A stretch of DNA of 64,000 bases from Bartonella alsatica (GTDB lineage: Bacteria; Pseudomonadota; Alphaproteobacteria; Rhizobiales; Rhizobiaceae): contig NZ_CP058235.1 in the NCBI RefSeq assembly GCF_013388295.1, positions 1,032,001 through 1,096,000 of the forward strand, read 5' to 3'. The notes beneath the pieces are model-generated. The model saw only the letters and a list, made by a program, of their open reading frames with translations, made no database searches and was not told where the DNA came from. Position numbers and translations under genes: made by a program. This document shows, piece after piece, positions 1 to 64,000 of this stretch; position 1 is the first letter of the stretch, and every line of letters begins with the position of its first letter.

Positions 1-42
1 TATTTTTATACTTGGTACTCTCTTTTAAGGTTCAAAATAGCA

Positions 43-68
43 AATTATCATTATAAATCAATATATTG
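43..68. repeat. dispersed short repeat, copy 1
   Basis: Twenty-six bases match positions 11,708-11,733 with one mismatch. The identical core is ATTATAAATCAATATATTG (50-68). After a seven-base difference both copies continue with CCGTAAT. The sequence is AT-rich, so chance cannot be excluded, but the extended match with one indel looks like common descent. Confidence 0.45.
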
Positions 69-320
69 TAATTCTCCGTAATATGTATAGGAGTGGATCA
101 TTCAATTAATATTTTTAATTTTCAGTTATTGAAAAAAGACACTTTTTAAAGTCAAGGTTATATAGTTCACTTAGATAGAATATATCTCTATGGGGGAATC
201 TGATATTGGGAAATATTGGGATATGTCGGTGTCTATATTCATTGTTAAAAATTCCATTATAGGGTAAAATCAGTAAATTGGATGTGAAGCATGACTTGAA
301 AGTTCTTCTAAACTCTGCTG

Positions 321-344
321 CCATATTTTATAAATAAAATATGG
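321..344. repeat. 24-bp perfect palindrome
   Basis: CCATATTTTAT and ATAAAATATGG are exact inverted repeats of 11 bases around a two-base centre. No T-run follows, so it is not a typical terminator. It could be an operator or the remains of a gene end. It lies 210 bases upstream of argB. Confidence 0.5.
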
Positions 345-554
345 GACAATAATGTTTTTTATACTTATTTTGTTCAATTTTTTGATGCCAATTCTTTTTA
401 AGAAAGCTGTTTTTGATTCGTTCCATTATCACTTTTATCGTAATTTAAAGAAAAATTGACAATATTTAGGGGGGATAGATAAAGTAAAATTTATTTTCAC
501 TTTTTCTAAACTCCACTAAAAGAGAAGATAAACAGTAATGAGGAGACTCTTTTA

Positions 555-1460
555 ATGGATGATATTAAAAACAATGCTGCAGATGTTTTTGAAAAACAAG
601 CCGCATTTTTGTCGTCTGCTTTACCCTATATGCAAAAATATGAAAATGAAACAGTTGTTGTAAAATATGGCGGTCATGCTATGGGTGATCCTGCTTTAGG
701 GCGAGCATTTGCGCGTGATATTGCTCTGTTGAAGCAATCAGGCATTAACCCTGTTGTTGTTCATGGAGGAGGTCCTCAAATTGCTGAAATTTTGTTGAAA
801 ATGGGGATTGAATCACGGTTTGAAAATGGTTTACGCGTAACTGATGAACGGATCGTCGAAGTTGTTGAAATGGTTTTAGCGGGTTCCATAAACAAGGAAA
901 TTGTTGCTCTCATCAACGCTGAAGGTGAATGGGCAATAGGGCTGTGTGGCAAGGACGGCAATATGGTTTTTGCTGAAAAGGCTTATAAAACTGTAATTGA
1001 TCCGGATTCGCATATTGAACGTGTTTTAGATTTGGGATTTGTTGGTGAACCTATTGAAGTTGACCGTAGATTGTTGGATCTTTTGGCATGTTCTGAAATG
1101 ATTCCAGTTCTTGCTCCTGTGGCTCCAGGCCGCGATGGCAAAACCTATAATATTAATGCTGATGTTTTTGCTGGAGCTATTGCTGGTGCATTAGAGGCCA
1201 AACGTCTTTTATTTTTAACAGATGTTCCTGGTGTTTTAGATAAACAGGGTAAACTTTTCAAGGAATTGACGATTTCTGAAGCTGAAAACCTTATCAAAAA
1301 TGCTACAATTTCAGATGGTATGATCCCAAAAGTAGAGACTTGTATAAAAGCTCTTCAAAATGGTGTGGAAGGTGTTGTCATTTTAAACGGCAAAACTCCC
1401 CATTCTGTCTTGCTAGAACTGTTTACTGAACAGGGAATTGGAACGCTTATTGTTTCATAA
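555..1460 (+). CDS. argB: acetylglutamate kinase
   Basis: ArgB phosphorylates N-acetylglutamate in the second step of arginine synthesis and acts in the cytosol. The 301-residue protein has the usual length. It shows the amino-acid kinase glycine loops KYGG (37-40) and HGGGPQ (70-75), the NGLRVTDE substrate segment (91-98) and an [13 protein letters not shown] stretch in the C-terminal half. The ATG follows a good GAGGAG site. The frame is fully intact, which is notable because argF, needed later in the same pathway, is a dead relic at 44,219-45,118. The exporter gene follows within about 30 bases and probably shares its transcript. Confidence 0.96.
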
Positions 1461-1492
1461 GGTATGTGAAGAATTGGAGGAAAAGACCTTTC

Positions 1493-2407
1493 ATGACTAA
1501 TATAAAACAGTTGAAATATTCTTTATTAAGAAAGCCGGAATTAGCATTATTTGTTGCGACAATATTGTGGGGTATTACATTTTTAGTGATTCACATTGCG
1601 GTACGCTATAGCGGTCCTCTTTTTTTTGTTGGATTTCGTTTTATTATTGCATCGCTTATCTGTGGGGCAATTTTTGGGCGCTCTATGAAAGGTATAACTG
1701 TTTATGAAATTTTTGCTGGGATGGCTATTGGTTTAGGAATGTTTTTGGGCTACGCTTTACAAGCTACGGGGCTTCAAACAATTATTAGTAGTCAATCGGC
1801 TTTTATCACGGCGCTTTATGTTCCGATGGTTCCAATACTGCAATGGATTGTTTTTAGAAAACCACCCCGTTTAGCCTGTTGGGTTGGTATTATTTTTGCT
1901 TTTCTTGGGCTTCTATTTATTTCTGGACAAAAACCAGGAAGTTTTGATTTTTCAAAAGGTGAAATTTTGACTTTATTGGGTGCTTTAGCGATTGCTGGAG
2001 AAGTTATACTCATTGGGGTTTTTGCTAACAAGGTTGATAGCCGGCGCGTAACGATTATACAGTTATTTTTTAGTGGTATTTTTTCATTTTTTTGTATGCC
2101 TTTAATGGGTGAAAGTATTCCTGAATTTTCATGGATATGGTTGAATATCGGTATAGGATTAGCATTAATGAGTGCTATCATTCAATTGGCAATGAATTGG
2201 GCACAACAATCTATTTCACCTACGCGTGCAACACTTATTTACGCAGGCGAACCTCTATGGGCTGGTATTGTTGGGCGTTTGGCTGGTGAACGTTTATCTC
2301 CTTTAGCTTTATTGGGTGGTTTGCTTATTTTGATTGGGATCGTGGTAGCTGAATTACAACCTTCACAATGGCGGAGGAAAGTTAAGATATCTGAAAAAAT
2401 TGATTAA
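1493..2407 (+). CDS. DMT/EamA-family transporter
   Basis: This is a 304-residue inner-membrane protein of the drug/metabolite transporter superfamily, with two EamA repeats and about ten hydrophobic segments. The first repeat begins with FVATILWGITFLVIH, and the second includes the typical SPTRATLIYAGEPLWAG segment near the C-terminus. I chose the ATG at 1493 because GGAGGAAAAG lies just before it; a longer frame would start with GTG at 1466, almost on the argB stop, and would absorb that binding site. Substrate is unknown; members export amino acids or small metabolites. It probably shares a transcript with argB. Confidence 0.88.
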   Translation: MTNIKQLKYSLLRKPELALFVATILWGITFLVIHIAVRYSGPLFFVGFRFIIASLICGAIFGRSMKGITVYEIFAGMAIGLGMFLGYALQATGLQTIISSQSAFITALYVPMVPILQWIVFRKPPRLACWVGIIFAFLGLLFISGQKPGSFDFSKGEILTLLGALAIAGEVILIGVFANKVDSRRVTIIQLFFSGIFSFFCMPLMGESIPEFSWIWLNIGIGLALMSAIIQLAMNWAQQSISPTRATLIYAGEPLWAGIVGRLAGERLSPLALLGGLLILIGIVVAELQPSQWRRKVKISEKID

Positions 2408-2717
2408 TTTTTTCTCTTTTGTCATGATTTCATTTCATGCTATTTCCATCTAAAGAGTTTTTATTTTTCTATTTCTTTAAAGAAATTAAGTATGGTCTTT
2501 ATGTTTTTTCACCTTTAAAGCAAGGTATTACTTTATAAGAATAATCCATCTTTTTGCATGTTGAACAAGAGATCCAGTAACGTACAATTCTCGCATTTCA
2601 AACCTCTTTATGTTGAATCAATCAAAATCATTTGCTTGCACGTCAAAAGCAGGAATAACGTATGGATAAAACTATTGAAGGAAGAAAGGAGTAAAATGTT
2701 TCTTATGAATTTTCTAA
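2408..2717. other. spacer, no gene seen
   Basis: I see no supportable gene here. A 63-codon frame (2558-2749) runs into the integrase relic and resembles nothing I know. The DNA is AT-rich with no clear terminator after the transporter gene. Confidence 0.5.
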
Positions 2718-2967
2718 AGGCAGGGGCTATCAAGAATATTGAGAGCTGATCAAAGTAATGATGATACCGGTTGGCACCTTCATAAATGTAAAGATGGTGG
2801 TGTCCAATGGCTTTTACATTATACTATCCACGAGCACCATCATGAGATGGGCTTGGGAATATTATGAGCTTGTTTCTTTAAAATAAGTGAATGAATTCGC
2901 AACACAATGATATTCTATGTTTTGTGAGTGGCGTGCCCCTATTAAAGAAAGAAGGAAAGAAAGCTTT
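2718..2967 (+). pseudogene. tyrosine integrase relic, Arm DNA-binding domain
   Basis: Read through stops and one frameshift, this stretch encodes the N-terminal Arm-type DNA-binding domain (DUF4102) of a phage or island tyrosine recombinase. One frame gives DGGVQWLLHYTIHEH then HHEMGLG (about 2784-2859), matching the family pattern in which a YTIxGRRREMGLG segment follows a KDG turn. After a TGA at 2865 the match shifts one base and continues as LVSLK, FATQ, then EWRAPIKERRKES up to about 2967. The catalytic domain is missing. No tRNA or att site is visible beside it. A second, oppositely oriented relic of the same domain lies at 11,376-11,510. Confidence 0.8.
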
Positions 2968-3382
2968 TAATAATGTGTGAACTTTTTAAAAAAATATTGC
3001 GCAAGAGAGCATATTTCTAAAATTTTCGCAGTTACAAAGATCATCTGCTCCAATATGAGACTTTTATTGTATAAGGGTAATAAAAGGGTTATTGTGTACA
3101 AAGATAAAACAATACTCCTTGTGAATTTTATCACAAGTCTAAGCTATATATGCATTTCTAATAATGTACAGCATATGAATGGTAAGATCAATGAATATGA
3201 AAAAGTTAAGAGCATTTTGGTATTTTGAACCAGTTGTATAAAATTTAGCAAACAAAAGCCTCATTTTTTAAGTTATGATGAAGTCATGTTTTAAGAAGCT
3301 CTTTTTTATATTCTTTTGAAAGGCTTTCGAAGAAGCATAATTGGTCTTTGCCTTTTGTGCTATTCTTTGCTAAATCGCCCAT
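2968..3382. other. spacer upstream of lepA, no gene seen
   Basis: An 83-codon frame beginning with GTG at 2977 has no binding site and no recognisable domain, so it is not called. I could not extend the integrase relic into this stretch. The lepA promoter should lie in the last 150 bases, but I see no clear consensus. Confidence 0.5.
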
Positions 3383-5188
3383 ATGACAGTAGATCGTAAT
3401 TATATCCGTAATTTTTCTATAGTGGCGCATATTGACCATGGAAAATCGACTTTAGCTGACCGTTTGATTCAAATGACAGGAGGGCTTGATATCCGCGAGA
3501 TGAAAGAGCAAGTGCTCGATTCCATGGATATTGAACGCGAACGTGGAATTACCATTAAGGCACAAACGGTACGTTTACACTATAAAGCAAAAGATGGTGA
3601 AACCTATATTTTAAATCTTATCGATACACCTGGTCATGTGGATTTTGCTTATGAAGTTTCACGGTCATTAGCAGCTTGTGAAGGTTCGCTATTAGTAGTG
3701 GATGCGAGCCAAGGTGTAGAAGCGCAGACGTTGGCGAATGTTTACCAGGCTATTGATAATTCTCATGAGTTGGTTGTTGTGCTCAATAAGGTCGATCTTC
3801 CTGCGGCAGAACCTGAGCGTGTAAAAGAACAAATTGAAGATGTGATAGGCATCGATACATCTCAGGCAGTGGAAATATCAGCAAAGACAGGTCTAGGTAT
3901 TTCTGATGTTTTAGAAGCAATTGTTACACAATTGCCACCTCCACATACTGGTAACAGTAATAAACCTTTAAAGGCGATGTTGGTTGATAGCTGGTATGAT
4001 GCATATCTCGGTGTGATCGTTTTGGTGCGGGTAATTGATGGTGTGTTGAAAAAGGGTCAAACTATTCGCATGATGGGGACTGGGGCAAAGTATCCAGTTG
4101 AACGGGTAGGAGTTTTTACTCCAAAAATGATCCAAGTGGATGAATTAGGTCCTGGAGAGATTGGTTTTATAACGGCCTCTATCAAAGAAGTTGCTGATAC
4201 ACGGGTTGGTGATACCATTACGGAGGAGCGCCGTCCTTGTGAAGAGGCTTTGTTGGGTTTCAAACCGGCACAACCAGTTGTCTTTTGTGGACTTTTTCCC
4301 ATTGATGCAGCTGATTTTGAAGATTTGCGTGCAGCCATGAGCAAATTGCGTTTAAATGATGCAAGCTTTTCATTTGAAATGGAAATGTCAGCAGCTTTGG
4401 GATTTGGTTTTCGTTGTGGCTTTTTAGGATTACTTCATCTTGAAATTATTCAAGAGCGATTGGAGCGAGAATTTAATTTGGATTTAATCGCGACAGCACC
4501 TTCGGTTGTTTATCGCATGAATATGAATGATGGTTCTGTCAAAGAACTACATAATCCAGCAGATATGCCTGATATGGTAAAAATTTCTTCTATCGAAGAA
4601 CCATGGATCCAGGCTACAATAATGACTCCTGATAATTATCTCGGTTCAATTTTAGAACTTTGCCAAGAACGACGGGGGATACAGGTTAGTTTGTCCTATG
4701 TTGGGACGCGTGCCATGGTGATATACGATTTGCCACTGAACGAAGTGGTTTTTGATTTTTATGACCGTTTAAAATCAATCTCAAAGGGTTATGCTTCTTT
4801 CGATTATCAAATGACAAATTATGTGGAAGGCGATTTAGTTAAAATGTCTATTTTGGTGAATGGAGAATCTATTGATGCATTGTCTATGCTTGTACATCGC
4901 ACTATTGCGGAAAAGCGCGGACGTTCTATGTGCGAAAAACTGAAGGATCTTATTCCTCAGCATATGTTTCAGATTCCGATTCAAGCAGCAATTGGTGGTA
5001 AAATCATTGCACGCGAAACAATTCGTGCTTTGCGTAAAGACGTAACAGCTAAATGTTATGGAGGCGATATCACGCGTAAACGCAAACTTTTAGAAAAGCA
5101 AAAAGAAGGCAAAAAGCGGATGCGCCAATTTGGAAAAGTAGAGATTCCACAGTCAGCTTTTATCCAAGCGCTTAAAATGAGTAAATAA
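3383..5188 (+). CDS. lepA: elongation factor 4 (LepA)
   Basis: LepA is a ribosome-associated translational GTPase that promotes back-translocation and helps translation under stress. The protein has 601 residues, the normal length. GTPase motifs are G1 AHIDHGKST (15-23), G3 DTPGH (81-85) and G4 NKVD (135-138). EF-G-like domains II, III and V follow, and the LepA-specific C-terminal domain ends with [20 protein letters not shown], the basic tail that contacts the ribosome. The gene stands alone and converges with dapD. Confidence 0.97.
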
Positions 5189-5258
5189 GAAAAATTGTTC
5201 CTTCATTAATTTCATTCTTATATTTTGCTTATTTGCTAAGTTTTTGAAAAATATCTTT

Positions 5259-6107
5259 TTAGTCGCGCAATAGATCATTAATAGATGTTTTTTCCCGTGT
5301 TTTTTGATCAACGCGTTTTACTATGACAGCACAATAAAGATGAGGACCTGGTGCACCATTTGGTAATGGTTTACCAGGGAGAGAACCTGGAACAACAACA
5401 GAATAGGGAGGTACTTCACCTATAAAAATTTCTCCTGTTGTGCGGTCAATAATTTTGGTGGATTTTCCAATAAACACTCCCATACCTAAAACAGAACCTT
5501 CACGGATAATACAACCTTCAACGATTTCAGAACGTGCACCGATAAAGCAATGATCTTCAATGATAGTTGGATTTGCTTGCAGTGGTTCTAAAACACCTCC
5601 GATTCCAACTCCACCAGAAAGGTGAACATATTTTCCGATTTGTGCACAAGAACCGACAGTTGTCCATGTGTCAACCATTGTCCCTTCATCGACAAAAGCA
5701 CCAAGATTAATAAAGGATGGCATTAATATAACATTGGGTGCAATATAGGCAGAATGGCGCACAATCGCTCCCGGAACGGAACGGAAATTAGCTTTTTTAA
5801 AATCAGCTTCTTGCCAACCGGAAAATTTGGAAGAGACTTTGTCCCACCAATATGATTCATTAACACCACCAGAAATGATGCGCATGGGATTGAGGCGGAA
5901 AGACAAAAGAACAGCTTTTTTCAACCATTGATGAACATGCCATTGTTCATTTTTTTGTCGTTCCGCAACACGGATTTCGCCTTTATCAAGAAGGTTTAAT
6001 GCATATTCGACACTTTCACGAATTTCACCCTTTGTGCTAGTATTGATAGAATTGCGGTCGTCAAATGCTTTTTCAATAATCATTTCAAGTTGTGTAAGAT
6101 GAGTCAT
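5259..6107 (-). CDS. dapD: tetrahydrodipicolinate N-succinyltransferase
   Basis: DapD succinylates 2,3,4,5-tetrahydrodipicolinate in the succinylase branch of lysine and diaminopimelate synthesis, so it also serves peptidoglycan. From the ATG at 6107 the protein has 282 residues, as usual. A left-handed parallel beta-helix built from hexapeptide repeats fills the middle, including [18 protein letters not shown] and [24 protein letters not shown] at 6128 would add seven residues and is less likely. The next step needs an aminotransferase, a role that ArgD (45,124-46,332) can fill. Confidence 0.95.
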
Positions 6108-6214
6108 GATCAGAGTTCCGTTAAACAAGTTGAAAGCTTCAAGATTTATTACTTTATGAACTACGCGAAGAAATATGTTCAGTCAATGAAACGATGAGGA
6201 AACAGGATAAGTAT

Positions 6215-7078
6215 ATGAAAAAAGATTATAAAAAAAAAAGGGAAGAAGAGCAAAAAAAGTTAACCTCTGTTCTCTGTGCGAAGGGTGCTTTACAACAGGT
6301 AAAAAAAGTTTCTTATTCAGCACAAGTGCGTTCGCCTACTTATCGTTTAGCTTATATTGATCAAGATTTTATAATGCGTCCTGAATTACGTTCACAGCGT
6401 ATTGGTCTTGAGTTTTTAAAACCGGAAATAGCTCTTCAGGAGTGTAATATTCAATCGACTGTTGTTTTATTTGGTGGTGCACGTATTCCTGAATCTAGGA
6501 AAGCAGCATGGGCAGAAAAAAGTGAAATACAAAAAAACAATTTGCTTTCTATGTCCCATTATTACAATGATGCGAGAGAATTTGCCCGTTTATGCTCACA
6601 TTATTCTGCCACGACTGAATATCGTGAATTCGTAGTTGTTACAGGGGGAGGACCAGGAATAATGGAAGCAGGAAACCGTGGTGCTGCTGATATTGGAGCA
6701 CCGACGATTGGGTTGAATGTTGTTTTACCACACGAGCAAGAGCCAAATCCTTATGTAACACCACATTTGTGTTTTAATTTTCATTATTTGGGGGTACGTA
6801 AAATGCATTTTTTAATGCGGGCAAAGGCGTTAGCAATTTTTCCTGGAGGCTTCGGAACTTTGGATGAGTTATTTGAGACGTTAACTTTAATGCAAACAGG
6901 ACGTATGAAAAAAGTTCCAGTTTTAATGTTTGGTAAAGAATTTTGGAACAATGTTGTCAATTTTGATTATTTATCCGCGCAAGGAACAATTTCTCCTTCG
7001 GATGTGGATCTTGTAACATTTGTCGATACAGCAGCGGAAGCTTTTGAACAAATTCGTTCCTTTTATAAGCTTCGTTAA
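6215..7078 (+). CDS. LOG-family protein (Rossmann-fold nucleotide phosphoribohydrolase type)
   Basis: The 287-residue protein belongs to the LOG family (often annotated lysine decarboxylase-like), whose studied members release the base from nucleoside 5'-monophosphates. The central part carries VVTGGGPGIMEAGNRGA and then the signature FPGGFGTLDELFE with the catalytic Arg/Glu region. A basic N-terminal tail of about 75 residues precedes the fold, as in rhizobial homologues. The ATG at 6215 has AGGA six bases upstream; the one at 6194 has no site. It is divergent from dapD and converges with truA. Confidence 0.87.
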   Translation: MKKDYKKKREEEQKKLTSVLCAKGALQQVKKVSYSAQVRSPTYRLAYIDQDFIMRPELRSQRIGLEFLKPEIALQECNIQSTVVLFGGARIPESRKAAWAEKSEIQKNNLLSMSHYYNDAREFARLCSHYSATTEYREFVVVTGGGPGIMEAGNRGAADIGAPTIGLNVVLPHEQEPNPYVTPHLCFNFHYLGVRKMHFLMRAKALAIFPGGFGTLDELFETLTLMQTGRMKKVPVLMFGKEFWNNVVNFDYLSAQGTISPSDVDLVTFVDTAAEAFEQIRSFYKLR

Positions 7079-7110
7079 TCGCTTTTGATGAAATGACTTT
7101 TAAAAGATAA

Positions 7111-7854
7111 TTAATAGTCAACTTGTGTTAAATAGAGTCCTGAAGGAGGAGCAACCATACCACAGCGCATACGATCTTTAGCATGGAGAGCTGCTTCAAG
7201 ATCTTGTATCGTCCAACGTCCAATACCAACTTCCATGAGACTTCCTGTGAATGAACGGATTTGATGATGAAGAAAAGAGCGCGCTTGTGCATAGATGAAA
7301 ATCTCCTCTCCGTTTCTCTGAACATCGAGGCGTTCAAGGGTGCGAATAGGACTTTTGGCTTGACAGTGGGCTGAACGGAAAGTGGTAAAATCATGTAGTC
7401 CTACAAGTTTTTGTGCAGCTTCATGCATAGCTTCAGCATTGAGAGGTTTTGGCAACCACCACACACGTTTGGCGTTTAGAGCTGGTGGTGAGCGGCGGTT
7501 GAGGATTTTAAAAAGGTAATGGCGTTTGATTGCAGAAAATCGTGCATCAAAACTATCTGGAACGTTTTCTACATTCAAAATCGAAATATCTTCACCCTCT
7601 TTCCGCAAATGAACATTGAGTGCATCACGCACAGTATGCGTCGGCCAGTTTTTTATGAAATCAACATGTGCAACTTGTCCTGTAGCGTGAACACCTGCAT
7701 CAGTTCTACCAGCTGTCGTTATGGTTAATTGTTGTCCACTAAAATGAAAAATAGCTTGTTCAAGGGCATTTTGTATGGTGCGAAGCCCTACTTGGCGCTG
7801 CCAACCAGCATAATTTGTTCCATCATATTCAAGAGTGAGTTTAAAACGTGGCAT
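7111..7854 (-). CDS. truA: tRNA pseudouridine(38-40) synthase
   Basis: TruA makes pseudouridine at positions 38-40 of tRNA anticodon stems. The 247-residue protein has the family motif [13 protein letters not shown] with the catalytic Asp52, and the [19 protein letters not shown] segment in the C-terminal half. It is the last gene of def-fmt-truA; only one base separates it from the fmt stop, so translation is probably coupled. Confidence 0.96.
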
Positions 7855-7855
7855 A

Positions 7856-8785
7856 TCAAAAAACAGAAGAAATACGAGCGCCTCGCAAAAATGTTACGCT
7901 ATCGAGAATTTTACCACCAGATCTTTGGAGAGAGGTTATTTCTATACGCCCTTGTCCACAATGTATAACCAAAGAATTCGGTTCTATCCAGCAAATTTCA
8001 AGAGAAGGGCCTGGCATTAAATGACTTGCAAGAATTTTTACGCGTTCTTCTCGACCGTTGATATTCATGTTGCACCAACAACCAGGAAAAGGAGAGAGAG
8101 CACGAATATGCCTATGGATAAATTCTGCAGGTTTTGTCCAATCAATACGTGTTTCTTCTTTTTTGATTTTGAAGGCATAGGTTATTTTTTCTCCTGATTG
8201 TGGGGTAAGTTTAAGTTGGCCTTTTTCAAGAACCGATAAAGTTTCTATCATAAGTTCTGCACCTATCTGTGAAAGTTTGGTTGAAAGTTCACCAGCGGTG
8301 GTGTGATCAGTAATGGCGATGGAATGGGATAAAGCGATAGGCCCCGTATCAAGCCCTTCATCCATTTTCATAATCATGACTCCCGTTTCCCTATCACCAG
8401 CCATAATTGCACGCTGAATAGGAGCAGCACCACGCCAGCGTGGTAGTAATGAAGCGTGGGCATTGAAACAACCAAAACGCGGAGCTTCGAGAATAGCTTT
8501 CGGTAAGAGTAATCCATAAGCGACAACAATAGCAGCATCAACAGAAAGTGCTGCAAATTGAGCTTGTTGTTCGGCTGTTTTGAGTGTTTGAGGCGTGAAT
8601 ACGGGAATGGATTTTGCCTTTGCTGCATTTTGAACAGGTGAGGGGATCAGTTTAAGACCACGACGTCCTGCTGGGCGAGGAGGTTGGCTGTAAACAGCTA
8701 CAATATCGTGGCCAGCATCCAATAAAGCATGTAAAATAGGAACAGAAAAATCCGGTGTTCCCATAAAACTTAATCGTAGTGCCAT
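7856..8785 (-). CDS. fmt: methionyl-tRNA formyltransferase
   Basis: Fmt formylates the methionine on initiator tRNA using 10-formyltetrahydrofolate. The 309-residue protein shows the N-terminal hydrolase fold with catalytic Asn108 and His110 in [12 protein letters not shown], the folate-site motif [12 protein letters not shown] (112-123) and Asp146 in [12 protein letters not shown]-terminal OB-like domain with [14 protein letters not shown] follows. Its ATG overlaps the def stop, and it sits beside the enzyme that later removes the formyl group. Confidence 0.97.
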
Positions 8786-9321
8786 TACAAAATTGTTTCC
8801 TGAGCATTTTTTTCTTTTATTCGTGCTCGTTTTTTGAATTTTCGTATCACCATATCACGTTTAATCTTTGAAATGTGATCAATAAAAAGGCGACCATTTA
8901 AATGATCGATTTCGTGTTGTAAGCAAGTAGCTAGGAGGTGATCTGCTTCAATTTCTGTTTGTTTTCCTTCACGATCTCTATAGCAAACACAGAGACGTTT
9001 AGGACGTTCAACTTCTGCATAATATTCAGGAATAGAAAGGCAACCTTCTTTGCAAATATTATGCTCATTTGAAAGCCATAAAATTTCAGGATTAATAATA
9101 ACAAGCGGATTTTTTTGAGCATCATTTCCGGAGACATCTATGACTAACATGCGTAGTGGTATACCAATCTGAATAGCAGCAAGACCTACACCTTTGGCAT
9201 CATACATCGTGTCTAACATATCATCAGCGAGCTTCTGTAGAGCTGTATCGATATGCTCAACAGGTTTGGATACTTCCCGTAAAATCGGATCAGGTAAAGT
9301 AACTAACGGTTTAATTGGCAT
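8785..9321 (-). CDS. def: peptide deformylase
   Basis: Def removes the N-terminal formyl group from new proteins. In 178 residues all three motifs of the iron metalloenzyme are present: GVGLAAIQ (44-51), EGCLS with metal ligand Cys94, and HEIDH (136-140) with two His ligands and the catalytic Glu. It is the first gene of def-fmt-truA, with an overlap of one base with fmt. The promoter should lie in the short divergent spacer shared with rmuC. Confidence 0.97.
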
Positions 9322-9414
9322 AGCTGTAGATTAATCAATGGTTTGTTATGGGTCAATATTGAATAACGAATTCTTGCGTTTTTTTACAAATAAGAGCGTT
9401 ATACTCATTTTTCC

Positions 9415-10599
9415 ATGTTTGATTCGTTTTTTTCTTTCATGCTCTTTGATGAGTTTTTTGCTAAACTGATGGTTCTGCTTTTTCTTATATTCGTCTGCTT
9501 AGCATTTTTTATGCTTATACGATCTTATCGAAAAAAGGAATTTTTGGAAAGTAAAATTGCTGAACATGCTCGTGAGTCACAAATGCAAATGGCTATATTG
9601 CTAAAAACACAAGCTGAAATGCAAGGACGGATGCAGACTATGGCAGAAATTTTTGGTCAAAGACAAGCTGAATTGAATAAATCTATCAGTGAACAACTTA
9701 ATGGGATGACAACCAATTTGGGTCAAACCATCCAGGTGCAAACCAAATCTACTTATGAAAATTTGACTCGTTTGCAAGAGCGCTTAGCGGTGATCGACGC
9801 GGCACAGAATAATATTCAATCGCTTGCGGGGCAGGTTGTTCAGTTGCAGGCCATTTTAAACAATAAGCAGACACGTGGTACTTTTGGTCAGGGACGGATG
9901 GAAGCAATTGTTGCCGATGCTTTACCAGCTAATGCCTATGTATTCCAAGCGACTCTTTCAAATGGAAAGCGACCAGATTGTCTTATTCATATGCCTAATA
10001 AAGCTCCAGCTCTTGTTATTGATGCTAAATTTCCTTTAGAGGCTTGGAATGCGATACATAAGGCAGCTTCACCTCAAGAACGTCAAGAGGCAGAGCGCCA
10101 ATTTCGTACTGATATGGATGTCCATATTCGCGATATTGCACAAAAATATTTAATTCCTGGAGAAACACATGACACCGCTTTTCTCTTTGTGCCATCAGAA
10201 TCGATTTTCGCAACAATCTATGAAGATTTTGAGCCACTGGTACAAAAAGCTAATCGGGCACATGTAATTATTGTATCGCCGTCTTTGTTGATGTTATCTA
10301 TTCAGGTTGTACAAACTATTATGAAAGATGCGCGAATGCGTGAACAAGCACATTTAATCCAATCAGAAGTAGCAAAATTAATGGAAGATTTTGAGCGAAT
10401 GGATATACGTGTTCGCGCTTTACAGAAGCATTTTTACAAAGTGGGTGAGGATATTGAGGGAATTTTAACATCATCTTCTAAAATTATGAAAAGAGCTAAT
10501 CGTATTGAAGCTTTTGAATTAAAAGAGGACGATTCTGAACTGGCATCAATTACAACCTCTGTTCAATCGCAAACATTGCGTTTAATTGATGAAGAGTGA
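9415..10599 (+). CDS. rmuC: DNA recombination protein RmuC
   Basis: RmuC proteins limit recombination at inverted repeats; the mechanism is unsettled. The 394-residue protein has one membrane segment near residues 15-36, a long coiled coil up to about 145 rich in Gln and Glu, and then the RmuC nuclease-like domain with RMEAIVADALP, NGKRPDCLIHMP, LVIDAKFPLEAW and FLFVPSESIFATIYE. No strong binding site precedes the ATG at 9415; a start at 9436 is possible. It is divergent from def. Confidence 0.92.
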   Translation: MFDSFFSFMLFDEFFAKLMVLLFLIFVCLAFFMLIRSYRKKEFLESKIAEHARESQMQMAILLKTQAEMQGRMQTMAEIFGQRQAELNKSISEQLNGMTTNLGQTIQVQTKSTYENLTRLQERLAVIDAAQNNIQSLAGQVVQLQAILNNKQTRGTFGQGRMEAIVADALPANAYVFQATLSNGKRPDCLIHMPNKAPALVIDAKFPLEAWNAIHKAASPQERQEAERQFRTDMDVHIRDIAQKYLIPGETHDTAFLFVPSESIFATIYEDFEPLVQKANRAHVIIVSPSLLMLSIQVVQTIMKDARMREQAHLIQSEVAKLMEDFERMDIRVRALQKHFYKVGEDIEGILTSSSKIMKRANRIEAFELKEDDSELASITTSVQSQTLRLIDEE

Positions 10600-10709
10600 A
10601 TCAAACTACTTAAGACAACAAAGTGTGATCATATTTTTCATTGATTGATAAGAGTTTTTTAGTATTTTTACGTTTCATTTTATTTCTTAGATCAAAGAGG
10701 AATAAAAAT

Positions 10710-11297
10710 ATGCAACACCTTTTGTTTTTAGGAGCATTGGTGTTTCTGCTAGGGGGATGTGTAACAAGCACTTCCCTGAACACAAACAATGCTTGTGCTA
10801 TTTTAGCTCAAAAAAATGGTTTTTTTGATAATTGGGGAAAAGCTTCTAAAAACGCAGAAATGCGCTACGGAATTCCCATTTCTATTATTCTCGCAACCAT
10901 TAATATGGAGTCAAGCTTTCGTCGCAATGCACGTCCTCCACGCAAAAAGCTACTTGGTTTTATTCCATGGAAACGCCGTTCAACAGCTTATGGTTATTCT
11001 CAAGCGCTAGACAGTACATGGGAAATGTATCTTCGTTCTACAGGAAGGTCTTTTGCATGGCGTACCAATTTTGCAGATGCCGCTGATTTTGTTGCTTGGT
11101 ATCATCGTCAAAGCGTTAAACGTAATGGTGTTAGGTTTGATGATGCCTATAACCTTTATTTAAATTATCATATGGGACATGGTGCTTATGCGCGAAGTAA
11201 GGGGTATGCAACTGCAGCGCTTGCACAGGCAGCAGAGCGTATGGCAAGAATATCTAAGCGCTATGAACAGCAATTAAAGGCTTGTGGTTGGCATTAG
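10710..11297 (+). CDS. transglycosylase SLT-domain lipoprotein
   Basis: From the ATG at 10,710, preceded by AGAGGA, the protein has 195 residues. It starts with a lipoprotein signal ending in the lipobox LLGGC (Cys17), so it is probably anchored in the outer membrane. The rest resembles a lytic transglycosylase fold: ATINMESSF holds the likely catalytic Glu, followed by AYGYSQALDSTWEMY and YNLYLNYHMGHGAY. Such proteins cleave peptidoglycan glycan strands. The longer frame from 10,641 would bury the signal and is rejected. Activity is inferred from motifs only. Confidence 0.82.
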   Translation: MQHLLFLGALVFLLGGCVTSTSLNTNNACAILAQKNGFFDNWGKASKNAEMRYGIPISIILATINMESSFRRNARPPRKKLLGFIPWKRRSTAYGYSQALDSTWEMYLRSTGRSFAWRTNFADAADFVAWYHRQSVKRNGVRFDDAYNLYLNYHMGHGAYARSKGYATAALAQAAERMARISKRYEQQLKACGWH

Positions 11298-11375
11298 AGG
11301 GGAAGTGTAAAAATTTCTAAATTAAGAATTGGGGTGATACTGAAATTAGTTTGAGAACAGAATAATCAGGTATAG

Positions 11376-11510
11376 TTTTAAAGAGACATTTCTTAATGCT
11401 CCAAAACCCATTTTACGTGTGCACTTATGAATGGTATGACATAAAATCCATAGGGCAGCGCCATTTTTGCGCTTAGGAAAGTACAAGCTGGCACTGTCAT
11501 TTTGTTTATC
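11376..11510 (-). pseudogene. tyrosine integrase relic, Arm DNA-binding domain
   Basis: On the minus strand, one uninterrupted run of about 45 codons reads as the Arm DNA-binding domain of a tyrosine integrase. It includes NDSASLYFPKRKNG, then AALWILCHTIH, then RKMGFGALRNVSLK, which line up with the family's YDGxGLYL, WxLRYTIHG and REMGLG..VSLK segments. The Arg-rich turn has been mutated. No start codon, no further integrase sequence and no att site are visible. It is a separate fragment from the relic at 2718-2967, since it preserves other residues of the same region. Confidence 0.75.
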
Positions 11511-11707
11511 AGCTTCCAATGTTGTAACGTCCTTTCATTTAGATGGTTCATAAGAAGCATTTTTATTCTTTTCTTAAATAGTTTTATTTACACGCCATAC
11601 CCTTTGTGACATGCCAGGAAATGATTTTGCTCGATTCAATATTAAGAGAGTTTGAAATGAGCGAATCTTACTGTATTCAGGTGTTTTATTCAACATGTAA
11701 AAAGATG

Positions 11708-11733
11708 AATTATGATTATAAATCAATATATTG
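11708..11733. repeat. dispersed short repeat, copy 2
   Basis: One mismatch separates these 26 bases from positions 43-68. It lies about 200 bases from the integrase relic, so both may belong to one decayed mobile element. Confidence 0.45.
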
Positions 11734-12158
11734 CCGTAATGGTTACACGAATTACATAACTCCATCTAACAAGCAACTCTTGCAATGCATTTGAGAACAT
11801 GATGGAGAAAATTTTTTCATCAAAATCTTTGTTAAAAAGAAAATGCAATATCAAGGTGTAAAAAGTTTAATATAAAAACTTGCTAACAGAATACATGAAA
11901 TAGCACTAATCAGAAAAGCTTTCTCTTTTAATAAAAAAGTAAAAAAGAAAAAACAGATATAAATCCTCAAAAAGATTGATAATATAAAAAGATACGTGAA
12001 ATTAAACCCAACCATACTTTTGGGTCAAAAAAATTACAACATTCCTAAAACTAGAATGATTTGCTTCCAATTTATTCACAAAAAGACTTATCATCATCCT
12101 TTTTCAGGTAAGATCGACAGAGTTTAGAAAAATACCCGGTTATTTTTCGTAAAATAAT

Positions 12159-12410
12159 TTAGTGCAGAGTTACAATTTGTAGCTCATGCTCATTAGCTCC
12201 TGCAAGAGCGATAGAGCGCTCATCAGACAAAATAATCGGATAACCTGTTTCACCGAACAGCGCCCATATTGTGATGCCTGGGGTCATTGGTGGAAGATCT
12301 GGAAAGTTTTTAGCGAGATCATCTGTACAAACTTTTTTTAAGTAAGCGATTTGCCCCACTTCAGAGTAGGACATGTTTTGCAACGACGAGCTCTGTTTAT
12401 GTTCTCCCAT
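12159..12410 (-). CDS. DUF1150 family protein
   Basis: An 83-residue protein of the alphaproteobacterial DUF1150 family, recognised by AYLKKV, the PPMTPGITIWALFGETG core and the ending GANEHELQIVTLH. Its function is unknown. In rhizobia it typically follows a small heat-shock gene, as it does here with only four bases between them, so it is probably part of the heat-shock transcript. Confidence 0.85.
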   Translation of the reverse strand: MGEHKQSSSLQNMSYSEVGQIAYLKKVCTDDLAKNFPDLPPMTPGITIWALFGETGYPIILSDERSIALAGANEHELQIVTLH

Positions 12411-12414
12411 TTTC

Positions 12415-12870
12415 CTATTCCTTTACGCTTTGACTTTGATATAATTCACCACTGCTAACTTTAATCGGAATCTGCTTTATTTGTTTTTTTGATTTTGGTT
12501 GATGTAAGTTAATTGATAAAAGGCCATTTTTCAACTCGGCATTTGTAACATACATTCCCTCGGCGAGAACAAAGGTTCGTTGGAATTGGCGTGCCGCTAT
12601 ACCGTGATATAAATATTGATGATTTTGATTATCTGTTTGCTTGCCATGAATGATTAATTGATTGTCATCGAGCAAGATATTGAGATTATTAACTTTAAAT
12701 CCAGCAACAGCCAAAGTTATGCGTATATGATTTGTGTCATCGTTTTTGTGTAATCGTTCAATATTATAAGCTGGATAAGCCTCACCAGTTTTACTAATAC
12801 GTCGCAATGTTTTTTCTACTGTTTCAAATCCTAGAAGAAAGGGATTAGAGAAAGGCGTCACATGTGTCAT
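12415..12870 (-). CDS. Hsp20/IbpA-type small heat-shock protein
   Basis: This 151-residue alpha-crystallin-domain chaperone holds unfolding proteins for refolding by other chaperones. It begins with MTHVTPFSNPFLLGFETVE, typical of the rhizobial IbpA class, followed by YPAYNIERL and the beta-sandwich with LAVAGFKVNNLNILLDDNQL and the ARQFQRTFVL segment. The ATG at 12,870 has AGAGGA eight bases upstream; a TTG at 12,888 would overlap that site. Two small hairpins precede the binding site (12,886-12,909), as might be expected of a temperature-sensing leader. Confidence 0.92.
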   Translation of the reverse strand: MTHVTPFSNPFLLGFETVEKTLRRISKTGEAYPAYNIERLHKNDDTNHIRITLAVAGFKVNNLNILLDDNQLIIHGKQTDNQNHQYLYHGIAARQFQRTFVLAEGMYVTNAELKNGLLSINLHQPKSKKQIKQIPIKVSSGELYQSQSVKE

Positions 12871-12885
12871 TGTGAATATCCTCTT

Positions 12886-12909
12886 CAAAGCGGCTTTGCT
12901 TGACCAAGC
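12886..12909 (-). promoter_or_regulatory. hairpins before the hsp20 ribosome binding site
   Basis: On the hsp20 transcript, GCTTG-GT-CAAGC is followed directly by CAAAG-CCG-CTTTG and then by the AGAGGA site. Rhizobial small heat-shock genes often have ROSE-type RNA thermometers in this place. The U(U/C)GCU-to-SD pairing that defines ROSE is not evident to me, so this is only a candidate. Confidence 0.3.
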
Positions 12910-12980
12910 TCTATAAAAAGTGTTTGTTACATTTCTCTCATATGGCGAGTGTAAATAGTAACTTCAAGAGAGAAGATTCA

Positions 12981-13721
12981 ATGACTCAAAGAACAATAAA
13001 ATTGTCAAAGACGCGAATATCTTCTGGAATGTTGTATAGCAAAGATGCAATTGAAGAAATATTTCACCGTTTTTCTGTTCAACGTCCGATTCCAAAGAGT
13101 GATCTTATCTATACAAATGTTTTTACCCTTTTGGTTGCTGTTGTTCTTTCGGCTCAGGCTACAGATACGAGTGTTAATAAAGCAACAAAAGAATTATTTC
13201 GCCTCGCTGATCGACCGGAAAAAATGGTTGCATTAGGAGAAGAAGAAATTGGACGCCATATTCGTACAATTGGTCTTTGGCGTGCAAAAGCACGTAATGT
13301 GTATGCGCTTTGTAACTTTTTAATTAACCACTATAGCGGTCAAGTACCTGATAAACGTGAAGCACTTATGGCACTTCCTGGGGTGGGGCGTAAAACAGCT
13401 AATGTTGTTTTGAATGTTGCTTTTGGACAACCTACACTGGCAGTAGATACGCATATTTTTCGTCTTGCGAACCGTCTTGGTTTAGCTCCTGGTAAAACAC
13501 CGGAGATTGTTGAAGAAAAGTTACTAAAGATTATACCGATTCATTATCTCCGCCATGCACATCACTGGCTCATTTTACATGGGCGTTATATTTGCCAGGC
13601 GCGCAAGGCACAATGTACGCGATGCATTATTGCTGATTTATGTAAAGCAGCAATCAAAACAAATACAATTCCAGCACCTTTGGTTGAAGTTCAAGATAAT
13701 GGGCCTCCAATTTTTTTTTGA
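12981..13721 (+). CDS. nth: endonuclease III
   Basis: Nth is a bifunctional DNA glycosylase and AP lyase that removes oxidised pyrimidines. From the ATG at 12,981 (site GAGAGAAG) it has 246 residues. It shows the helix-hairpin-helix LPGVGRKTANVVL with the catalytic Lys, the catalytic Asp in AVDTHIFRLANRLG, and a C-x6-C-x2-C-x5-C iron-sulphur cluster at the end (CQARKAQCTRC and C after IIADL). The frame extended upstream to a TTG at 12,900 has no supporting site. Confidence 0.95.
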   Translation: MTQRTIKLSKTRISSGMLYSKDAIEEIFHRFSVQRPIPKSDLIYTNVFTLLVAVVLSAQATDTSVNKATKELFRLADRPEKMVALGEEEIGRHIRTIGLWRAKARNVYALCNFLINHYSGQVPDKREALMALPGVGRKTANVVLNVAFGQPTLAVDTHIFRLANRLGLAPGKTPEIVEEKLLKIIPIHYLRHAHHWLILHGRYICQARKAQCTRCIIADLCKAAIKTNTIPAPLVEVQDNGPPIFF

Positions 13722-13767
13722 TACGCTCTTGCTATTTTGTATATACTAGCTTATGAAAATACTGTTG

Positions 13768-13823
13768 GGACCGTCCGGCAGGGCATGCCGTGGCTGTTTA
13801 AATGCTTGTTCAAGCGTTGGTCC
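13768..13823 (+). ncRNA. structured leader of rpmI-rplT
   Basis: An outer stem GGACC (13,768-13,772) with GGTCC (13,819-13,823) encloses two hairpins, CGGCA/TGCCG (13,776-13,790) and GCTTG/CAAGC (13,804-13,815). All pairs are exact and the segment is clearly more GC-rich than its surroundings. It lies about 50 bases before rpmI. L20 represses its own operon through leader RNA in several bacteria, so an autoregulatory element is a reasonable inference. I do not know whether this particular fold has been described. Confidence 0.5.
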
Positions 13824-13872
13824 GCTTGAGTGAATAAATCCACTTTAATGAAAAATTGTATGGAGTAGCAAA

Positions 13873-14076
13873 ATGCCCAAGATGAAGACCAAATCATCCG
13901 CTAAGAAGCGGTTTAAAATCACTGCGTCAGGCAAAGTGAAGGTAGCAGCTGCAGGTAAACGCCACGGCATGATTAAACGCTCGAATAAATTTATTCGCGA
14001 TGCACGTGGAACGATGGTTTTGAGTGAACAAGATGCCAAAAAAGTTATTCAGCATTATTTGCCAAATGGTTTTTAA
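13873..14076 (+). CDS. rpmI: 50S ribosomal protein L35
   Basis: A 67-residue, strongly basic ribosomal protein. [14 protein letters not shown] at the start and [15 protein letters not shown] are typical of L35. GGAG about seven bases before the ATG supports the start. It forms an operon with rplT; infC, often first in this operon in other bacteria, is not here. Confidence 0.97.
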
Positions 14077-14109
14077 ACCTTACGCTTTTGATTTTTAGGA
14101 GAGTATTAC

Positions 14110-14511
14110 ATGGCACGTGTAAAAAGAGGTGTAACAGCGCACGCTAAACACAAAAAAGTTCTGAAACAGGCTGAAGGTTTTTACGGGCGTCGTAAAAATA
14201 CCATTCGTGCAGCTAAGGCTGCGGTTGATCGTTCAAAGCAGTACGCTTATCGTGATCGCAAAAATAGGAAACGCACTTTTCGTGCTTTGTGGATTCAGAG
14301 AATTAATGCGGCTGTTCGTGCAGAAGGCTTAACTTATGGGCGTTTTATTGATGGTTTATCGAAAGCAGGTATTGAGGTTGATCGTAAAGTTCTTTCAGAT
14401 ATAGCAATTCATGAAGAAGCAGCATTTCGTGCTTTAGTTGCTTCTGCAAAGAAGGCTTTGGAATATTTAAAAAACACAACGCCTAATGCTTTTGAAGGCG
14501 CTGTCAAATAA
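14110..14511 (+). CDS. rplT: 50S ribosomal protein L20
   Basis: L20 binds 23S rRNA early in assembly of the large subunit and can repress its own mRNA. The 133-residue protein has the usual MARVKRGV start and the basic N-terminal tail [18 protein letters not shown], followed by the globular [13 protein letters not shown] region. GGAGAG precedes the ATG. A terminator-like hairpin follows at 14,551-14,583, before pheS. Confidence 0.97.
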
Positions 14512-14550
14512 GCCAGTCGTGTTCTCTTAAAGCATTCATTTGTTCAAGTT

Positions 14551-14583
14551 CCCGTACTGGTTGTTGCTAGTGCGGGCTTTTTT
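14551..14583 (+). terminator. terminator or attenuator between rplT and pheS
   Basis: CCCGTACT (14,551-14,558) pairs with AGTGCGGG (14,569-14,576), with one G-U pair, and a run of six T follows directly. It ends the ribosomal operon or limits read-through into pheS, whose ATG is only 23 bases away. I do not see a Phe-rich leader peptide, so control by Phe-tRNA attenuation is not supported. Confidence 0.75.
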
Positions 14584-14605
14584 CTATCCCAAAATAGGCA
14601 GAGAT

Positions 14606-15679
14606 ATGAGCGACATTAAGCATCTAGAACAAGAAATTCGTTTAGCTTTAGAGGCAGCTAGTGATGAACAAGCACTTGAAACAGTGCGTATTGCGGCGTT
14701 AGGCAAAAAAGGTAGCATCTCTGAAAAATTAAAAGCATTAGGAAAAATGGATGCCGAAGAACGCCAAAAAGTTGGGCCAGCTCTTAATGAGTTAAAAAAT
14801 CGCATTTTAAAATTATGGGCGCAAAAGCGTGATTTTCTGAAACGTCAAGCAATGGATGCGCGTCTTTCTCGTGAAACGATTGATGTAACTTTGCCTGTAC
14901 GTTCTTCACCTATGGAGCGGGGGCGTATTCATCCTATTTCACAGGTAATTGAGGAAATTATAGCCATTTATACAAAAATGGGTTTTTCCCTTGCAGAAGG
15001 GCCAGATATTGAAACAGATTATTATAACTTTACGGCATTGAATTTTCCTGAAGGCCATCCAGCACGTGAGATGCATGACACTTTCTTTTTTGATGTTAAT
15101 AAAATGGGAGAGCGAAAATTATTACGCACTCATACATCACCTGTGCAAATTCGTACAATGGAAAAACAAAAAGCTCCGATACGTATCATTATTCCTGGGA
15201 AAACTTACCGTATGGATTCAGATGCAACGCACTCGCCTATGTTTCATCAGGTAGAAGGTCTTGTAATTGATAAAACCTCTACCATTGCACATATGATATG
15301 GCTTCATGAGACTTTTTGTAAAACCTTTTTTGAAGTTCCAACTATAAAGATGCGTTTTCGCCCATCTTTTTTCCCTTTTACTGAACCGTCTATGGAAGTG
15401 GATATTCAGTGTGATCGTTCTGGTTCAGAAGTGAAGTTCGGGGAAGGAGAGGATTGGCTAGAAATTTTAGGATGTGGCATGGTGCATCCTCATGTATTGA
15501 AAAATGTTGGTTTAGATCCCGATGAGTATCAGGGTTTTGCGTGGGGAATGGGCATTGATCGCATTGCCATGTTGAAATACGGTATGCCTGATTTACGGGC
15601 TTTTTTTGATGCTGATCTGCGTTGGTTAGATCATTATGGCTTTCGCTGTTTTGATATGCCTATTTTTTCCCTGGTTTAA
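14606..15679 (+). CDS. pheS: phenylalanyl-tRNA synthetase, alpha subunit
   Basis: PheS is the catalytic subunit of the alpha2-beta2 enzyme that charges tRNA-Phe. From the ATG at 14,606 it has 357 residues: an N-terminal coiled coil that binds tRNA (about 1-90), then the class II catalytic domain with [26 protein letters not shown], the [12 protein letters not shown] motif 2 region and [17 protein letters not shown] motif 3. The longer frame upstream passes through the terminator and is not used. pheT follows after 42 bases. Confidence 0.96.
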
Positions 15680-15721
15680 GAAATGTGTGATCTTGTCATA
15701 GCTTTGATGTGAGGTTTTAAA

Positions 15722-18136
15722 ATGAAATTTACATTGTCTTGGTTGAAAGATCACTTAGAAACAAATGCACCTTTGAATGAAATTTGTGAAAAACTGACGG
15801 CTATAGGCCTTGAGGTTGATCATGTTGATGACCGTTCTTTTTTAAAAGGTTTTATAATTGCGAAAATTTTAACAACAGTAAAACATCCTGATGCGGATAA
15901 ACTTCAGATTTTGTCGGTAGATACGGGGGCTGGTGCACCTGTACAAGTTATCTGTGGTGCACCAAATGCACGTGCTGGGCTTGTTGGTGTTCTTGCTTTA
16001 CCAGGGACTTATGTGCCAGGGCTTGATGTGACGCTATCGATAGGCAAAATTCGTGGTGTTGAAAGTTTTGGGATGATGTGCTCACAAGCGGAGCTTGAGT
16101 TATCAAATGAACACGATGGCATTATTGAGCTTCCAGAAGATGCTCCTATTGGAGGATCATTTGCGAATTATGCTGGTTTAGATGATCCTATCATTGATAT
16201 TAGTTTGACCCCCAATCGTTCTGATTGTACAGGTGTTCGTGGTATTGCCCGTGATCTTGCTGCTGCTGGAATTGGAAAATTAAAAGAATTATCCTTGCCA
16301 CAATTCGATCTCTCTTTTGAAACACCACTTGATGTTTCTTTCGATTTTTCACAAAGCGTGTCGATATGTTTAGGTTTTGCTTGGCGTGAAATTCGTAATG
16401 TTCAAAATGGTGCTTCACCTCAATGGATGCAACAGCGTTTGAGTGCGATAGGTTTGAGACCGATTAATGCATTAGTTGATATGACTAATTACATAAGTTT
16501 TGATCTTGGCCGCCCACTTCATGTTTTTGATGCAGATAAGATTAAAGGCAATTTGTGTGTGCGTTGCGCTCGTGAAGGTGAAAAACTTCAGGCACTTAAT
16601 GGTAAAATTTATAATTTGTGCGTTAAAGATTGTGTCATTGCAGATGAAGAAGGGGTTATTTCAATTGCCGGTATCATGGGTGGTGAAAGGACGAGCTGTG
16701 ATGAGATGACGCGTAACGTTATTATTGAGTCAGCGCTTTGGGATGCACAGAACATTGCGCAGACAGGGCGTGCATTAGATCTTATAAGTGATGCCCGTTA
16801 TAGATTTGAACGGGGAGTTGATCCAGCTTTTATGGAAACAGGGCTTGAGGTTGCGACAGAATTAGCTTTGCGTCTTTGTGGTGGTGAAGTATCTAGGATG
16901 AAAGTTGTTGGTTATCAAAAACCAGAAGTCAAACAGATTGCTTTTTCTTTTTCTGAAATTAAACGCTTAACACATTTGCAAATAGAGCGCGATCAAGCTT
17001 TAACTATTTTAACAAAGCTTGGGTTTTGCGTTGAAGGTAAGGGAGATGTGGTTACGGTTAAAGTACCAACATGGCGCTCTGATGTTGCTGGTAAAGCGGA
17101 TTTAGTAGAAGAGGTAATAAGAATTTATGGGCTGGATAAAATTAAGCCTATTCCATTGGAAAATTTTACAGAAGGCAAACATCCAGTTTTAACAATTTTG
17201 CAATTTCGTTCACGTGTTGCTCGTTTGGCTTTGGCATATCGCGGTATGAAGGAGGCTGTGACTTGGTCATTTATTTCTGAAAAACAAGCGCTTGCTTTTG
17301 GAGGCGGTCAAGCACAACTTAAATTAGTCAATCCTATTTCTGCTGATATGTCGGTAATGCGCCCCTCTCTTTTACCTGGTTTACTGATAACGGCACAACG
17401 AAACGCTGATCGTGGATTTCCAGATCTTGCTTTATTTGAAGTTTCCAGCATTTATGAAGGCAATACTCCTGATAAACAACAACATGTTGCTAGTGGAATT
17501 CGCCGTGGAACAGAACGATTTGAAGGAGCCGGACGCTTTTGGAATGGAAATGCGGCGGTAGTTGATGTTTTTGATGCAAAAGCAGATGCATTGGCTGTTT
17601 TAGAAGCATGTGGTATAGATATTAACAAGGTTCAAATTGAAGTTGGAGCACCTGATTGGTTTCATCCTGGTCGTTCAGGAGTCATAAAGCTTGGGTCAAA
17701 GATGATCCTTGGTTTTTTTGGTGTTTTTCATCCTGCCACATTAGAAAGATTAGACGTCAGTGGTTCTTTATGTGGTTTTGAAATTTTTCTTGATCGAATT
17801 CCAGAATCAAAGAAAAAAGCAACAAAAAATCGTTCTCCGTTAAAATTATCGCCTTTTCAAATGGTGAGACGTGATTTTGCGTTTGTTGTTGATAAAACGG
17901 TTGCCTCTTCTCTTATCGTTCGTGCTGCAAGCAGAGCGGATAAAAAACTTGTTCATTCAGTGCAAGTTTTTGATGTTTTTGAAGATTCAAGCCTTGGGGA
18001 AGATAAAAAATCTGTTGCGATTGAAGTCACTATTCAGCCCATTGAACGGACTTTAACTGATGAAGATTTAGAAAAGCTTGCTTTGCAGGTAGTGGAAAAT
18101 GTTACCAAGATGACAGGCGCATATCTGCGCTGTTAA
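15722..18136 (+). CDS. pheT: phenylalanyl-tRNA synthetase, beta subunit
   Basis: PheT binds tRNA and edits mischarged Tyr-tRNA-Phe. The 804-residue protein has the EMAP-like tRNA-binding domain (about 40-150, [13 protein letters not shown] and [11 protein letters not shown]), the B3/B4 editing domain with [13 protein letters not shown], the B5 domain, and a C-terminal anticodon-binding FDX-ACB domain starting at [17 protein letters not shown] lies close upstream of the ATG. A weak hairpin after the gene may terminate the pheST transcript. Confidence 0.96.
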
Positions 18137-18164
18137 TTTCTTTTGATCAGACTGTTTTATAAAG

Positions 18165-18195
18165 AAGGAGCATTTGGGGAGTGCTTCCTTATTTT
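18165..18195 (+). terminator. probable terminator after pheT
   Basis: AAGGAGCA (18,165-18,172) can pair with TGCTTCCTT (18,182-18,190) with one bulged base, followed by a short ATTTT. The T-run is weak, so termination may be partial. Confidence 0.45.
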
Positions 18196-18374
18196 GGCGG
18201 CATTCAAGAGCTATAGAGCTTTTTGAAAGAGAATTTCTATACCAAAGTAGGCCGGCTTTAAAGCATTAATTTTTTCAAAACGAAAAAGAATGTTTTTAAA
18301 CATCTTAAAAAGTTATTATTTTTCATAATCCTTCATTGTAAATGTAAAAGATAACTGTTATTGTTACACGTTAA

Positions 18375-18389
18375 TGCTAATTATTTGCA
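18375..18389. promoter_or_regulatory. palindromic metal-regulator box upstream of sitA
   Basis: The sequence TGC-T-AAT-T-ATT-T-GCA is an interrupted palindrome in which six of seven pairs match. It lies 34 bases before the sitA ATG, where it would overlap the promoter. In rhizobia the Fur homologue Mur represses sitABCD through TGC...GCA-type palindromes when manganese is plentiful, so this is a good candidate Mur site. The regulator is not in this window. Confidence 0.55.
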
Positions 18390-18422
18390 ATAAATAGAGC
18401 ATATGAAGGAAAGAGAAAAGCA

Positions 18423-19331
18423 ATGAACGTAAGAACATTTTTCACTATAGTTTTGGGAAGTGTTATTTTTTTTACACCCAGTTTTGCTTTGTGTGCTGGT
18501 AAATTTAAAGCTGTTACAACATTCACTATCATTGCTGATATGGCACGGAATGTAGCAGGTGATGCTGCTAATGTTGAATCAATCACTAAACCAGGCGCTG
18601 AAATTCATGAATATCAACCTACGCCTCGCGATCTTATGCGTGCACAAGGAGCTAATCTTGTATTGTGGAACGGATTAGAGTTGGAGCTTTGGTTTGAAAA
18701 GTTTTTTCAAAATATCAAGGATGTTCCAAGTGTTGTTGTTTCAAAAGGTATTATACCGATTAAAATTGGTGAAGGCCCCTTTAGTGGGAAGCCCAATCCT
18801 CATGCATGGATGTCGCCGACCTCTGCTTTGATTTACGTTGATAATATTCGCGACGCTTTTATAAAGTACGATCCTGAGCATGCTGCTATTTATAAAGAGA
18901 ATGCTGAGATTTATAAACAGAAGATTCGTGCAACGATTGATCCAATCAGAGCTGAATTAGAAGCAGTACCACAAGATAAGCGTTGGCTTGTAACCAGTGA
19001 GGGTGCATTTAGCTATTTGGCACGTGATTTTGATCTGAAAGAGCTTTATTTATGGCCCATTAATGCTGATCAGCAAGGAACACCACAGCAGGTTAAGCAT
19101 GTTATTGATATGGTTCGCAAATATAATATCCATGCAGTTTTTTCTGAGAGCACTATTTCCCCTGCGCCTGCTAAACAGGTTGCGAGAGAAACAGGGGCTA
19201 AATACGGTGGTGTTCTTTATGTTGATTCTCTAAGTGATAAAAATGGTGAGGTACCCACATATATCGATTTATTACGTGTCACAAGCAGGCGTATTAGCAA
19301 TGCCTTATTAGATGGAGTAAAAGGTCAATGA
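18423..19331 (+). CDS. sitA: manganese/iron ABC transporter, periplasmic binding protein
   Basis: SitA binds Mn(II), and probably Fe(II), in the periplasm and hands it to SitBCD. The 302-residue protein has a signal peptide of about 25 residues (cleavage near ALCAG). Its likely ligands are His62 (AEIHEY), His127 (NPHAWM), Glu193 (TSEGAF) and Asp268 (YVDSLS). A His-His-Glu-Asp set is typical of the manganese-type cluster A-I proteins rather than the zinc-type with a third His and a His-rich loop, which is absent here. It begins a four-gene operon with four-base overlaps at each junction. Confidence 0.93.
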
Positions 19332-20158
19332 TAGAATCTGGAATATTTGCCCAAGGGGTAACGGTAACTTATCGTAATGGACATACAGCTTTACGCGAAG
19401 TAACTTTTGAAAGCCCCACAGGTTCTATTACGGCATTAGTTGGCGTGAATGGGTCAGGAAAGTCAACGTTATTTAAGGCTATTATGGGGTTTGTGCGACC
19501 TTCAAAAGGAAAAATTCGCATATTTGGTTTGCCTGTTGATACGGCTTTGAAAAAAAGCCTTATTGCTTATGTTCCTCAGAGTGAAGATGTTGATTGGAAT
19601 TTTCCTGTACTCGTTGAAGATGTTGTATTGATGGGACGGTATAGTCACATGAATTTCTTTCGTTATGCACGTGCACGGGATTATGAAGCTGTCCGTGTTG
19701 CATTAGAACGGGTCGATATGTTAGCATTTGCCAAGCGCCAAATTGGTGAACTTTCTGGTGGGCAGAAGAAGCGAGTTTTTCTAGCGCGTGCTCTTGCACA
19801 GCAAGCAAAGGCTATTTTATTGGATGAGCCATTTACAGGGGTTGATATCACAACAGAAGATAAAATCATTGCTTTGTTACAAGATCTTCGTAAAGAAGGG
19901 GCAGTGATATTAGTTTCTACCCACAATTTAGGTTCTGTTCGTGAATTTTGTGATCACACGGTCTTAATCAAGGGGACGGTTTTGGCTTCTGGGTTAACTG
20001 AGACCGTCTTCACACAGGAAAATCTAGAGAAAACTTTTGGTGGTGCTTTGCATCATCATATTTTTGATTTTCAAGGTGTGAAAAAGGATGATATTTTCAC
20101 CGGGGGAAAACGATCTACAGTTCATGAAAATGTTCAAAGAATGGAGCATGTTGCATGA
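19328..20158 (+). CDS. sitB: manganese/iron ABC transporter, ATPase
   Basis: This 276-residue cytoplasmic subunit powers the Sit importer. It has Walker [10 protein letters not shown] (39-47), the signature [16 protein letters not shown], Walker [13 protein letters not shown] and the H-loop STHNLG. It overlaps sitA and sitC by four bases each, so translation is probably coupled. Confidence 0.94.
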
Positions 20159-21021
20159 TTTCTTGGTTGCTTGAACCGCTGAGCTATCAATATATGGTTA
20201 ATGCGATGTGGGTTTCGGGATTAGTTGGGTGTGTTTGTGCCTTTCTTTCTGCTTTTTTGATGTTAAAAGGCTGGTCGTTAATTGGCGATGCACTTTCCCA
20301 TTCGATTGTTCCTGGTGTAGCAGGGGCTTACCTTTTAGGATTACCTTTTTCGCTTGGAGCTTTTTTTTCTGGTGGGCTTGCTGCGGCAGCAATGCTGTTT
20401 TTTAATCATCGTACAAAATTAAAAGAAGATACCATTATTGGCCTAATTTTTTCTTCCTTTTTTGCTTTTGGGCTATTTCTTAAATCATTAAAGCCAATGG
20501 CGGTTAATATTGATACGATTGTTTTAGGAAATATTTTAGCAGTCAGTTCATCAGATATTATACAATTAGCTTTTATTGGTTTTTTCTCTTTATTTATATT
20601 GCTTTTGAAATGGAAAGATCTTCTTGTTTCTTTATTTGATGAAACACATGCACGTGCTATTGGATTGAACGTAAAGTTTTTAAAAATTCTCTTTTTTACA
20701 TTGCTTGCTGCTTGTACTGTTGCTGCTATGCAAACAGTTGGAGCATTCTTGGTTATTTGTCTTGTTGTGACGCCTGGAGCAACAGCTTATCTTTTAAGTG
20801 ATCGTTTTATAAATATTTTAATTATTGCAGTTATAATTGGGACATTCACAAGCATATTAGGTGTCTATGTGAGTTATTTTTTGAATGCGCAAACAGGTGG
20901 TGTTGTTGTGCTTTTTCAAGCATTTCTGTTTATTCTAGCTTTTATTTTTGCTCCTAAACATGGCTTTATTGCTGCGCGTTTACGTATAAAAGCGGCAAAA
21001 AAAGGTGTGATGTTATCATGA
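20155..21021 (+). CDS. sitC: manganese/iron ABC transporter, permease
   Basis: A 288-residue inner-membrane permease of the ABC-3 family with about eight membrane segments. [19 protein letters not shown] near residue 40 is the family signature and [10 protein letters not shown] lies in the C-terminal part. With sitD it forms a heterodimeric channel; the two are distant paralogues. Confidence 0.93.
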
Positions 21022-21923
21022 TTGATCAATTACTACTTCCTTTTCAATTTTCTTTTATGCTTAAAGGCATGCTTATCGTTACGATCCTTTCTGTTCCAAT
21101 GGCGATGCTTTCTTGTTATCTCATTTTGAAAGGATGGGCGCTTTTAGGTGATGCTATTTCTCATGCGGTTTTTCCTGGTGTTGTTGTTGGTTATATGACA
21201 ACTCCGTGGATAATAACATTTTTGACTTCTTTGCCATTTGCTTGGTTTCAGTATGTGCGCCCAGAGAATGTTACAATGGCTTTAATTACTTGTGGTGCTT
21301 TTGTTGCGGGTATGATTTGTTCTATTCTGACAGGTTTTTTAGGGAGCAATAGTCGCATTAAACAAGACACGGTAATGGGTGTTGTTTTTTCATCGATGTT
21401 TGGTTTAGGGCTTGTTTTGGCAACGGCGATTTATAGTAATTTAGATTTGAATCATATTCTATTTGGTAATCTTTTGGGTGTTAACTGGCTTGATATTACG
21501 CAGACAGCTATAATTTCTATTATTGTCACTTTTATTCTAGGAGCAAAATGGCGCGATTTTATGCTTTATATTTTTGATTCAGTTCAAGGACGTGCAATGG
21601 GATTGCGAATATCGATACTCCACTATACTCTTTTGACGTTGATTTCTCTCACGATTGTTGCAGCTTTGAAAGCTGTTGGTATTGTTCTTGTTATTTCTTT
21701 ATTAATAGCACCGGGAGCAATTGCTTATCTTATTACGAAGAAGTTTTCTTTTATGTTAGTGATCGCTATACTTGTTGCAGCATTTTCTGGTTTTTTAGGA
21801 ATTTATCTCAGTTTATTTATAGGCTCTGATTCGGCTTCCACAATTGTATTAATTTTAACTTTGATTTTTATTACCATTTTCATGTCAATTTTTTTTCGTC
21901 GAGTCACAGTTCAAGAAGTTTGA
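21018..21923 (+). CDS. sitD: manganese/iron ABC transporter, permease
   Basis: The second ABC-3 permease, 301 residues with about eight membrane segments. It carries ILKGWALLGDAISHAVFPG and LLIAPGAIAYLI, matching the signatures of SitC. It closes the operon. The probable small RNA begins about 75 bases after its stop. Confidence 0.93.
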   Translation: MIDQLLLPFQFSFMLKGMLIVTILSVPMAMLSCYLILKGWALLGDAISHAVFPGVVVGYMTTPWIITFLTSLPFAWFQYVRPENVTMALITCGAFVAGMICSILTGFLGSNSRIKQDTVMGVVFSSMFGLGLVLATAIYSNLDLNHILFGNLLGVNWLDITQTAIISIIVTFILGAKWRDFMLYIFDSVQGRAMGLRISILHYTLLTLISLTIVAALKAVGIVLVISLLIAPGAIAYLITKKFSFMLVIAILVAAFSGFLGIYLSLFIGSDSASTIVLILTLIFITIFMSIFFRRVTVQEV

Positions 21924-22318
21924 ATTTTCTAAGTTTATGCATATCAGCCATGCATTTTTATATATTGTCCCTCATGTTTGTTTTGAATAGAAAATATAGT
22001 GCTAGGTTATTTTCCTCCTAAACATCTAGCAGGTGAGTGCAGTATGTATTCTCCCCCCCAAGCTGCATTCGTAATTAAGAGGCTGCATTGAGTTATTCTG
22101 CAGCCTTTTTATTTTTTCTTTTCCTGAAAATTTATTTATGTTTCTTGAAAATTTTAAAATGACCATCATATTGCGTAAACTGTTTTGTGCTTTAGAGAAG
22201 GGGTTACCACAAAAATATACTTACGAATAAAGTAGTATAACAAGTGATTGGCGCTAAAGCATGTGAAAAGTAAGAAAATATAGTAATGGTCTTGTTTAGA
22301 TAAAAATAGTGCTAGAGG
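21924..22318. other. spacer holding the sRNA candidate
   Basis: No protein gene is visible. Positions 21,999-22,112 hold the AbcR-like small RNA described separately. The 200 bases after it are AT-rich and show nothing clear, apart from the expected promoter region of the next gene. Confidence 0.6.
21999..22112 (+). ncRNA. probable AbcR-type (alpha-r15) trans-acting small RNA
   Basis: Three consecutive exact stems are visible. Stem 1 TGCTAG/CTAGCA (22,000-22,005 with 22,026-22,031) holds TTTTCCTCCTAAA in its loop. Stem 2 (22,035-22,042 with 22,063-22,070) holds TTCTCCCCCCCA. Stem 3 AGGCTGCA/TGCAGCCT (22,080-22,087 with 22,099-22,106) is a rho-independent terminator followed by five T. Two loops complementary to ribosome binding sites plus a terminator in about 115 nt is the layout of rhizobial AbcR RNAs, which silence ABC-transporter mRNAs with Hfq. 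The name rests on architecture, not on alignment; I could not fix its promoter, and a TATAGT at 21,995 fits poorly with the predicted 5' end. Confidence 0.6.
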
Positions 22319-22705
22319 ATGAAAAAAAATTTTAAGATATCTCGCTCTTTGCGTATTTGCACGTCTATAATAGGCTGGGCAATGATTGTATTGGCTGTTA
22401 TCGGTATATTGTTACCTATTATGCCAACTGTGCCATTTTTATTAATTGCTTCATGGTGTTTTGCTCGTTCATCACCACGTTTTCATCGTTGGCTGAAGAA
22501 TCATCGCTTTTTAGGTCCACCTATTAAGCAATGGGAAGAAAAAAGGGCCATTTCCGTATTTGTTAAAGTTTTTGCGGTAATGAGTATGGCAGGTGGTTTT
22601 TTATCTTTTCTAATAATAGTGCATCCAGCTTTGTGGTTTGCTGTATTAGTTGCTGCTATTCTGCTGTTTATTGCCATTTATATTATAACACGTCCATCTT
22701 TATAA
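22319..22705 (+). CDS. DUF454 (YbaN) family inner-membrane protein
   Basis: A 128-residue membrane protein with three to four hydrophobic segments. LPIMPTVPFLLIASWCFARSS near residues 36-56 and FHRWLKNHRFLGPPI, followed by a WEEKRAIS segment, are the DUF454 hallmarks. Its function is unknown. It starts directly at the ATG at 22,319, after CTAGAGG, and is not in an operon with neighbours. Confidence 0.87.
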   Translation: MKKNFKISRSLRICTSIIGWAMIVLAVIGILLPIMPTVPFLLIASWCFARSSPRFHRWLKNHRFLGPPIKQWEEKRAISVFVKVFAVMSMAGGFLSFLIIVHPALWFAVLVAAILLFIAIYIITRPSL

Positions 22706-23415
22706 TGGCAGAAATAAAAGGTTTTATGAAAAAATATTTTTTTGATTTTTCTAATTCGTGATAGCTAGTGACAGAGTTTTTCTGCTCTAAAATTCAAGGA
22801 TAATATCTAAATAGCAAAAATACATCTAAGATAATAAACTGTTTAGAACGATTTATGAGATAGGATGAGAATACAAGAAACAATTTTATGAGTAGAGAGG
22901 TCGTATGCAAATACTTCAACCAAATACTTATAAAGCCCTTTTGTAAACAATAATGGATCACATTCATAGGAAGTTATTTGGGTCAGTTAATAATTAGCAA
23001 AATCTATATTTGTCGTATCTATCAGTGACGAATTTCATTGTCGTTTGTTTTGAAGAAGATATGTCTATTTGTTTTTATTTTTCAATGTTATCCATAAATA
23101 ATATGGAAAAGAATCCTTTGGATATCATCATCTTTCTACTTATAAGTAACAGATCAGTGACATTATTATATTGATCTTTTCCTAATATTATACCTATTTT
23201 TCCATTAAAGATGGATTATAAAAGGCAATATAGGTTTTTCTCAAATGGTTTATTATAATTCATTCTTTTTATGGCATGAAGTAAACAGATTCTTTTCCGA
23301 TAATTAAAAGCATACAAAATAAAAGACACTATTCTATATTGTTGTTTTCATTCTCTGTAGAAAGGGAAAAATAGTAATTGTAATCAATATATTAATTTTT
23401 TAATTCAGCTAGAAA
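22706..23415. other. 710-bp spacer, nothing identified
   Basis: I see no gene, RNA or repeat that I can support. Reading the minus strand gives a few open stretches of 30-40 codons that resemble nothing I know. Given the state of other long gaps in this window, a fully eroded gene is possible. Confidence 0.5.
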
Positions 23416-24720
23416 CTAAGTTTTTATAGAACTAACAACATATTTTTTATTACCAAAAAAATTGAGATAACGTTGTACTTCTTGTTGATCACCGACAGTT
23501 TTTTCAGAATTATCTGAAAGTTTTACAGCTGGTCGACCATCGGCATGGGTGATTTTACAAACAAGGGAAAGAGCATTAAGAGTTGCAATTTCTTGGGGTG
23601 CACAACCTTCAAAATCATTGGTAAGGTCTGTTCCCCATCCAAAACTCATACGCACTCTCCCACGGAAGTGATGGTAGGTTTTTTCAATTGTATCGACATC
23701 GAGTGCATCAGAAAAAATCAATAATTTTTCACGAGGATCTTTTCCTTTCTCTTGCCACCATTGAATAATACGTTCACCCCCCTCAATGGGAGGAGCACTA
23801 TCAGGTCTAAAGCCTGTCCAGTCGGATACCCAATCTGGTGCATTGCGTAAAAATGCTTCTGTACCAAAGGTATCAGGCAAAACAATGAGAAGATTTCCAC
23901 CATAATAGCGGTTCCAATCTTGCAAGACTTGATATGGTGCTCTTCCTAAATCATCATCATTTTTGGCAAGAGCGGCAATGACCATGGGCAATTCATGTGC
24001 ATTGGTTCCAAGAGCTTCTAAATCTGTATCCATGGCAAGAAGAACATTGGAAGTCCCGGTAAAAGAATCGCCAATACCTTCTTTTAATGCTTCAACACAC
24101 CAACGCTGCCATAAAAAAGAATGACGACGCCTTGTACCAAAATCAGATATTTTAATCTCAGGTAATTTTTTAAGACGTTCGACTTTACTCCATATTTTTG
24201 CTTTAGCACGCGCATAAAGTACATCGAGAGCGAAACGATCTAAATTTTTCATTGCAGCACGTGAACGTAATTCACTGATAATAGCAAGGGCGGGAATTTC
24301 CCACATGGAGCTATAGGCCCACGGACCATGAAAATGAAGGATATATTGCCCATCTTTGCGAGAGAGCTCATACTCTGGTAGTTGAAAATTCTCAAGCCAG
24401 TGAAGAAAATCTGGTTTAAAAATTTGTTTACGTCCATAAAATGTATTACCAGCAAGCCAGATCATTTCTTTTTTTGTAAAGCGCAAACTAAGAGCATGAT
24501 CGAGTTGGGCACGTAGCTCACCTTCATCAATATTATCGGCAAGACGTATTGTTTTGGTACGGTTTATGAGGGAGAAAGTAACATTAACATTGGGATAAAG
24601 CCCCCAAATCATCTGTACCATAAGAAGTTTATAAAAATCTGTATCAAGCAGCGAACGAATAATAGGATCAAGTTTCCAGGTATGATTGTAAACACGTCTA
24701 GCAATGTCTGTATGATTCAT
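23416..24720 (-). CDS. pncB: nicotinate phosphoribosyltransferase
   Basis: PncB turns nicotinate and PRPP into nicotinate mononucleotide in NAD salvage. The 434-residue length fits the family. It starts [20 protein letters not shown]; the [14 protein letters not shown] segment, [11 protein letters not shown] and [11 protein letters not shown] (with the His phosphorylated in the reaction) are present, as is [12 protein letters not shown] in the C-terminal half. The gene is complete and lies next to the broken glucan synthase. Confidence 0.95.
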
Positions 24721-24850
24721 AACCCTCTATTTCTTCCAGTTTTGTGAAATCTAAAATTACTGTCCAACCAACACAATCAATATAGAGAATGTAAATATAA
24801 TAATTTTACAAGTTTGAGCAAGGATAAAAAGCATTTTATCTTTTTTGTTT

Positions 24851-26943
24851 TTAAGATTTAAGAGTACATATAATTTCATGTTTCCCCATTTTATGTAACT
24901 GTATTGCTGTATAAATCTCGGCATATTTTTTACCATCAACACTAAGCATATTTTCGGATCCCCATTTTACTTTAATAGTGTAAACAGCGTCATGAAATTT
25001 TACTTTTGCTTCATATTCGGGCCATGAGGAGGGCAAATGTGGATGTAAAAATAATTGATGAGCTTGACGATTAATTCCAAGAATGGCGTGGATTGCGGCG
25101 CGGTAGAACCAGCCTGCTGAGCCTGTATACCATGTCCAACCACCTTGTCCACGGTGTGGTTCAACGGCGTAAATATCTGCGGCCATAATATAAGGTTCAA
25201 CACGATAAATTTCAGGATCTTGCCCATGAGTGATTGGATTAATCATAGAAAATAAAAGCATAAGCTTTATCGCTTTCACCCATTTCAGCAAGAGCTAAAA
25301 TACTCCAAATAGCACCATGTGTGTATTGACCACCATTTTCTCGAATGCCAGGAGGATAACCTTTTATATAACCGGGTTCGAGAGTAGTTTTATCAAAAGG
25401 CGGCCAGAAAAGACGTATAAGACCACCTTTTTCATCATACAAATGTTCAAGCATTGATGTCATTGCTTGTTTTTGGCGCTTGGGAGATGCCATTTGAGAA
25501 ATGACAGACCAAGATTGAGCAATCGTATCAATTTGACATTCATCATTTATTTTAGAGCCAAGAGGAGTTCCATCATCAAAATAACCACGTCGATACCAAG
25601 CACCATCCCAACCATTTTTTTCTAAGGATTTGGTTAAATGTTTAAGATATGTACTCCATGCTTGTATATGGCTGTTGTCATTACGTTTTTTAGCAAGGGG
25701 TATAAACGCCTGTAGTGTTGTACCAAGAAACCATCCTAACCAAATGCTTTCACCTTTCCCTTCAATACCTACTAAATTCATACCATCATTCCAATCACCA
25801 CCTAAAATAAGAGGAAGACCATGTTGTCCACAGCGTTAGATAGCAAGATCTAAAGCCAAAGCACAATGTTCATAAAGTGTTGTAATCTTTGAGGATTGTG
25901 TGGATTTAAAATAAGAGTCTTGTTGTCCACTGCTTAGAGTAGCTCCTTCAATGAAAGGAATTTGGGTATCAAGAAGTGTATCATCACCAGTAGTACTGAC
26001 ATAAAGAGCTGTTCCATATGCAAGCCAGACAATATCATCAGAAATACGCGTGCGAACGCCTTCATTGGTGTCAGGTAACCACCAATGTTGTACATCACCC
26101 TCAAGAAATTGATGTGCTGCGGCATTTAACAATTGTTCACGCGCCAGTTGTGGTTTCAATAATAACAAGGATAAGCTATCTTGTAATTGGTCGCGGAAAC
26201 CAAATGCACCACTGGCTTGATAAAAAGCTGCACGTGCTATGATACGGCAAACATAGATTTGATAAGGAAGCCAATAATTGACCATAATATCAAAAGAGGG
26301 ATCAGGTGTTTTTACTTGAAATGGAGAAACAAAGTTACTCCATTGCTTTTTTGTTGTGTGTGTAGAATTTCAAAATCCCATACACGCACTTGATCTAGTA
26401 ATTTTTCAGCTTTTTGCCTATTTTCAGTACTACCAAGATAAAAAATAATTTCTTTTGTTTGCCCTGGTGACAGATCAATATCATAGGCGAATGCTGAACA
26501 AGGATCACATCCTGCTTCAACTGTATTTGAAAGGGAGCCAGCGTTACGAATCGCGTGTGGATGTGTAACCGTTCCCGTTACACCAATAAATTGAGTGCGA
26601 TCGGTGGTAGTACTTGTTGGTATTTCGGAAGCTGATAAAAAGGCTACTTGTTGCGATTTTTCGATGTGATAGGGATTTTGGATAAAATGTGCACCACGTA
26701 TGGGATCATACGAGGGGAGTATGAAAGGTGCATATTTTGTACGGACATTACCCAAAACCCATTCAACATAATTATACAAGCGTAAACTGCGTGTTTTTTT
26801 CCGGCCTTTTTAAGGATGAGGCGTGAAAGACGAACTGGTTGTTCTTGATCGAGTGTATGAGTAAGTTCTAAAGTAATTTCTGAATGTGTGGATTTAAAGG
26901 TTGAAAATCCAAAACCATGGCAAGTTATCTTAATAATGAACAT
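24851..26943 (-). pseudogene. cyclic beta-1,2-glucan synthase, C-terminal remnant
   Basis: Five open pieces on the minus strand together give about 690 residues of the C-terminal GH94/glycosyltransferase-36 part of a Cgs/NdvB protein. Clear segments are HGFGFSTFKSTHSE, YASGAFGFRDQLQDS-like QASGAFGFRDQLQ, WWLPDTNEGVRTRISDD, GGDWNDGMNLVGIEG, YIKGYPPGIRENGGQYTHGA and GQGGWTWYTGSAGWFYRA. Frameshifts lie near 25,260, 26,290 and 26,790, and an in-frame TAA at 25,836. Intact enzymes are about 2800 residues and make periplasmic cyclic glucans; the N-terminal three quarters, with the initiation and membrane domains, are gone, and the rpsA terminator begins 100 bases beyond. Confidence 0.9.
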
Positions 26944-27045
26944 TTCATAGAAAAAATAAACTTTTTATTTTTCTTTGAGAATATTTGTAATTTTTAACAA
27001 GACAAATTGAAAAGATAAGCAAACAATTTTCTTTAACAAATAAAA

Positions 27046-27075
27046 AAGGCCGCTAGAAAGATAAGCGACCTTATT
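27046..27075 (-). terminator. terminator after rpsA
   Basis: On the minus strand AAGGTCGCT pairs with AGCGGCCTT across an eight-base loop, with one wobble pair, and TTTT follows. It sits about 30 bases after the rpsA stop and ends the aroA-cmk-rpsA unit. Confidence 0.75.
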
Positions 27076-27102
27076 TTTAAATAATTTTTAAACAACAGGA
27101 CT

Positions 27103-28803
27103 TTAATCTTGTTCTTGTTTTTTTAAGGCTGCACCGAGAATATCGCCAAGAGAAGCACCTGAATCTGTAGAACCATATTGTGCAACTGCTTCTTTTTCTT
27201 CTGCAATTTCTAAAGCTTTGATAGATACTGAAAGTTTACGTGTTTTTTTATCAAATGCTGTAATACGGGCATCAACTCTCTGACCAACGGAAAAACGTTC
27301 AGGGCGTTGTTCATCACGGTCACGGGCTAAGTCAGCACGGCGAATAGTTGTTTCAAGATTATGGTCAATCAATTTTACATCAATGCCATTGTCATTAACA
27401 GCAGTCACTTCACATGTTACGACAGCACCTTTGCGAAGTTCACCAGAGGCAGCTGCTTCTCCAACTTTATCGCTGGAAAGTTGCTTAATTCCAAGGGAGA
27501 TACGCTCTTTTTCAACGTCAACATCAAGGACCACAGCTTTAACAACATCGCCTTTATTGTAAGTATCAATGACTTGTTCACCAGGACGATTCCAATCAAG
27601 ATCAGAAAGATGAACCATACCATCAACATCACCTTCAAGGCCAATGAAAAGACCAAATTCCGTTTTGTTTTTGACCTCTCCTTCGATTTGTGAGTTGACA
27701 GGAAATTTATTAGCAAAAGCAACCCATGGATTTTCAAATGTTTGCTTTAAGCCAAGAGAAATACGTCGTTTAGAAGGATCAATTTCAAGTACAACCACTT
27801 CTACCTCTTGTGATGTGGACAAAATTTTTCCAGGATGAACATTTTTCTTTGTCCAACTCATTTCAGAAACATGGATCAGCCCTTCGATTCCTGGTTCTAT
27901 TTCAACAAAACCACCGTAATCAGTAATGTTGGTAACAGCACCAGTAATTTTTTTGCCAACGGGATATCTAGCGCTGATGCTTTCCCAAGGATCACTTTCA
28001 AGTTGTTTCATGCCAAGAGAGATACGGTGTGTATCTTGATTGATGCGAATAATTTGAACTTTAATTGTTTGGCCAATCGTAAGTACTTCAGATGGATGGT
28101 TAACACGCCGCCACGCCATATCTGTGACGTGTAAGAGACCATCAATTCCACCAAGATCAACAAAGGCACCATAATCAGTGATATTTTTAACCACACCTTC
28201 AACAATTTGATTTTCTTCAAGATTTTGTACAATTTCTGAACGTTGTTCAGCACGGCTTTCTTCTAAAACAGTACGACGTGAGACGACAATATTACCACGA
28301 CGACGATCCATTTTTAAAATTTCAAAAGATTGTGAATTGTGCATTAAAGGTGAAACATCACGAATTGGGCGAATATCAACTTGGCTGCGAGGCAGGAAAG
28401 CAACAGCACCGTCAAGATCAACTGTAAAACCTCCTTTTACTTGGCTAAAAATAACTCCTTCAACGCGTGCACCGGCATTAAATTTTTCTTCCAAACGAAT
28501 CCAACTTTCTTCACGTCGTGCTTTCTCACGTGATAGAACAGCTTCACCCATTGCATTTTCAATGCGTTCGATATAAACCTCAACTTCGTCACCAACTTGC
28601 AAGGATCCATCTTTTCCTTTAGCTCCAAATTCTTTAAGTGGAATACGACCTTCGACTTTAAGTCCAGCGTCAATAATGGCCATATCTTTTTCGATTGCAA
28701 TGACGCGACCTTTAACAACCGATCCTTCATTAAGATCCTTTGTTTGGAAGGATTCCATAAGAAGAGCTTCGAAATCCGCTGTTGTGGGATTGTATTGTGA
28801 CAT
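27103..28803 (-). CDS. rpsA: 30S ribosomal protein S1
   Basis: S1 helps mRNA bind the 30S subunit. The 566-residue protein has six S1 repeats; examples are ITDYGAFVDLGGIDGLLHVT, ITDYGGFVEIEPGIEGLIHV and FGLFIGLEGDVDGMVHLSD. The tail ends GASLGDILGAALKKQEQD, as in other alphaproteobacteria. AGGAG precedes the ATG. A 130-base leader with three hairpins lies upstream, as expected for a gene that controls its own translation. Confidence 0.96.
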   Translation of the reverse strand: MSQYNPTTADFEALLMESFQTKDLNEGSVVKGRVIAIEKDMAIIDAGLKVEGRIPLKEFGAKGKDGSLQVGDEVEVYIERIENAMGEAVLSREKARREESWIRLEEKFNAGARVEGVIFSQVKGGFTVDLDGAVAFLPRSQVDIRPIRDVSPLMHNSQSFEILKMDRRRGNIVVSRRTVLEESRAEQRSEIVQNLEENQIVEGVVKNITDYGAFVDLGGIDGLLHVTDMAWRRVNHPSEVLTIGQTIKVQIIRINQDTHRISLGMKQLESDPWESISARYPVGKKITGAVTNITDYGGFVEIEPGIEGLIHVSEMSWTKKNVHPGKILSTSQEVEVVVLEIDPSKRRISLGLKQTFENPWVAFANKFPVNSQIEGEVKNKTEFGLFIGLEGDVDGMVHLSDLDWNRPGEQVIDTYNKGDVVKAVVLDVDVEKERISLGIKQLSSDKVGEAAASGELRKGAVVTCEVTAVNDNGIDVKLIDHNLETTIRRADLARDRDEQRPERFSVGQRVDARITAFDKKTRKLSVSIKALEIAEEKEAVAQYGSTDSGASLGDILGAALKKQEQD

Positions 28804-28935
28804 AAGAACTCCTGATACATACCTTATTTTAAAGGTATAAGCGCTAGGTTAGTGTTAACACAGGATAACTTCCTGCCTTTTTCCCTAATACAGGAAGAAA
28901 AATTAGCGCTCGGCCGGAAATCACCTTTGACGACT
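28804..28935 (-). promoter_or_regulatory. structured leader of rpsA
   Basis: Three exact inverted repeats fill the cmk-rpsA spacer. AGCGCTA (28,840-28,846) pairs with TAGCGCT (28,904-28,910), enclosing CTTCCTG/CAGGAAG (28,869-28,875 with 28,891-28,897). A third, ATACCTT/AAGGTAT (28,819-28,838), lies next to the ribosome binding site. No T-run follows the inner hairpin, so it is not a standard terminator of cmk. A translational control element for S1 is likely by analogy with other bacteria; this is inference. Confidence 0.5.
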
Positions 28936-30929
<1,994 letters not shown>

Positions 30930-31093
30930 CTAAATTTATTAATAAGTTTCCTTTAGCACATGCTTTGAAAGGCGTCATAAAGAAATCCATGTGGAATGAT
31001 GTATTTATCTTTGACAAAGACATTATTTTTTGATTAAGCACCATGAAATTTATTTTTTAATGGAATTATAGTTAACTGAAAGAGGCACGGTTC

Positions 31094-31345
31094 ATGGCAA
31101 AACAGGAACTTGGAACTAAGCGTGTTGATCCAGAAACGGGAAAGAAGTTTTATGATCTCAATCGCGACCCCATTGTGTCGCCTTATACAGGGATTTCTTA
31201 TCCACGTTCTTATTTTGAGGTTGCAGCAGCTGAAGCGAATAGTGAAGAAGATGTTGATACTGAAGAGCTTGATACAGCGCTTGAGAAATCTGCTTTTATG
31301 CTTCTTGAAGAGGATGGTGACGATTCTAAAGATGATGATTCTTAA
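31094..31345 (+). CDS. TIGR02300 family (FYDLN acid domain) protein
   Basis: An 83-residue protein of the alphaproteobacterial TIGR02300 family, defined by KKFYDLNRDPIVSPYTG near residues 16-32 and a very acidic C-terminal tail (EEDGDDSKDDDS). The N-terminal ELGTKR segment is also typical. Function is unknown. It is almost always next to a tRNA-Ala or aroA, as here. AGAGG lies just before the ATG. Confidence 0.88.
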   Translation: MAKQELGTKRVDPETGKKFYDLNRDPIVSPYTGISYPRSYFEVAAAEANSEEDVDTEELDTALEKSAFMLLEEDGDDSKDDDS

Positions 31346-31468
31346 GAAAAATTTGAAGTTATTCTTTTCGTTGAATGCAAATTCTTCTTGATCTTCGATT
31401 TTTATCGTTCTAGAAATTTTTTCTAAGATTTTTTTGCCATCCTTTTAAGGGGATATCTGTCTTTATGT

Positions 31469-31544
<76 letters not shown>

Positions 31545-32071
31545 AAAAAACCAGAAATTTTTCCGATAATATATCGACATTTTAATATGTGTTTAGTCAG
31601 TGATATCATATTATCTATAGTAATTTTTCCTGATGTTTTTCAATGATTATATAGTATGTTTGTTCACAATTGTTCGCTATGCATCTTTTGTTTGTTTATA
31701 ACATTCATTGGAATTTTAATTGTAATGAAAACAAAAGCGCAGGTTAATGATATTTTGTGGTTTTTGCAAATATTCCTATAACAAAAGTGAACGCCTGTTC
31801 CAATATTATTGCTTAGGTCTAAAGATTTTTGTGCAGCTAAAAGGTTTCTGTTATGGGTTTCTAAAAGACCTAGTGATTATTTTTTTGAAGAAAAGTTTAT
31901 TTGAATGATAAACAATAGCTGTCGAATGGAGCTTATGCTTGGCTTTTAATTTGTGATTTAAATGTCCCAATTATATAATAGGCTTTTTTTATTTTTCACG
32001 GGAGAACTCTTGTTTTTAGGACAGGATTGCAACACAACAAAGCAAATGAAATTATTTGAGGGGAAAAAACA
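31545..32071. other. spacer upstream of ilvD
   Basis: No gene is visible in this 527-bp stretch. A 63-codon frame (31,962-32,153) overlaps the ilvD start out of frame and is a shadow. I see no Leu/Ile/Val-rich leader peptide and no attenuator hairpin, so classical attenuation is not supported. Confidence 0.5.
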
Positions 32072-33910
32072 ATGCCTTCTTACCGTTCAAGAATATCGAC
32101 TCATGGGCGCAATATGGCAGGAGCTCGCGGTCTTTGGCGTGCAACAGGAATGAAAGATACTGATTTTGGTAAACCCATTATTGCCATTGCAAATTCTTTT
32201 ACCCAATTTGTACCAGGACATGTACATTTAAAAGATCTTGGACAATTGGTAGTACAACAAATAGCGGTTTCTGGCGGTATCGCGAAGGAGTTTAACACGA
32301 TTGCTGTAGATGATGGAATTGCTATGGGGCATGATGGAATGCTTTATTCTTTGCCTTCACGTGAAATCATTGCTGATTCTGTTGAATATATGGTCAATGC
32401 CCATTGTGCTGATGCACTTGTCTGTATATCCAATTGTGACAAGATTACGCCTGGTATGTTAATGGCTTCTTTACGCTTGAATATTCCAACAATCTTTGTT
32501 TCAGGTGGTCCTATGGAAGCAGGTAAGATTAAATGGAAAGGTCAAGATCTTACTGTTGATCTCGTTGATGCAATGGTTGCTGCAGTTTCAGAGCATAATT
32601 CAGAAGAAGAAGTTGCTGAAATGGAGCGTGCTGCTTGTCCTACATGTGGTTCTTGTTCAGGAATGTTTACTGCTAATTCTATGAATTGTTTGACTGAAGC
32701 ATTAGGACTTTCTCTTCCTGGAAACGGGTCAGTATTGGCAACGCATGCAGATCGCCAGATGCTTTTTGAAGAAGCTGGACGACAGATTGTTACATTGGTC
32801 AAGCGTTATTATGAACAGGATGATGAAACAGTTTTACCGCGTTCTATTGCTTCACGCGAGGCTTTCGAAAATGCAATGACTGTGGATATTGCTATGGGGG
32901 GATCAACCAATACTGTTTTACATCTTTTAGCAGCAGCGCAAGAAGGTGAGGTGGATTTTACCATGTCGGATATTGATCGCCTTTCGCGTCGCGTTCCTGT
33001 TTTGTGTAAAGTTGCACCTTCTGTTGCCAATGTGCATATGGAAGATGTTCATCGTGCTGGTGGTATTATGGGTCTTTTAGGTGAATTAGATGCAGCTGGA
33101 CTCATTGATACTACTGTTTATACGGTTCATGCAAAAACAATGAAGGAAGCTCTTTGCCACTGGGATGTGAAACAGACACATGAACCAACAGTTCATAAAT
33201 TTTATCGTGCAGCCCCAGGTGGTATTCCAACACAAATAGCGTTTAGTCAATTTTGTCGCTATGAAACCCTTGATCTAGATCGTGAAAAAGGTGTGATTCG
33301 GGATAAGGAACATGCCTATTCGCAAGATGGAGGGTTAGCTGTTCTTTATGGGAATCTTGCGAAAGATGGCTGTATTGTAAAAACAGCAGGCGTTGATCAA
33401 TCAATTTTAACTTTTAAAGGCCCAGCAAGAATTTTTGAAAGCCAAGATTCAGCTATTTTAGCAATCTTAAATGATAAAATTAAAACAGGTGATATTGTTT
33501 TAATCCGTTATGAAGGTCCACGTGGTGGACCTGGAATGCAAGAAATGCTTTATCCAACAAGCTATCTCAAATCCAAAGGATTAGAGAAAGTTTGTGCGCT
33601 TATAACGGACGGTCGTTTTTCAGGGGGAACTTCGGGACTTTCTATAGGACATATTTCTCCAGAAGCTGCTGAAGGAGGAGAAATTGCTTTGGTGGAAGAG
33701 GGTGATATCATAGAAATTAATATACCTAATCGTACCATTCATATGTTGGTCGATGACGTTGAGATGATACAGCGTCGTGCTAAAATGGAAGCAAAAGGAA
33801 AAGCTGCTTGGCAACCGGTTGAGAAGCGTGAGCGTAAAGTCTCAAAGGCTCTCAAAGCGTATGCAGCGATGACGACCTCTGCAGCTAAGGGTGCCGTTCG
33901 TAGCATATAA
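32072..33910 (+). CDS. ilvD: dihydroxy-acid dehydratase
   Basis: IlvD dehydrates dihydroxy acids to 2-keto acids in Ile and Val synthesis, using an iron-sulphur cluster and Mg. The 612-residue length is that of the long, E. coli-type enzyme. Cluster ligands are in [13 protein letters not shown] and [17 protein letters not shown]; further conserved parts are [12 protein letters not shown] and [14 protein letters not shown] with the catalytic Ser region. GAGG lies before the ATG. The gene stands alone. Confidence 0.96.
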
Positions 33911-34235
33911 TTGAGCGAAGAATCCAATTTATGGAAAATAAACAAAGTTGTTGGGGATTTTGTGAGCATTTTTCATACTATTCTAAGCTGCTTATTTTAC
34001 ATGCTCTAAAAGTATATTTTATATCAGAGTAAATAAAATTTGAAAAAAATAGGATGATATGATTGTTGAGCAATACGAATTGCTTTTTACAGAGAAAATA
34101 AACAATTGGTTGCAGGAAGTGTTATGCATTTGTTTTCTCGGTATTTACTTTAATGCTTCTTAAGAGAAACGATAATAATACAGTGAATAGTTATATGAAT
34201 TAAAATAATCAAAAAAGAAAACCTTCTTTGATTTT
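33911..34235. other. 325-bp convergent spacer between ilvD and mutS
   Basis: The stops of ilvD and mutS face each other here. I find no strong terminator hairpin with a T-run, and no gene or repeat. Confidence 0.5.
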
Positions 34236-36980
34236 CTATAAAGTATTTGTTTTTTCCAATTGTTTGAGACGATAAAGTGCTTCTAAAGCCTCTTTAGGTG
34301 AAAGTTCATCAGGATGGATATTTTTTAAAGCTTCATGAAGCACGCAACGTGTTTGTGTTTCTTTATTTATGGAAGATACTGCTTTAAGGGAAAAGAGCGG
34401 TAAATCATCAATTAATTTATGTCCTTTCCCAGCCATTTCACCTTGTTCTAATTGGTGTAGAACATCTGTAGCGCGTGTAATAACCGCTTCGGGAAGTCCA
34501 GCAAGTTTTGCAACTTGTACGCCGTAGGATCGGTCTGCAGCTCCTTTTGTGACTTCATGAAGAAAAACCACATCACCATTCCAATTTTTGACTTTCATTG
34601 TTACATTATGAAGGCGATTAAGCTTGTCAGCTAGTGCTGTCATTTCATGAAAATGTGTGGCAAGAATAGCACGACAGTGATTAATTTCATGAAGATATTC
34701 GACAGCTGCCCAGGCAATTGAAAGTCCATCAAAGGTTGATGTTCCTCGTCCAATTTCATCAAGAATAACAAGAGAACGGCTACTAGCATGATTAAGAATT
34801 GTTGCTGTTTCAACCATTTCCATCATGAAGGTTGAGCGTCCTCGTGCAAGGTCATCGGAAGCACCAACACGACTAAACAAACGATCAATAACTCCAATAT
34901 GTGCTGAAGTTGCTGGAACAAAGGAACCCATCTGCGCCATAATAGCAATAAGAGCATTTTGCCGTAAAAAAGTTGATTTTCCTCCCATATTAGGACCTGT
35001 CAAAAGCCAAATTGCTGGATACTGATGATTTTCTTGTACAGAGAGATCGCAGTTATTGGCAACAAAAGGTTCTACTGCTTGTTTGCGGAGTGCTTGCTCT
35101 ACAACAGGATGACGTCCTGCGGTAATATTAAAGGTAAGGGAATGATCAATTTTAGGGCGACAATATCCTTGTTCTTCAGCAAGATGAGCTAATGCAATGG
35201 ATACATCCAAAATAGCAAGTGCCTCAGCAGCTTTACGAATAAAATCAACCTGTTCGGTAATTTCATGTACAAGAGTATCAAAGATTTCCAGTTCAAGCGT
35301 TATAACGTGATTAGCGGCGTGGGCAATTCGGCTTTCAAGGTCGGCAAGCTCTGTTGTAGTAAAACGCATAGCATTTGCTATTGTTTGCCGATGAATAAAA
35401 CGCGCTTTAGCTTGTGGGCTATTTGTGAGTGCAGATGCTTGTACATTAGTTACTTCAATAAAGTAACCTAGAATATTATTATACTTTATTTTAAGAGTCT
35501 TAATATCTGTTTCTTGAGCATATTGTGTCTGAAGTTCAGCAATGACACGGCGAGACTCATCGCGTAGAGCACGCATTTCATCAAGCTCTTTATGATATTG
35601 AGGACGAATAAAACCACCATCACGTTTAAGCAGTGGGAGGTCATCAGCTAATGCTTGTTCTAAATGACAATGTAGAGCAGTAGGCAAATGTGAGAAAACC
35701 TGTTGTACGTCACTTATTTCTTGAGGAAGCAATTGATTGTTAAGAAGTTGATGAATTTCATGAATGATTTCAAAGCCGCGCTGGATTGCAGCTATATCAC
35801 GAGGACCTCCTCGACCAAGAGCCAAACGTGAAACTGCGCGGGGCATATCTGGTCCCCCTTTTAAAATGAGCTTTATAGCTTCTGCAAAGGAAGTATTGTG
35901 CAGAAAAAAGGCGATTGAATCCAAACGTTTATCAATAGCTGAAGGCGTAGTTAAAGGAGCAATTAAACGATCCACAAGAAGGCGTGATCCTCCTCCTGTT
36001 ATAGTACGATCAATGGCTTTTAGTAAGCTTCCATCTCGTTGACCAGATGTGGTTCGAACAAGTTCAAGACTCAGTCTGGTAGCAGCATCAATAAAGAGGG
36101 TAGCACTTTCGTTTTGACGTTCAGGCCACATGAGTGGAGGATGATGAGTGATTTGCGTTTTTTCGATATAACGGATAGCAGCGGCTATTGCGGAGAATTC
36201 TGTACGCGAATAATCGGCAACACCTTCGAGGGTTGAAAGTTTAAAATAATTGCAAATATCGTGTTCAGCGGTGATTGAGTCAAAAAGACTAGCTGGTTGG
36301 GGTGAAACGATACGATCAAGAGTATTAAAAAGTGATTTATGCGATTTATCATAGAAAAAAGAGTCAGCTACAATGATTTCCTGTGGATCCACGCGCATAA
36401 TATCTGCCAAAAGTCTTTCATGACGGCTTTCTGTTACACGAAATATACCTGTTGAGATATCAATCCAGGAAAGGGCAAATTCCTCTCCTTCGTTGGTCTT
36501 GATGCGAGCAAGCGTCATCAGATAATTTGCACGTGTTGGATCAAGAAGCTTTTCTTCTGTTATAGTTCCAGGTGTAACAAGGCGAACAACATCGCGCCGA
36601 ACGATTGATTTTGAACCACGTTTTTTAGCTTCTGCGGGATCTTCTGTCTGTTCACAAACAGCAACGCGATAACCGCGCGAGATCAACTTTTGCAAATAAT
36701 CATCTGCAGCATGAACGGGAACACCACACATAGGAATATCTTCACCTAAATGCTTTCCGCGTGTTGTGAGTGTGATTCCTAAAGCCTGAGCAGCTTCGAT
36801 TGCGTCACTAAAAAATAATTCATAGAAATCTCCCATACGATAAAAGAGAAGGGAATCGCTATTAACTGCTTTGATTTCTATATATTGCTCCATCATCGGT
36901 GTAAGACGTTGTTGACGGGAAGAAGATGAAGGTGCGAGCTGTGGGACTAAATCATTTTTATGGTTACTCTTATTATCCAT
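34236..36980 (-). CDS. mutS: DNA mismatch repair protein MutS
   Basis: MutS recognises mismatches and recruits MutL. The 914-residue protein has the mismatch-reading Phe-x-Glu motif at FYELF (52-56), the connector and lever domains, then the ATPase with Walker [22 protein letters not shown], Walker [16 protein letters not shown] and the ATHFHEM H-loop. A C-terminal segment with [20 protein letters not shown] matches the tetramerisation part. All motifs are intact, so mismatch repair should function. Confidence 0.96.
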
Positions 36981-37198
36981 TTTTACGTGCTCGTTTCCTT
37001 CAAGTGAGGCTTTGATGCCCTTTTTTGTTTACTTCAATGTTTATCTTCATTATCTCTATTATTTTGAATTAAAACGCATGAATAAGGCTATCAGAGTAAG
37101 CATAGCGATTTCTAGCATATGAATCAAATTTTAAAAATCGAATAATGATAGGCATTATCGAACAGAGTTTACACTGTTTTTGGAGAAAATTAGGTGAA

Positions 37199-39496
37199 AT
37201 GAAAAAAAGTGAGCAGGATCAGAAAACGCATCAATTAGTTTATAATACGAGTGAGCGAGAAGCTCTTGATTTTCATAGTCGTGGTCGACCAGGCAAGCTT
37301 GAAATTATCGCAACAAAATCCATGGCAACGCAACATGATTTAGCGCTTGCTTATTCACCAGGAGTTGCTGTTCCAGTTAAAGCAATTGCTGAAAATCCAG
37401 CGTTAGCTTATGAATATACAGCAAAGGGTAATCTTGTGGCTGTTATATCAAATGGAACAGCTGTTTTGGGTTTAGGCAATTTAGGTGCACTTGCATCTAA
37501 GCCAGTGATGGAAGGCAAAGCAGTGCTTTTTAAACGCTTTGCCGATATTGATTCAATCGATCTGGAAATTGATACAAACGATCCAGAAGATTTTATCAAT
37601 CTGGTGCGTCATTTAGAACCTTCTTTTGGAGGCATCAATCTTGAAGATATTAAAGCTCCAGAGTGTTTTATTATTGAGAGTCGCTTACGCGAAGTCATGA
37701 ATATTCCCATTTTTCATGACGATCAACATGGTACAGCAATTATTGTAGCTGCTGGTGTGCTCAATGCCTTGTATTTGACAGGGCGTGATATGCAAAATAC
37801 CCGATTGGTCTGTAATGGTGCTGGTTCTGCTGGAATTGCTTGTCTTGAGTTGATTAAAGCGATGGGATTTCGATCTGAAAATATTATACTATGTGATACA
37901 AAGGGTGTTGTTTATGAAGGTCGTAAAGAGGGAATGAATCAGTGGAAATCTGCTCATGCTGTTCGAACCGATAAACGTACTCTCGCTGAAGCGATGGAAG
38001 GCGCAGACATATTTTTTGGGGTTTCTGCTAAAGGTGCAATTACTCCTGAAATGGTAAAGTCAATGGCTTCTCAACCGATCATTTTTGCTATGGCTAATCC
38101 TGATCCAGAAATTACGCCAGAAGAAGTTATGCAAGTGCGTGATGATGCCATTGTGGCAACAGGCCGTTCGGATTATCCTAATCAAATTAATAATGTCCTT
38201 TGTTTTCCTTATATATTTCGTGGTGCGCTTGATGTACGTGCGACAGTTATTAATGAAGATATGAAGATTGCTGCTGCAAAAGCTCTTGCAGGTTTGGCGT
38301 ATGAGGAAGTGCCTGACAGTGTTGCGGAAGCTTATCAAGGAAAGCGATTGAAATTCGGACCCAATTATATTATTCCCGCCCCTTTTGATCCACGTTTATT
38401 TACGGTTGTTTCAATAGCGGTGGCAAAAGCTGCGATGGAAAGCGGTGTTGCTCAAAAGCATATCGATGATTTAGAAGCTTATGAGCGTGATTTGAGGGCA
38501 AGACGTGATCCCATTTCGTCAATGATGCGTGGAATTTATAATCATGTACGTCAAGCGCCAAAACAAATTGTCTTTGCAGAAGGTGAAGAAGAGCAGGTAA
38601 TTCGGGCAGCTGTTTCTTATGTTCATCAAAAACTAGGATCAGCGATTTTGATTGGTCGTGAAGAACAAGTGAGAAAAACTGCTGCTATTGCTGGTATTAA
38701 TCTTGAGCGTGAAGGTATTTCTATTATGAATGCTAAGCTCTCCTGTCGCACGGATGCTTACGCGAATTATCTTTATAAAAAAATGCAACGGCAAGGTTGG
38801 CTATTACGTGATTGTCATCGTCGTATCAATAATGATCGCAATTATTTTACCGGATGTATGGTAGCATTAGGGGATGCTGATGCAATGGTTACAGGGGTAA
38901 CACGCAATTATGAAACAGCGTTGATTGATATACGTCGGGTGATTAATGAAAAACCAAAAGAGCGTTTGATTGGTATTTCAATGGCTATTTGCCGTGGAAG
39001 AACTGTATTTATTGCAGATACAGCTGTGTATGAGAATCCTAACGCTGAAGAACTTGCTGATATAGCAGAACAAACGGCCTCTTTTGTTCATGGGTTGGGA
39101 TATAAACCACGAGTAGCATTTGTAGCATTTTCTACTTTTGCTTATATGAAAGGGCAGGTCATGCAACATATTCAGGATGCTATTAGTATTTTGCATGAAC
39201 GCAAAGTGAGTTTTGAATTTGATGGAGAAATGAGTGCTGATGTAGCACTTAATTTGAAATTGATGCAGCAATATCCTTTTATGGGATTAACGGAACCAGC
39301 TAACATTTTAGTAATGCCTGGGTATCATGCCTCTTCTATTGCTAGCAAAATGTTGCAAGAGCTTGGTGAAGCAACTCTTATTGGACCTATTCTGATTGGA
39401 TTGGAGAAATCTGTCCAAATTGTACCGTTTAGTGGAAACGATACGGATGTCGTCAATATCGCAATGCTAGCAGCTTACCATGCGATAAAGTTGTAA
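37199..39496 (+). CDS. maeB: NADP-dependent malic enzyme with phosphotransacetylase-like domain
   Basis: MaeB decarboxylates malate to pyruvate with NADP. From the ATG at 37,199, preceded by AGGTGA, it has 765 residues: the malic enzyme part (to about 440, with YSPGVAVP, FHDDQHGTAIIVAAG and the nucleotide-binding NGAGSAGIAC) and a C-terminal phosphotransacetylase-like domain (about 440-765) with IVFAEGEEEQVIRAA and VMPGYHASSIASKML. The latter is usually regulatory, binding acetyl-CoA. The frame starting at 37,145 has no ribosome binding site. Confidence 0.94.
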   Translation: MKKSEQDQKTHQLVYNTSEREALDFHSRGRPGKLEIIATKSMATQHDLALAYSPGVAVPVKAIAENPALAYEYTAKGNLVAVISNGTAVLGLGNLGALASKPVMEGKAVLFKRFADIDSIDLEIDTNDPEDFINLVRHLEPSFGGINLEDIKAPECFIIESRLREVMNIPIFHDDQHGTAIIVAAGVLNALYLTGRDMQNTRLVCNGAGSAGIACLELIKAMGFRSENIILCDTKGVVYEGRKEGMNQWKSAHAVRTDKRTLAEAMEGADIFFGVSAKGAITPEMVKSMASQPIIFAMANPDPEITPEEVMQVRDDAIVATGRSDYPNQINNVLCFPYIFRGALDVRATVINEDMKIAAAKALAGLAYEEVPDSVAEAYQGKRLKFGPNYIIPAPFDPRLFTVVSIAVAKAAMESGVAQKHIDDLEAYERDLRARRDPISSMMRGIYNHVRQAPKQIVFAEGEEEQVIRAAVSYVHQKLGSAILIGREEQVRKTAAIAGINLEREGISIMNAKLSCRTDAYANYLYKKMQRQGWLLRDCHRRINNDRNYFTGCMVALGDADAMVTGVTRNYETALIDIRRVINEKPKERLIGISMAICRGRTVFIADTAVYENPNAEELADIAEQTASFVHGLGYKPRVAFVAFSTFAYMKGQVMQHIQDAISILHERKVSFEFDGEMSADVALNLKLMQQYPFMGLTEPANILVMPGYHASSIASKMLQELGEATLIGPILIGLEKSVQIVPFSGNDTDVVNIAMLAAYHAIKL

Positions 39497-39503
39497 AAAA
39501 ATA

Positions 39504-39533
39504 AAGGCCTCTGGTATTTCAAGGCCTTTTTGA
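39504..39533. terminator. convergent terminator of maeB and secB
   Basis: AAGGCCT (39,504-39,510) and AGGCCTT (39,522-39,528) form a stem, with T-rich DNA after it on the plus strand and an A-rich run before it, so it can work in both directions between the facing stops of maeB and secB. Confidence 0.7.
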
Positions 39534-39559
39534 TAATAAAAAACAAATTTTTAAGATAG

Positions 39560-40033
39560 TTATGCCTGACTCTGATTATCTTTTTGTTCTTCAGCAAGAC
39601 GTTTTTGAAACAATGCTGCAAAATCAATTGGATCAATCCACAAAGGTGGAAAACCACCATTTTGGGTGGCTTCAGATATGATTTGCCGAGCAAATGGAAA
39701 CAAAAGACGAGGACATTCAATAAAAACAAGAGGCATAACATGCTCTTGTGGAATGTTTTTAATATGAAAAACACCACCATAAATTAATTCTACATGAAAC
39801 AGTGTTTCAGTGTCATCATTAGCCTTAACGGAAAGGGATAAGATGACATCATAATTATCATCACCAATTGGGTTTGCGTTGACATTAATATTGATATCGA
39901 TTTGTGGTGTTTTTTCACGTGGCCGTAGTGAACGAGGAGCACTTGGGTTCTCAAATGAGAAATCTTTTAAATATTGTGTCAATACAGCAAAAACTGGCTC
40001 TCCACCACTGTTATTTATTTCACCTTCGGCCAT
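39560..40033 (-). CDS. secB: protein-export chaperone SecB
   Basis: SecB keeps precursors unfolded and delivers them to SecA. The 157-residue protein shows [14 protein letters not shown], the [19 protein letters not shown] core, [10 protein letters not shown] and [17 protein letters not shown], all typical. The GGFPP segment is a known SecB hallmark near the C-terminus. Confidence 0.95.
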
Positions 40034-40176
40034 AGTATAAACCTTCTCATTATTATAAATGTATATTTCTATTAGATCTAAAGATTAAGGTGGTTATCAC
40101 GCCTTATAAAAGGTTGCAAGAAACGCTATCCCTATCTCAATTATTTTTTTGAGTTCGTTATAGATTTTTTGGCATT

Positions 40177-40683
40177 TCAATGATTATCATCATTTTGACG
40201 CCAAGGAGATTCTGTAATATCATAAATTTTGTAGTCTTCTGCTTTAAGATCAATTATTTTTTCGGAATCATTTTGTGCATTAGGTTTATTTTTAGTGTGA
40301 GTGTTTAATTTTTTTCTAAATGATTCGAATAAATGCCAGATAATAGAACGGATTGGCTTGATAAGGAGTAATATTCCCAAAATATCGCTTACAAATCCCG
40401 GCAAAATAAGCAAAATCGCGCCAAGGATAATGAAAGCATCATTGATAATATTGTTTTTCAGTTTATGTCCTTGGATAAGTTCATATTGTATATTTTTTAA
40501 AAGGCTAAGGCCTTGAATTCGCAACAAAAAACTTCCAACTATTGCTGTGAAAACAACTAAACTCAAAGTTGCTAAAATCCCAATTTCTTTACCAATAAAA
40601 ATAAAACCGGCGATTTCGATCAAGAGGGCACTAAGGAAGATAATGATAAAAAAGCGAAGATTTATAGGGTAAAACTTTATCAC
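40177..40683 (-). CDS. FxsA family membrane protein
   Basis: A 168-residue inner-membrane protein with three or four hydrophobic segments in the first 110 residues and a charged tail. LALIEIAGFIFIGKEIG-like LIEIAGFIFIGKEIG and IILGAILLILPGFVSDILG are the FxsA signatures; FxsA is known for relieving phage exclusion by F-plasmid PifA, its normal role unknown. secB and a tim44-like gene are its usual rhizobial neighbours. Confidence 0.88.
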   Translation of the reverse strand: MIKFYPINLRFFIIIFLSALLIEIAGFIFIGKEIGILATLSLVVFTAIVGSFLLRIQGLSLLKNIQYELIQGHKLKNNIINDAFIILGAILLILPGFVSDILGILLLIKPIRSIIWHLFESFRKKLNTHTKNKPNAQNDSEKIIDLKAEDYKIYDITESPWRQNDDNH

Positions 40684-40886
40684 ATGAAGATTTCCTTCTC
40701 AATGTTTGAAGTAGAAAATTATAAGAGTCATTCATTTAAACATACATGAATAAAATAAACATACATGAATAAAAGCTATAAAAATATTTTGAATAGTAGA
40801 TTCCTTATTTTACATATTTATTGATAAATGATATTGACAGCAATGTTTATTACAGATCAGCGTAGGTTTGGAGATTGACAGCACCC

Positions 40887-41579
40887 ATGGAATTTGACGT
40901 TATACTTGTCATAGCTCTTGTTATTATGGTTATCGTTTTTGTGCAACTCCGTAATGTATTAGGGAAACGAGTTGGTTTTGAAAAGCCTCCTTTCGATCCT
41001 TATTCGGGTTGTTCTAAAAAACAGGCTGAGGCAGAAACGACAGATGATCTTGTTTCGTTCCCTTATCAAAACAATTTACAAAAAGGTGATTTTAGTGAAA
41101 TTGATGCTATTTCACCAGAAGGAACTGCACTGAATGAAGGCTTGCGGGCGCTTTGTAAAGTTGATTCTCATTTTTCTCCTCAATTTTTTATAAAAGGTGC
41201 TCAAGTTGCTTATGAAATAATCGTCACAGCTTTTGCTAAAGGTGATCGTGAACAACTTAAAAGATTGCTTTCTCAAGATGTTTTTGAAAGCTTTTGTGCT
41301 GCCATTGAGAAACGCGAAAACAACAATGAAAGAGTCCAATTTACTTTTGTCGGAATTAATAAAATAGAATTTGTTTCAGCGGCAATACAAGACACGGACG
41401 AATTTATAACTGTGCGAATTATCAGTGAAATGATTTCTGTAACTTATAATGAACAAGGAAAATGTATAGATGGTGATCCTGATGCTATTGTAGAAATTAG
41501 AGATGTTTGGACTTTTGTTCGCAATAGCCTATCATTAGATCCCAATTGGAAGCTTTTTGCAACAGAAGATGAAAATTAA
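40887..41579 (+). CDS. Tim44/TimA family protein
   Basis: A 230-residue membrane-anchored protein with an N-terminal hydrophobic segment (about 3-22) and a C-terminal Tim44-like domain: FFIKGAQVAYEIIVTAFAKG, FVGINKIEFVSAAIQD and VEIRDVWTFVRNS are recognisable. Bacterial members are thought to bind membranes or TamA-like partners; the role is not settled. I prefer the ATG at 40,887; a TTG at 40,875 is possible. It is divergent from fxsA. Confidence 0.87.
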   Translation: MEFDVILVIALVIMVIVFVQLRNVLGKRVGFEKPPFDPYSGCSKKQAEAETTDDLVSFPYQNNLQKGDFSEIDAISPEGTALNEGLRALCKVDSHFSPQFFIKGAQVAYEIIVTAFAKGDREQLKRLLSQDVFESFCAAIEKRENNNERVQFTFVGINKIEFVSAAIQDTDEFITVRIISEMISVTYNEQGKCIDGDPDAIVEIRDVWTFVRNSLSLDPNWKLFATEDEN

Positions 41580-41634
41580 GATCTTTTTTCCATAAGATCG
41601 TATAAATAAGCTTTATAAGAAAGTGAAGATTGAA

Positions 41635-42234
41635 ATGTCCACATATAAATCGAGACAAAAAAGACATTTATTGGCTTCACAAGATTATCTTTTATGGGAG
41701 ATGGTTTGTCGTACGACAATACCGCTTCATGATAAGTATCATTCTTCTCTTACAAAAGAAATTGCAAATATTAATAATAAAAAACAGTGCGTAACATCGA
41801 TCTTTTCTTTGTCTCAAAGAAACCAACAGAAACAAACAGTAATTAAAAAAGGAAAGGGGGCAGTTGCACAGGTACATAAAATCCATTGCTTCAATCGTGT
41901 TACGTATCGTAAAATTGCCAAAGGTAATTATCCTATAGAGGCGCGTCTTGATCTTCATGGTTGTATGCAGGAAGACGCTTATTTTTCCTTAAAAAATTTT
42001 TTACAATCATCTCAGGAGAACGGATTGCGTTATGTACTTGTTATCACAGGAAAAGGCCAGTCACCTGGGAGTGTTGGTGCTTTGTATAAGTTTGTCCCTC
42101 ATTGGTTATCAACACCAACTTTTTGTTATTATGTTCATGCCTTTGAAAAAGCAGCTCGCCAACATGGTGGGGAAGGTGCGCTTTATGTGTGGTTGCGCCG
42201 TTTTGTTCCGGACCAAGGGCATGATGTTATATGA
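41635..42234 (+). CDS. Smr domain protein
   Basis: The 199-residue protein ends with a Smr domain (about 115-195): RLDLHGCMQEDAY, VLVITGKGQS and QHGGEGALYVWLRR are the LDLHG, TGKG and GGxGALYV motifs. Smr domains nick or cleave nucleic acids. It follows the tim44-like gene by about 55 bases; in other rhizobia, as I remember, a murein transglycosylase gene (mltA) lies between them, and it is absent here. Confidence 0.86.
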   Translation: MSTYKSRQKRHLLASQDYLLWEMVCRTTIPLHDKYHSSLTKEIANINNKKQCVTSIFSLSQRNQQKQTVIKKGKGAVAQVHKIHCFNRVTYRKIAKGNYPIEARLDLHGCMQEDAYFSLKNFLQSSQENGLRYVLVITGKGQSPGSVGALYKFVPHWLSTPTFCYYVHAFEKAARQHGGEGALYVWLRRFVPDQGHDVI

Positions 42235-42601
42235 ACTGTTTCAGGTTCAATCTTGATTTTATCGGCTATAATATTTTGAAAGCCTTATTTTTTGAAAGAG
42301 GCGTGAGAACGTAAAATTTTGTCATAAGTTTTGCACCAGTGCATCCTATTTTTACAAACAATCATTTTGCTTAAGTCATTTTATAGGGAAATTACATTCT
42401 CTATAGCAAAAAAATATTTGTAACATAGAGTAATTTGTAAAAGCCCTATACAAGTTTTAAGAGGATCTAATTTTCTTCAACAGTTAAATATTTTTCTAGC
42501 TTTGTTTTTATTATCAAGTTAGTATAGTAGTATATTCAAGTTTGTTAATGTTATATCAACAGATTTTTTATCAAAAAGTATACAATATTTTGATTTTTTC
42601 T

Positions 42602-42838
42602 TCACTTTTTTATTTGTATCGTGAACGATAATAAAGGTTTGTCACTATTATTTTTACGTTTATAAAATAATAAAACAGCATCACCATCGTATTTACTATT
42701 CCCATTCTTGTTTTTTATATTAATCTGATTCATAAAAATTATATTTTTTTATTTCTTCAATAATTTCACTTGTAATGTGGAAGTAAATAATTTTTTGAGT
42801 TTTAATAGAAAGATTCGAATAAGAAATATAATTATAAG
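42602..42838 (-). pseudogene. unidentified gene remnant, copy A
   Basis: Two overlapping frames on the minus strand form one coherent piece: IKTQKIIYFHITSEIIEEIK and, after a frameshift near 42,722, NIKNKNGNSKYDGDAVLL, then FYKRKN and a stop at 42,602. The second piece matches the remnant at 47,692-47,880 (shared NIKNK, KY, VL, KRK, P in order). I do not recognise the family. Confidence 0.45.
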
Positions 42839-42970
42839 TCAGTGAGTTGATTGAATCTAAAAAAATAATTTATCATTAAAGATTAATATATTGATAGTTT
42901 ATAAAGGGATTTAATGGAATTTTTTCATTGTAAAAAACTAATTTCTGATATGCACGTGTGGAGGTAAAAT

Positions 42971-43000
42971 ATGTCCAAAAAGAGTGAACTATTTTTGTAA
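42971..43000 (+). pseudogene. nine-codon start of a lost gene (tentative)
   Basis: GGAGGT stands six bases before this ATG, which reads MSKKSELFL and then TAA. One base shift continues as VKNILCERWFEQAYD before another stop. A good binding site before an immediately broken frame suggests the beginning of a decayed gene. A real nine-residue peptide cannot be ruled out. Confidence 0.3.
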
Positions 43001-43183
43001 AAAACATATTGTGCGAGAGATGGTTTGAACAAGCATATGATTGAGTAGGCAATAAAAAAGCGGTTAACTCTAAAAGGGTAGGCTATACAAAGTGTTTTAA
43101 AAATTGATGTGGCTGTATCTAAATTTCAGTTATGTAATTAAATAGAAACTGTATAGGCATTTTTTGTTTGTAAGAGATATTTG

Positions 43184-44185
43184 TTAAGTTTTATTTTCAG
43201 GGAATTCTTGTAGTTTAAAACGATAAGTTGTTGAGCAAAATTCGCATGTGACTGAAATATATTTGTTTTTGATCATTTTATTCCGTTCATCAATAGGAAA
43301 GCCTTCCAGTATTCCTTTAATTTTTTCACGTGAACAAGAGCATTGGTTTACAAGAGAAAATGGATTAAAAACTCTAACACTGTGTTCATGGAAAAGGCGG
43401 AATAATAGCTGTTTACTGCCGACTTGGGGATCTGTCAATTCTGTATTTTCAATGGTCGCCATCAGTGCTTTTGTTTCTTGCCATTGGTCTTCAAGTTGTG
43501 CGAGGTTTTTCGTTTCTTCCAGTTTTTTATGGGGATCATATATTTTACGATGAGATAATGCTTTAGGCAAGAATTGGGTCAAAATACCTCCTGCTCGCCA
43601 GTTTTTATGTGTTTTTCCTTGTTGGTCGCGGTTGAACAATATAGCGACTGCCAAACGGATATCGGTGGGAATTTGTTCTGATTGATCAAAATAAATACGG
43701 GAAGCTTCTTGTAAATCTGTTCCATCTAATGTGACTATTCCCTGATAAGGCTGGGTATAGGAGCCTTGGTAGATGGTAAAAGCTAAAGTGCCTTTTCCCA
43801 AAAGAGCTTCTGAAGATGTTTGATTATTGGCGATTGCTTGTTTTAATTGTTCTTTGTTAAAACGGGCATAACCGCGTAGATTGGAGGGAGGAGAGAAATT
43901 GCATACCAACATATTAACCGGTCCATTGGAATGGGTTTGTAAAATAAATTTTCCCTTAAGTTTTACGGAAGTTCCAAGCAGAACGGTCAAAACCAAAGCT
44001 TCTGCTAAAAGATAAGAAACCGGTTCAGGATATTGATGTCTTGTAAGAATAGAATTTAAAGCTTCACCAAGTTGTACAGCACGCCCACGAATATTAAGTT
44101 CTTCAACTTGAAAAGGAATAACAGTATCATCTTCACACAAGTAGATATCATTAAGAGAGGCCTCATCTGTGATTTGTTTGTGCAT
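43184..44185 (-). CDS. hslO: Hsp33 redox-regulated chaperone
   Basis: Hsp33 is switched on by oxidation and holds unfolding proteins. The 333-residue protein has the zinc-binding CSC (Cys282, Cys284) and CEFC (Cys314, Cys317) motifs at its C-terminus, four cysteines as needed for the redox switch. RAVQLGEALNSIL and GKFILQTHSNGPVNMLVC are in the chaperone domain. It used to be the third gene of argD-argF-hslO; with argF dead, it must be read through about 900 bases of relic or have its own promoter. Confidence 0.93.
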   Translation of the reverse strand: MHKQITDEASLNDIYLCEDDTVIPFQVEELNIRGRAVQLGEALNSILTRHQYPEPVSYLLAEALVLTVLLGTSVKLKGKFILQTHSNGPVNMLVCNFSPPSNLRGYARFNKEQLKQAIANNQTSSEALLGKGTLAFTIYQGSYTQPYQGIVTLDGTDLQEASRIYFDQSEQIPTDIRLAVAILFNRDQQGKTHKNWRAGGILTQFLPKALSHRKIYDPHKKLEETKNLAQLEDQWQETKALMATIENTELTDPQVGSKQLLFRLFHEHSVRVFNPFSLVNQCSCSREKIKGILEGFPIDERNKMIKNKYISVTCEFCSTTYRFKLQEFPENKT

Positions 44186-44218
44186 ATCTATGCCTTTTAT
44201 ATGATTAGTATTGGCTAA

Positions 44219-45118
44219 CTATTGTGTAAAGAAAAATACATCTTGTAAACACCATGCAAGAATTACTTTTTAGGCATGAAGATGGTTTTCAGCTTTGTTA
44301 AAAACAACGGAATAACTTATATAGTATCGATAAATTCTTCACCAAGAAAGCAATTATATGAAAAAAGCATCAGGTTTGGTTATTATCATTAAAGCTACAT
44401 TGATTTAATAAGGTTGAAAAATAGAATAATTGCAGGCAAAAAATTTTTGTTTCATAGAAATCCATATGATGGTTATCATGTAGTCAGCAGCTTTTGGGGG
44501 ATTATAAGTCAATGTAATATGAGTTCCTTATTTATATGCTCAGCGAACAAATTTTTCTTATGGTTCGCTACCTTTTGGTATGACAATACGCAGCTGAAAG
44601 TTAAAAAGGACAGTCGCTTTGATCAAGGAATGAAGCGCTGATTACCATTTTCCATTCACGCAAATATTTTTCTCACAACTGGTTTGTGATATTTTTCATA
44701 GGTTAGGGTATCTGCTGGAATTTGTCTAGGATGTGCATTACTATAAGGGCATTAAAGGCAGGAATTTGTGCATATTATACCTTATACCAATTTTGAGTAT
44801 TCGGTTATGTGTTTTGTTGGTAATGTAACGATATCCACAAAACGCGACAAAATATGTGCTCTAAGCTATGATTTTACAATGACGAAGTTGCATTTCTAAA
44901 CTCGTTAGCATGATTGTGTTTTCACCAAACTAGCGCATGTTGATATCAAATAAAATACCGGTTCGTGTGGATGTTTTTTTATCATCACGAGAATTTTACC
45001 AATAAAAAATTTTTAGTCTTTCTCTATTTTGAAATGTGCTTTGAGATTTTTCGCATAATCGATAATTGCGTGTGCTATTGACGGGTAAAACGGTAAAGTA
45101 GCGAGGAGCATTTGTCAT
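44219..45118 (-). pseudogene. argF: ornithine carbamoyltransferase, decayed
   Basis: The whole 900-bp gap between argD and hslO is an eroded argF on the minus strand. Reading across many stops and frameshifts gives family segments in the right order: an ATG at 45,118, AIIDYAKNLKAHFK, the carbamoyl-phosphate motif as TSTRTGILFDINMR, EMQLRHCKII, AHPRQIPADTLTYE (HPCQ motif with Cys changed to Arg), PVVRKIFA, IVIPKGSEP, ISMKQK, FQPY, then VVFNKAENHLHA and ILAWC just before the end. About 300 codons fit the normal length. No function can remain. Confidence 0.9.
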
Positions 45119-45123
45119 GTTTA

Positions 45124-46332
45124 TTATGATACTTGTCCTTTTTTATTTTTTTGCGAAAGATAAGCAATTGCTTTTTCAATGCGATGCAAGCTTTCATCTA
45201 TTTCTTCTTCTTTGATGATAAGAGGAGGCAATAAGCGCACTACATTATTATTGGCTCCAACACTGAGAACATATTCTTTTTCTAAGGCACTTACGACAAT
45301 ATTTGAGGGAATGACACACTGAATGCCTATCATAAGACCCATACCCTGAATTGCGCAGATAATATCAGGATAGGTATTGATAATCCTCGAAAGTCCACTT
45401 TTTAGCTGATCGCCTACGTACTGAACATGATGGAGAAAGCTTGGTTCTAATATGATATCAAGAACACTATCGCCTACTGCCATTCCAAGCAGATTCCCTC
45501 CAAAGGTCGATCCATGGGTTCCTGGTGTCATACTTTTTGCAGCTTTTTCTGTTGCAAGACAAGCTCCCAATGGAAATCCACCACCTAGACCTTTTGCGAG
45601 GGTAAGAATATCAGGTACGATATTACTCCATTCATAGGCAAACAACTTTCCTGTTCGTCCGATACCCGTTTGGACCTCATCTAATATCAATAATAAATTA
45701 TGATCATTGCATATTTTGCGCAAAAACTCCAAATATTCATGAGAAACTATTCGTATTCCTCCTTCTCCCTGAATGGGTTCAATAAGAATAGCAGCGGTAT
45801 TTTTATTGATAGCGTTACGCAAAGCCTTTTCATCACAAAAGGGAATTTGAATAAATCCACCGGTTTTGGGTCCAAAGCCTTCAAGATATTTTTCGTGTCC
45901 GGTAGCAGCAAGCGTTGCAAGTGTGCGTCCATGAAATGCACCTTCAAAAGTAATAATTTCAACGCGTTTTGGATGCCCAGATGCATAATGATAGTGACGA
46001 GCAGTTTTAAATGCACATTCTAATGCTTCAGCGCCAGAATTGCAGAAAAAAACCTTATCGGCAAAGCTGTTTGCACAAAGACGTGCAGCAAGAGATTCTT
46101 GCTCAGGTGATTGAAAAAGATTGGACACATGCCAAAGTCTTTCAGCTTGTCTTTTAAGGGCTTCGACCAATTTTGGATGTGCATACCCTACTGCATTGAC
46201 AGCAATGCCAGATGTTAAATCAAGATAACGCTCCCCTTTATCGGAAATAAGCCACACACCATCGCCTTTTTTGAAATGCAAGTTACGTCGAGTAAAGCAC
46301 TTGTAAAGTGGCTGTATAGCAGGAGTGTGCAT
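45124..46332 (-). CDS. argD: acetylornithine/succinyl-DAP aminotransferase
   Basis: ArgD is a PLP enzyme that acts on N-acetylornithine and also, as DapC, on succinyl-diaminopimelate for lysine and peptidoglycan. The 402-residue protein is intact: GVWLISDKGERYLDLTSGIA, FCNSGAEALECAFKTARHYH, ILDEVQTGIGRTGKLFA with the PLP Asp, and LTLAKGLGGGFPLGA with the PLP lysine. AAAGGAA precedes adjacent ATGs at 46,335 and 46,332; I chose the second. With argF dead, the lysine role beside dapD probably explains why it was kept. Confidence 0.93.
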   Translation of the reverse strand: MHTPAIQPLYKCFTRRNLHFKKGDGVWLISDKGERYLDLTSGIAVNAVGYAHPKLVEALKRQAERLWHVSNLFQSPEQESLAARLCANSFADKVFFCNSGAEALECAFKTARHYHYASGHPKRVEIITFEGAFHGRTLATLAATGHEKYLEGFGPKTGGFIQIPFCDEKALRNAINKNTAAILIEPIQGEGGIRIVSHEYLEFLRKICNDHNLLLILDEVQTGIGRTGKLFAYEWSNIVPDILTLAKGLGGGFPLGACLATEKAAKSMTPGTHGSTFGGNLLGMAVGDSVLDIILEPSFLHHVQYVGDQLKSGLSRIINTYPDIICAIQGMGLMIGIQCVIPSNIVVSALEKEYVLSVGANNNVVRLLPPLIIKEEEIDESLHRIEKAIAYLSQKNKKGQVS

Positions 46333-46805
46333 CATATTTCCTTTAACATTATACAATAAATCAAGACAATATTGTATCCAAAACAGTCTTGGGTCTTTAG
46401 ATATAACCCAATCAGTGTTTCATTAAGATCAATTATCATACCTTCATGAGTAATCATTACAATGATTAGAAAAAAGTCAATAAAGGTTTTACAATAAGCA
46501 TTTGTGGGAAAAGTCTTAAAGAAAATACGATAGTTTGGTCTATGCTTGATTTGCAAGTTGGGGAAAACATTCTAAATAAACTCTTCAAGAGGGAAAGACT
46601 CTTGTCAGAGAGTCAGTGCATATTGTAGTTTAAATCAGCAAGCAAGATTGTATTGGGGGGGGTGTAAGTTTCTTAGGTTGAGTGAATTTTTTATGCTTTG
46701 AAAGGAATATAAAATTGTTTCATTCAATTCATAGAAAACATCATGCAAATATTTGAAGATGCAAAGGGGCGCATCTCAATGAGATGATCAGGATGGAGTG
46801 CTGAT
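46333..46805. other. divergent argD-gcrA spacer
   Basis: The 473-bp region between the divergent starts of argD and gcrA should hold both promoters. An inverted repeat with two GANTC methylation sites lies at 46,597-46,614, and an eight-G run at about 46,656. A 74-codon minus-strand frame (46,332-46,556) has no product I can recognise. Confidence 0.55.
46597..46614. promoter_or_regulatory. inverted repeat with two GANTC sites upstream of gcrA
   Basis: GACTCT (46,597-46,602) and AGAGTC (46,609-46,614) are an exact inverted repeat, and each arm contains a GANTC, the sequence methylated by CcrM. GcrA itself binds methylated GANTC promoters, so self-control is possible. It lies about 190 bases before the gcrA ATG. 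Confidence 0.35.
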
Positions 46806-47333
46806 ATGGGTTGGACATGTGAACGCGTAGAACTTCTTAAGAAGTTTTGGAGTGAAGGGTTAAGTGCAAGTCAAATTGCAGTTCAGTTAGGTGGGGTCAG
46901 CAGAAATGCAGTAATAGGTAAAGTACATCGGTTAAAGTTGCCGGGACGTGGTAAGACAGCACAAGGGGTGTCGCGTGCACAAAAGACATCTACTAGCCCA
47001 TTATCTCCGCGTGTGCATCGCACTACATCAACTGTATCGCCAGCAAATTCTGCGTCTTGCAGTGTTGTAGCAACAGCTTTAAAGATGGAATTTGTAGCGG
47101 AGGATATAAAAGAAACCGATGTGTCTGAGAAACAGAATGTTGTTGTGCCTATATCACGCCAACTTAATCTTTTACAATTGAGTGAGAATACATGTAGATG
47201 GCCCGTTGGGGATCCTTTGTCATCAGATTTTCATTTTTGTGGTGCTGATTCTGGTGAAAATAGTCCTTACTGTACTTTTCACGCTAAAATAGCATTTCAG
47301 CCAATATCTGAAAGACGGCGGATAAGAATATAA
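46806..47333 (+). CDS. gcrA: cell-cycle regulator GcrA
   Basis: GcrA activates sigma70 promoters carrying CcrM-methylated GANTC sites and helps run the alphaproteobacterial cell cycle. The 175-residue protein opens with WTCERVELLKKFWSEGLSAS and the DNA-binding GGVSRNAVIGKVHRLKL (28-44). The middle is low in complexity; the end keeps CRWPVGDP, FHFCGAD and PYCTFHAKIAF, the sigma-binding part. GGAG stands eight bases before the ATG. Confidence 0.95.
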   Translation: MGWTCERVELLKKFWSEGLSASQIAVQLGGVSRNAVIGKVHRLKLPGRGKTAQGVSRAQKTSTSPLSPRVHRTTSTVSPANSASCSVVATALKMEFVAEDIKETDVSEKQNVVVPISRQLNLLQLSENTCRWPVGDPLSSDFHFCGADSGENSPYCTFHAKIAFQPISERRRIRI

Positions 47334-47691
47334 TGTTCATGATGTAAGCTTATATTTTCTTCATTGTTTTATTGTTAAATACATAATTTTATAATCTGCT
47401 TTACGAAGATAGGACTTTGAATGAATATAGAATTTTTTTCTCACAAAGTTCATTAAAGTTTTATTTTTTGTATTATTACATGATGATGTGTCGTAAAGAT
47501 GCAAACGGTTGTCCATTTCCATTGTTTCCTTTAATTTAACTTTATGGATTTTCAAAAGAACTACAGTAATATCTTTTGAATAATATATAGAGCTTTACTT
47601 TTTTATTGTGCGCATTTTTTAAATACGTAAGATCGTGTTTATCACAAATAAGAGCATATCACTTGTTTATTTACGCATTTGTTGTAAAGAG

Positions 47692-47880
47692 TTATATTTC
47701 CTTATTCCCAATTGCTTTACTTGTGAGAATAGCACCACGCAAGAACCATGGAGTATAGCTATCTTTACGTTTGTGAATGTACAGTACAGTATCATTATAT
47801 TTTTTGTTTTTAATATTCCGTTTAACTTTTGCATTAAAAGAATTCATAAGGAATATATTCGATCTTTTCTCAAATGCTTT
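47692..47880 (-). pseudogene. unidentified gene remnant, copy B
   Basis: A 63-codon stretch open on the minus strand includes NIKNKKYNDTVLYIHKRK and then PWFLRGAILTSKAIGNKEI before the stop. The first part matches the remnant at 42,602-42,838. No start codon or binding site is seen and a stop lies just upstream, so I take it for the C-terminal end of a broken gene of unknown family. Two copies suggest a gene family or duplicated island material. Confidence 0.45.
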
Positions 47881-47968
47881 TTATCTCCACACAGTACTTC
47901 TTATTATAACATGCAAGTAAACATTTTTGAGAATTTATCATTAAAAGAAGTTGAAATGAGAAACTAGC

Positions 47969-47996
47969 TATGTTCTCGTTTAATTATGAGAACATA
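47969..47996. terminator. inverted repeat after ccmG, possible terminator
   Basis: TATGTTCTC (47,969-47,977) and GAGAACATA (47,988-47,996) are exact nine-base arms. No clear T-run follows in the ccmG direction, so termination is uncertain; it may act as an mRNA 3'-end hairpin. Confidence 0.35.
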
Positions 47997-48013
47997 ATGA
48001 ATATTTTTATGAA

Positions 48014-48616
48014 TCAATGTATTGATGTTTCATTTGTCTTTATAGCCTGTTCGATTTTGGGTAGGATTTTTTGCTGATAAATTTGCCATGTTAAAGTACC
48101 AACATGTTTAGCAATAATGACGCTTTCTTTATTTAAAAGAAAGGTTTCTGGTGGTCCATACACCCCCCATTTAATGGCAGTATGTCCTGAAACATCAAAA
48201 CCAATAACTTTGAAAGGATTACCAAAATTATTTAGAAAACGTTGAGCGTTCTCTTTGTTATCTTTATAATTAATGCCAACAAGATCAAAACGTTTATCTT
48301 GGGCAATCTTCATAAGAAGTGGATGCTCTTCACGACAGGCTAAGCACCAAGACCCCCAAAAATTAACCAATGTTACTTGTCCTTTAAATTGTTCTGAATT
48401 GAGAAAGTGATTTTCACTACCAAGTAGAGGGAGACTAATTTCGGGAACAGGTTTTTTGGCTAATGTGTTTGAGAGAAGAGAAGTATTATTAGAATGTTTA
48501 CTATCCAAAAAATGGAAGAAAAGCGTCATCAGAAGAATAAAAAACACAAATGGTAAAAAACCAAAAAAGATAGCTAAAGAGAAGTTTTTTTTAGGTTTTT
48601 GAAGGGGGATATTCAT
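48014..48616 (-). CDS. ccmG: thiol:disulphide oxidoreductase CcmG/DsbE
   Basis: CcmG reduces the haem-binding cysteines of apocytochrome c in the periplasm. The 200-residue protein has one N-terminal membrane segment (about 13-33) and a thioredoxin fold with the active site WGSWCLACREEHP, a CLAC variant of the usual Cx2C. GVYGPPETFLL is the conserved cis-Pro region. It overlaps ccmD by 26 bases. Confidence 0.92.
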   Translation of the reverse strand: MNIPLQKPKKNFSLAIFFGFLPFVFFILLMTLFFHFLDSKHSNNTSLLSNTLAKKPVPEISLPLLGSENHFLNSEQFKGQVTLVNFWGSWCLACREEHPLLMKIAQDKRFDLVGINYKDNKENAQRFLNNFGNPFKVIGFDVSGHTAIKWGVYGPPETFLLNKESVIIAKHVGTLTWQIYQQKILPKIEQAIKTNETSIH

Positions 48617-48842
48617 TACATTTTTCTTTCCGAGACAGCTCTTTTTTATTCAGCTGTTGTAGGATTTTTTTTTGGTATATAGCTTTATAAAGAATATGTC
48701 CAGTGAAACACAGGAGGGAGATTGCAGAAAGTATATAGCTCAGAACAACAATTTGCTCATGGTGAAGAGTACCAAGAAAAAAATCAATTTGCTGAGATAA
48801 ATTTCCTAAAAGACCATTATGAGTGCTATTTAGGTCGAGCAT
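48591..48842 (-). CDS. ccmD: haem exporter protein CcmD
   Basis: An 83-residue protein with one membrane segment (about 30-53, VVLSYILSAISLLCFTG) and a lysine-rich cytoplasmic tail, the pattern of CcmD. It helps release holo-CcmE from the CcmABCD complex. It overlaps ccmC by 13 bases and ccmG by 26; length and place make the call. Confidence 0.85.
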   Translation of the reverse strand: MLDLNSTHNGLLGNLSQQIDFFLGTLHHEQIVVLSYILSAISLLCFTGHILYKAIYQKKILQQLNKKELSRKEKCNEYPPSKT

Positions 48843-49609
48843 GATGAAGAATCCTGATATTGAGCACGGTGGGCTTTTTTAATCTGGAGTATTAGGATAT
48901 AACGGTTATTGATTTCATTGCGCATAGCCATCAAATAAAGCGAAATGAACATAAAGCTAAAACAAAATATCATGGTTATGAGGGGCCATAACATAGCGCG
49001 CTCGATTGTTGGCCCTCCTAAACGTAAAAGTGATGCTGATTGATGGAGTGTATGCCACCAATTAACGGAAAATTTAATAATAGGGATATTCACAAGTCCA
49101 ACGAGTGTAAGAATTGCTGTAGCGCGTGCAGCTTTTTCTTGGTTTTCAAAAGCGCGTGCAAGCATAATAATGGCAAGATAGATAAAAAGCAGGATTAAAA
49201 CTGAAGTTAGTCGGGCATCCCATACCCACCATGTCCCCCATGTAGGATGTCCCCAAAGCGCGCCTGTCATAAGTGCCAAAGCTGTAAAGATTGCTCCAAT
49301 GGGCGCACCACATTTGAGTGCTACATCAGCAAGGTGGTACTTCCAAATCAGACTTCCTAAAGCGGCAGCACTTATTATGATATAACAAAATGTAGATAAC
49401 CATGCGAATGGCACATGAATATACATAATCTTTACAGTGATGCCTTGCTGATAATCATCAGGGGAGTACATAACTAGAGTAAGTCCTAAGATAATAAGGC
49501 ACAATGTTATACCGGTTAACCAAGGTAAAACGACGCTGCTTATTTTCATAAAACGGGTTAAACTTACCGGGAGTGACTTCATTTTATAGGTGCGAGTTAT
49601 TTCATTCAT
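48830..49609 (-). CDS. ccmC: haem transporter CcmC
   Basis: CcmC presents haem to CcmE. The 259-residue protein has six membrane segments and the tryptophan-rich haem motif WGTWWVWDARLTS in the middle, flanked by the haem-ligand histidines in YIHVPFAW and in NWWHTLHQSAS. It is the third gene of the ccm operon. Confidence 0.94.
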   Translation of the reverse strand: MNEITRTYKMKSLPVSLTRFMKISSVVLPWLTGITLCLIILGLTLVMYSPDDYQQGITVKIMYIHVPFAWLSTFCYIIISAAALGSLIWKYHLADVALKCGAPIGAIFTALALMTGALWGHPTWGTWWVWDARLTSVLILLFIYLAIIMLARAFENQEKAARATAILTLVGLVNIPIIKFSVNWWHTLHQSASLLRLGGPTIERAMLWPLITMIFCFSFMFISLYLMAMRNEINNRYILILQIKKAHRAQYQDSSSCST

Positions 49610-49656
49610 GAGAATTTATAATAGGCAAAGTTTTGCTGTACAGCAATCATCTTTTA

Positions 49657-50322
49657 TTATTCTGATAAAAGCTTGAGCGTTATAGCTGCAACAAAAGAGC
49701 TAAAAAGACTCAAAAGAAGTGAAAAAGCAATAAGAAGAATCAAGGAAGTGAGAAAAGAGACATTAGGATTTGTTGGAGCTGTAGCAGCTGAAACGCCAAA
49801 AATCATGATTGGAATGATCCAAGGTAAGATAATGATAAAAATGAGAAGAGAGCTATGTAACAATGATGTTGCGAGTGCAGATCCTATAGCGCCAATAAAA
49901 ATAATAGCAGGTGTTCCGCATAAGAGGGTAAGTGTTGTTGTACAAGTTATCGTGATATCTAAATGGAGCATGAATGCTAAAATCGGAGTAGAAAAAATAA
50001 GGGGAAGCATTGTTCCTACCCAATGAGCAAGGCATTTGGTAAATACAATCAGTGCAAGACTTTGTCTTTGTCCAAAAAGGATGAATTGATCAAGATTTCC
50101 ATCATCATGGTCGGTTTGAAAAAGCTTATTGAGATTGAGGAGTCCTGCAAGAAGGGCTCCAAACCATAGTAAGCCGGGACCTATTTGTGCAAGAACTTTA
50201 GGATTTGGCCCAATGGCAAAGGGGGTTATTATAATAACAGAAATGAAAAATAAAAGCCCTGTTAACGAAGAGGCTTGTGGAGTTAAGGTTAATTTAAGAT
50301 CACGCCAGAACAGTGCTTTCAT
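49657..50322 (-). CDS. ccmB: haem exporter protein CcmB
   Basis: The 221-residue permease, with about six membrane segments, pairs with the CcmA ATPase. FFISVIIITPFAIGPNPKVL, GLLWFGALLAG and FQTDHDDGNLDQ are typical. It overlaps ccmA by four bases and precedes ccmC by 47. Confidence 0.93.
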   Translation of the reverse strand: MKALFWRDLKLTLTPQASSLTGLLFFISVIIITPFAIGPNPKVLAQIGPGLLWFGALLAGLLNLNKLFQTDHDDGNLDQFILFGQRQSLALIVFTKCLAHWVGTMLPLIFSTPILAFMLHLDITITCTTTLTLLCGTPAIIFIGAIGSALATSLLHSSLLIFIIILPWIIPIMIFGVSAATAPTNPNVSFLTSLILLIAFSLLLSLFSSFVAAITLKLLSE

Positions 50323-50945
50323 TTTTTTCTCTCTTGAAAAGGTGAGAATTTTTCCAAAGCAATTTTATGGTTTTCTGCAATGCCAAGAGGATTATGGGTT
50401 GCTGCAATAATCATACCGCCTTGGTTTAAATGACGCTGAAAAATATTAGCAAGGAGAGTTTGAGCATGGCTATCAATTCCTAATATTGGTTCATCTAAAA
50501 TCCAAATAGGACGATAAGAAAGCAAAAAGCGAGCAATGGTTACACGTCTTTTTTGTCCGGTTGATAGAACATTGAAGGGTAAGTGTCCAAGATCAGAAAG
50601 ACCAATATCGGTAAGGGCTTCATGTGGATAGCGAAGATGTTGTCCATAAAATGATGACCAAAACTGCAGATTATCAATAACAGATAAGGGAGGTTTCATA
50701 GCATTTTGGGGACCAAGATAATGACATGCAGTTGCTATCGGGTATGTTTGTTCTTGGTCTTTAAGTATGATATTGCCTTCAGCGGCTTTAAGAAGACCGA
50801 CAATGATTCGCAGTAATGTAGATTTTCCAATTCCATTTGGGCCTGTGATTGTCATAAGTTGTTTTGGGAATAAACAAAAAGAAAGACCTTGGAACAAAAC
50901 TTCTTCGTTTCTATAAGCGGCTAAATTTCTGCCCATTAACACCAT
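50319..50945 (-). CDS. ccmA: haem exporter ATPase CcmA
   Basis: A short 208-residue ABC ATPase. Walker A is ITGPNGIGKSTLLR, the signature FNVLSTGQKRRVTIARFLL is the CcmA form, and Walker B is IWILDEPILGID. ATP hydrolysis drives release of holo-CcmE. It is the first gene of ccmABCDG, and the start has AGG seven bases upstream. Confidence 0.94.
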   Translation of the reverse strand: MVLMGRNLAAYRNEEVLFQGLSFCLFPKQLMTITGPNGIGKSTLLRIIVGLLKAAEGNIILKDQEQTYPIATACHYLGPQNAMKPPLSVIDNLQFWSSFYGQHLRYPHEALTDIGLSDLGHLPFNVLSTGQKRRVTIARFLLSYRPIWILDEPILGIDSHAQTLLANIFQRHLNQGGMIIAATHNPLGIAENHKIALEKFSPFQERKK

Positions 50946-51243
50946 GTCTTTACCTATTTTTGCTTTTATTTTTATAGACTTTATTACATCATAAGATAAA
51001 AAAACACATTTTTTTATGTAATTGTACCTAGAATAGTTCTAGAAATAGTTCTATAAAGCATGTGTTACATCAAGATCTGGTGGAGAATGGTTTTTTGCGT
51101 CGATTTCCTAATTTGCTAATGAAAAAAAGGGGGGGGAAATCGATAGCGGAGGTAATTACGTCTGCACTCAAGCTGCGACCTTGAATCGTGGTTTGTGGTT
51201 CTTCCAGGAAATTGGGTGGTTTGTAGTATGAGGGTAGACAGTT

Positions 51244-53931
51244 GTGACTCAAATTGATAGCTTTAATTGTCGTAAAATTTTAGATGTTAGTGGCAAGAAA
51301 TATATTTATTACAGCTTGATCGAAGCCGAGAAGAACGGGCTTAATGACATTTCTCGCTTGCCGTTTTCAATGAAAGTGATTCTTGAAAATTTATTACGGT
51401 TTGAAGACGGCCGTACGGTTAAGAGAGAGGATATCTTAAATGTTGCTAAGTGGTTAAATGACAAAGGCACGGCAGGCGCAGAAATTGCTTACCGACCTGC
51501 TCGCGTTCTAATGCAAGATTTCACAGGCGTTCCAGCGGTTGTTGACCTTGCTGCGATGCGTGAGGCTATGGTCAAACTTGGAGGGAACGCTGAAAAAATC
51601 AACCCTCTCATTCCTGTTGACCTCATCATCGACCATTCAATTATCGTTGATGATTTTGGTAATCCTATGGCTTTTAAGGAAAATGTTGAACATGAATATG
51701 AACGCAATGGTGAACGCTATCGTTTTCTTAAATGGGGTCAGCAAGCATTTCAAAATTTTCGCGTTGTACCTCCAGGAACAGGGATTTGCCACCAGGTTAA
51801 TCTCGAATATTTAGCGCAATGCGTATGGATGAAAAATGAGGAAAAGCATCAAACAATTTATCCTGATACCTGTGTGGGAACTGATTCGCATACGACTATG
51901 GTGAATGGTTTGGGTGTTTTAGGTTGGGGTGTTGGCGGTATTGAAGCAGAAGCGGCAATGTTAGGCCAGCCTGTTTCTATGTTGTTACCTGAAGTGATTG
52001 GCTTTCGTCTAACAGGTAAACTTAAAGAAGGTGTGACGGCGACCGATTTAGTATTAATGGTGACGCAGATACTGCGCAAGAAAGGTGTTGTTGGAAAATT
52101 TGTTGAATTTTTTGGTCCTGGTCTTGAGCACATGACGCTTGCTGATCGGGCGACTATCGCGAATATGGCTCCTGAATATGGAGCGACGTGCGGTTTTTTT
52201 CCAATTGATAAGGAAACAGTACGTTATCTCAATATGACGGGGCGTGATGAAAATCGAATTGCTTTAGTAGAAGCTTACTCTAAGGCACAGGGTATGTGGC
52301 ATGATGAAATAGCAAATCCTCCTGTGTTTAGTGATATAATTGAATTAGATATGGAAAGTGTTGTACCTTCTATGGCTGGACCTAAGCGTCCTGAAGGGCG
52401 TATTGCATTAGAAAATGTTGGGCAAGGTTTTGAAAAAGCTTTGATCAATGACTATAAGAAGGCGAGTGAGCAAGATGATCGTTATCGAGTCGAGGGTAAG
52501 GAATATGATCTTGGGCATGGTGATGTGGTTATTGCTGCGATTACCTCTTGTACGAATACATCAAATCCAAGTGTCCTTATTGCTGCAGGTCTCTTAGCGC
52601 GGAATGCTGTTGCGAAAGGTCTTAAGAGCAAGCCGTGGGTTAAAACGTCTCTTGCTCCTGGCTCGCAAGTCGTTGAAGCGTATCTTCTTAATTCAGGTCT
52701 CCAAAAAGATTTGGATGCACTAGGATTTAATTTGGTGGGATTTGGGTGTACAACATGCATTGGAAACTCTGGTCCTCTTTATCCCGCTATTTCTAAAGCA
52801 ATTAATAACAATGGTTTAATTGCAGCTGCGGTTCTTTCAGGAAATCGTAATTTTGAAGGGCGTGTATCACCTGATGTGCAAGCGAATTATTTAGCGTCAC
52901 CACCTTTAGTTGTTGCGCATGCTTTAGCAGGAACAGTACGTAAAGATTTAACTAAGGAACCTCTTGGAGAAGGTTTGGATGGTCAACCAGTGTATTTGAG
53001 GGATATTTGGCCAACTTCTAAAGAAATACAAGAGTTTATCGAACAGAATGTCACGCGTAAAATTTTTGCCGAAAAATATTCAGATGTGTTTAAGGGAGAT
53101 GAGAATTGGCAGAAAGTTCAAGTTCCGACAGGAGCTACCTATTCTTGGGATGAGCAATCGACATATGTGCGTAATCCGCCCTACTTTGATGATATGCGAA
53201 AGACTCCTGATGTCTTACCAGACATTAAAAACGCACGTATTTTAGGTTTATTTGGTGATAAAATCACGACAGATCACATTTCTCCTGCTGGTTCTATTAA
53301 GTTTGATTCTCCTGCGGGTAAATATTTAACAGATCGTGGTGTTAAAGTCGCTGATTTTAACCAATATGGAACACGTCGTGGGAATCATGAAGTGATGATG
53401 CGTGGGACTTTTGCCAATATTCGCATTCGTAACTTCATGTTAGGAGAAAATGGTCGTGAAGGAGGTTATACAGTTCATTATCCATCAGGAACAGAGCAAG
53501 CAATTTACGATGCAGCAATGGCGTATAAACGAGAAGGTGTTCCGCTTGTTATTTTTGCCGGTATTGAATACGGCAATGGATCATCTCGTGATTGGGCGGC
53601 TAAGGGTACTAACCTTCTTGGTGTAAAAGCAGTTATTGCTCAATCTTTTGAGCGTATTCATCGTTCTAATCTTGTTGGTATGGGAATTGTTCCCTTTGTA
53701 TTTGAAGAGGGAATGAGTTGGCAATCTTTGGGCTTAAAGGGAGATGAAAAGGTAACGATTGCAGGGATTAATAACTTGAAACCTCGTCAGAAAATTGTTG
53801 CCACAATCAGTTTTTCTGATGGAATGATAACAACCGTTCCATTATTGTGCCGTGTTGATACTGAAGATGAGTTGGATTACTTGCATCATGGTGGAATTTT
53901 GCAATATGTTTTGCGTAATCTAGTAGTTTAA
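51244..53931 (+). CDS. acnA: aconitate hydratase A
   Basis: AcnA converts citrate to isocitrate in the TCA cycle. The 895-residue protein has the iron-sulphur ligands in ITSCTNTSNPSV and FGCTTCIGNSGPL, along with VGTDSHTTMVNGLGV, and in the C-terminal swivel domain YGNGSSRDWAAKGT. It starts with GTG at 51,244, with AGGG upstream. It is divergent from ccmA. Confidence 0.96.
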   Translation: MTQIDSFNCRKILDVSGKKYIYYSLIEAEKNGLNDISRLPFSMKVILENLLRFEDGRTVKREDILNVAKWLNDKGTAGAEIAYRPARVLMQDFTGVPAVVDLAAMREAMVKLGGNAEKINPLIPVDLIIDHSIIVDDFGNPMAFKENVEHEYERNGERYRFLKWGQQAFQNFRVVPPGTGICHQVNLEYLAQCVWMKNEEKHQTIYPDTCVGTDSHTTMVNGLGVLGWGVGGIEAEAAMLGQPVSMLLPEVIGFRLTGKLKEGVTATDLVLMVTQILRKKGVVGKFVEFFGPGLEHMTLADRATIANMAPEYGATCGFFPIDKETVRYLNMTGRDENRIALVEAYSKAQGMWHDEIANPPVFSDIIELDMESVVPSMAGPKRPEGRIALENVGQGFEKALINDYKKASEQDDRYRVEGKEYDLGHGDVVIAAITSCTNTSNPSVLIAAGLLARNAVAKGLKSKPWVKTSLAPGSQVVEAYLLNSGLQKDLDALGFNLVGFGCTTCIGNSGPLYPAISKAINNNGLIAAAVLSGNRNFEGRVSPDVQANYLASPPLVVAHALAGTVRKDLTKEPLGEGLDGQPVYLRDIWPTSKEIQEFIEQNVTRKIFAEKYSDVFKGDENWQKVQVPTGATYSWDEQSTYVRNPPYFDDMRKTPDVLPDIKNARILGLFGDKITTDHISPAGSIKFDSPAGKYLTDRGVKVADFNQYGTRRGNHEVMMRGTFANIRIRNFMLGENGREGGYTVHYPSGTEQAIYDAAMAYKREGVPLVIFAGIEYGNGSSRDWAAKGTNLLGVKAVIAQSFERIHRSNLVGMGIVPFVFEEGMSWQSLGLKGDEKVTIAGINNLKPRQKIVATISFSDGMITTVPLLCRVDTEDELDYLHHGGILQYVLRNLVV

Positions 53932-54025
53932 AACGCATTTTTTAGTTTAGGGGTATCTTTAAACTATTAAGGTAGGATCCAAACCGTTAGGCTCTTCTTT
54001 TTTATATCTATATTTGAAAATTCGA

Positions 54026-54054
54026 TTGACGTTTGCTTAAAGATTGCGCTATAA
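54026..54054 (+). promoter_or_regulatory. sigma70-type promoter of rpsT
   Basis: TTGACG (54,026-54,031) and CTATAA (54,049-54,054) are separated by exactly 17 bases, a near-consensus promoter, 110 bases before rpsT. That leaves a leader of about 100 nt, in which S20 could repress its own synthesis, as is known in other bacteria. Confidence 0.65.
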
Positions 54055-54165
54055 AACGCCTGATTATTAGCAACTTTATAGTATTGCTTAGATTGGGTTT
54101 ACTTAGATTGATAGGGATATTGTTGAGACTAACTGTATCCGATGCGTTGAAAGAGAGATATATTT

Positions 54166-54432
54166 ATGGCGAATACACCTTCGGCTCGAAAAGCGGTGCG
54201 CAAAGTTGCGACACGCACGCAAGTTAATAGGGCCCGCCGTTCACGCGTTCGTACTTTTATGCGTAAGTTTGATGATGCTTTGGCTGGTGGCGATAAGGCA
54301 TCTGCAGAAATAGCATTTAAAAATTTTGAACCTGAAATTATGCGTGCAGTTTCTAAAGGGGTTTTTCATAAAAATTCTGCTGCGCGGAAAGTATCGCGTT
54401 TAGCGAAGCGTTTGAAGGCCCTTAGCGTTTAG
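54166..54432 (+). CDS. rpsT: 30S ribosomal protein S20
   Basis: S20 binds 16S rRNA early in assembly. The 88-residue basic protein starts [20 protein letters not shown] and keeps [19 protein letters not shown] near its end, both conserved. Its position before dnaA is the usual rhizobial order. A strong terminator follows. Confidence 0.96.
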
Positions 54433-54457
54433 GCTCTTTGCGTTTTATTAAAAATCA

Positions 54458-54486
54458 AACCAGCATTTGTGGATGCTGGTTTTTTT
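54458..54486 (+). terminator. terminator after rpsT
   Basis: AACCAGCAT (54,458-54,466) and ATGCTGGTT (54,473-54,481) form an exact nine-base stem with a six-base loop, followed by T through 54,486. Confidence 0.85.
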
Positions 54487-54574
54487 ATTTCAAAAATATT
54501 TCATTATTTAAAAAGAGAATCAATAACGATTTTTTTCTATGAGAAAGAAGAGAAGATTTGTAGAGTTTGTGTGG

Positions 54575-54583
54575 TTATCCACA
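54575..54583 (+). promoter_or_regulatory. DnaA box upstream of dnaA
   Basis: TTATCCACA matches the DnaA-box consensus exactly. It is 547 bases before the dnaA ATG. A nearby TTATCCTGTG (about 54,835) is a weaker match. Confidence 0.55.
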
Positions 54584-55129
54584 AGCTTTGTGAATTTTTG
54601 CAGAGTCTTTTTTGTCAAGCATTTTTATTTTTTTTTTTAATTGGAGGAGATTCTTTAATTATTAGTAAATTGAGAGCAAAAAAATGAATTGAATCAATAA
54701 TTTTTCTCATCCTTGATTTATATAAGAAGGTTTATAGGGTTTTTTGATTTTATTTTGACCTCTTGCATTTTACCTCTGCTGTTTTGTATGGTTCTTGTGA
54801 AAACTAAAAACATACAGGGTTCACATTGGTTCGTTATCCTGTGTTATGTTGAGTGTAAGATGCTTTGATGCACGGTGTATGAGCTCACATGTTGGGTGAA
54901 TTCTGACACGTTTTTCAGTTTTCTTGGTTGGTATGTTTGCCATTTTAAGAAGAATGGATCATATCATGAGTGCAAGTAAATCTTATTGGTCATCTTTGTT
55001 GGAGGGGTTGTAATGAAACTATCCTGGGGGAGGATAAGTAATCTTATTTTGGGTAGGGCGTTTTGCCTTTGCTAAGTTGATTTTTAGCTGTTTGGCAGGA
55101 CAAAATTTTTATTTTTATCAGGATGAAAG

Positions 55130-56701
55130 ATGGTGGATAAATTGAACTCTAGAGCTAATACCTTTAAAAGGGTTTCGGTGAATGTCCTGTCGGCAGAAAG
55201 AATAATAAAGATGACGGATAGTAATGAAGCAATTAATAAAAATGCTTCTGCTTCTGGGGAGCATCCTATTATTTCAGAGGAAGAGGGTGCTGCAGCTTTC
55301 GCGCGTGTAATGGCACAATTAAAGGTGCAGGTTGGTATTGAAGCTTATACAAGTTGGTTTGGTCGCGTAAAACTTGCTGAATATAGCCGTAATCTTGTGA
55401 AACTTTCTGTTCCTACAGCATTTTTACGTTCATGGATTAATAATCACTATGGTTCTCTTTTGACAAATTTATGGCAACAAGAGAATTCAATGATTCTTCG
55501 CGTTGAAGTTGTTGTTCGCGGTATGAAACGCGTTTCAGGAGGTGTTGTTTGTAAAACAAGTTCAGCTCCTGTTGTTCTGGAAGAGCAAACGACTCCATCT
55601 TTTGTTGAGAGTTACACAGAGAGTTCTGTAAAAACTGTTCAAACAGGTGTTTTTGGTTCACCACTCGATTCTCGCTATACTTTTGAAAGTTTTGTGGAAG
55701 GTTCTTCTAATCGTGTTGCTTTAGCTGCTGCACGTTCGATTGCGGAGGGGCATAAAAGTGCCTTAAGATTTAACCCGCTTTTTATTCATGCATCTGTTGG
55801 TTTAGGAAAAACACATTTACTTCAAGCTATTGCAGCCGAAGCGCTGAAACGTTTAACGTCTGCACGGGTTATTTATCTGACTGCTGAATATTTTATGTGG
55901 CGTTTTGCAACAGCTATTCGTGATAATAATGCTCTTTCTTTTAAAGAGCAGCTGCGTGATATTGATCTTCTCATTATTGATGATATGCAGTTTTTGCAAG
56001 GCAAATCAATTCAGCACGAATTTTGTCATTTACTTAATATGTTGCTTGATAGTGCAAAACAGGTTGTTGTAGCTGCAGACCGTCCACCAGCAGAATTAGA
56101 ATCGCTTGATCTTCGTGTTCGGTCTCGTCTTCAGGGAGGCGTGGCGCTTGAAATTGAAGCACCAGATTATGAAATGCGTTTGAAAATGCTGCACCAACGA
56201 TTGAAGGTAGCACAACAAGATGATAGTTTGCTCTCAATTTCTGATGATATTCTGGAGTATATTGCTAAAACAGTTTTAGGATCAGGACGTGATATTGAAG
56301 GAGCATTTAATCAACTTTTATTTCGCCAGTCATTTGAGTCTGATTTATCTTTAGAACGAATTGATGAGTTGTTAGGTCATTTGACACGTTCCGGTGAACC
56401 TAAGCGCATCCGGATTGAAGAAATTCAGCGTACAGTTGCGCGCCATTATAATGTTTCTAAGCAGGATTTATTGTCTAATCGTCGAACACGTACAGTTGTC
56501 AAGCCGCGACAAGTTGCGATGTATTTAGCAAAAGTGTTAACACCTCGTTCTCTGCCAGAAATTGGACGCCGTTTTGGTGGTCGTGATCATACGACAGTTT
56601 TACACGCGGTACGTAAAATTGAAGATTTGGTTTGTGGCGATCAAACATTAGCTAAAGAGCTTGAGTTACTTAAGCGGTTGATTGGAGAGCAGGCTGCATA
56701 G
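55130..56701 (+). CDS. dnaA: chromosomal replication initiator DnaA
   Basis: DnaA opens the origin. The 523-residue protein has the N-terminal DnaB-binding domain ([20 protein letters not shown]), AAA+ motifs in [13 protein letters not shown] and [13 protein letters not shown], and the C-terminal helix-turn-helix [20 protein letters not shown] that reads DnaA boxes. AGGA before the ATG at 55,130 supports this start; 55,211 would give a shorter form. dnaN and recF follow. Confidence 0.95.
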
Positions 56702-56891
56702 TGTTTAAGTCTTTCCTTTCTTTTAAGAAGTAACACAGAGAATTTGTAGATGGGAGCTATTTTTTCTTATACAGGAGTTGCTTGCCATTTTAAGAGAGGT
56801 TGAATAAAATTTGAAAGAATGATTCTTAAGAGGATTAGGTTATTTTTCTAGAGAGTTTCTATAGTTTTTGGTAAATTGTAACGGAGATTTT

Positions 56892-58013
56892 ATGCGTATT
56901 ACAGTTGATCGCAGTCAATTTCTTAAATCTCTTGGTCGTGTTCACCGTGTTGTGGAACGTCGTAATACTGTTCCTATTTTATCGAATGTACTGATTGATG
57001 CACATAATGGTAGTGTACAATTAAAAGCAACAGATCTTGATTTAGAGGTTATGGAATCTTTGACAGTCAATGTTGAACAAGACGGAGCAATAACCGTTCC
57101 AGCATATTTGTTGTATGACATAGTTCGAAAACTACCTGATAGCAGTGAAATTGTATTATCAGTTGATGAGAATCAAACAAGTACGATGTCTGTTGTTTCG
57201 GGTTGTGCGCATTTTCAACTTCAGTGTCTTCCCAAGATGGATTTTCCAGAGTCGCTTGCGGGCCAGTTTAATTATTGTTTTACTCTATCAGCAACAGGGT
57301 TAAAACATTTACTTGATTGTACGCAATTTGCTATTTCTACTGAAGAAACTCGTTACTATCTTAATGGTATTTATTTTCATGTTATTAATGATGGTGTTTT
57401 GAAGTTACGTTTAGTTGCGACTGATGGGCATCGTTTAGCACAAGTTGAGATGGAAGCTCCATCAGGTATTGATGATATGCCAGGTGTTATTATTCCTCGT
57501 AAAGCTGTAGGAGAATTGCAAAAGCTTCTTTCGGAAGAAATTGACGATGATGTGTGTGTAGAACTTTCAGAAACAAAGATTCGTTTTTCTATAGGGTCTG
57601 TGGTTTTTACATCGAAATTAATTGATGGAACATTCCCAGATTATCAACGTGTTATTCCTCTTGGAAATGATAAAAAATTGATTGTGAACAGACAGAATTT
57701 TTCTTCTGCTGTTGATCGTGTTTCAACAATTTCGAGTGATCGTGGGCGTGCGGTAAAGTTAACGATTGAGCATGGGCAATTAAGGCTTGTCGTTAATAAT
57801 CCTGATTCGGGAAGTGCGGAAGATCAATTAGTGGCAACTTATACAGCTGATCCGCTTGAGATAGGGTTTAATTCACGTTATCTTTTGGATATTGCTGAAC
57901 AACTTTCGAGTGATGAGATGGTTTTTATGTTGGCAGAAGCTGGAGCACCAGCTCTAATTCGTGATAATGATGAAGCGGATGCGCTTTACGTGCTGATGCC
58001 TATTCGCGTTTAG
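56892..58013 (+). CDS. dnaN: DNA polymerase III, beta sliding clamp
   Basis: The 373-residue clamp holds polymerase on DNA. It starts MRITVDRSQFLKSLGRVHRV and has three repeated clamp domains; TVPAYLLYDIVRKLPD, ATDGHRLAQVEME and a C-terminal YVLMPIRV are typical. ACGGAG precedes the ATG at 56,892; a frame opening with TTG at 56,868 is not credible. recF follows closely. Confidence 0.96.
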   Translation: MRITVDRSQFLKSLGRVHRVVERRNTVPILSNVLIDAHNGSVQLKATDLDLEVMESLTVNVEQDGAITVPAYLLYDIVRKLPDSSEIVLSVDENQTSTMSVVSGCAHFQLQCLPKMDFPESLAGQFNYCFTLSATGLKHLLDCTQFAISTEETRYYLNGIYFHVINDGVLKLRLVATDGHRLAQVEMEAPSGIDDMPGVIIPRKAVGELQKLLSEEIDDDVCVELSETKIRFSIGSVVFTSKLIDGTFPDYQRVIPLGNDKKLIVNRQNFSSAVDRVSTISSDRGRAVKLTIEHGQLRLVVNNPDSGSAEDQLVATYTADPLEIGFNSRYLLDIAEQLSSDEMVFMLAEAGAPALIRDNDEADALYVLMPIRV

Positions 58014-58033
58014 GGATAATTATTTTGCAATGC

Positions 58034-59167
58034 ATGGCTGATCATGTGCACAAAGTGGCAGTGAGGCAGCTAAAGCTTGTACGTTATCGCAATTATTCTT
58101 CCTTGAATATTCATTTTTCAGGTCAACATGTGGTTTTTACTGGCCATAATGGTGCTGGTAAGACAAACCTTTTAGAGGCGTTATCTTTTCTTTCTCCTGG
58201 TCGTGGTTTACGGCGTGCTGCCTATTCTGATATTAGTTTTGCAGAGGGCGGAGATGAAGGGTTTGTTGTATTTGCACGTCTTGAATGTGCTCTATATGGT
58301 GAAGTCAATATTGGTACGGCTTTGGAAATTGGTAATAACAGTCGCAAAGTACATATTAATGGTGTAAATGAAACAAGTGATTGCTTAACAGATTATTGTC
58401 ATATTAGTGTACTGACTCCTGCTATGGATGGGCTTTTTACAGGTTCTTCGCTAGAGCGCCGTCGTTTTTTGGATCGTATGGTATTGGCTATTGATCCTTT
58501 GCATAGTCGCCGCATAGCAGATTATGATAGAGTTATGCGTGCGCGCAATCGTTTATTTTTGGATGGCAATGAAGATTATGCTTGGTTTGATGCTTTAGAA
58601 AAGCAGATGGCAGAACTAGCGACTGCTATTGCTGCAGCACGTATCGATGTTATTCGGCTTTTAAATGACATGTTTGCACAAACTCCATCTCAGATACCTT
58701 TTCCACGAGCTTTTTTACAAATTGATGGTTTTTTAGAGACGGCTCTAAGTAAAATATCAGCGGTTGAGGTTGAAGAGCAATTTTGTGATCGATTACGGCA
58801 TAACCGTGCCATAGATCGTGCTGCTGGACGGACATTAGAAGGATCGCATCGCACAGATTTGCAAGTCTTTTATGCTGATAAAAATATAGCTGCAACATTT
58901 TGTTCAACAGGTGAACAGAAGGCACTGCTAACAGGTTTGATTTTGTGTCATGCGCGTTTAACAGGTATGATGTCGGATAGAGCCCCCATTCTTCTTCTTG
59001 ATGAAATGGCAGCACATCTTGATTCTCATCGGCGTGCTGCTTTATTTGATATTCTTGATGACTTAGGGGGGCAAACATTTATGACAGGAACAGATCGCAT
59101 TTTATTTGAAGCCTTAAAAGGACGAGCAGAGTTTTTTGAGATTAAAGATGGAGCTTTATTGCAGTAA
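58034..59167 (+). CDS. recF: DNA recombination protein RecF
   Basis: RecF loads RecA at gaps. The 377-residue SMC-like ATPase shows Walker A GHNGAGKTNLLEA near residue 35, a signature helix with FCSTGEQKALLTGLIL and Walker B ILLLDEMAAHLDSHRR. RFLDRMVLAIDPLHSRR is also conserved. The ATG at 58,034 is preferred to a TTG at 58,025. Twenty bases separate it from dnaN. Confidence 0.95.
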   Translation: MADHVHKVAVRQLKLVRYRNYSSLNIHFSGQHVVFTGHNGAGKTNLLEALSFLSPGRGLRRAAYSDISFAEGGDEGFVVFARLECALYGEVNIGTALEIGNNSRKVHINGVNETSDCLTDYCHISVLTPAMDGLFTGSSLERRRFLDRMVLAIDPLHSRRIADYDRVMRARNRLFLDGNEDYAWFDALEKQMAELATAIAAARIDVIRLLNDMFAQTPSQIPFPRAFLQIDGFLETALSKISAVEVEEQFCDRLRHNRAIDRAAGRTLEGSHRTDLQVFYADKNIAATFCSTGEQKALLTGLILCHARLTGMMSDRAPILLLDEMAAHLDSHRRAALFDILDDLGGQTFMTGTDRILFEALKGRAEFFEIKDGALLQ

Positions 59168-59218
59168 AAACTTGCTAAAATTTTTTGATAAATAATGGTT
59201 GAAAAGAAAAGGCTTACT

Positions 59219-59683
59219 ATGTCTACAATTATAACAGTTTTAAATGGTCCTAATTTAAATTTTCTTGGTAAACGTGAGCCAGAAATTTACGGAACTGAAA
59301 CTCTAGAAGATATTGAAAAATTTTGCAAGGAATGGGCAACGAGAGCTGGTATATTAGTGCATTTTCATCAAAGTAACTGTGAGGGGCAGTTGGTAGAGTG
59401 GATACAAGAAGCGATTGGAGTAAGTGTTGGATTGATTATCAATCCTGCTGCTTATAGCCACACATCAATTGCAATTCTTGATGCTTTAAAAATGTTTACA
59501 GGGACAAAAGTAGAGGTTCATTTGTCTCATATTTGTCAGCGTGAAGCTTTTCGTCATTATTCTTATACATCCACTGGTGTCGATGCGGTCATTACCGGTT
59601 GTGGGAGTGATGGATATTGGTTTGCGCTTGAATATATCGCTAAGAGGCTTAAATTTGGCATAGAGGTAACAAAACTTGTATAA
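59219..59683 (+). CDS. aroQ: type II 3-dehydroquinate dehydratase
   Basis: AroQ performs the third step of the shikimate pathway. The 154-residue length is normal. The catalytic lid NGPNLNFLGKREPEIYG, FHQSNCEGQLVEWI, INPAAYSHTSIAILDAL with the catalytic His, and EVHLSHICQREAFRHYSYTS are recognised; the usual Asn in EVH(I/L)SN is His here. AAGG supports the ATG at 59,219. Confidence 0.94.
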   Translation: MSTIITVLNGPNLNFLGKREPEIYGTETLEDIEKFCKEWATRAGILVHFHQSNCEGQLVEWIQEAIGVSVGLIINPAAYSHTSIAILDALKMFTGTKVEVHLSHICQREAFRHYSYTSTGVDAVITGCGSDGYWFALEYIAKRLKFGIEVTKLV

Positions 59684-59797
59684 TATCAATGAGGGTATTT
59701 GAATTTACTTGCTAATTCTTTTTAAATGGGTAAGCATATCATTGAGATTTTGTCATTTTTTGTGGCAATTTCCGATATGTATAACGGGGCAGATGAA

Positions 59798-60769
59798 ATG
59801 AGAAACTTTGTTAAACAAATAAAGATGCTCGTAATTTTAGGGGTGGTATTACTTTTATCAGGTTGTAAGTTTGACGTTCTTTACCCAGCAGGATATGTTG
59901 CGCGGCAACAGCTTATTTTGATTGTTATTTGTGTTGCTGTTATGCTTTGCGTTGTAATTCCAGTTATGGTGAGTGTAGTATTTTTGGCTATTAAGTATCG
60001 TGCGTCGAATGTAGCTGAAGAGTATTTACCTGATTGGGGGCATTCAAATAAAATTGAAACGTTTATGTGGAGCATTCCAATTATTATCGTATCGGTTTTA
60101 GGTGCGTTGACAGCTTATTACACCTATAAGCTTGAACCGGAAAATCCGCTTCCAATGGAAGTTGTTGGCAAAGAGAAACCGTTGCAAGTAAATGTTGTGG
60201 CTCTTGATTGGAAATGGCTTTTTATTTATCCTGAATATGGTGTTGCATCAATCAATGAGATTTACGCACCTGAAGGCCGTCAAGTTTTGTTGCAGTTGAC
60301 ATCAGAGAGCTCTGTTAATGCTTTTTGGGTACCAAAACTGGGCACAGTTCTTTATGCTATGCCGCAAATGAATTCTAAATTGCATTTGATAGCTGATAAA
60401 CAAGGGGTATTTAAAGGAGCTTCAGCAAATTACAGTGGTGATGGTTTTGCAGGAATGCGGTTTAAATGGCATTCTGTATCTTTACAGGATTTTGATAATT
60501 GGATTGCTAAAGCTCGGGCTCATGGCCAAGTTCTTGATCGTGCATCTTATCGTCAGCTTTCTATTGCGCCTCGTATGGGTGATGTTGCTGCGAAGAAGAA
60601 GGATGCTGAGGTGCGTTATTTTGCACCTGTTGAGGAGCGGCTATACTACCGTATTGTTAATCGATGTGTCGATGAAAATACGGTGTGTAATGAAAACTTA
60701 ATGAAGCGTGCTGCGGCTCAGACACTTTGGGGTGCACTTTGTTCAGTTTTTGATCCTGGTGTTATTTAG
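59798..60769 (+). CDS. cyoA: cytochrome o ubiquinol oxidase subunit II
   Basis: CyoA is the quinol-side subunit of the bo3 oxidase. From the ATG at 59,798 it has 323 residues: a lipoprotein signal ending in the lipobox LLLSGC, two membrane segments and the periplasmic cupredoxin fold. VVALDWKWLFIYPEYGVA and ASANYSGDGFAGMRF are typical of CyoA; the Cu-A ligands of cytochrome c oxidases are absent, so it is a quinol oxidase. The longer frame from 59,726 would hide the signal. Confidence 0.93.
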   Translation: MRNFVKQIKMLVILGVVLLLSGCKFDVLYPAGYVARQQLILIVICVAVMLCVVIPVMVSVVFLAIKYRASNVAEEYLPDWGHSNKIETFMWSIPIIIVSVLGALTAYYTYKLEPENPLPMEVVGKEKPLQVNVVALDWKWLFIYPEYGVASINEIYAPEGRQVLLQLTSESSVNAFWVPKLGTVLYAMPQMNSKLHLIADKQGVFKGASANYSGDGFAGMRFKWHSVSLQDFDNWIAKARAHGQVLDRASYRQLSIAPRMGDVAAKKKDAEVRYFAPVEERLYYRIVNRCVDENTVCNENLMKRAAAQTLWGALCSVFDPGVI

Positions 60770-60842
60770 GCATCAATCGAGAAAGAGCTCTTTTTAAAAT
60801 AAGGTCTCTTTAAAATGAAATTTATCTGATACGGGTTGAGAA

Positions 60843-62861
60843 ATGTTTGGAAGACTTACAGATCCTACTGCGGGTGCTTTTCATGCACTGGCACATGAGC
60901 CGATCGTTTTATACACATGTATCGCGATTGGTATGGGTGGCTTAATCACTATTATTGCTTTGACAATACTTGGGTGGTGGGGAGTTTTATGGCGAAATTG
61001 GATTACAACGGTTGATCATAAACGCATTGGCATTATGTATATTGTGCTTGGTATTATTATGCTTGTTCGCGGTTTCGCGGATGCGATTATGATGCGAACA
61101 CATCAAGCTTTGGCTTTTGGGAGCGAAACAGCAGGTTATTTGCCACCTGAGCATTTTGATCAGATTTTTTCAGCCCATGGCACCATTATGATTTTTTTCA
61201 TGGCTACGCCGATTTTATTTGGTCTTTTCAATTATCTTATACCACTTCAAATTGGTGCTCGTGATGTTGCCTTTCCTTTTGCAAATAATTTGGGTTTTTG
61301 GATTACAGCTGCGGGAGCAATGCTGATTAACATATCACTAGGTATTGGGAATTTTGGTCGTGGTGGCTGGTTGATGTATCCACCTTTCTCAGAGTTGCAA
61401 AATAGTCCTGATACAGGAGTAGACTATTATCTGTGGTCACTTCAGCTTTCTGGTATTGCAACGACAATGGGAGCAATCAATTTTATTGCAACCATTGTTA
61501 AGATGCGCGCTCCTGGGATGACGATGATGAGAATGCCCGTCTTTTGTTGGAGCGCTTTCGTTAGTAATGTCCTTATTTTGGTTATTTATCCTGTTTTAAC
61601 TGTAGCATTTGCACTTTTGGCATGTGACCGTTATTTGGGCATGAATTTCTTTACTAATGTTGGTGGCGGGAATCCAATGGTGTGGATTAACTATGTTTGG
61701 ATTTTTGGGCATCCTGAAGTTTATGTTTTAGTTGTTCCTGCTTTCGGGATTGTTTCTGAGGTTGTCTCAACTTTTTCTTCAAAACGCCTTTTTGGTTATA
61801 CTTCAATGGTATGGGCAATGTTGGTTATTTTAATTCTTTCACTTGTTGTTTGGGGGCATCATTTCTTTACAATGGGTGGGGGTGAAGCTGTGAACACTTT
61901 CTTTGGTATTGCCACTATGATCATTGCGGTTCCAACGGGTGTAAAAGTTTTTAATTGGTTGCTAACTATGTATAAAGGGCGGATTCGTTTTGAGCCTCCA
62001 ATGCTTTGGTGTATGGGGATGATCTTTACGTTTGTTGGTGGTGGATTAACGGGCGTTTTGTTATCTATCGTGCCTGCTGATTGGCAATTTCATAATTCGC
62101 TATTTTTGGTGGCTCATTTCCATCACACGATTATTGGAGGTGTCGTTTTTGCTTATTTAGCTGGGATTGCTTTTTGGTTTCCAAAAGTTTTCGGTTATAA
62201 ACCGAACCGAATGCTAGGTATTGCATCTTTTTGGTGTTGGTTTATTGGTTTTTACCTTGCCTTTTTTCCAGTCTATGCACTTGGTTTAATGGGCGCGACA
62301 CGTCGTCTTCAACATTACATGGAACCTAGTTGGCAGCCAATGTTTATGATTGCGGCCCTGGGCGCCTTTATTATATTGCTTGGTATCCTTTGTTTTGTAC
62401 TGCAAGTTGTTTTGGCAATTTGGTACGGTATTAAGCATAAGGGGCGCTTGCCAGTAACGTTAAATGATTCTTGGGGTGATGCACGTACACTTGAATGGTT
62501 TACTTCTTCACCGCCCCCTTCTTACAATTTCGCAATTATTCCAGAGGTGCAAGCTGATGATGCTTATTGGAATATGAAGAAGAATGGTTATCAGCGTCCA
62601 ACAAGTGGATTTTCAAAAATTCATATGCCGTCAAATACGTCAGCCGGAATTATTGCAGGGTTCTTTTCGTTAGTTGTCGGTTTTGCACTTGTTTGGCATA
62701 TTTGGTGGCTCGTTGCGATTGGAATGATTAGCTTTGTTGCAACAATCGTGCATCATTCGTTAACAGGTGACCACCATGGTTATTATATTCCAGCTGAGGA
62801 AGTGCAAAAAACAGAAGATGCTTTTACAGCTGTTCTTAAAGAACAAGGAGTAACAGTATGA
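60843..62861 (+). CDS. cyoB: cytochrome o ubiquinol oxidase subunit I
   Basis: The 672-residue catalytic subunit reduces O2 to water and pumps protons. The haem b and o3/Cu-B ligands are visible: HGTIMIFFMATPILFG, the WIFGHPEVYVLVVPAFG motif with the His-Tyr pair, WGHHFFTMG and the two His of VAHFHHTIIGG. KHKGRLPVTLNDSWGD follows the membrane part. The gene overlaps cyoC by four bases. Confidence 0.96.
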   Translation: MFGRLTDPTAGAFHALAHEPIVLYTCIAIGMGGLITIIALTILGWWGVLWRNWITTVDHKRIGIMYIVLGIIMLVRGFADAIMMRTHQALAFGSETAGYLPPEHFDQIFSAHGTIMIFFMATPILFGLFNYLIPLQIGARDVAFPFANNLGFWITAAGAMLINISLGIGNFGRGGWLMYPPFSELQNSPDTGVDYYLWSLQLSGIATTMGAINFIATIVKMRAPGMTMMRMPVFCWSAFVSNVLILVIYPVLTVAFALLACDRYLGMNFFTNVGGGNPMVWINYVWIFGHPEVYVLVVPAFGIVSEVVSTFSSKRLFGYTSMVWAMLVILILSLVVWGHHFFTMGGGEAVNTFFGIATMIIAVPTGVKVFNWLLTMYKGRIRFEPPMLWCMGMIFTFVGGGLTGVLLSIVPADWQFHNSLFLVAHFHHTIIGGVVFAYLAGIAFWFPKVFGYKPNRMLGIASFWCWFIGFYLAFFPVYALGLMGATRRLQHYMEPSWQPMFMIAALGAFIILLGILCFVLQVVLAIWYGIKHKGRLPVTLNDSWGDARTLEWFTSSPPPSYNFAIIPEVQADDAYWNMKKNGYQRPTSGFSKIHMPSNTSAGIIAGFFSLVVGFALVWHIWWLVAIGMISFVATIVHHSLTGDHHGYYIPAEEVQKTEDAFTAVLKEQGVTV

Positions 62862-63523
62862 GTACAATGGCAATGAGTAATGCTCAAACTGATGAGCATC
62901 ATCACGACAATAGCTCGGTAATGACATTTGGTTTTTGGATCTATATTCTTTCAGATCTGATCCTGTTTTCGACACTTTTTTCAAGTTTTGCTGTCTTTTC
63001 TGCTTCTTATGGTGGAGGAAAAGCGGGTAGTGAATTTATTGATTTAAATTTTGTCTTGATTGAAACTGCTATTTTATTATTTTCATCGATTACTTATGGA
63101 TTTGTGATGGTACAAGCGCATAAAGGTAATCTCCGTGGTGTGCATTTATGGATAGCTATTACCTTTGTACTTGGATGCTGCTTTGTTGGAATGGAAATTT
63201 ACGAATTTCATAAACTTTTGAATGAGGTATTTTATTACGATCCTGGTGCTTATGCTGGTATTGATCCTGCAACAGGTTTACAGCTTTTTGGGCGAGAGAT
63301 TTTATCCGCATATTGGTCAGCATTTTTTGTTTTGGTTGGTACTCATGGTCTTCATGTAAGTGTTGGTCTTTTTTGGATGATCGTAATGTTTTTTCATCTT
63401 CGTCGTTGTGGTTTGGATCAGGATAATAAAACACGTTTGGCATGCCTTTCCATTTTCTGGCATTTACTTGATATTGTGTGGGTTGGTGTTTTCACCATGG
63501 TTTATCTATTAGGAGCATTGTAA
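62858..63523 (+). CDS. cyoC: cytochrome o ubiquinol oxidase subunit III
   Basis: The 221-residue subunit has five membrane segments. A short His-rich start (DEHHHDNSS) precedes GFWIYILSDLILFSTLFSSF, and SAYWSAFFVLVGTHGLHVSVGLFW and CLSIFWHLLDIVWVGVF are the COX3-type signatures. The stop overlaps the cyoD start. Confidence 0.95.
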   Translation: MSTMAMSNAQTDEHHHDNSSVMTFGFWIYILSDLILFSTLFSSFAVFSASYGGGKAGSEFIDLNFVLIETAILLFSSITYGFVMVQAHKGNLRGVHLWIAITFVLGCCFVGMEIYEFHKLLNEVFYYDPGAYAGIDPATGLQLFGREILSAYWSAFFVLVGTHGLHVSVGLFWMIVMFFHLRRCGLDQDNKTRLACLSIFWHLLDIVWVGVFTMVYLLGAL

Positions 63524-63897
63524 TGAACATGCATAACGAAACACATGGTCCCAATACTGGTTCCTACTTAATTGGCTTTATTCTAGCTATATTTTTCACT
63601 TTAGGTTCTTTTATTCCTGTGATGTATGGAATGATGGAGAGCTGGGCAATCAGCACAAAAGTTGCCTATCTTATTGGGATGGCAGTTATTCAGATTATAG
63701 TGCAGATAGTTTTCTTTTTGCATTTAAATTCTGGTCCTGATGCCAAGTGGAATTTAAGCGCTTTATGGTTTGCAGCCATCTGCGTTTTTATTATTATTGG
63801 AGGTACTTGGTGGGCTATTTCACATTTGAATTATAATATGATGGGAGGTTCAGGACGTGTTGTTGAGCCAGAAATGTCAGGTAAAAAGAGTCTTTAG
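63523..63897 (+). CDS. cyoD: cytochrome o ubiquinol oxidase subunit IV
   Basis: A 124-residue protein with three membrane segments. GSYLIGFILAIFFTLGSFIP, VIQIIVQIVFFLHLN and the TWWAISHLNYNMM end are typical of CyoD. It helps assemble Cu-B in subunit I. Its ATG overlaps the cyoC stop as TAATG; the longer frame from 63,478 is inside cyoC. Confidence 0.93.
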   Translation: MNMHNETHGPNTGSYLIGFILAIFFTLGSFIPVMYGMMESWAISTKVAYLIGMAVIQIIVQIVFFLHLNSGPDAKWNLSALWFAAICVFIIIGGTWWAISHLNYNMMGGSGRVVEPEMSGKKSL

Positions 63898-63913
63898 GGG
63901 TTAGGGCTATTAG

Positions 63914-64000
63914 ATGTACGAAAGCTACAAAAACATACCTAAGGAGAAAATTTCAACTATCGAAATGCCTTTAAAAAAAATGTTAGACTCTGAAATCTCT
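63914..64000 (+). CDS. partial gene at the window edge
   Basis: A 29-codon open frame beginning MYESYKNIPKEKISTI runs to the window end. It lies 16 bases after the cyoD stop. In rhizobia a SURF1-like assembly factor often follows cyoABCD, but nothing in these residues shows it. The ATG has no strong binding site. Confidence 0.3.
   Translation, partial: MYESYKNIPKEKISTIEMPLKKMLDSEIS

Follow-up and report, generated by a model that had tools for sequence, protein, structure and literature searches.

A probable ar14-type small RNA gene behind sitABCD in Bartonella alsatica and a promoter box in common with a likely AbcR gene

The locus and its hairpins

The window analyzed here is a 64 kb stretch of Bartonella alsatica DNA, corresponding to bases 1032001-1096000 of a genome that consists of one contig of 1.66 Mb. 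It carries the genes of a sitABCD-type manganese/iron ABC importer, in which the ATP-binding subunit scores over the NCBIfam equivalog cut-off (NF011630) and the sitD permease (21018-21923) matches Pfam ABC-3. Directly after sitD, where the preliminary description of this DNA had placed it, and starting about 75 nt downstream on the same strand, lies what is probably a regulatory RNA gene of about 115 bases (Table 1). Further on, at 24851-26943 on the minus strand, the ORF list contains a run of short ORFs reading like a broken large gene, presumably of the glycan-synthase/phosphorylase type.

Table 1 Features of the window discussed in the text.
Feature	Position	Strand	Basis or remark
sitABCD-type manganese/iron ABC importer	18423..21923	+	Neighbour, outside the sRNA unit
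Palindrome-like box TGCATATCAGCCATGCA, LysR-type operator candidate	21938..21954	+	Conservation; same-spaced box at ar15
Putative -35-like TTGTCC	21965..21970	+	93% column identity; TTGT offset as in the ar15 promoter
Putative -10-like TAGAAA, 17 nt spacer	21988..21993	+	Sequence only
Probable ar14-type small RNA gene, ~115 nt	21999..22114	+	RF02344, 30.7 bits, model 1-123
Hairpin 1	22000..22031	+	Fold; double-sided changes in 3 of its 7 pairs
Loop 1, anti-Shine-Dalgarno TTTTCCTCCTAAA	22010..22022	+	CCTCCT at 22014-22019
Hairpin 2	22035..22070	+	Fold; 98.9% of cells paired, double-sided change in one pair
Loop 2, poly-C tract of 7 C	22053..22059	+	Diverged from CTCCTCCC
Hairpin 3 and U-run, intrinsic terminator	22077..22115	+	Fold; hairpin itself 22077-22109; loop without anti-SD motif
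cmk, (d)CMP kinase, candidate target	28936..29583	-	TIGR00017 over cut-off

Folding of the window sequence gives three stable hairpins within the RNA gene. The minimum free energy of positions 21999-22118 is -35.8 kcal/mol, compared with -21.97 ± 3.04 kcal/mol in 200 dinucleotide shuffles (z -4.55), none of which was equally stable. The three stems had been called exact, which is slightly generous as G-U pairs are present in stems 1 and 2, while the T-run said to end the third stem is indeed present directly 3' of hairpin 3 and makes it an intrinsic terminator. The heptamer CTGCATT occurs both in the 3' arm of hairpin 2 (22063-22069) and in the 5' arm of hairpin 3 (22083-22089), and the arms of the two hairpins could swap partners; the repeat is present in most of the aligned sequences. 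The C tract of loop 2 and its orthologues comprises 5-10 C, depending on the species, and is a possible slippage site.

Conservation was quantified in a genus alignment of 30 sequences from 29 genomes, made up of 28 single loci and both tandem copies of one genome (G009). Standard pairs occupy 98.8% of the 809 pair cells, a figure that drops to 28-49% when the partner is slid by one to three columns. Double-sided changes are found in 5 of the 27 pairs (three in stem 1 and one each in stems 2 and 3) against a shuffled mean of 1.5, and none of 500 shuffles came as high; this shuffle test leaves the kinship among the sequences in, and the partner-sliding control was run beside it. Further pair types, one of five covariation measures, are less telling, since 44 of 500 shuffles reached the same count. 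The preliminary description had named compensating changes in related species as a test of the locus, and they are present, mainly through stem 1. Taken with the fold, they support the layout of a separate small RNA, built of three hairpins and having an anti-Shine-Dalgarno (anti-SD) loop.

The CCTCCT core of loop 1 is kept in 28 of the 30 rows, the exceptions being CATCCT in L018 and CCTCCC in L023. Over a region of 186 bases the copies are 69-86% identical to the window's own. A DNA similarity search gave matches in 36 of 61 relatives, all of them within the 37 genomes of the same genus (own genome included) and in none of the 24 others, and a plasmid search gave no match. In G009 two diverged ar14 copies follow sitD in tandem, and either copy has a box of its own (G009:C1:174279-174705, L041).

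Relation to ar14 and ar15

The preliminary description had identified the RNA as AbcR (ar15) and proposed a search with the ar15 covariance model as a check. When positions 21850-22330 were scanned with 4227 Rfam models (cmscan, E≤10), the best match was instead ar14 (RF02344; 30.7 bits, E 5.6e-4, model positions 1-123), which we take to be the family also named NfeR1, and no match to ar15 (RF02345) was obtained. The window locus is also the sole ar14 place listed when the whole genome is searched at E≤10 (E 4.6e-4). Among 14 control genomes, nine give something with ar14 at E≤10, one at E≤1, and none at E≤0.01. At the Rfam gathering thresholds nothing is found at the locus, and its 30.7 bits lie below the ar14 threshold of 58.8 bits. 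By the strict Rfam cut-off, then, it is no ar14 member, and by orthology it is to be regarded as a diverged member, an assignment carried by synteny, reciprocal model matches, and the common upstream box.

In the genus, ar14 matches were found in 41 of 71 genomes at E≤1, with 14 over the cut-off (72.7-87.2 bits), and in the order in 80 of 199 genomes at E≤0.01, with 28 over the cut-off. Under the stricter filters of both searches the copy of the window drops out, and absences there mean little. Thirteen genomes have a second ar14-like place at 46.7-57.7 bits, of the kind described below for three bee-type DUF1127 loci, and in four Brucella loci (L214, L197, L228, and L230) a second ar14 lies in opposite orientation approximately 0.7-0.9 kb from the first. 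Nine of the 14 over-threshold genomes were checked for position (G003, G006, G007, G008, G012, G014, G018, G021, and G061), and ar14 follows sitD in all nine. A sitD match stands beside the RNA in every genus stretch that was compared against the sit genes; in B. tamiae a glycosyltransferase-25 gene is placed between the two. Downstream of the RNA there is a DUF454 gene except in G009 (L029, L041) and in the short stretch L047. It runs in the direction of sitD in L001-L028 and against it in the bee/tamiae type, where “bee-type” is a label that we coined for a group including B. apis and B. apihabitans, whose habitat is presumably the bee.

A genus model, R1, was built from 30 window-type RNAs. 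It gives the window copy, itself one of the training rows, 123.5 bits, and finds the RNA in eight of eight bee/tamiae-type stretches (61-76 bits) and at 10 places in all seven Brucella/Paenochrobactrum stretches (28-41 bits). On six ar14 loci of more distant genomes of the order it found the ar14 place in L151 alone. Six R1 matches of 16-20 bits, including two at other positions in the window, have the appearance of noise.

The possibility remained to be weighed that the locus is nevertheless AbcR, silencing ABC-transporter mRNAs, as its CU-rich loops, three hairpins, and adjoining ABC importer would suggest. Besides the lack of an ar15 match at E≤10 at the locus, this reading is opposed by the ar15 place found in a conserved position elsewhere in the genome (see below), and by the fact that ar15 is over the cut-off in 14 of the 71 genus genomes, the same 14 in which ar14 is over the cut-off, as separate loci. 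Moreover, R1 gave no match up to E 1 in five ar15 loci (L182-L186). The window RNA and ar15 are both small alphaproteobacterial RNAs that have a CU-rich loop and, in this genome, an equally spaced promoter box, but the window RNA matches a different covariance model and follows sitABCD, whereas ar15 adjoins a LysR gene, which in this genome is approximately 0.68 Mb away on the contig. We have dropped the AbcR label: the reading is refuted on family membership and as a whole extremely improbable. Silencing of transporter mRNAs by an ar14-type RNA is possible by analogy, as canonical ar14 (NfeR1) acts on transporter mRNAs too.

The likeness to ar14 comprises the three hairpins, alignment over the full model length, a CU-rich loop, a terminator in hairpin 3, a free-standing gene, and the box-plus-ar14 unit common to the Brucella-group members and the window. 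The difference, apart from the score, is in the loops. NfeR1 has three identical anti-SD motifs, whereas none of the hairpin loops of the window copy retains CCUCCUCCC in full: loop 1 has UUUUCCUCCUAAA with its CCUCCU, loop 2 has the poly-C sequence UUCUCCCCCCC, and loop 3 has no such motif. We consider it quite likely that this is ar14 (NfeR1-type) in its Bartonella form, an orthologue diverged below the Rfam threshold, with a LysR-driven promoter and an RNA that blocks Shine-Dalgarno (SD) sequences through loop 1.

The promoter box and the LysR regulator

The box TGCATATCAGCCATGCA upstream of the RNA has a mean column identity of 91% in the 30-row alignment and is as conserved as the RNA itself, compared with 74% for the upstream and 68% for the downstream flank. 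The -10-like TAGAAA is 76% conserved, no better than the spacer (77%). In this genome TGCATANCAGNNAYGC is found 61 bases upstream of the RNA, counted from the box start, at both ar14 and AbcR (ar15); the ar15 box reads TGCATAGCAGATACGC, and both promoters have TTGT at an offset of 27, also counted from the start of the box. The window contains one exact match to TGCATANCAGNNAYGC, while approximately 0.06 would be expected genome-wide from base composition, and the matches of the genome to the longer box pattern beyond the window have 3 mismatches, among the matches listed.

The box was searched for with the pattern TGCAYANCAGCNATGCANNNTTGT in one genome per species (84,980 species), which gave 37 stretches. 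Sorted partly by eye, 26 of these have the box before ar14, 8 before DUF1127, and 3 are unrelated (L196, L206, and L232); the 26 and the 8 together are the 34 stretches from Bartonella, Brucella, and Paenochrobactrum. Motif sorting had given 21 ar14-like, 6 DUF1127, and 10 other stretches, and the ten were then resolved by eye, five as ar14 of the poly-C type with a single CCTCC (L209, L211, L213, L223, and L229) and two as DUF1127 loci that are cut by the stretch end and whole in longer stretches (L201 and L227). On the five by-eye ar14 loci, cmscan at E≤0.05 lists L211, L213, and L223 but not L209 and L229. As the pattern itself derives from Bartonella loci, the independent part of the scan is the Brucella group, where cmscan places an over-threshold ar14 right after the box in seven Brucella/Paenochrobactrum loci. 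Counts of the pattern TTCCTCCT (40 and 45, against 35 and 24 for the controls) were uninformative, as was a looser search for the box. From these sequence comparisons ar14, AbcR, and DUF1127 appear to be joined by one promoter box.

The box also bears on whether the RNA might be processed from the 3' end of the sit operon mRNA, or be the terminator region of that mRNA, instead of an independent gene. Its position some 75 nt after sitD on the same strand would fit such an origin, but the conserved box and -35 lie between sitD and the RNA, and the box-plus-RNA unit follows another gene in B. tamiae and is seen apart from sit genes in the stretches of the Brucella group, making this a very unlikely alternative to a gene with its own promoter. 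For the same reasons the placement after sitABCD, which had been called suggestive of function, tells little functionally: there was no sit match in any of the seven Brucella/Paenochrobactrum ar14 stretches (each of up to 8 kb), and pairing of loop 1 with the start regions of the sit genes is poor, these ranking 15, 16, 23, and 30 among 47 window genes. A function linked to sitABCD is thus not supported.

The genome encodes a single LysR_substrate protein at E≤1e-4 (G000:C1:376924-377526), whose gene adjoins that of a Pyr_redox_2 protein that we read as trxB. An ar15 place lies 76 bases downstream of the LysR gene, at G000:C1:376701-376817 on the minus strand (L195:1202-1318, minus). With 27.0 bits (E 0.012 in 4 kb) it is below the gathering score of 40; it was located by synteny and a local cmscan, the genome-wide ar15 search having missed it and listed a 13.9-bit place elsewhere. 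Because its position agrees with that of ar15 in six relatives and it has the matching promoter box, it is likely to be the AbcR gene of this genome. The LysR homologue stands beside ar15 in all six relatives, where ar15 is over the threshold in three (G061, G003, and G014) and under it in three. A trxB-linked LysR gene beside AbcR we take to be LsrB/VtlR, and the gene found here has this neighbourhood. Among the best 25 of the 55 NCBIfam families for the protein there is no LsrB/VtlR name and none over its cut-off; the solved chain nearest to it, 9hh1 (459 bits), has only a generic LysR name.

In Brucella, VtlR controls abcR2 and DUF1127 genes. Ten of 11 genus genomes have a stop-free DUF1127 gene over the Pfam cut-off, and the genome of the window is the exception with none. 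It has a remnant at G000:C1:861866-862174 on the minus strand (L233), 75% identical, interrupted by stops, and preceded by a degenerate box, and in the relatives the gene is preceded by the box or by a sequence resembling it. With the DUF1127-associated CU-rich RNAs, presumably those named “cuckoo” or CcsR in Rhodobacter, ar14 has some traits in common: in approximately 11 of 30 loci of the order, judged by eye, ar14 is directly behind an apparent DUF1127 ORF end, and in three bee-type loci a boxed DUF1127 gene carries CU-rich hairpins at its 3' end, which are scored as a second ar14. The window copy, in contrast, is free-standing, and the DUF1127 gene of its genome is broken and elsewhere. 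The three loci with the second ar14 (L129, L130, and L131), at which R1 misses these DUF1127 places, possibly deliver an sRNA from the 3' end of the gene.

Given the common box and spacing at ar14 and ar15, ar14 is most likely activated by the only LysR regulator of the genome, of the LsrB/VtlR type, although the contact between regulator and box is deduced from sequence. The regulator would bind the box centred approximately 53 nt upstream of the RNA 5' end, and would probably control AbcR too, as well as the DUF1127 gene where it is intact.

Loops, predicted pairing, and cmk

Transcribed from its own promoter, the RNA would be approximately 115 nt long and end at hairpin 3; we infer its transcription, Hfq binding, and mRNA targets. 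The near-invariant CCUCCU of loop 1 resembles the anti-SD of 16S rRNA and would pair with SD sequences, blocking translation of several mRNAs, as suggested by its sequence and conservation and by the behaviour of NfeR1, which acts by anti-SD pairing. Both of the first two loops had been described as CU-rich and able to pair with ribosome binding sites. This holds for loop 1, with a predicted duplex of -11.9 kcal/mol with a generic SD sequence, but loop 2 is poly-C and reaches only -7.4 kcal/mol, as compared with -10.5, -14.9, and -12.1 kcal/mol for loops 1, 2, and 3 of the bee type. Loop 2 thus seems to have turned poly-C and loop 3 to have lost its motif, and because the loop 2 duplex is so much weaker than its bee-type counterpart, the regulatory output may be narrower than that of canonical ar14.

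In the seven bee/tamiae-type copies compared, all three loops carry a CUCCUCC-type motif, and loop 3 in the bee type reads CTCCTCCC; window-type copies have the motif in loop 1 alone or in loops 1 and 2. A loop 2 of the CTCCTCCC type is present in bee-type ar14, in Brucella-group ar14, and in L020-L026 and L028, while L027 has ACTCCTCCC. One could therefore regard the locus as a decaying ar14 relic that has lost loops 2 and 3, kept promoter and terminator, and retains little regulatory output; the missing loop 3 motif, the varying C tract of loop 2, the break in the DUF1127 gene of this genome, a gene that elsewhere stands under the same box, and the reduced genome would all agree with this. 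It is difficult, however, to reconcile with the conservation of the loop 1 core, the stems, and the promoter box among copies that are only 69-86% identical, with less conserved flanks, and we hold a relic to be unlikely compared with an RNA that is active through loop 1.

Predicted targets were scanned among the 47 genes of the 64 kb window, with a crude choice of start codons. Energies of -9 or below were reached by 4 of 47 genes for loop 1, against 47 of 1000 random sites, and likewise by 4 of 47 for loop 2, against 55 of 1000; these counts are too weak for a target list. The best of the 47 genes was cmk, a gene of nucleotide metabolism a few kb from the RNA. Its start region holds CAGCTTGGGGGG, a perfect complement to a 12-nt stretch in loop 2 and stem 2, and the poly-C loop may suit G-rich sites of this kind.

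Loop 2 and the cmk SD were compared in 39 rows from 38 genomes, obtained from 41 stretches, the window among them, after dropping two without cmk (G003 and G021); loops were typed by script in 34 rows and by eye in five (G001, G002, G004, G020, and the second G087 contig, the last after its twin). A poly-C loop is combined with GGGGG in 20 rows, one of which (G085) has CTCC before the C run, and a CCUCC loop with GGAGG in 13. The remaining rows combine poly-C with GGAGG (G026 and G092), CCUCC with GGGGG (G020 and two contigs of G087), and another loop with GGAGG (G009). One may read this as an sRNA-cmk pair re-tuned together in one Bartonella clade, loop 2 changing from CUCCUCCC to poly-C and the SD from GGAGG to GGGGG, the latter by silent substitutions in Gly-Gly codons of the reading frame that overlaps from upstream; the sole LysR regulator would then have the RNA, AbcR, and DUF1127 under its control. 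In the 20 script-typed poly-C rows, matched loop/cmk pairs were not clearly better than shuffled ones (mean -16.92 vs -16.49, with a fraction of 0.075 of 5000 permutations as low), and a single change by shared ancestry explains the pattern equally well. Co-evolution with cmk is thus not established, and we give the re-tuning little credence.

The locus is ordinary in kind, being of a known RNA family, and what is unusual about it is the eroded loops and the box that ties ar14 to AbcR and DUF1127. The analysis corrects a plausible misnaming and shows where AbcR is likely to lie in this genome. The syntenic copies, which grade from three anti-SD loops (bee/tamiae) through two (CCUCC type) to one plus poly-C (window type), would be a natural experiment on the number of anti-SD loops that such an RNA needs. 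One box together with, in this reduced genome, one LysR gene would make a small model, open to testing, for the retention or loss of anti-Shine-Dalgarno RNAs in host-adapted relatives of the rhizobia.
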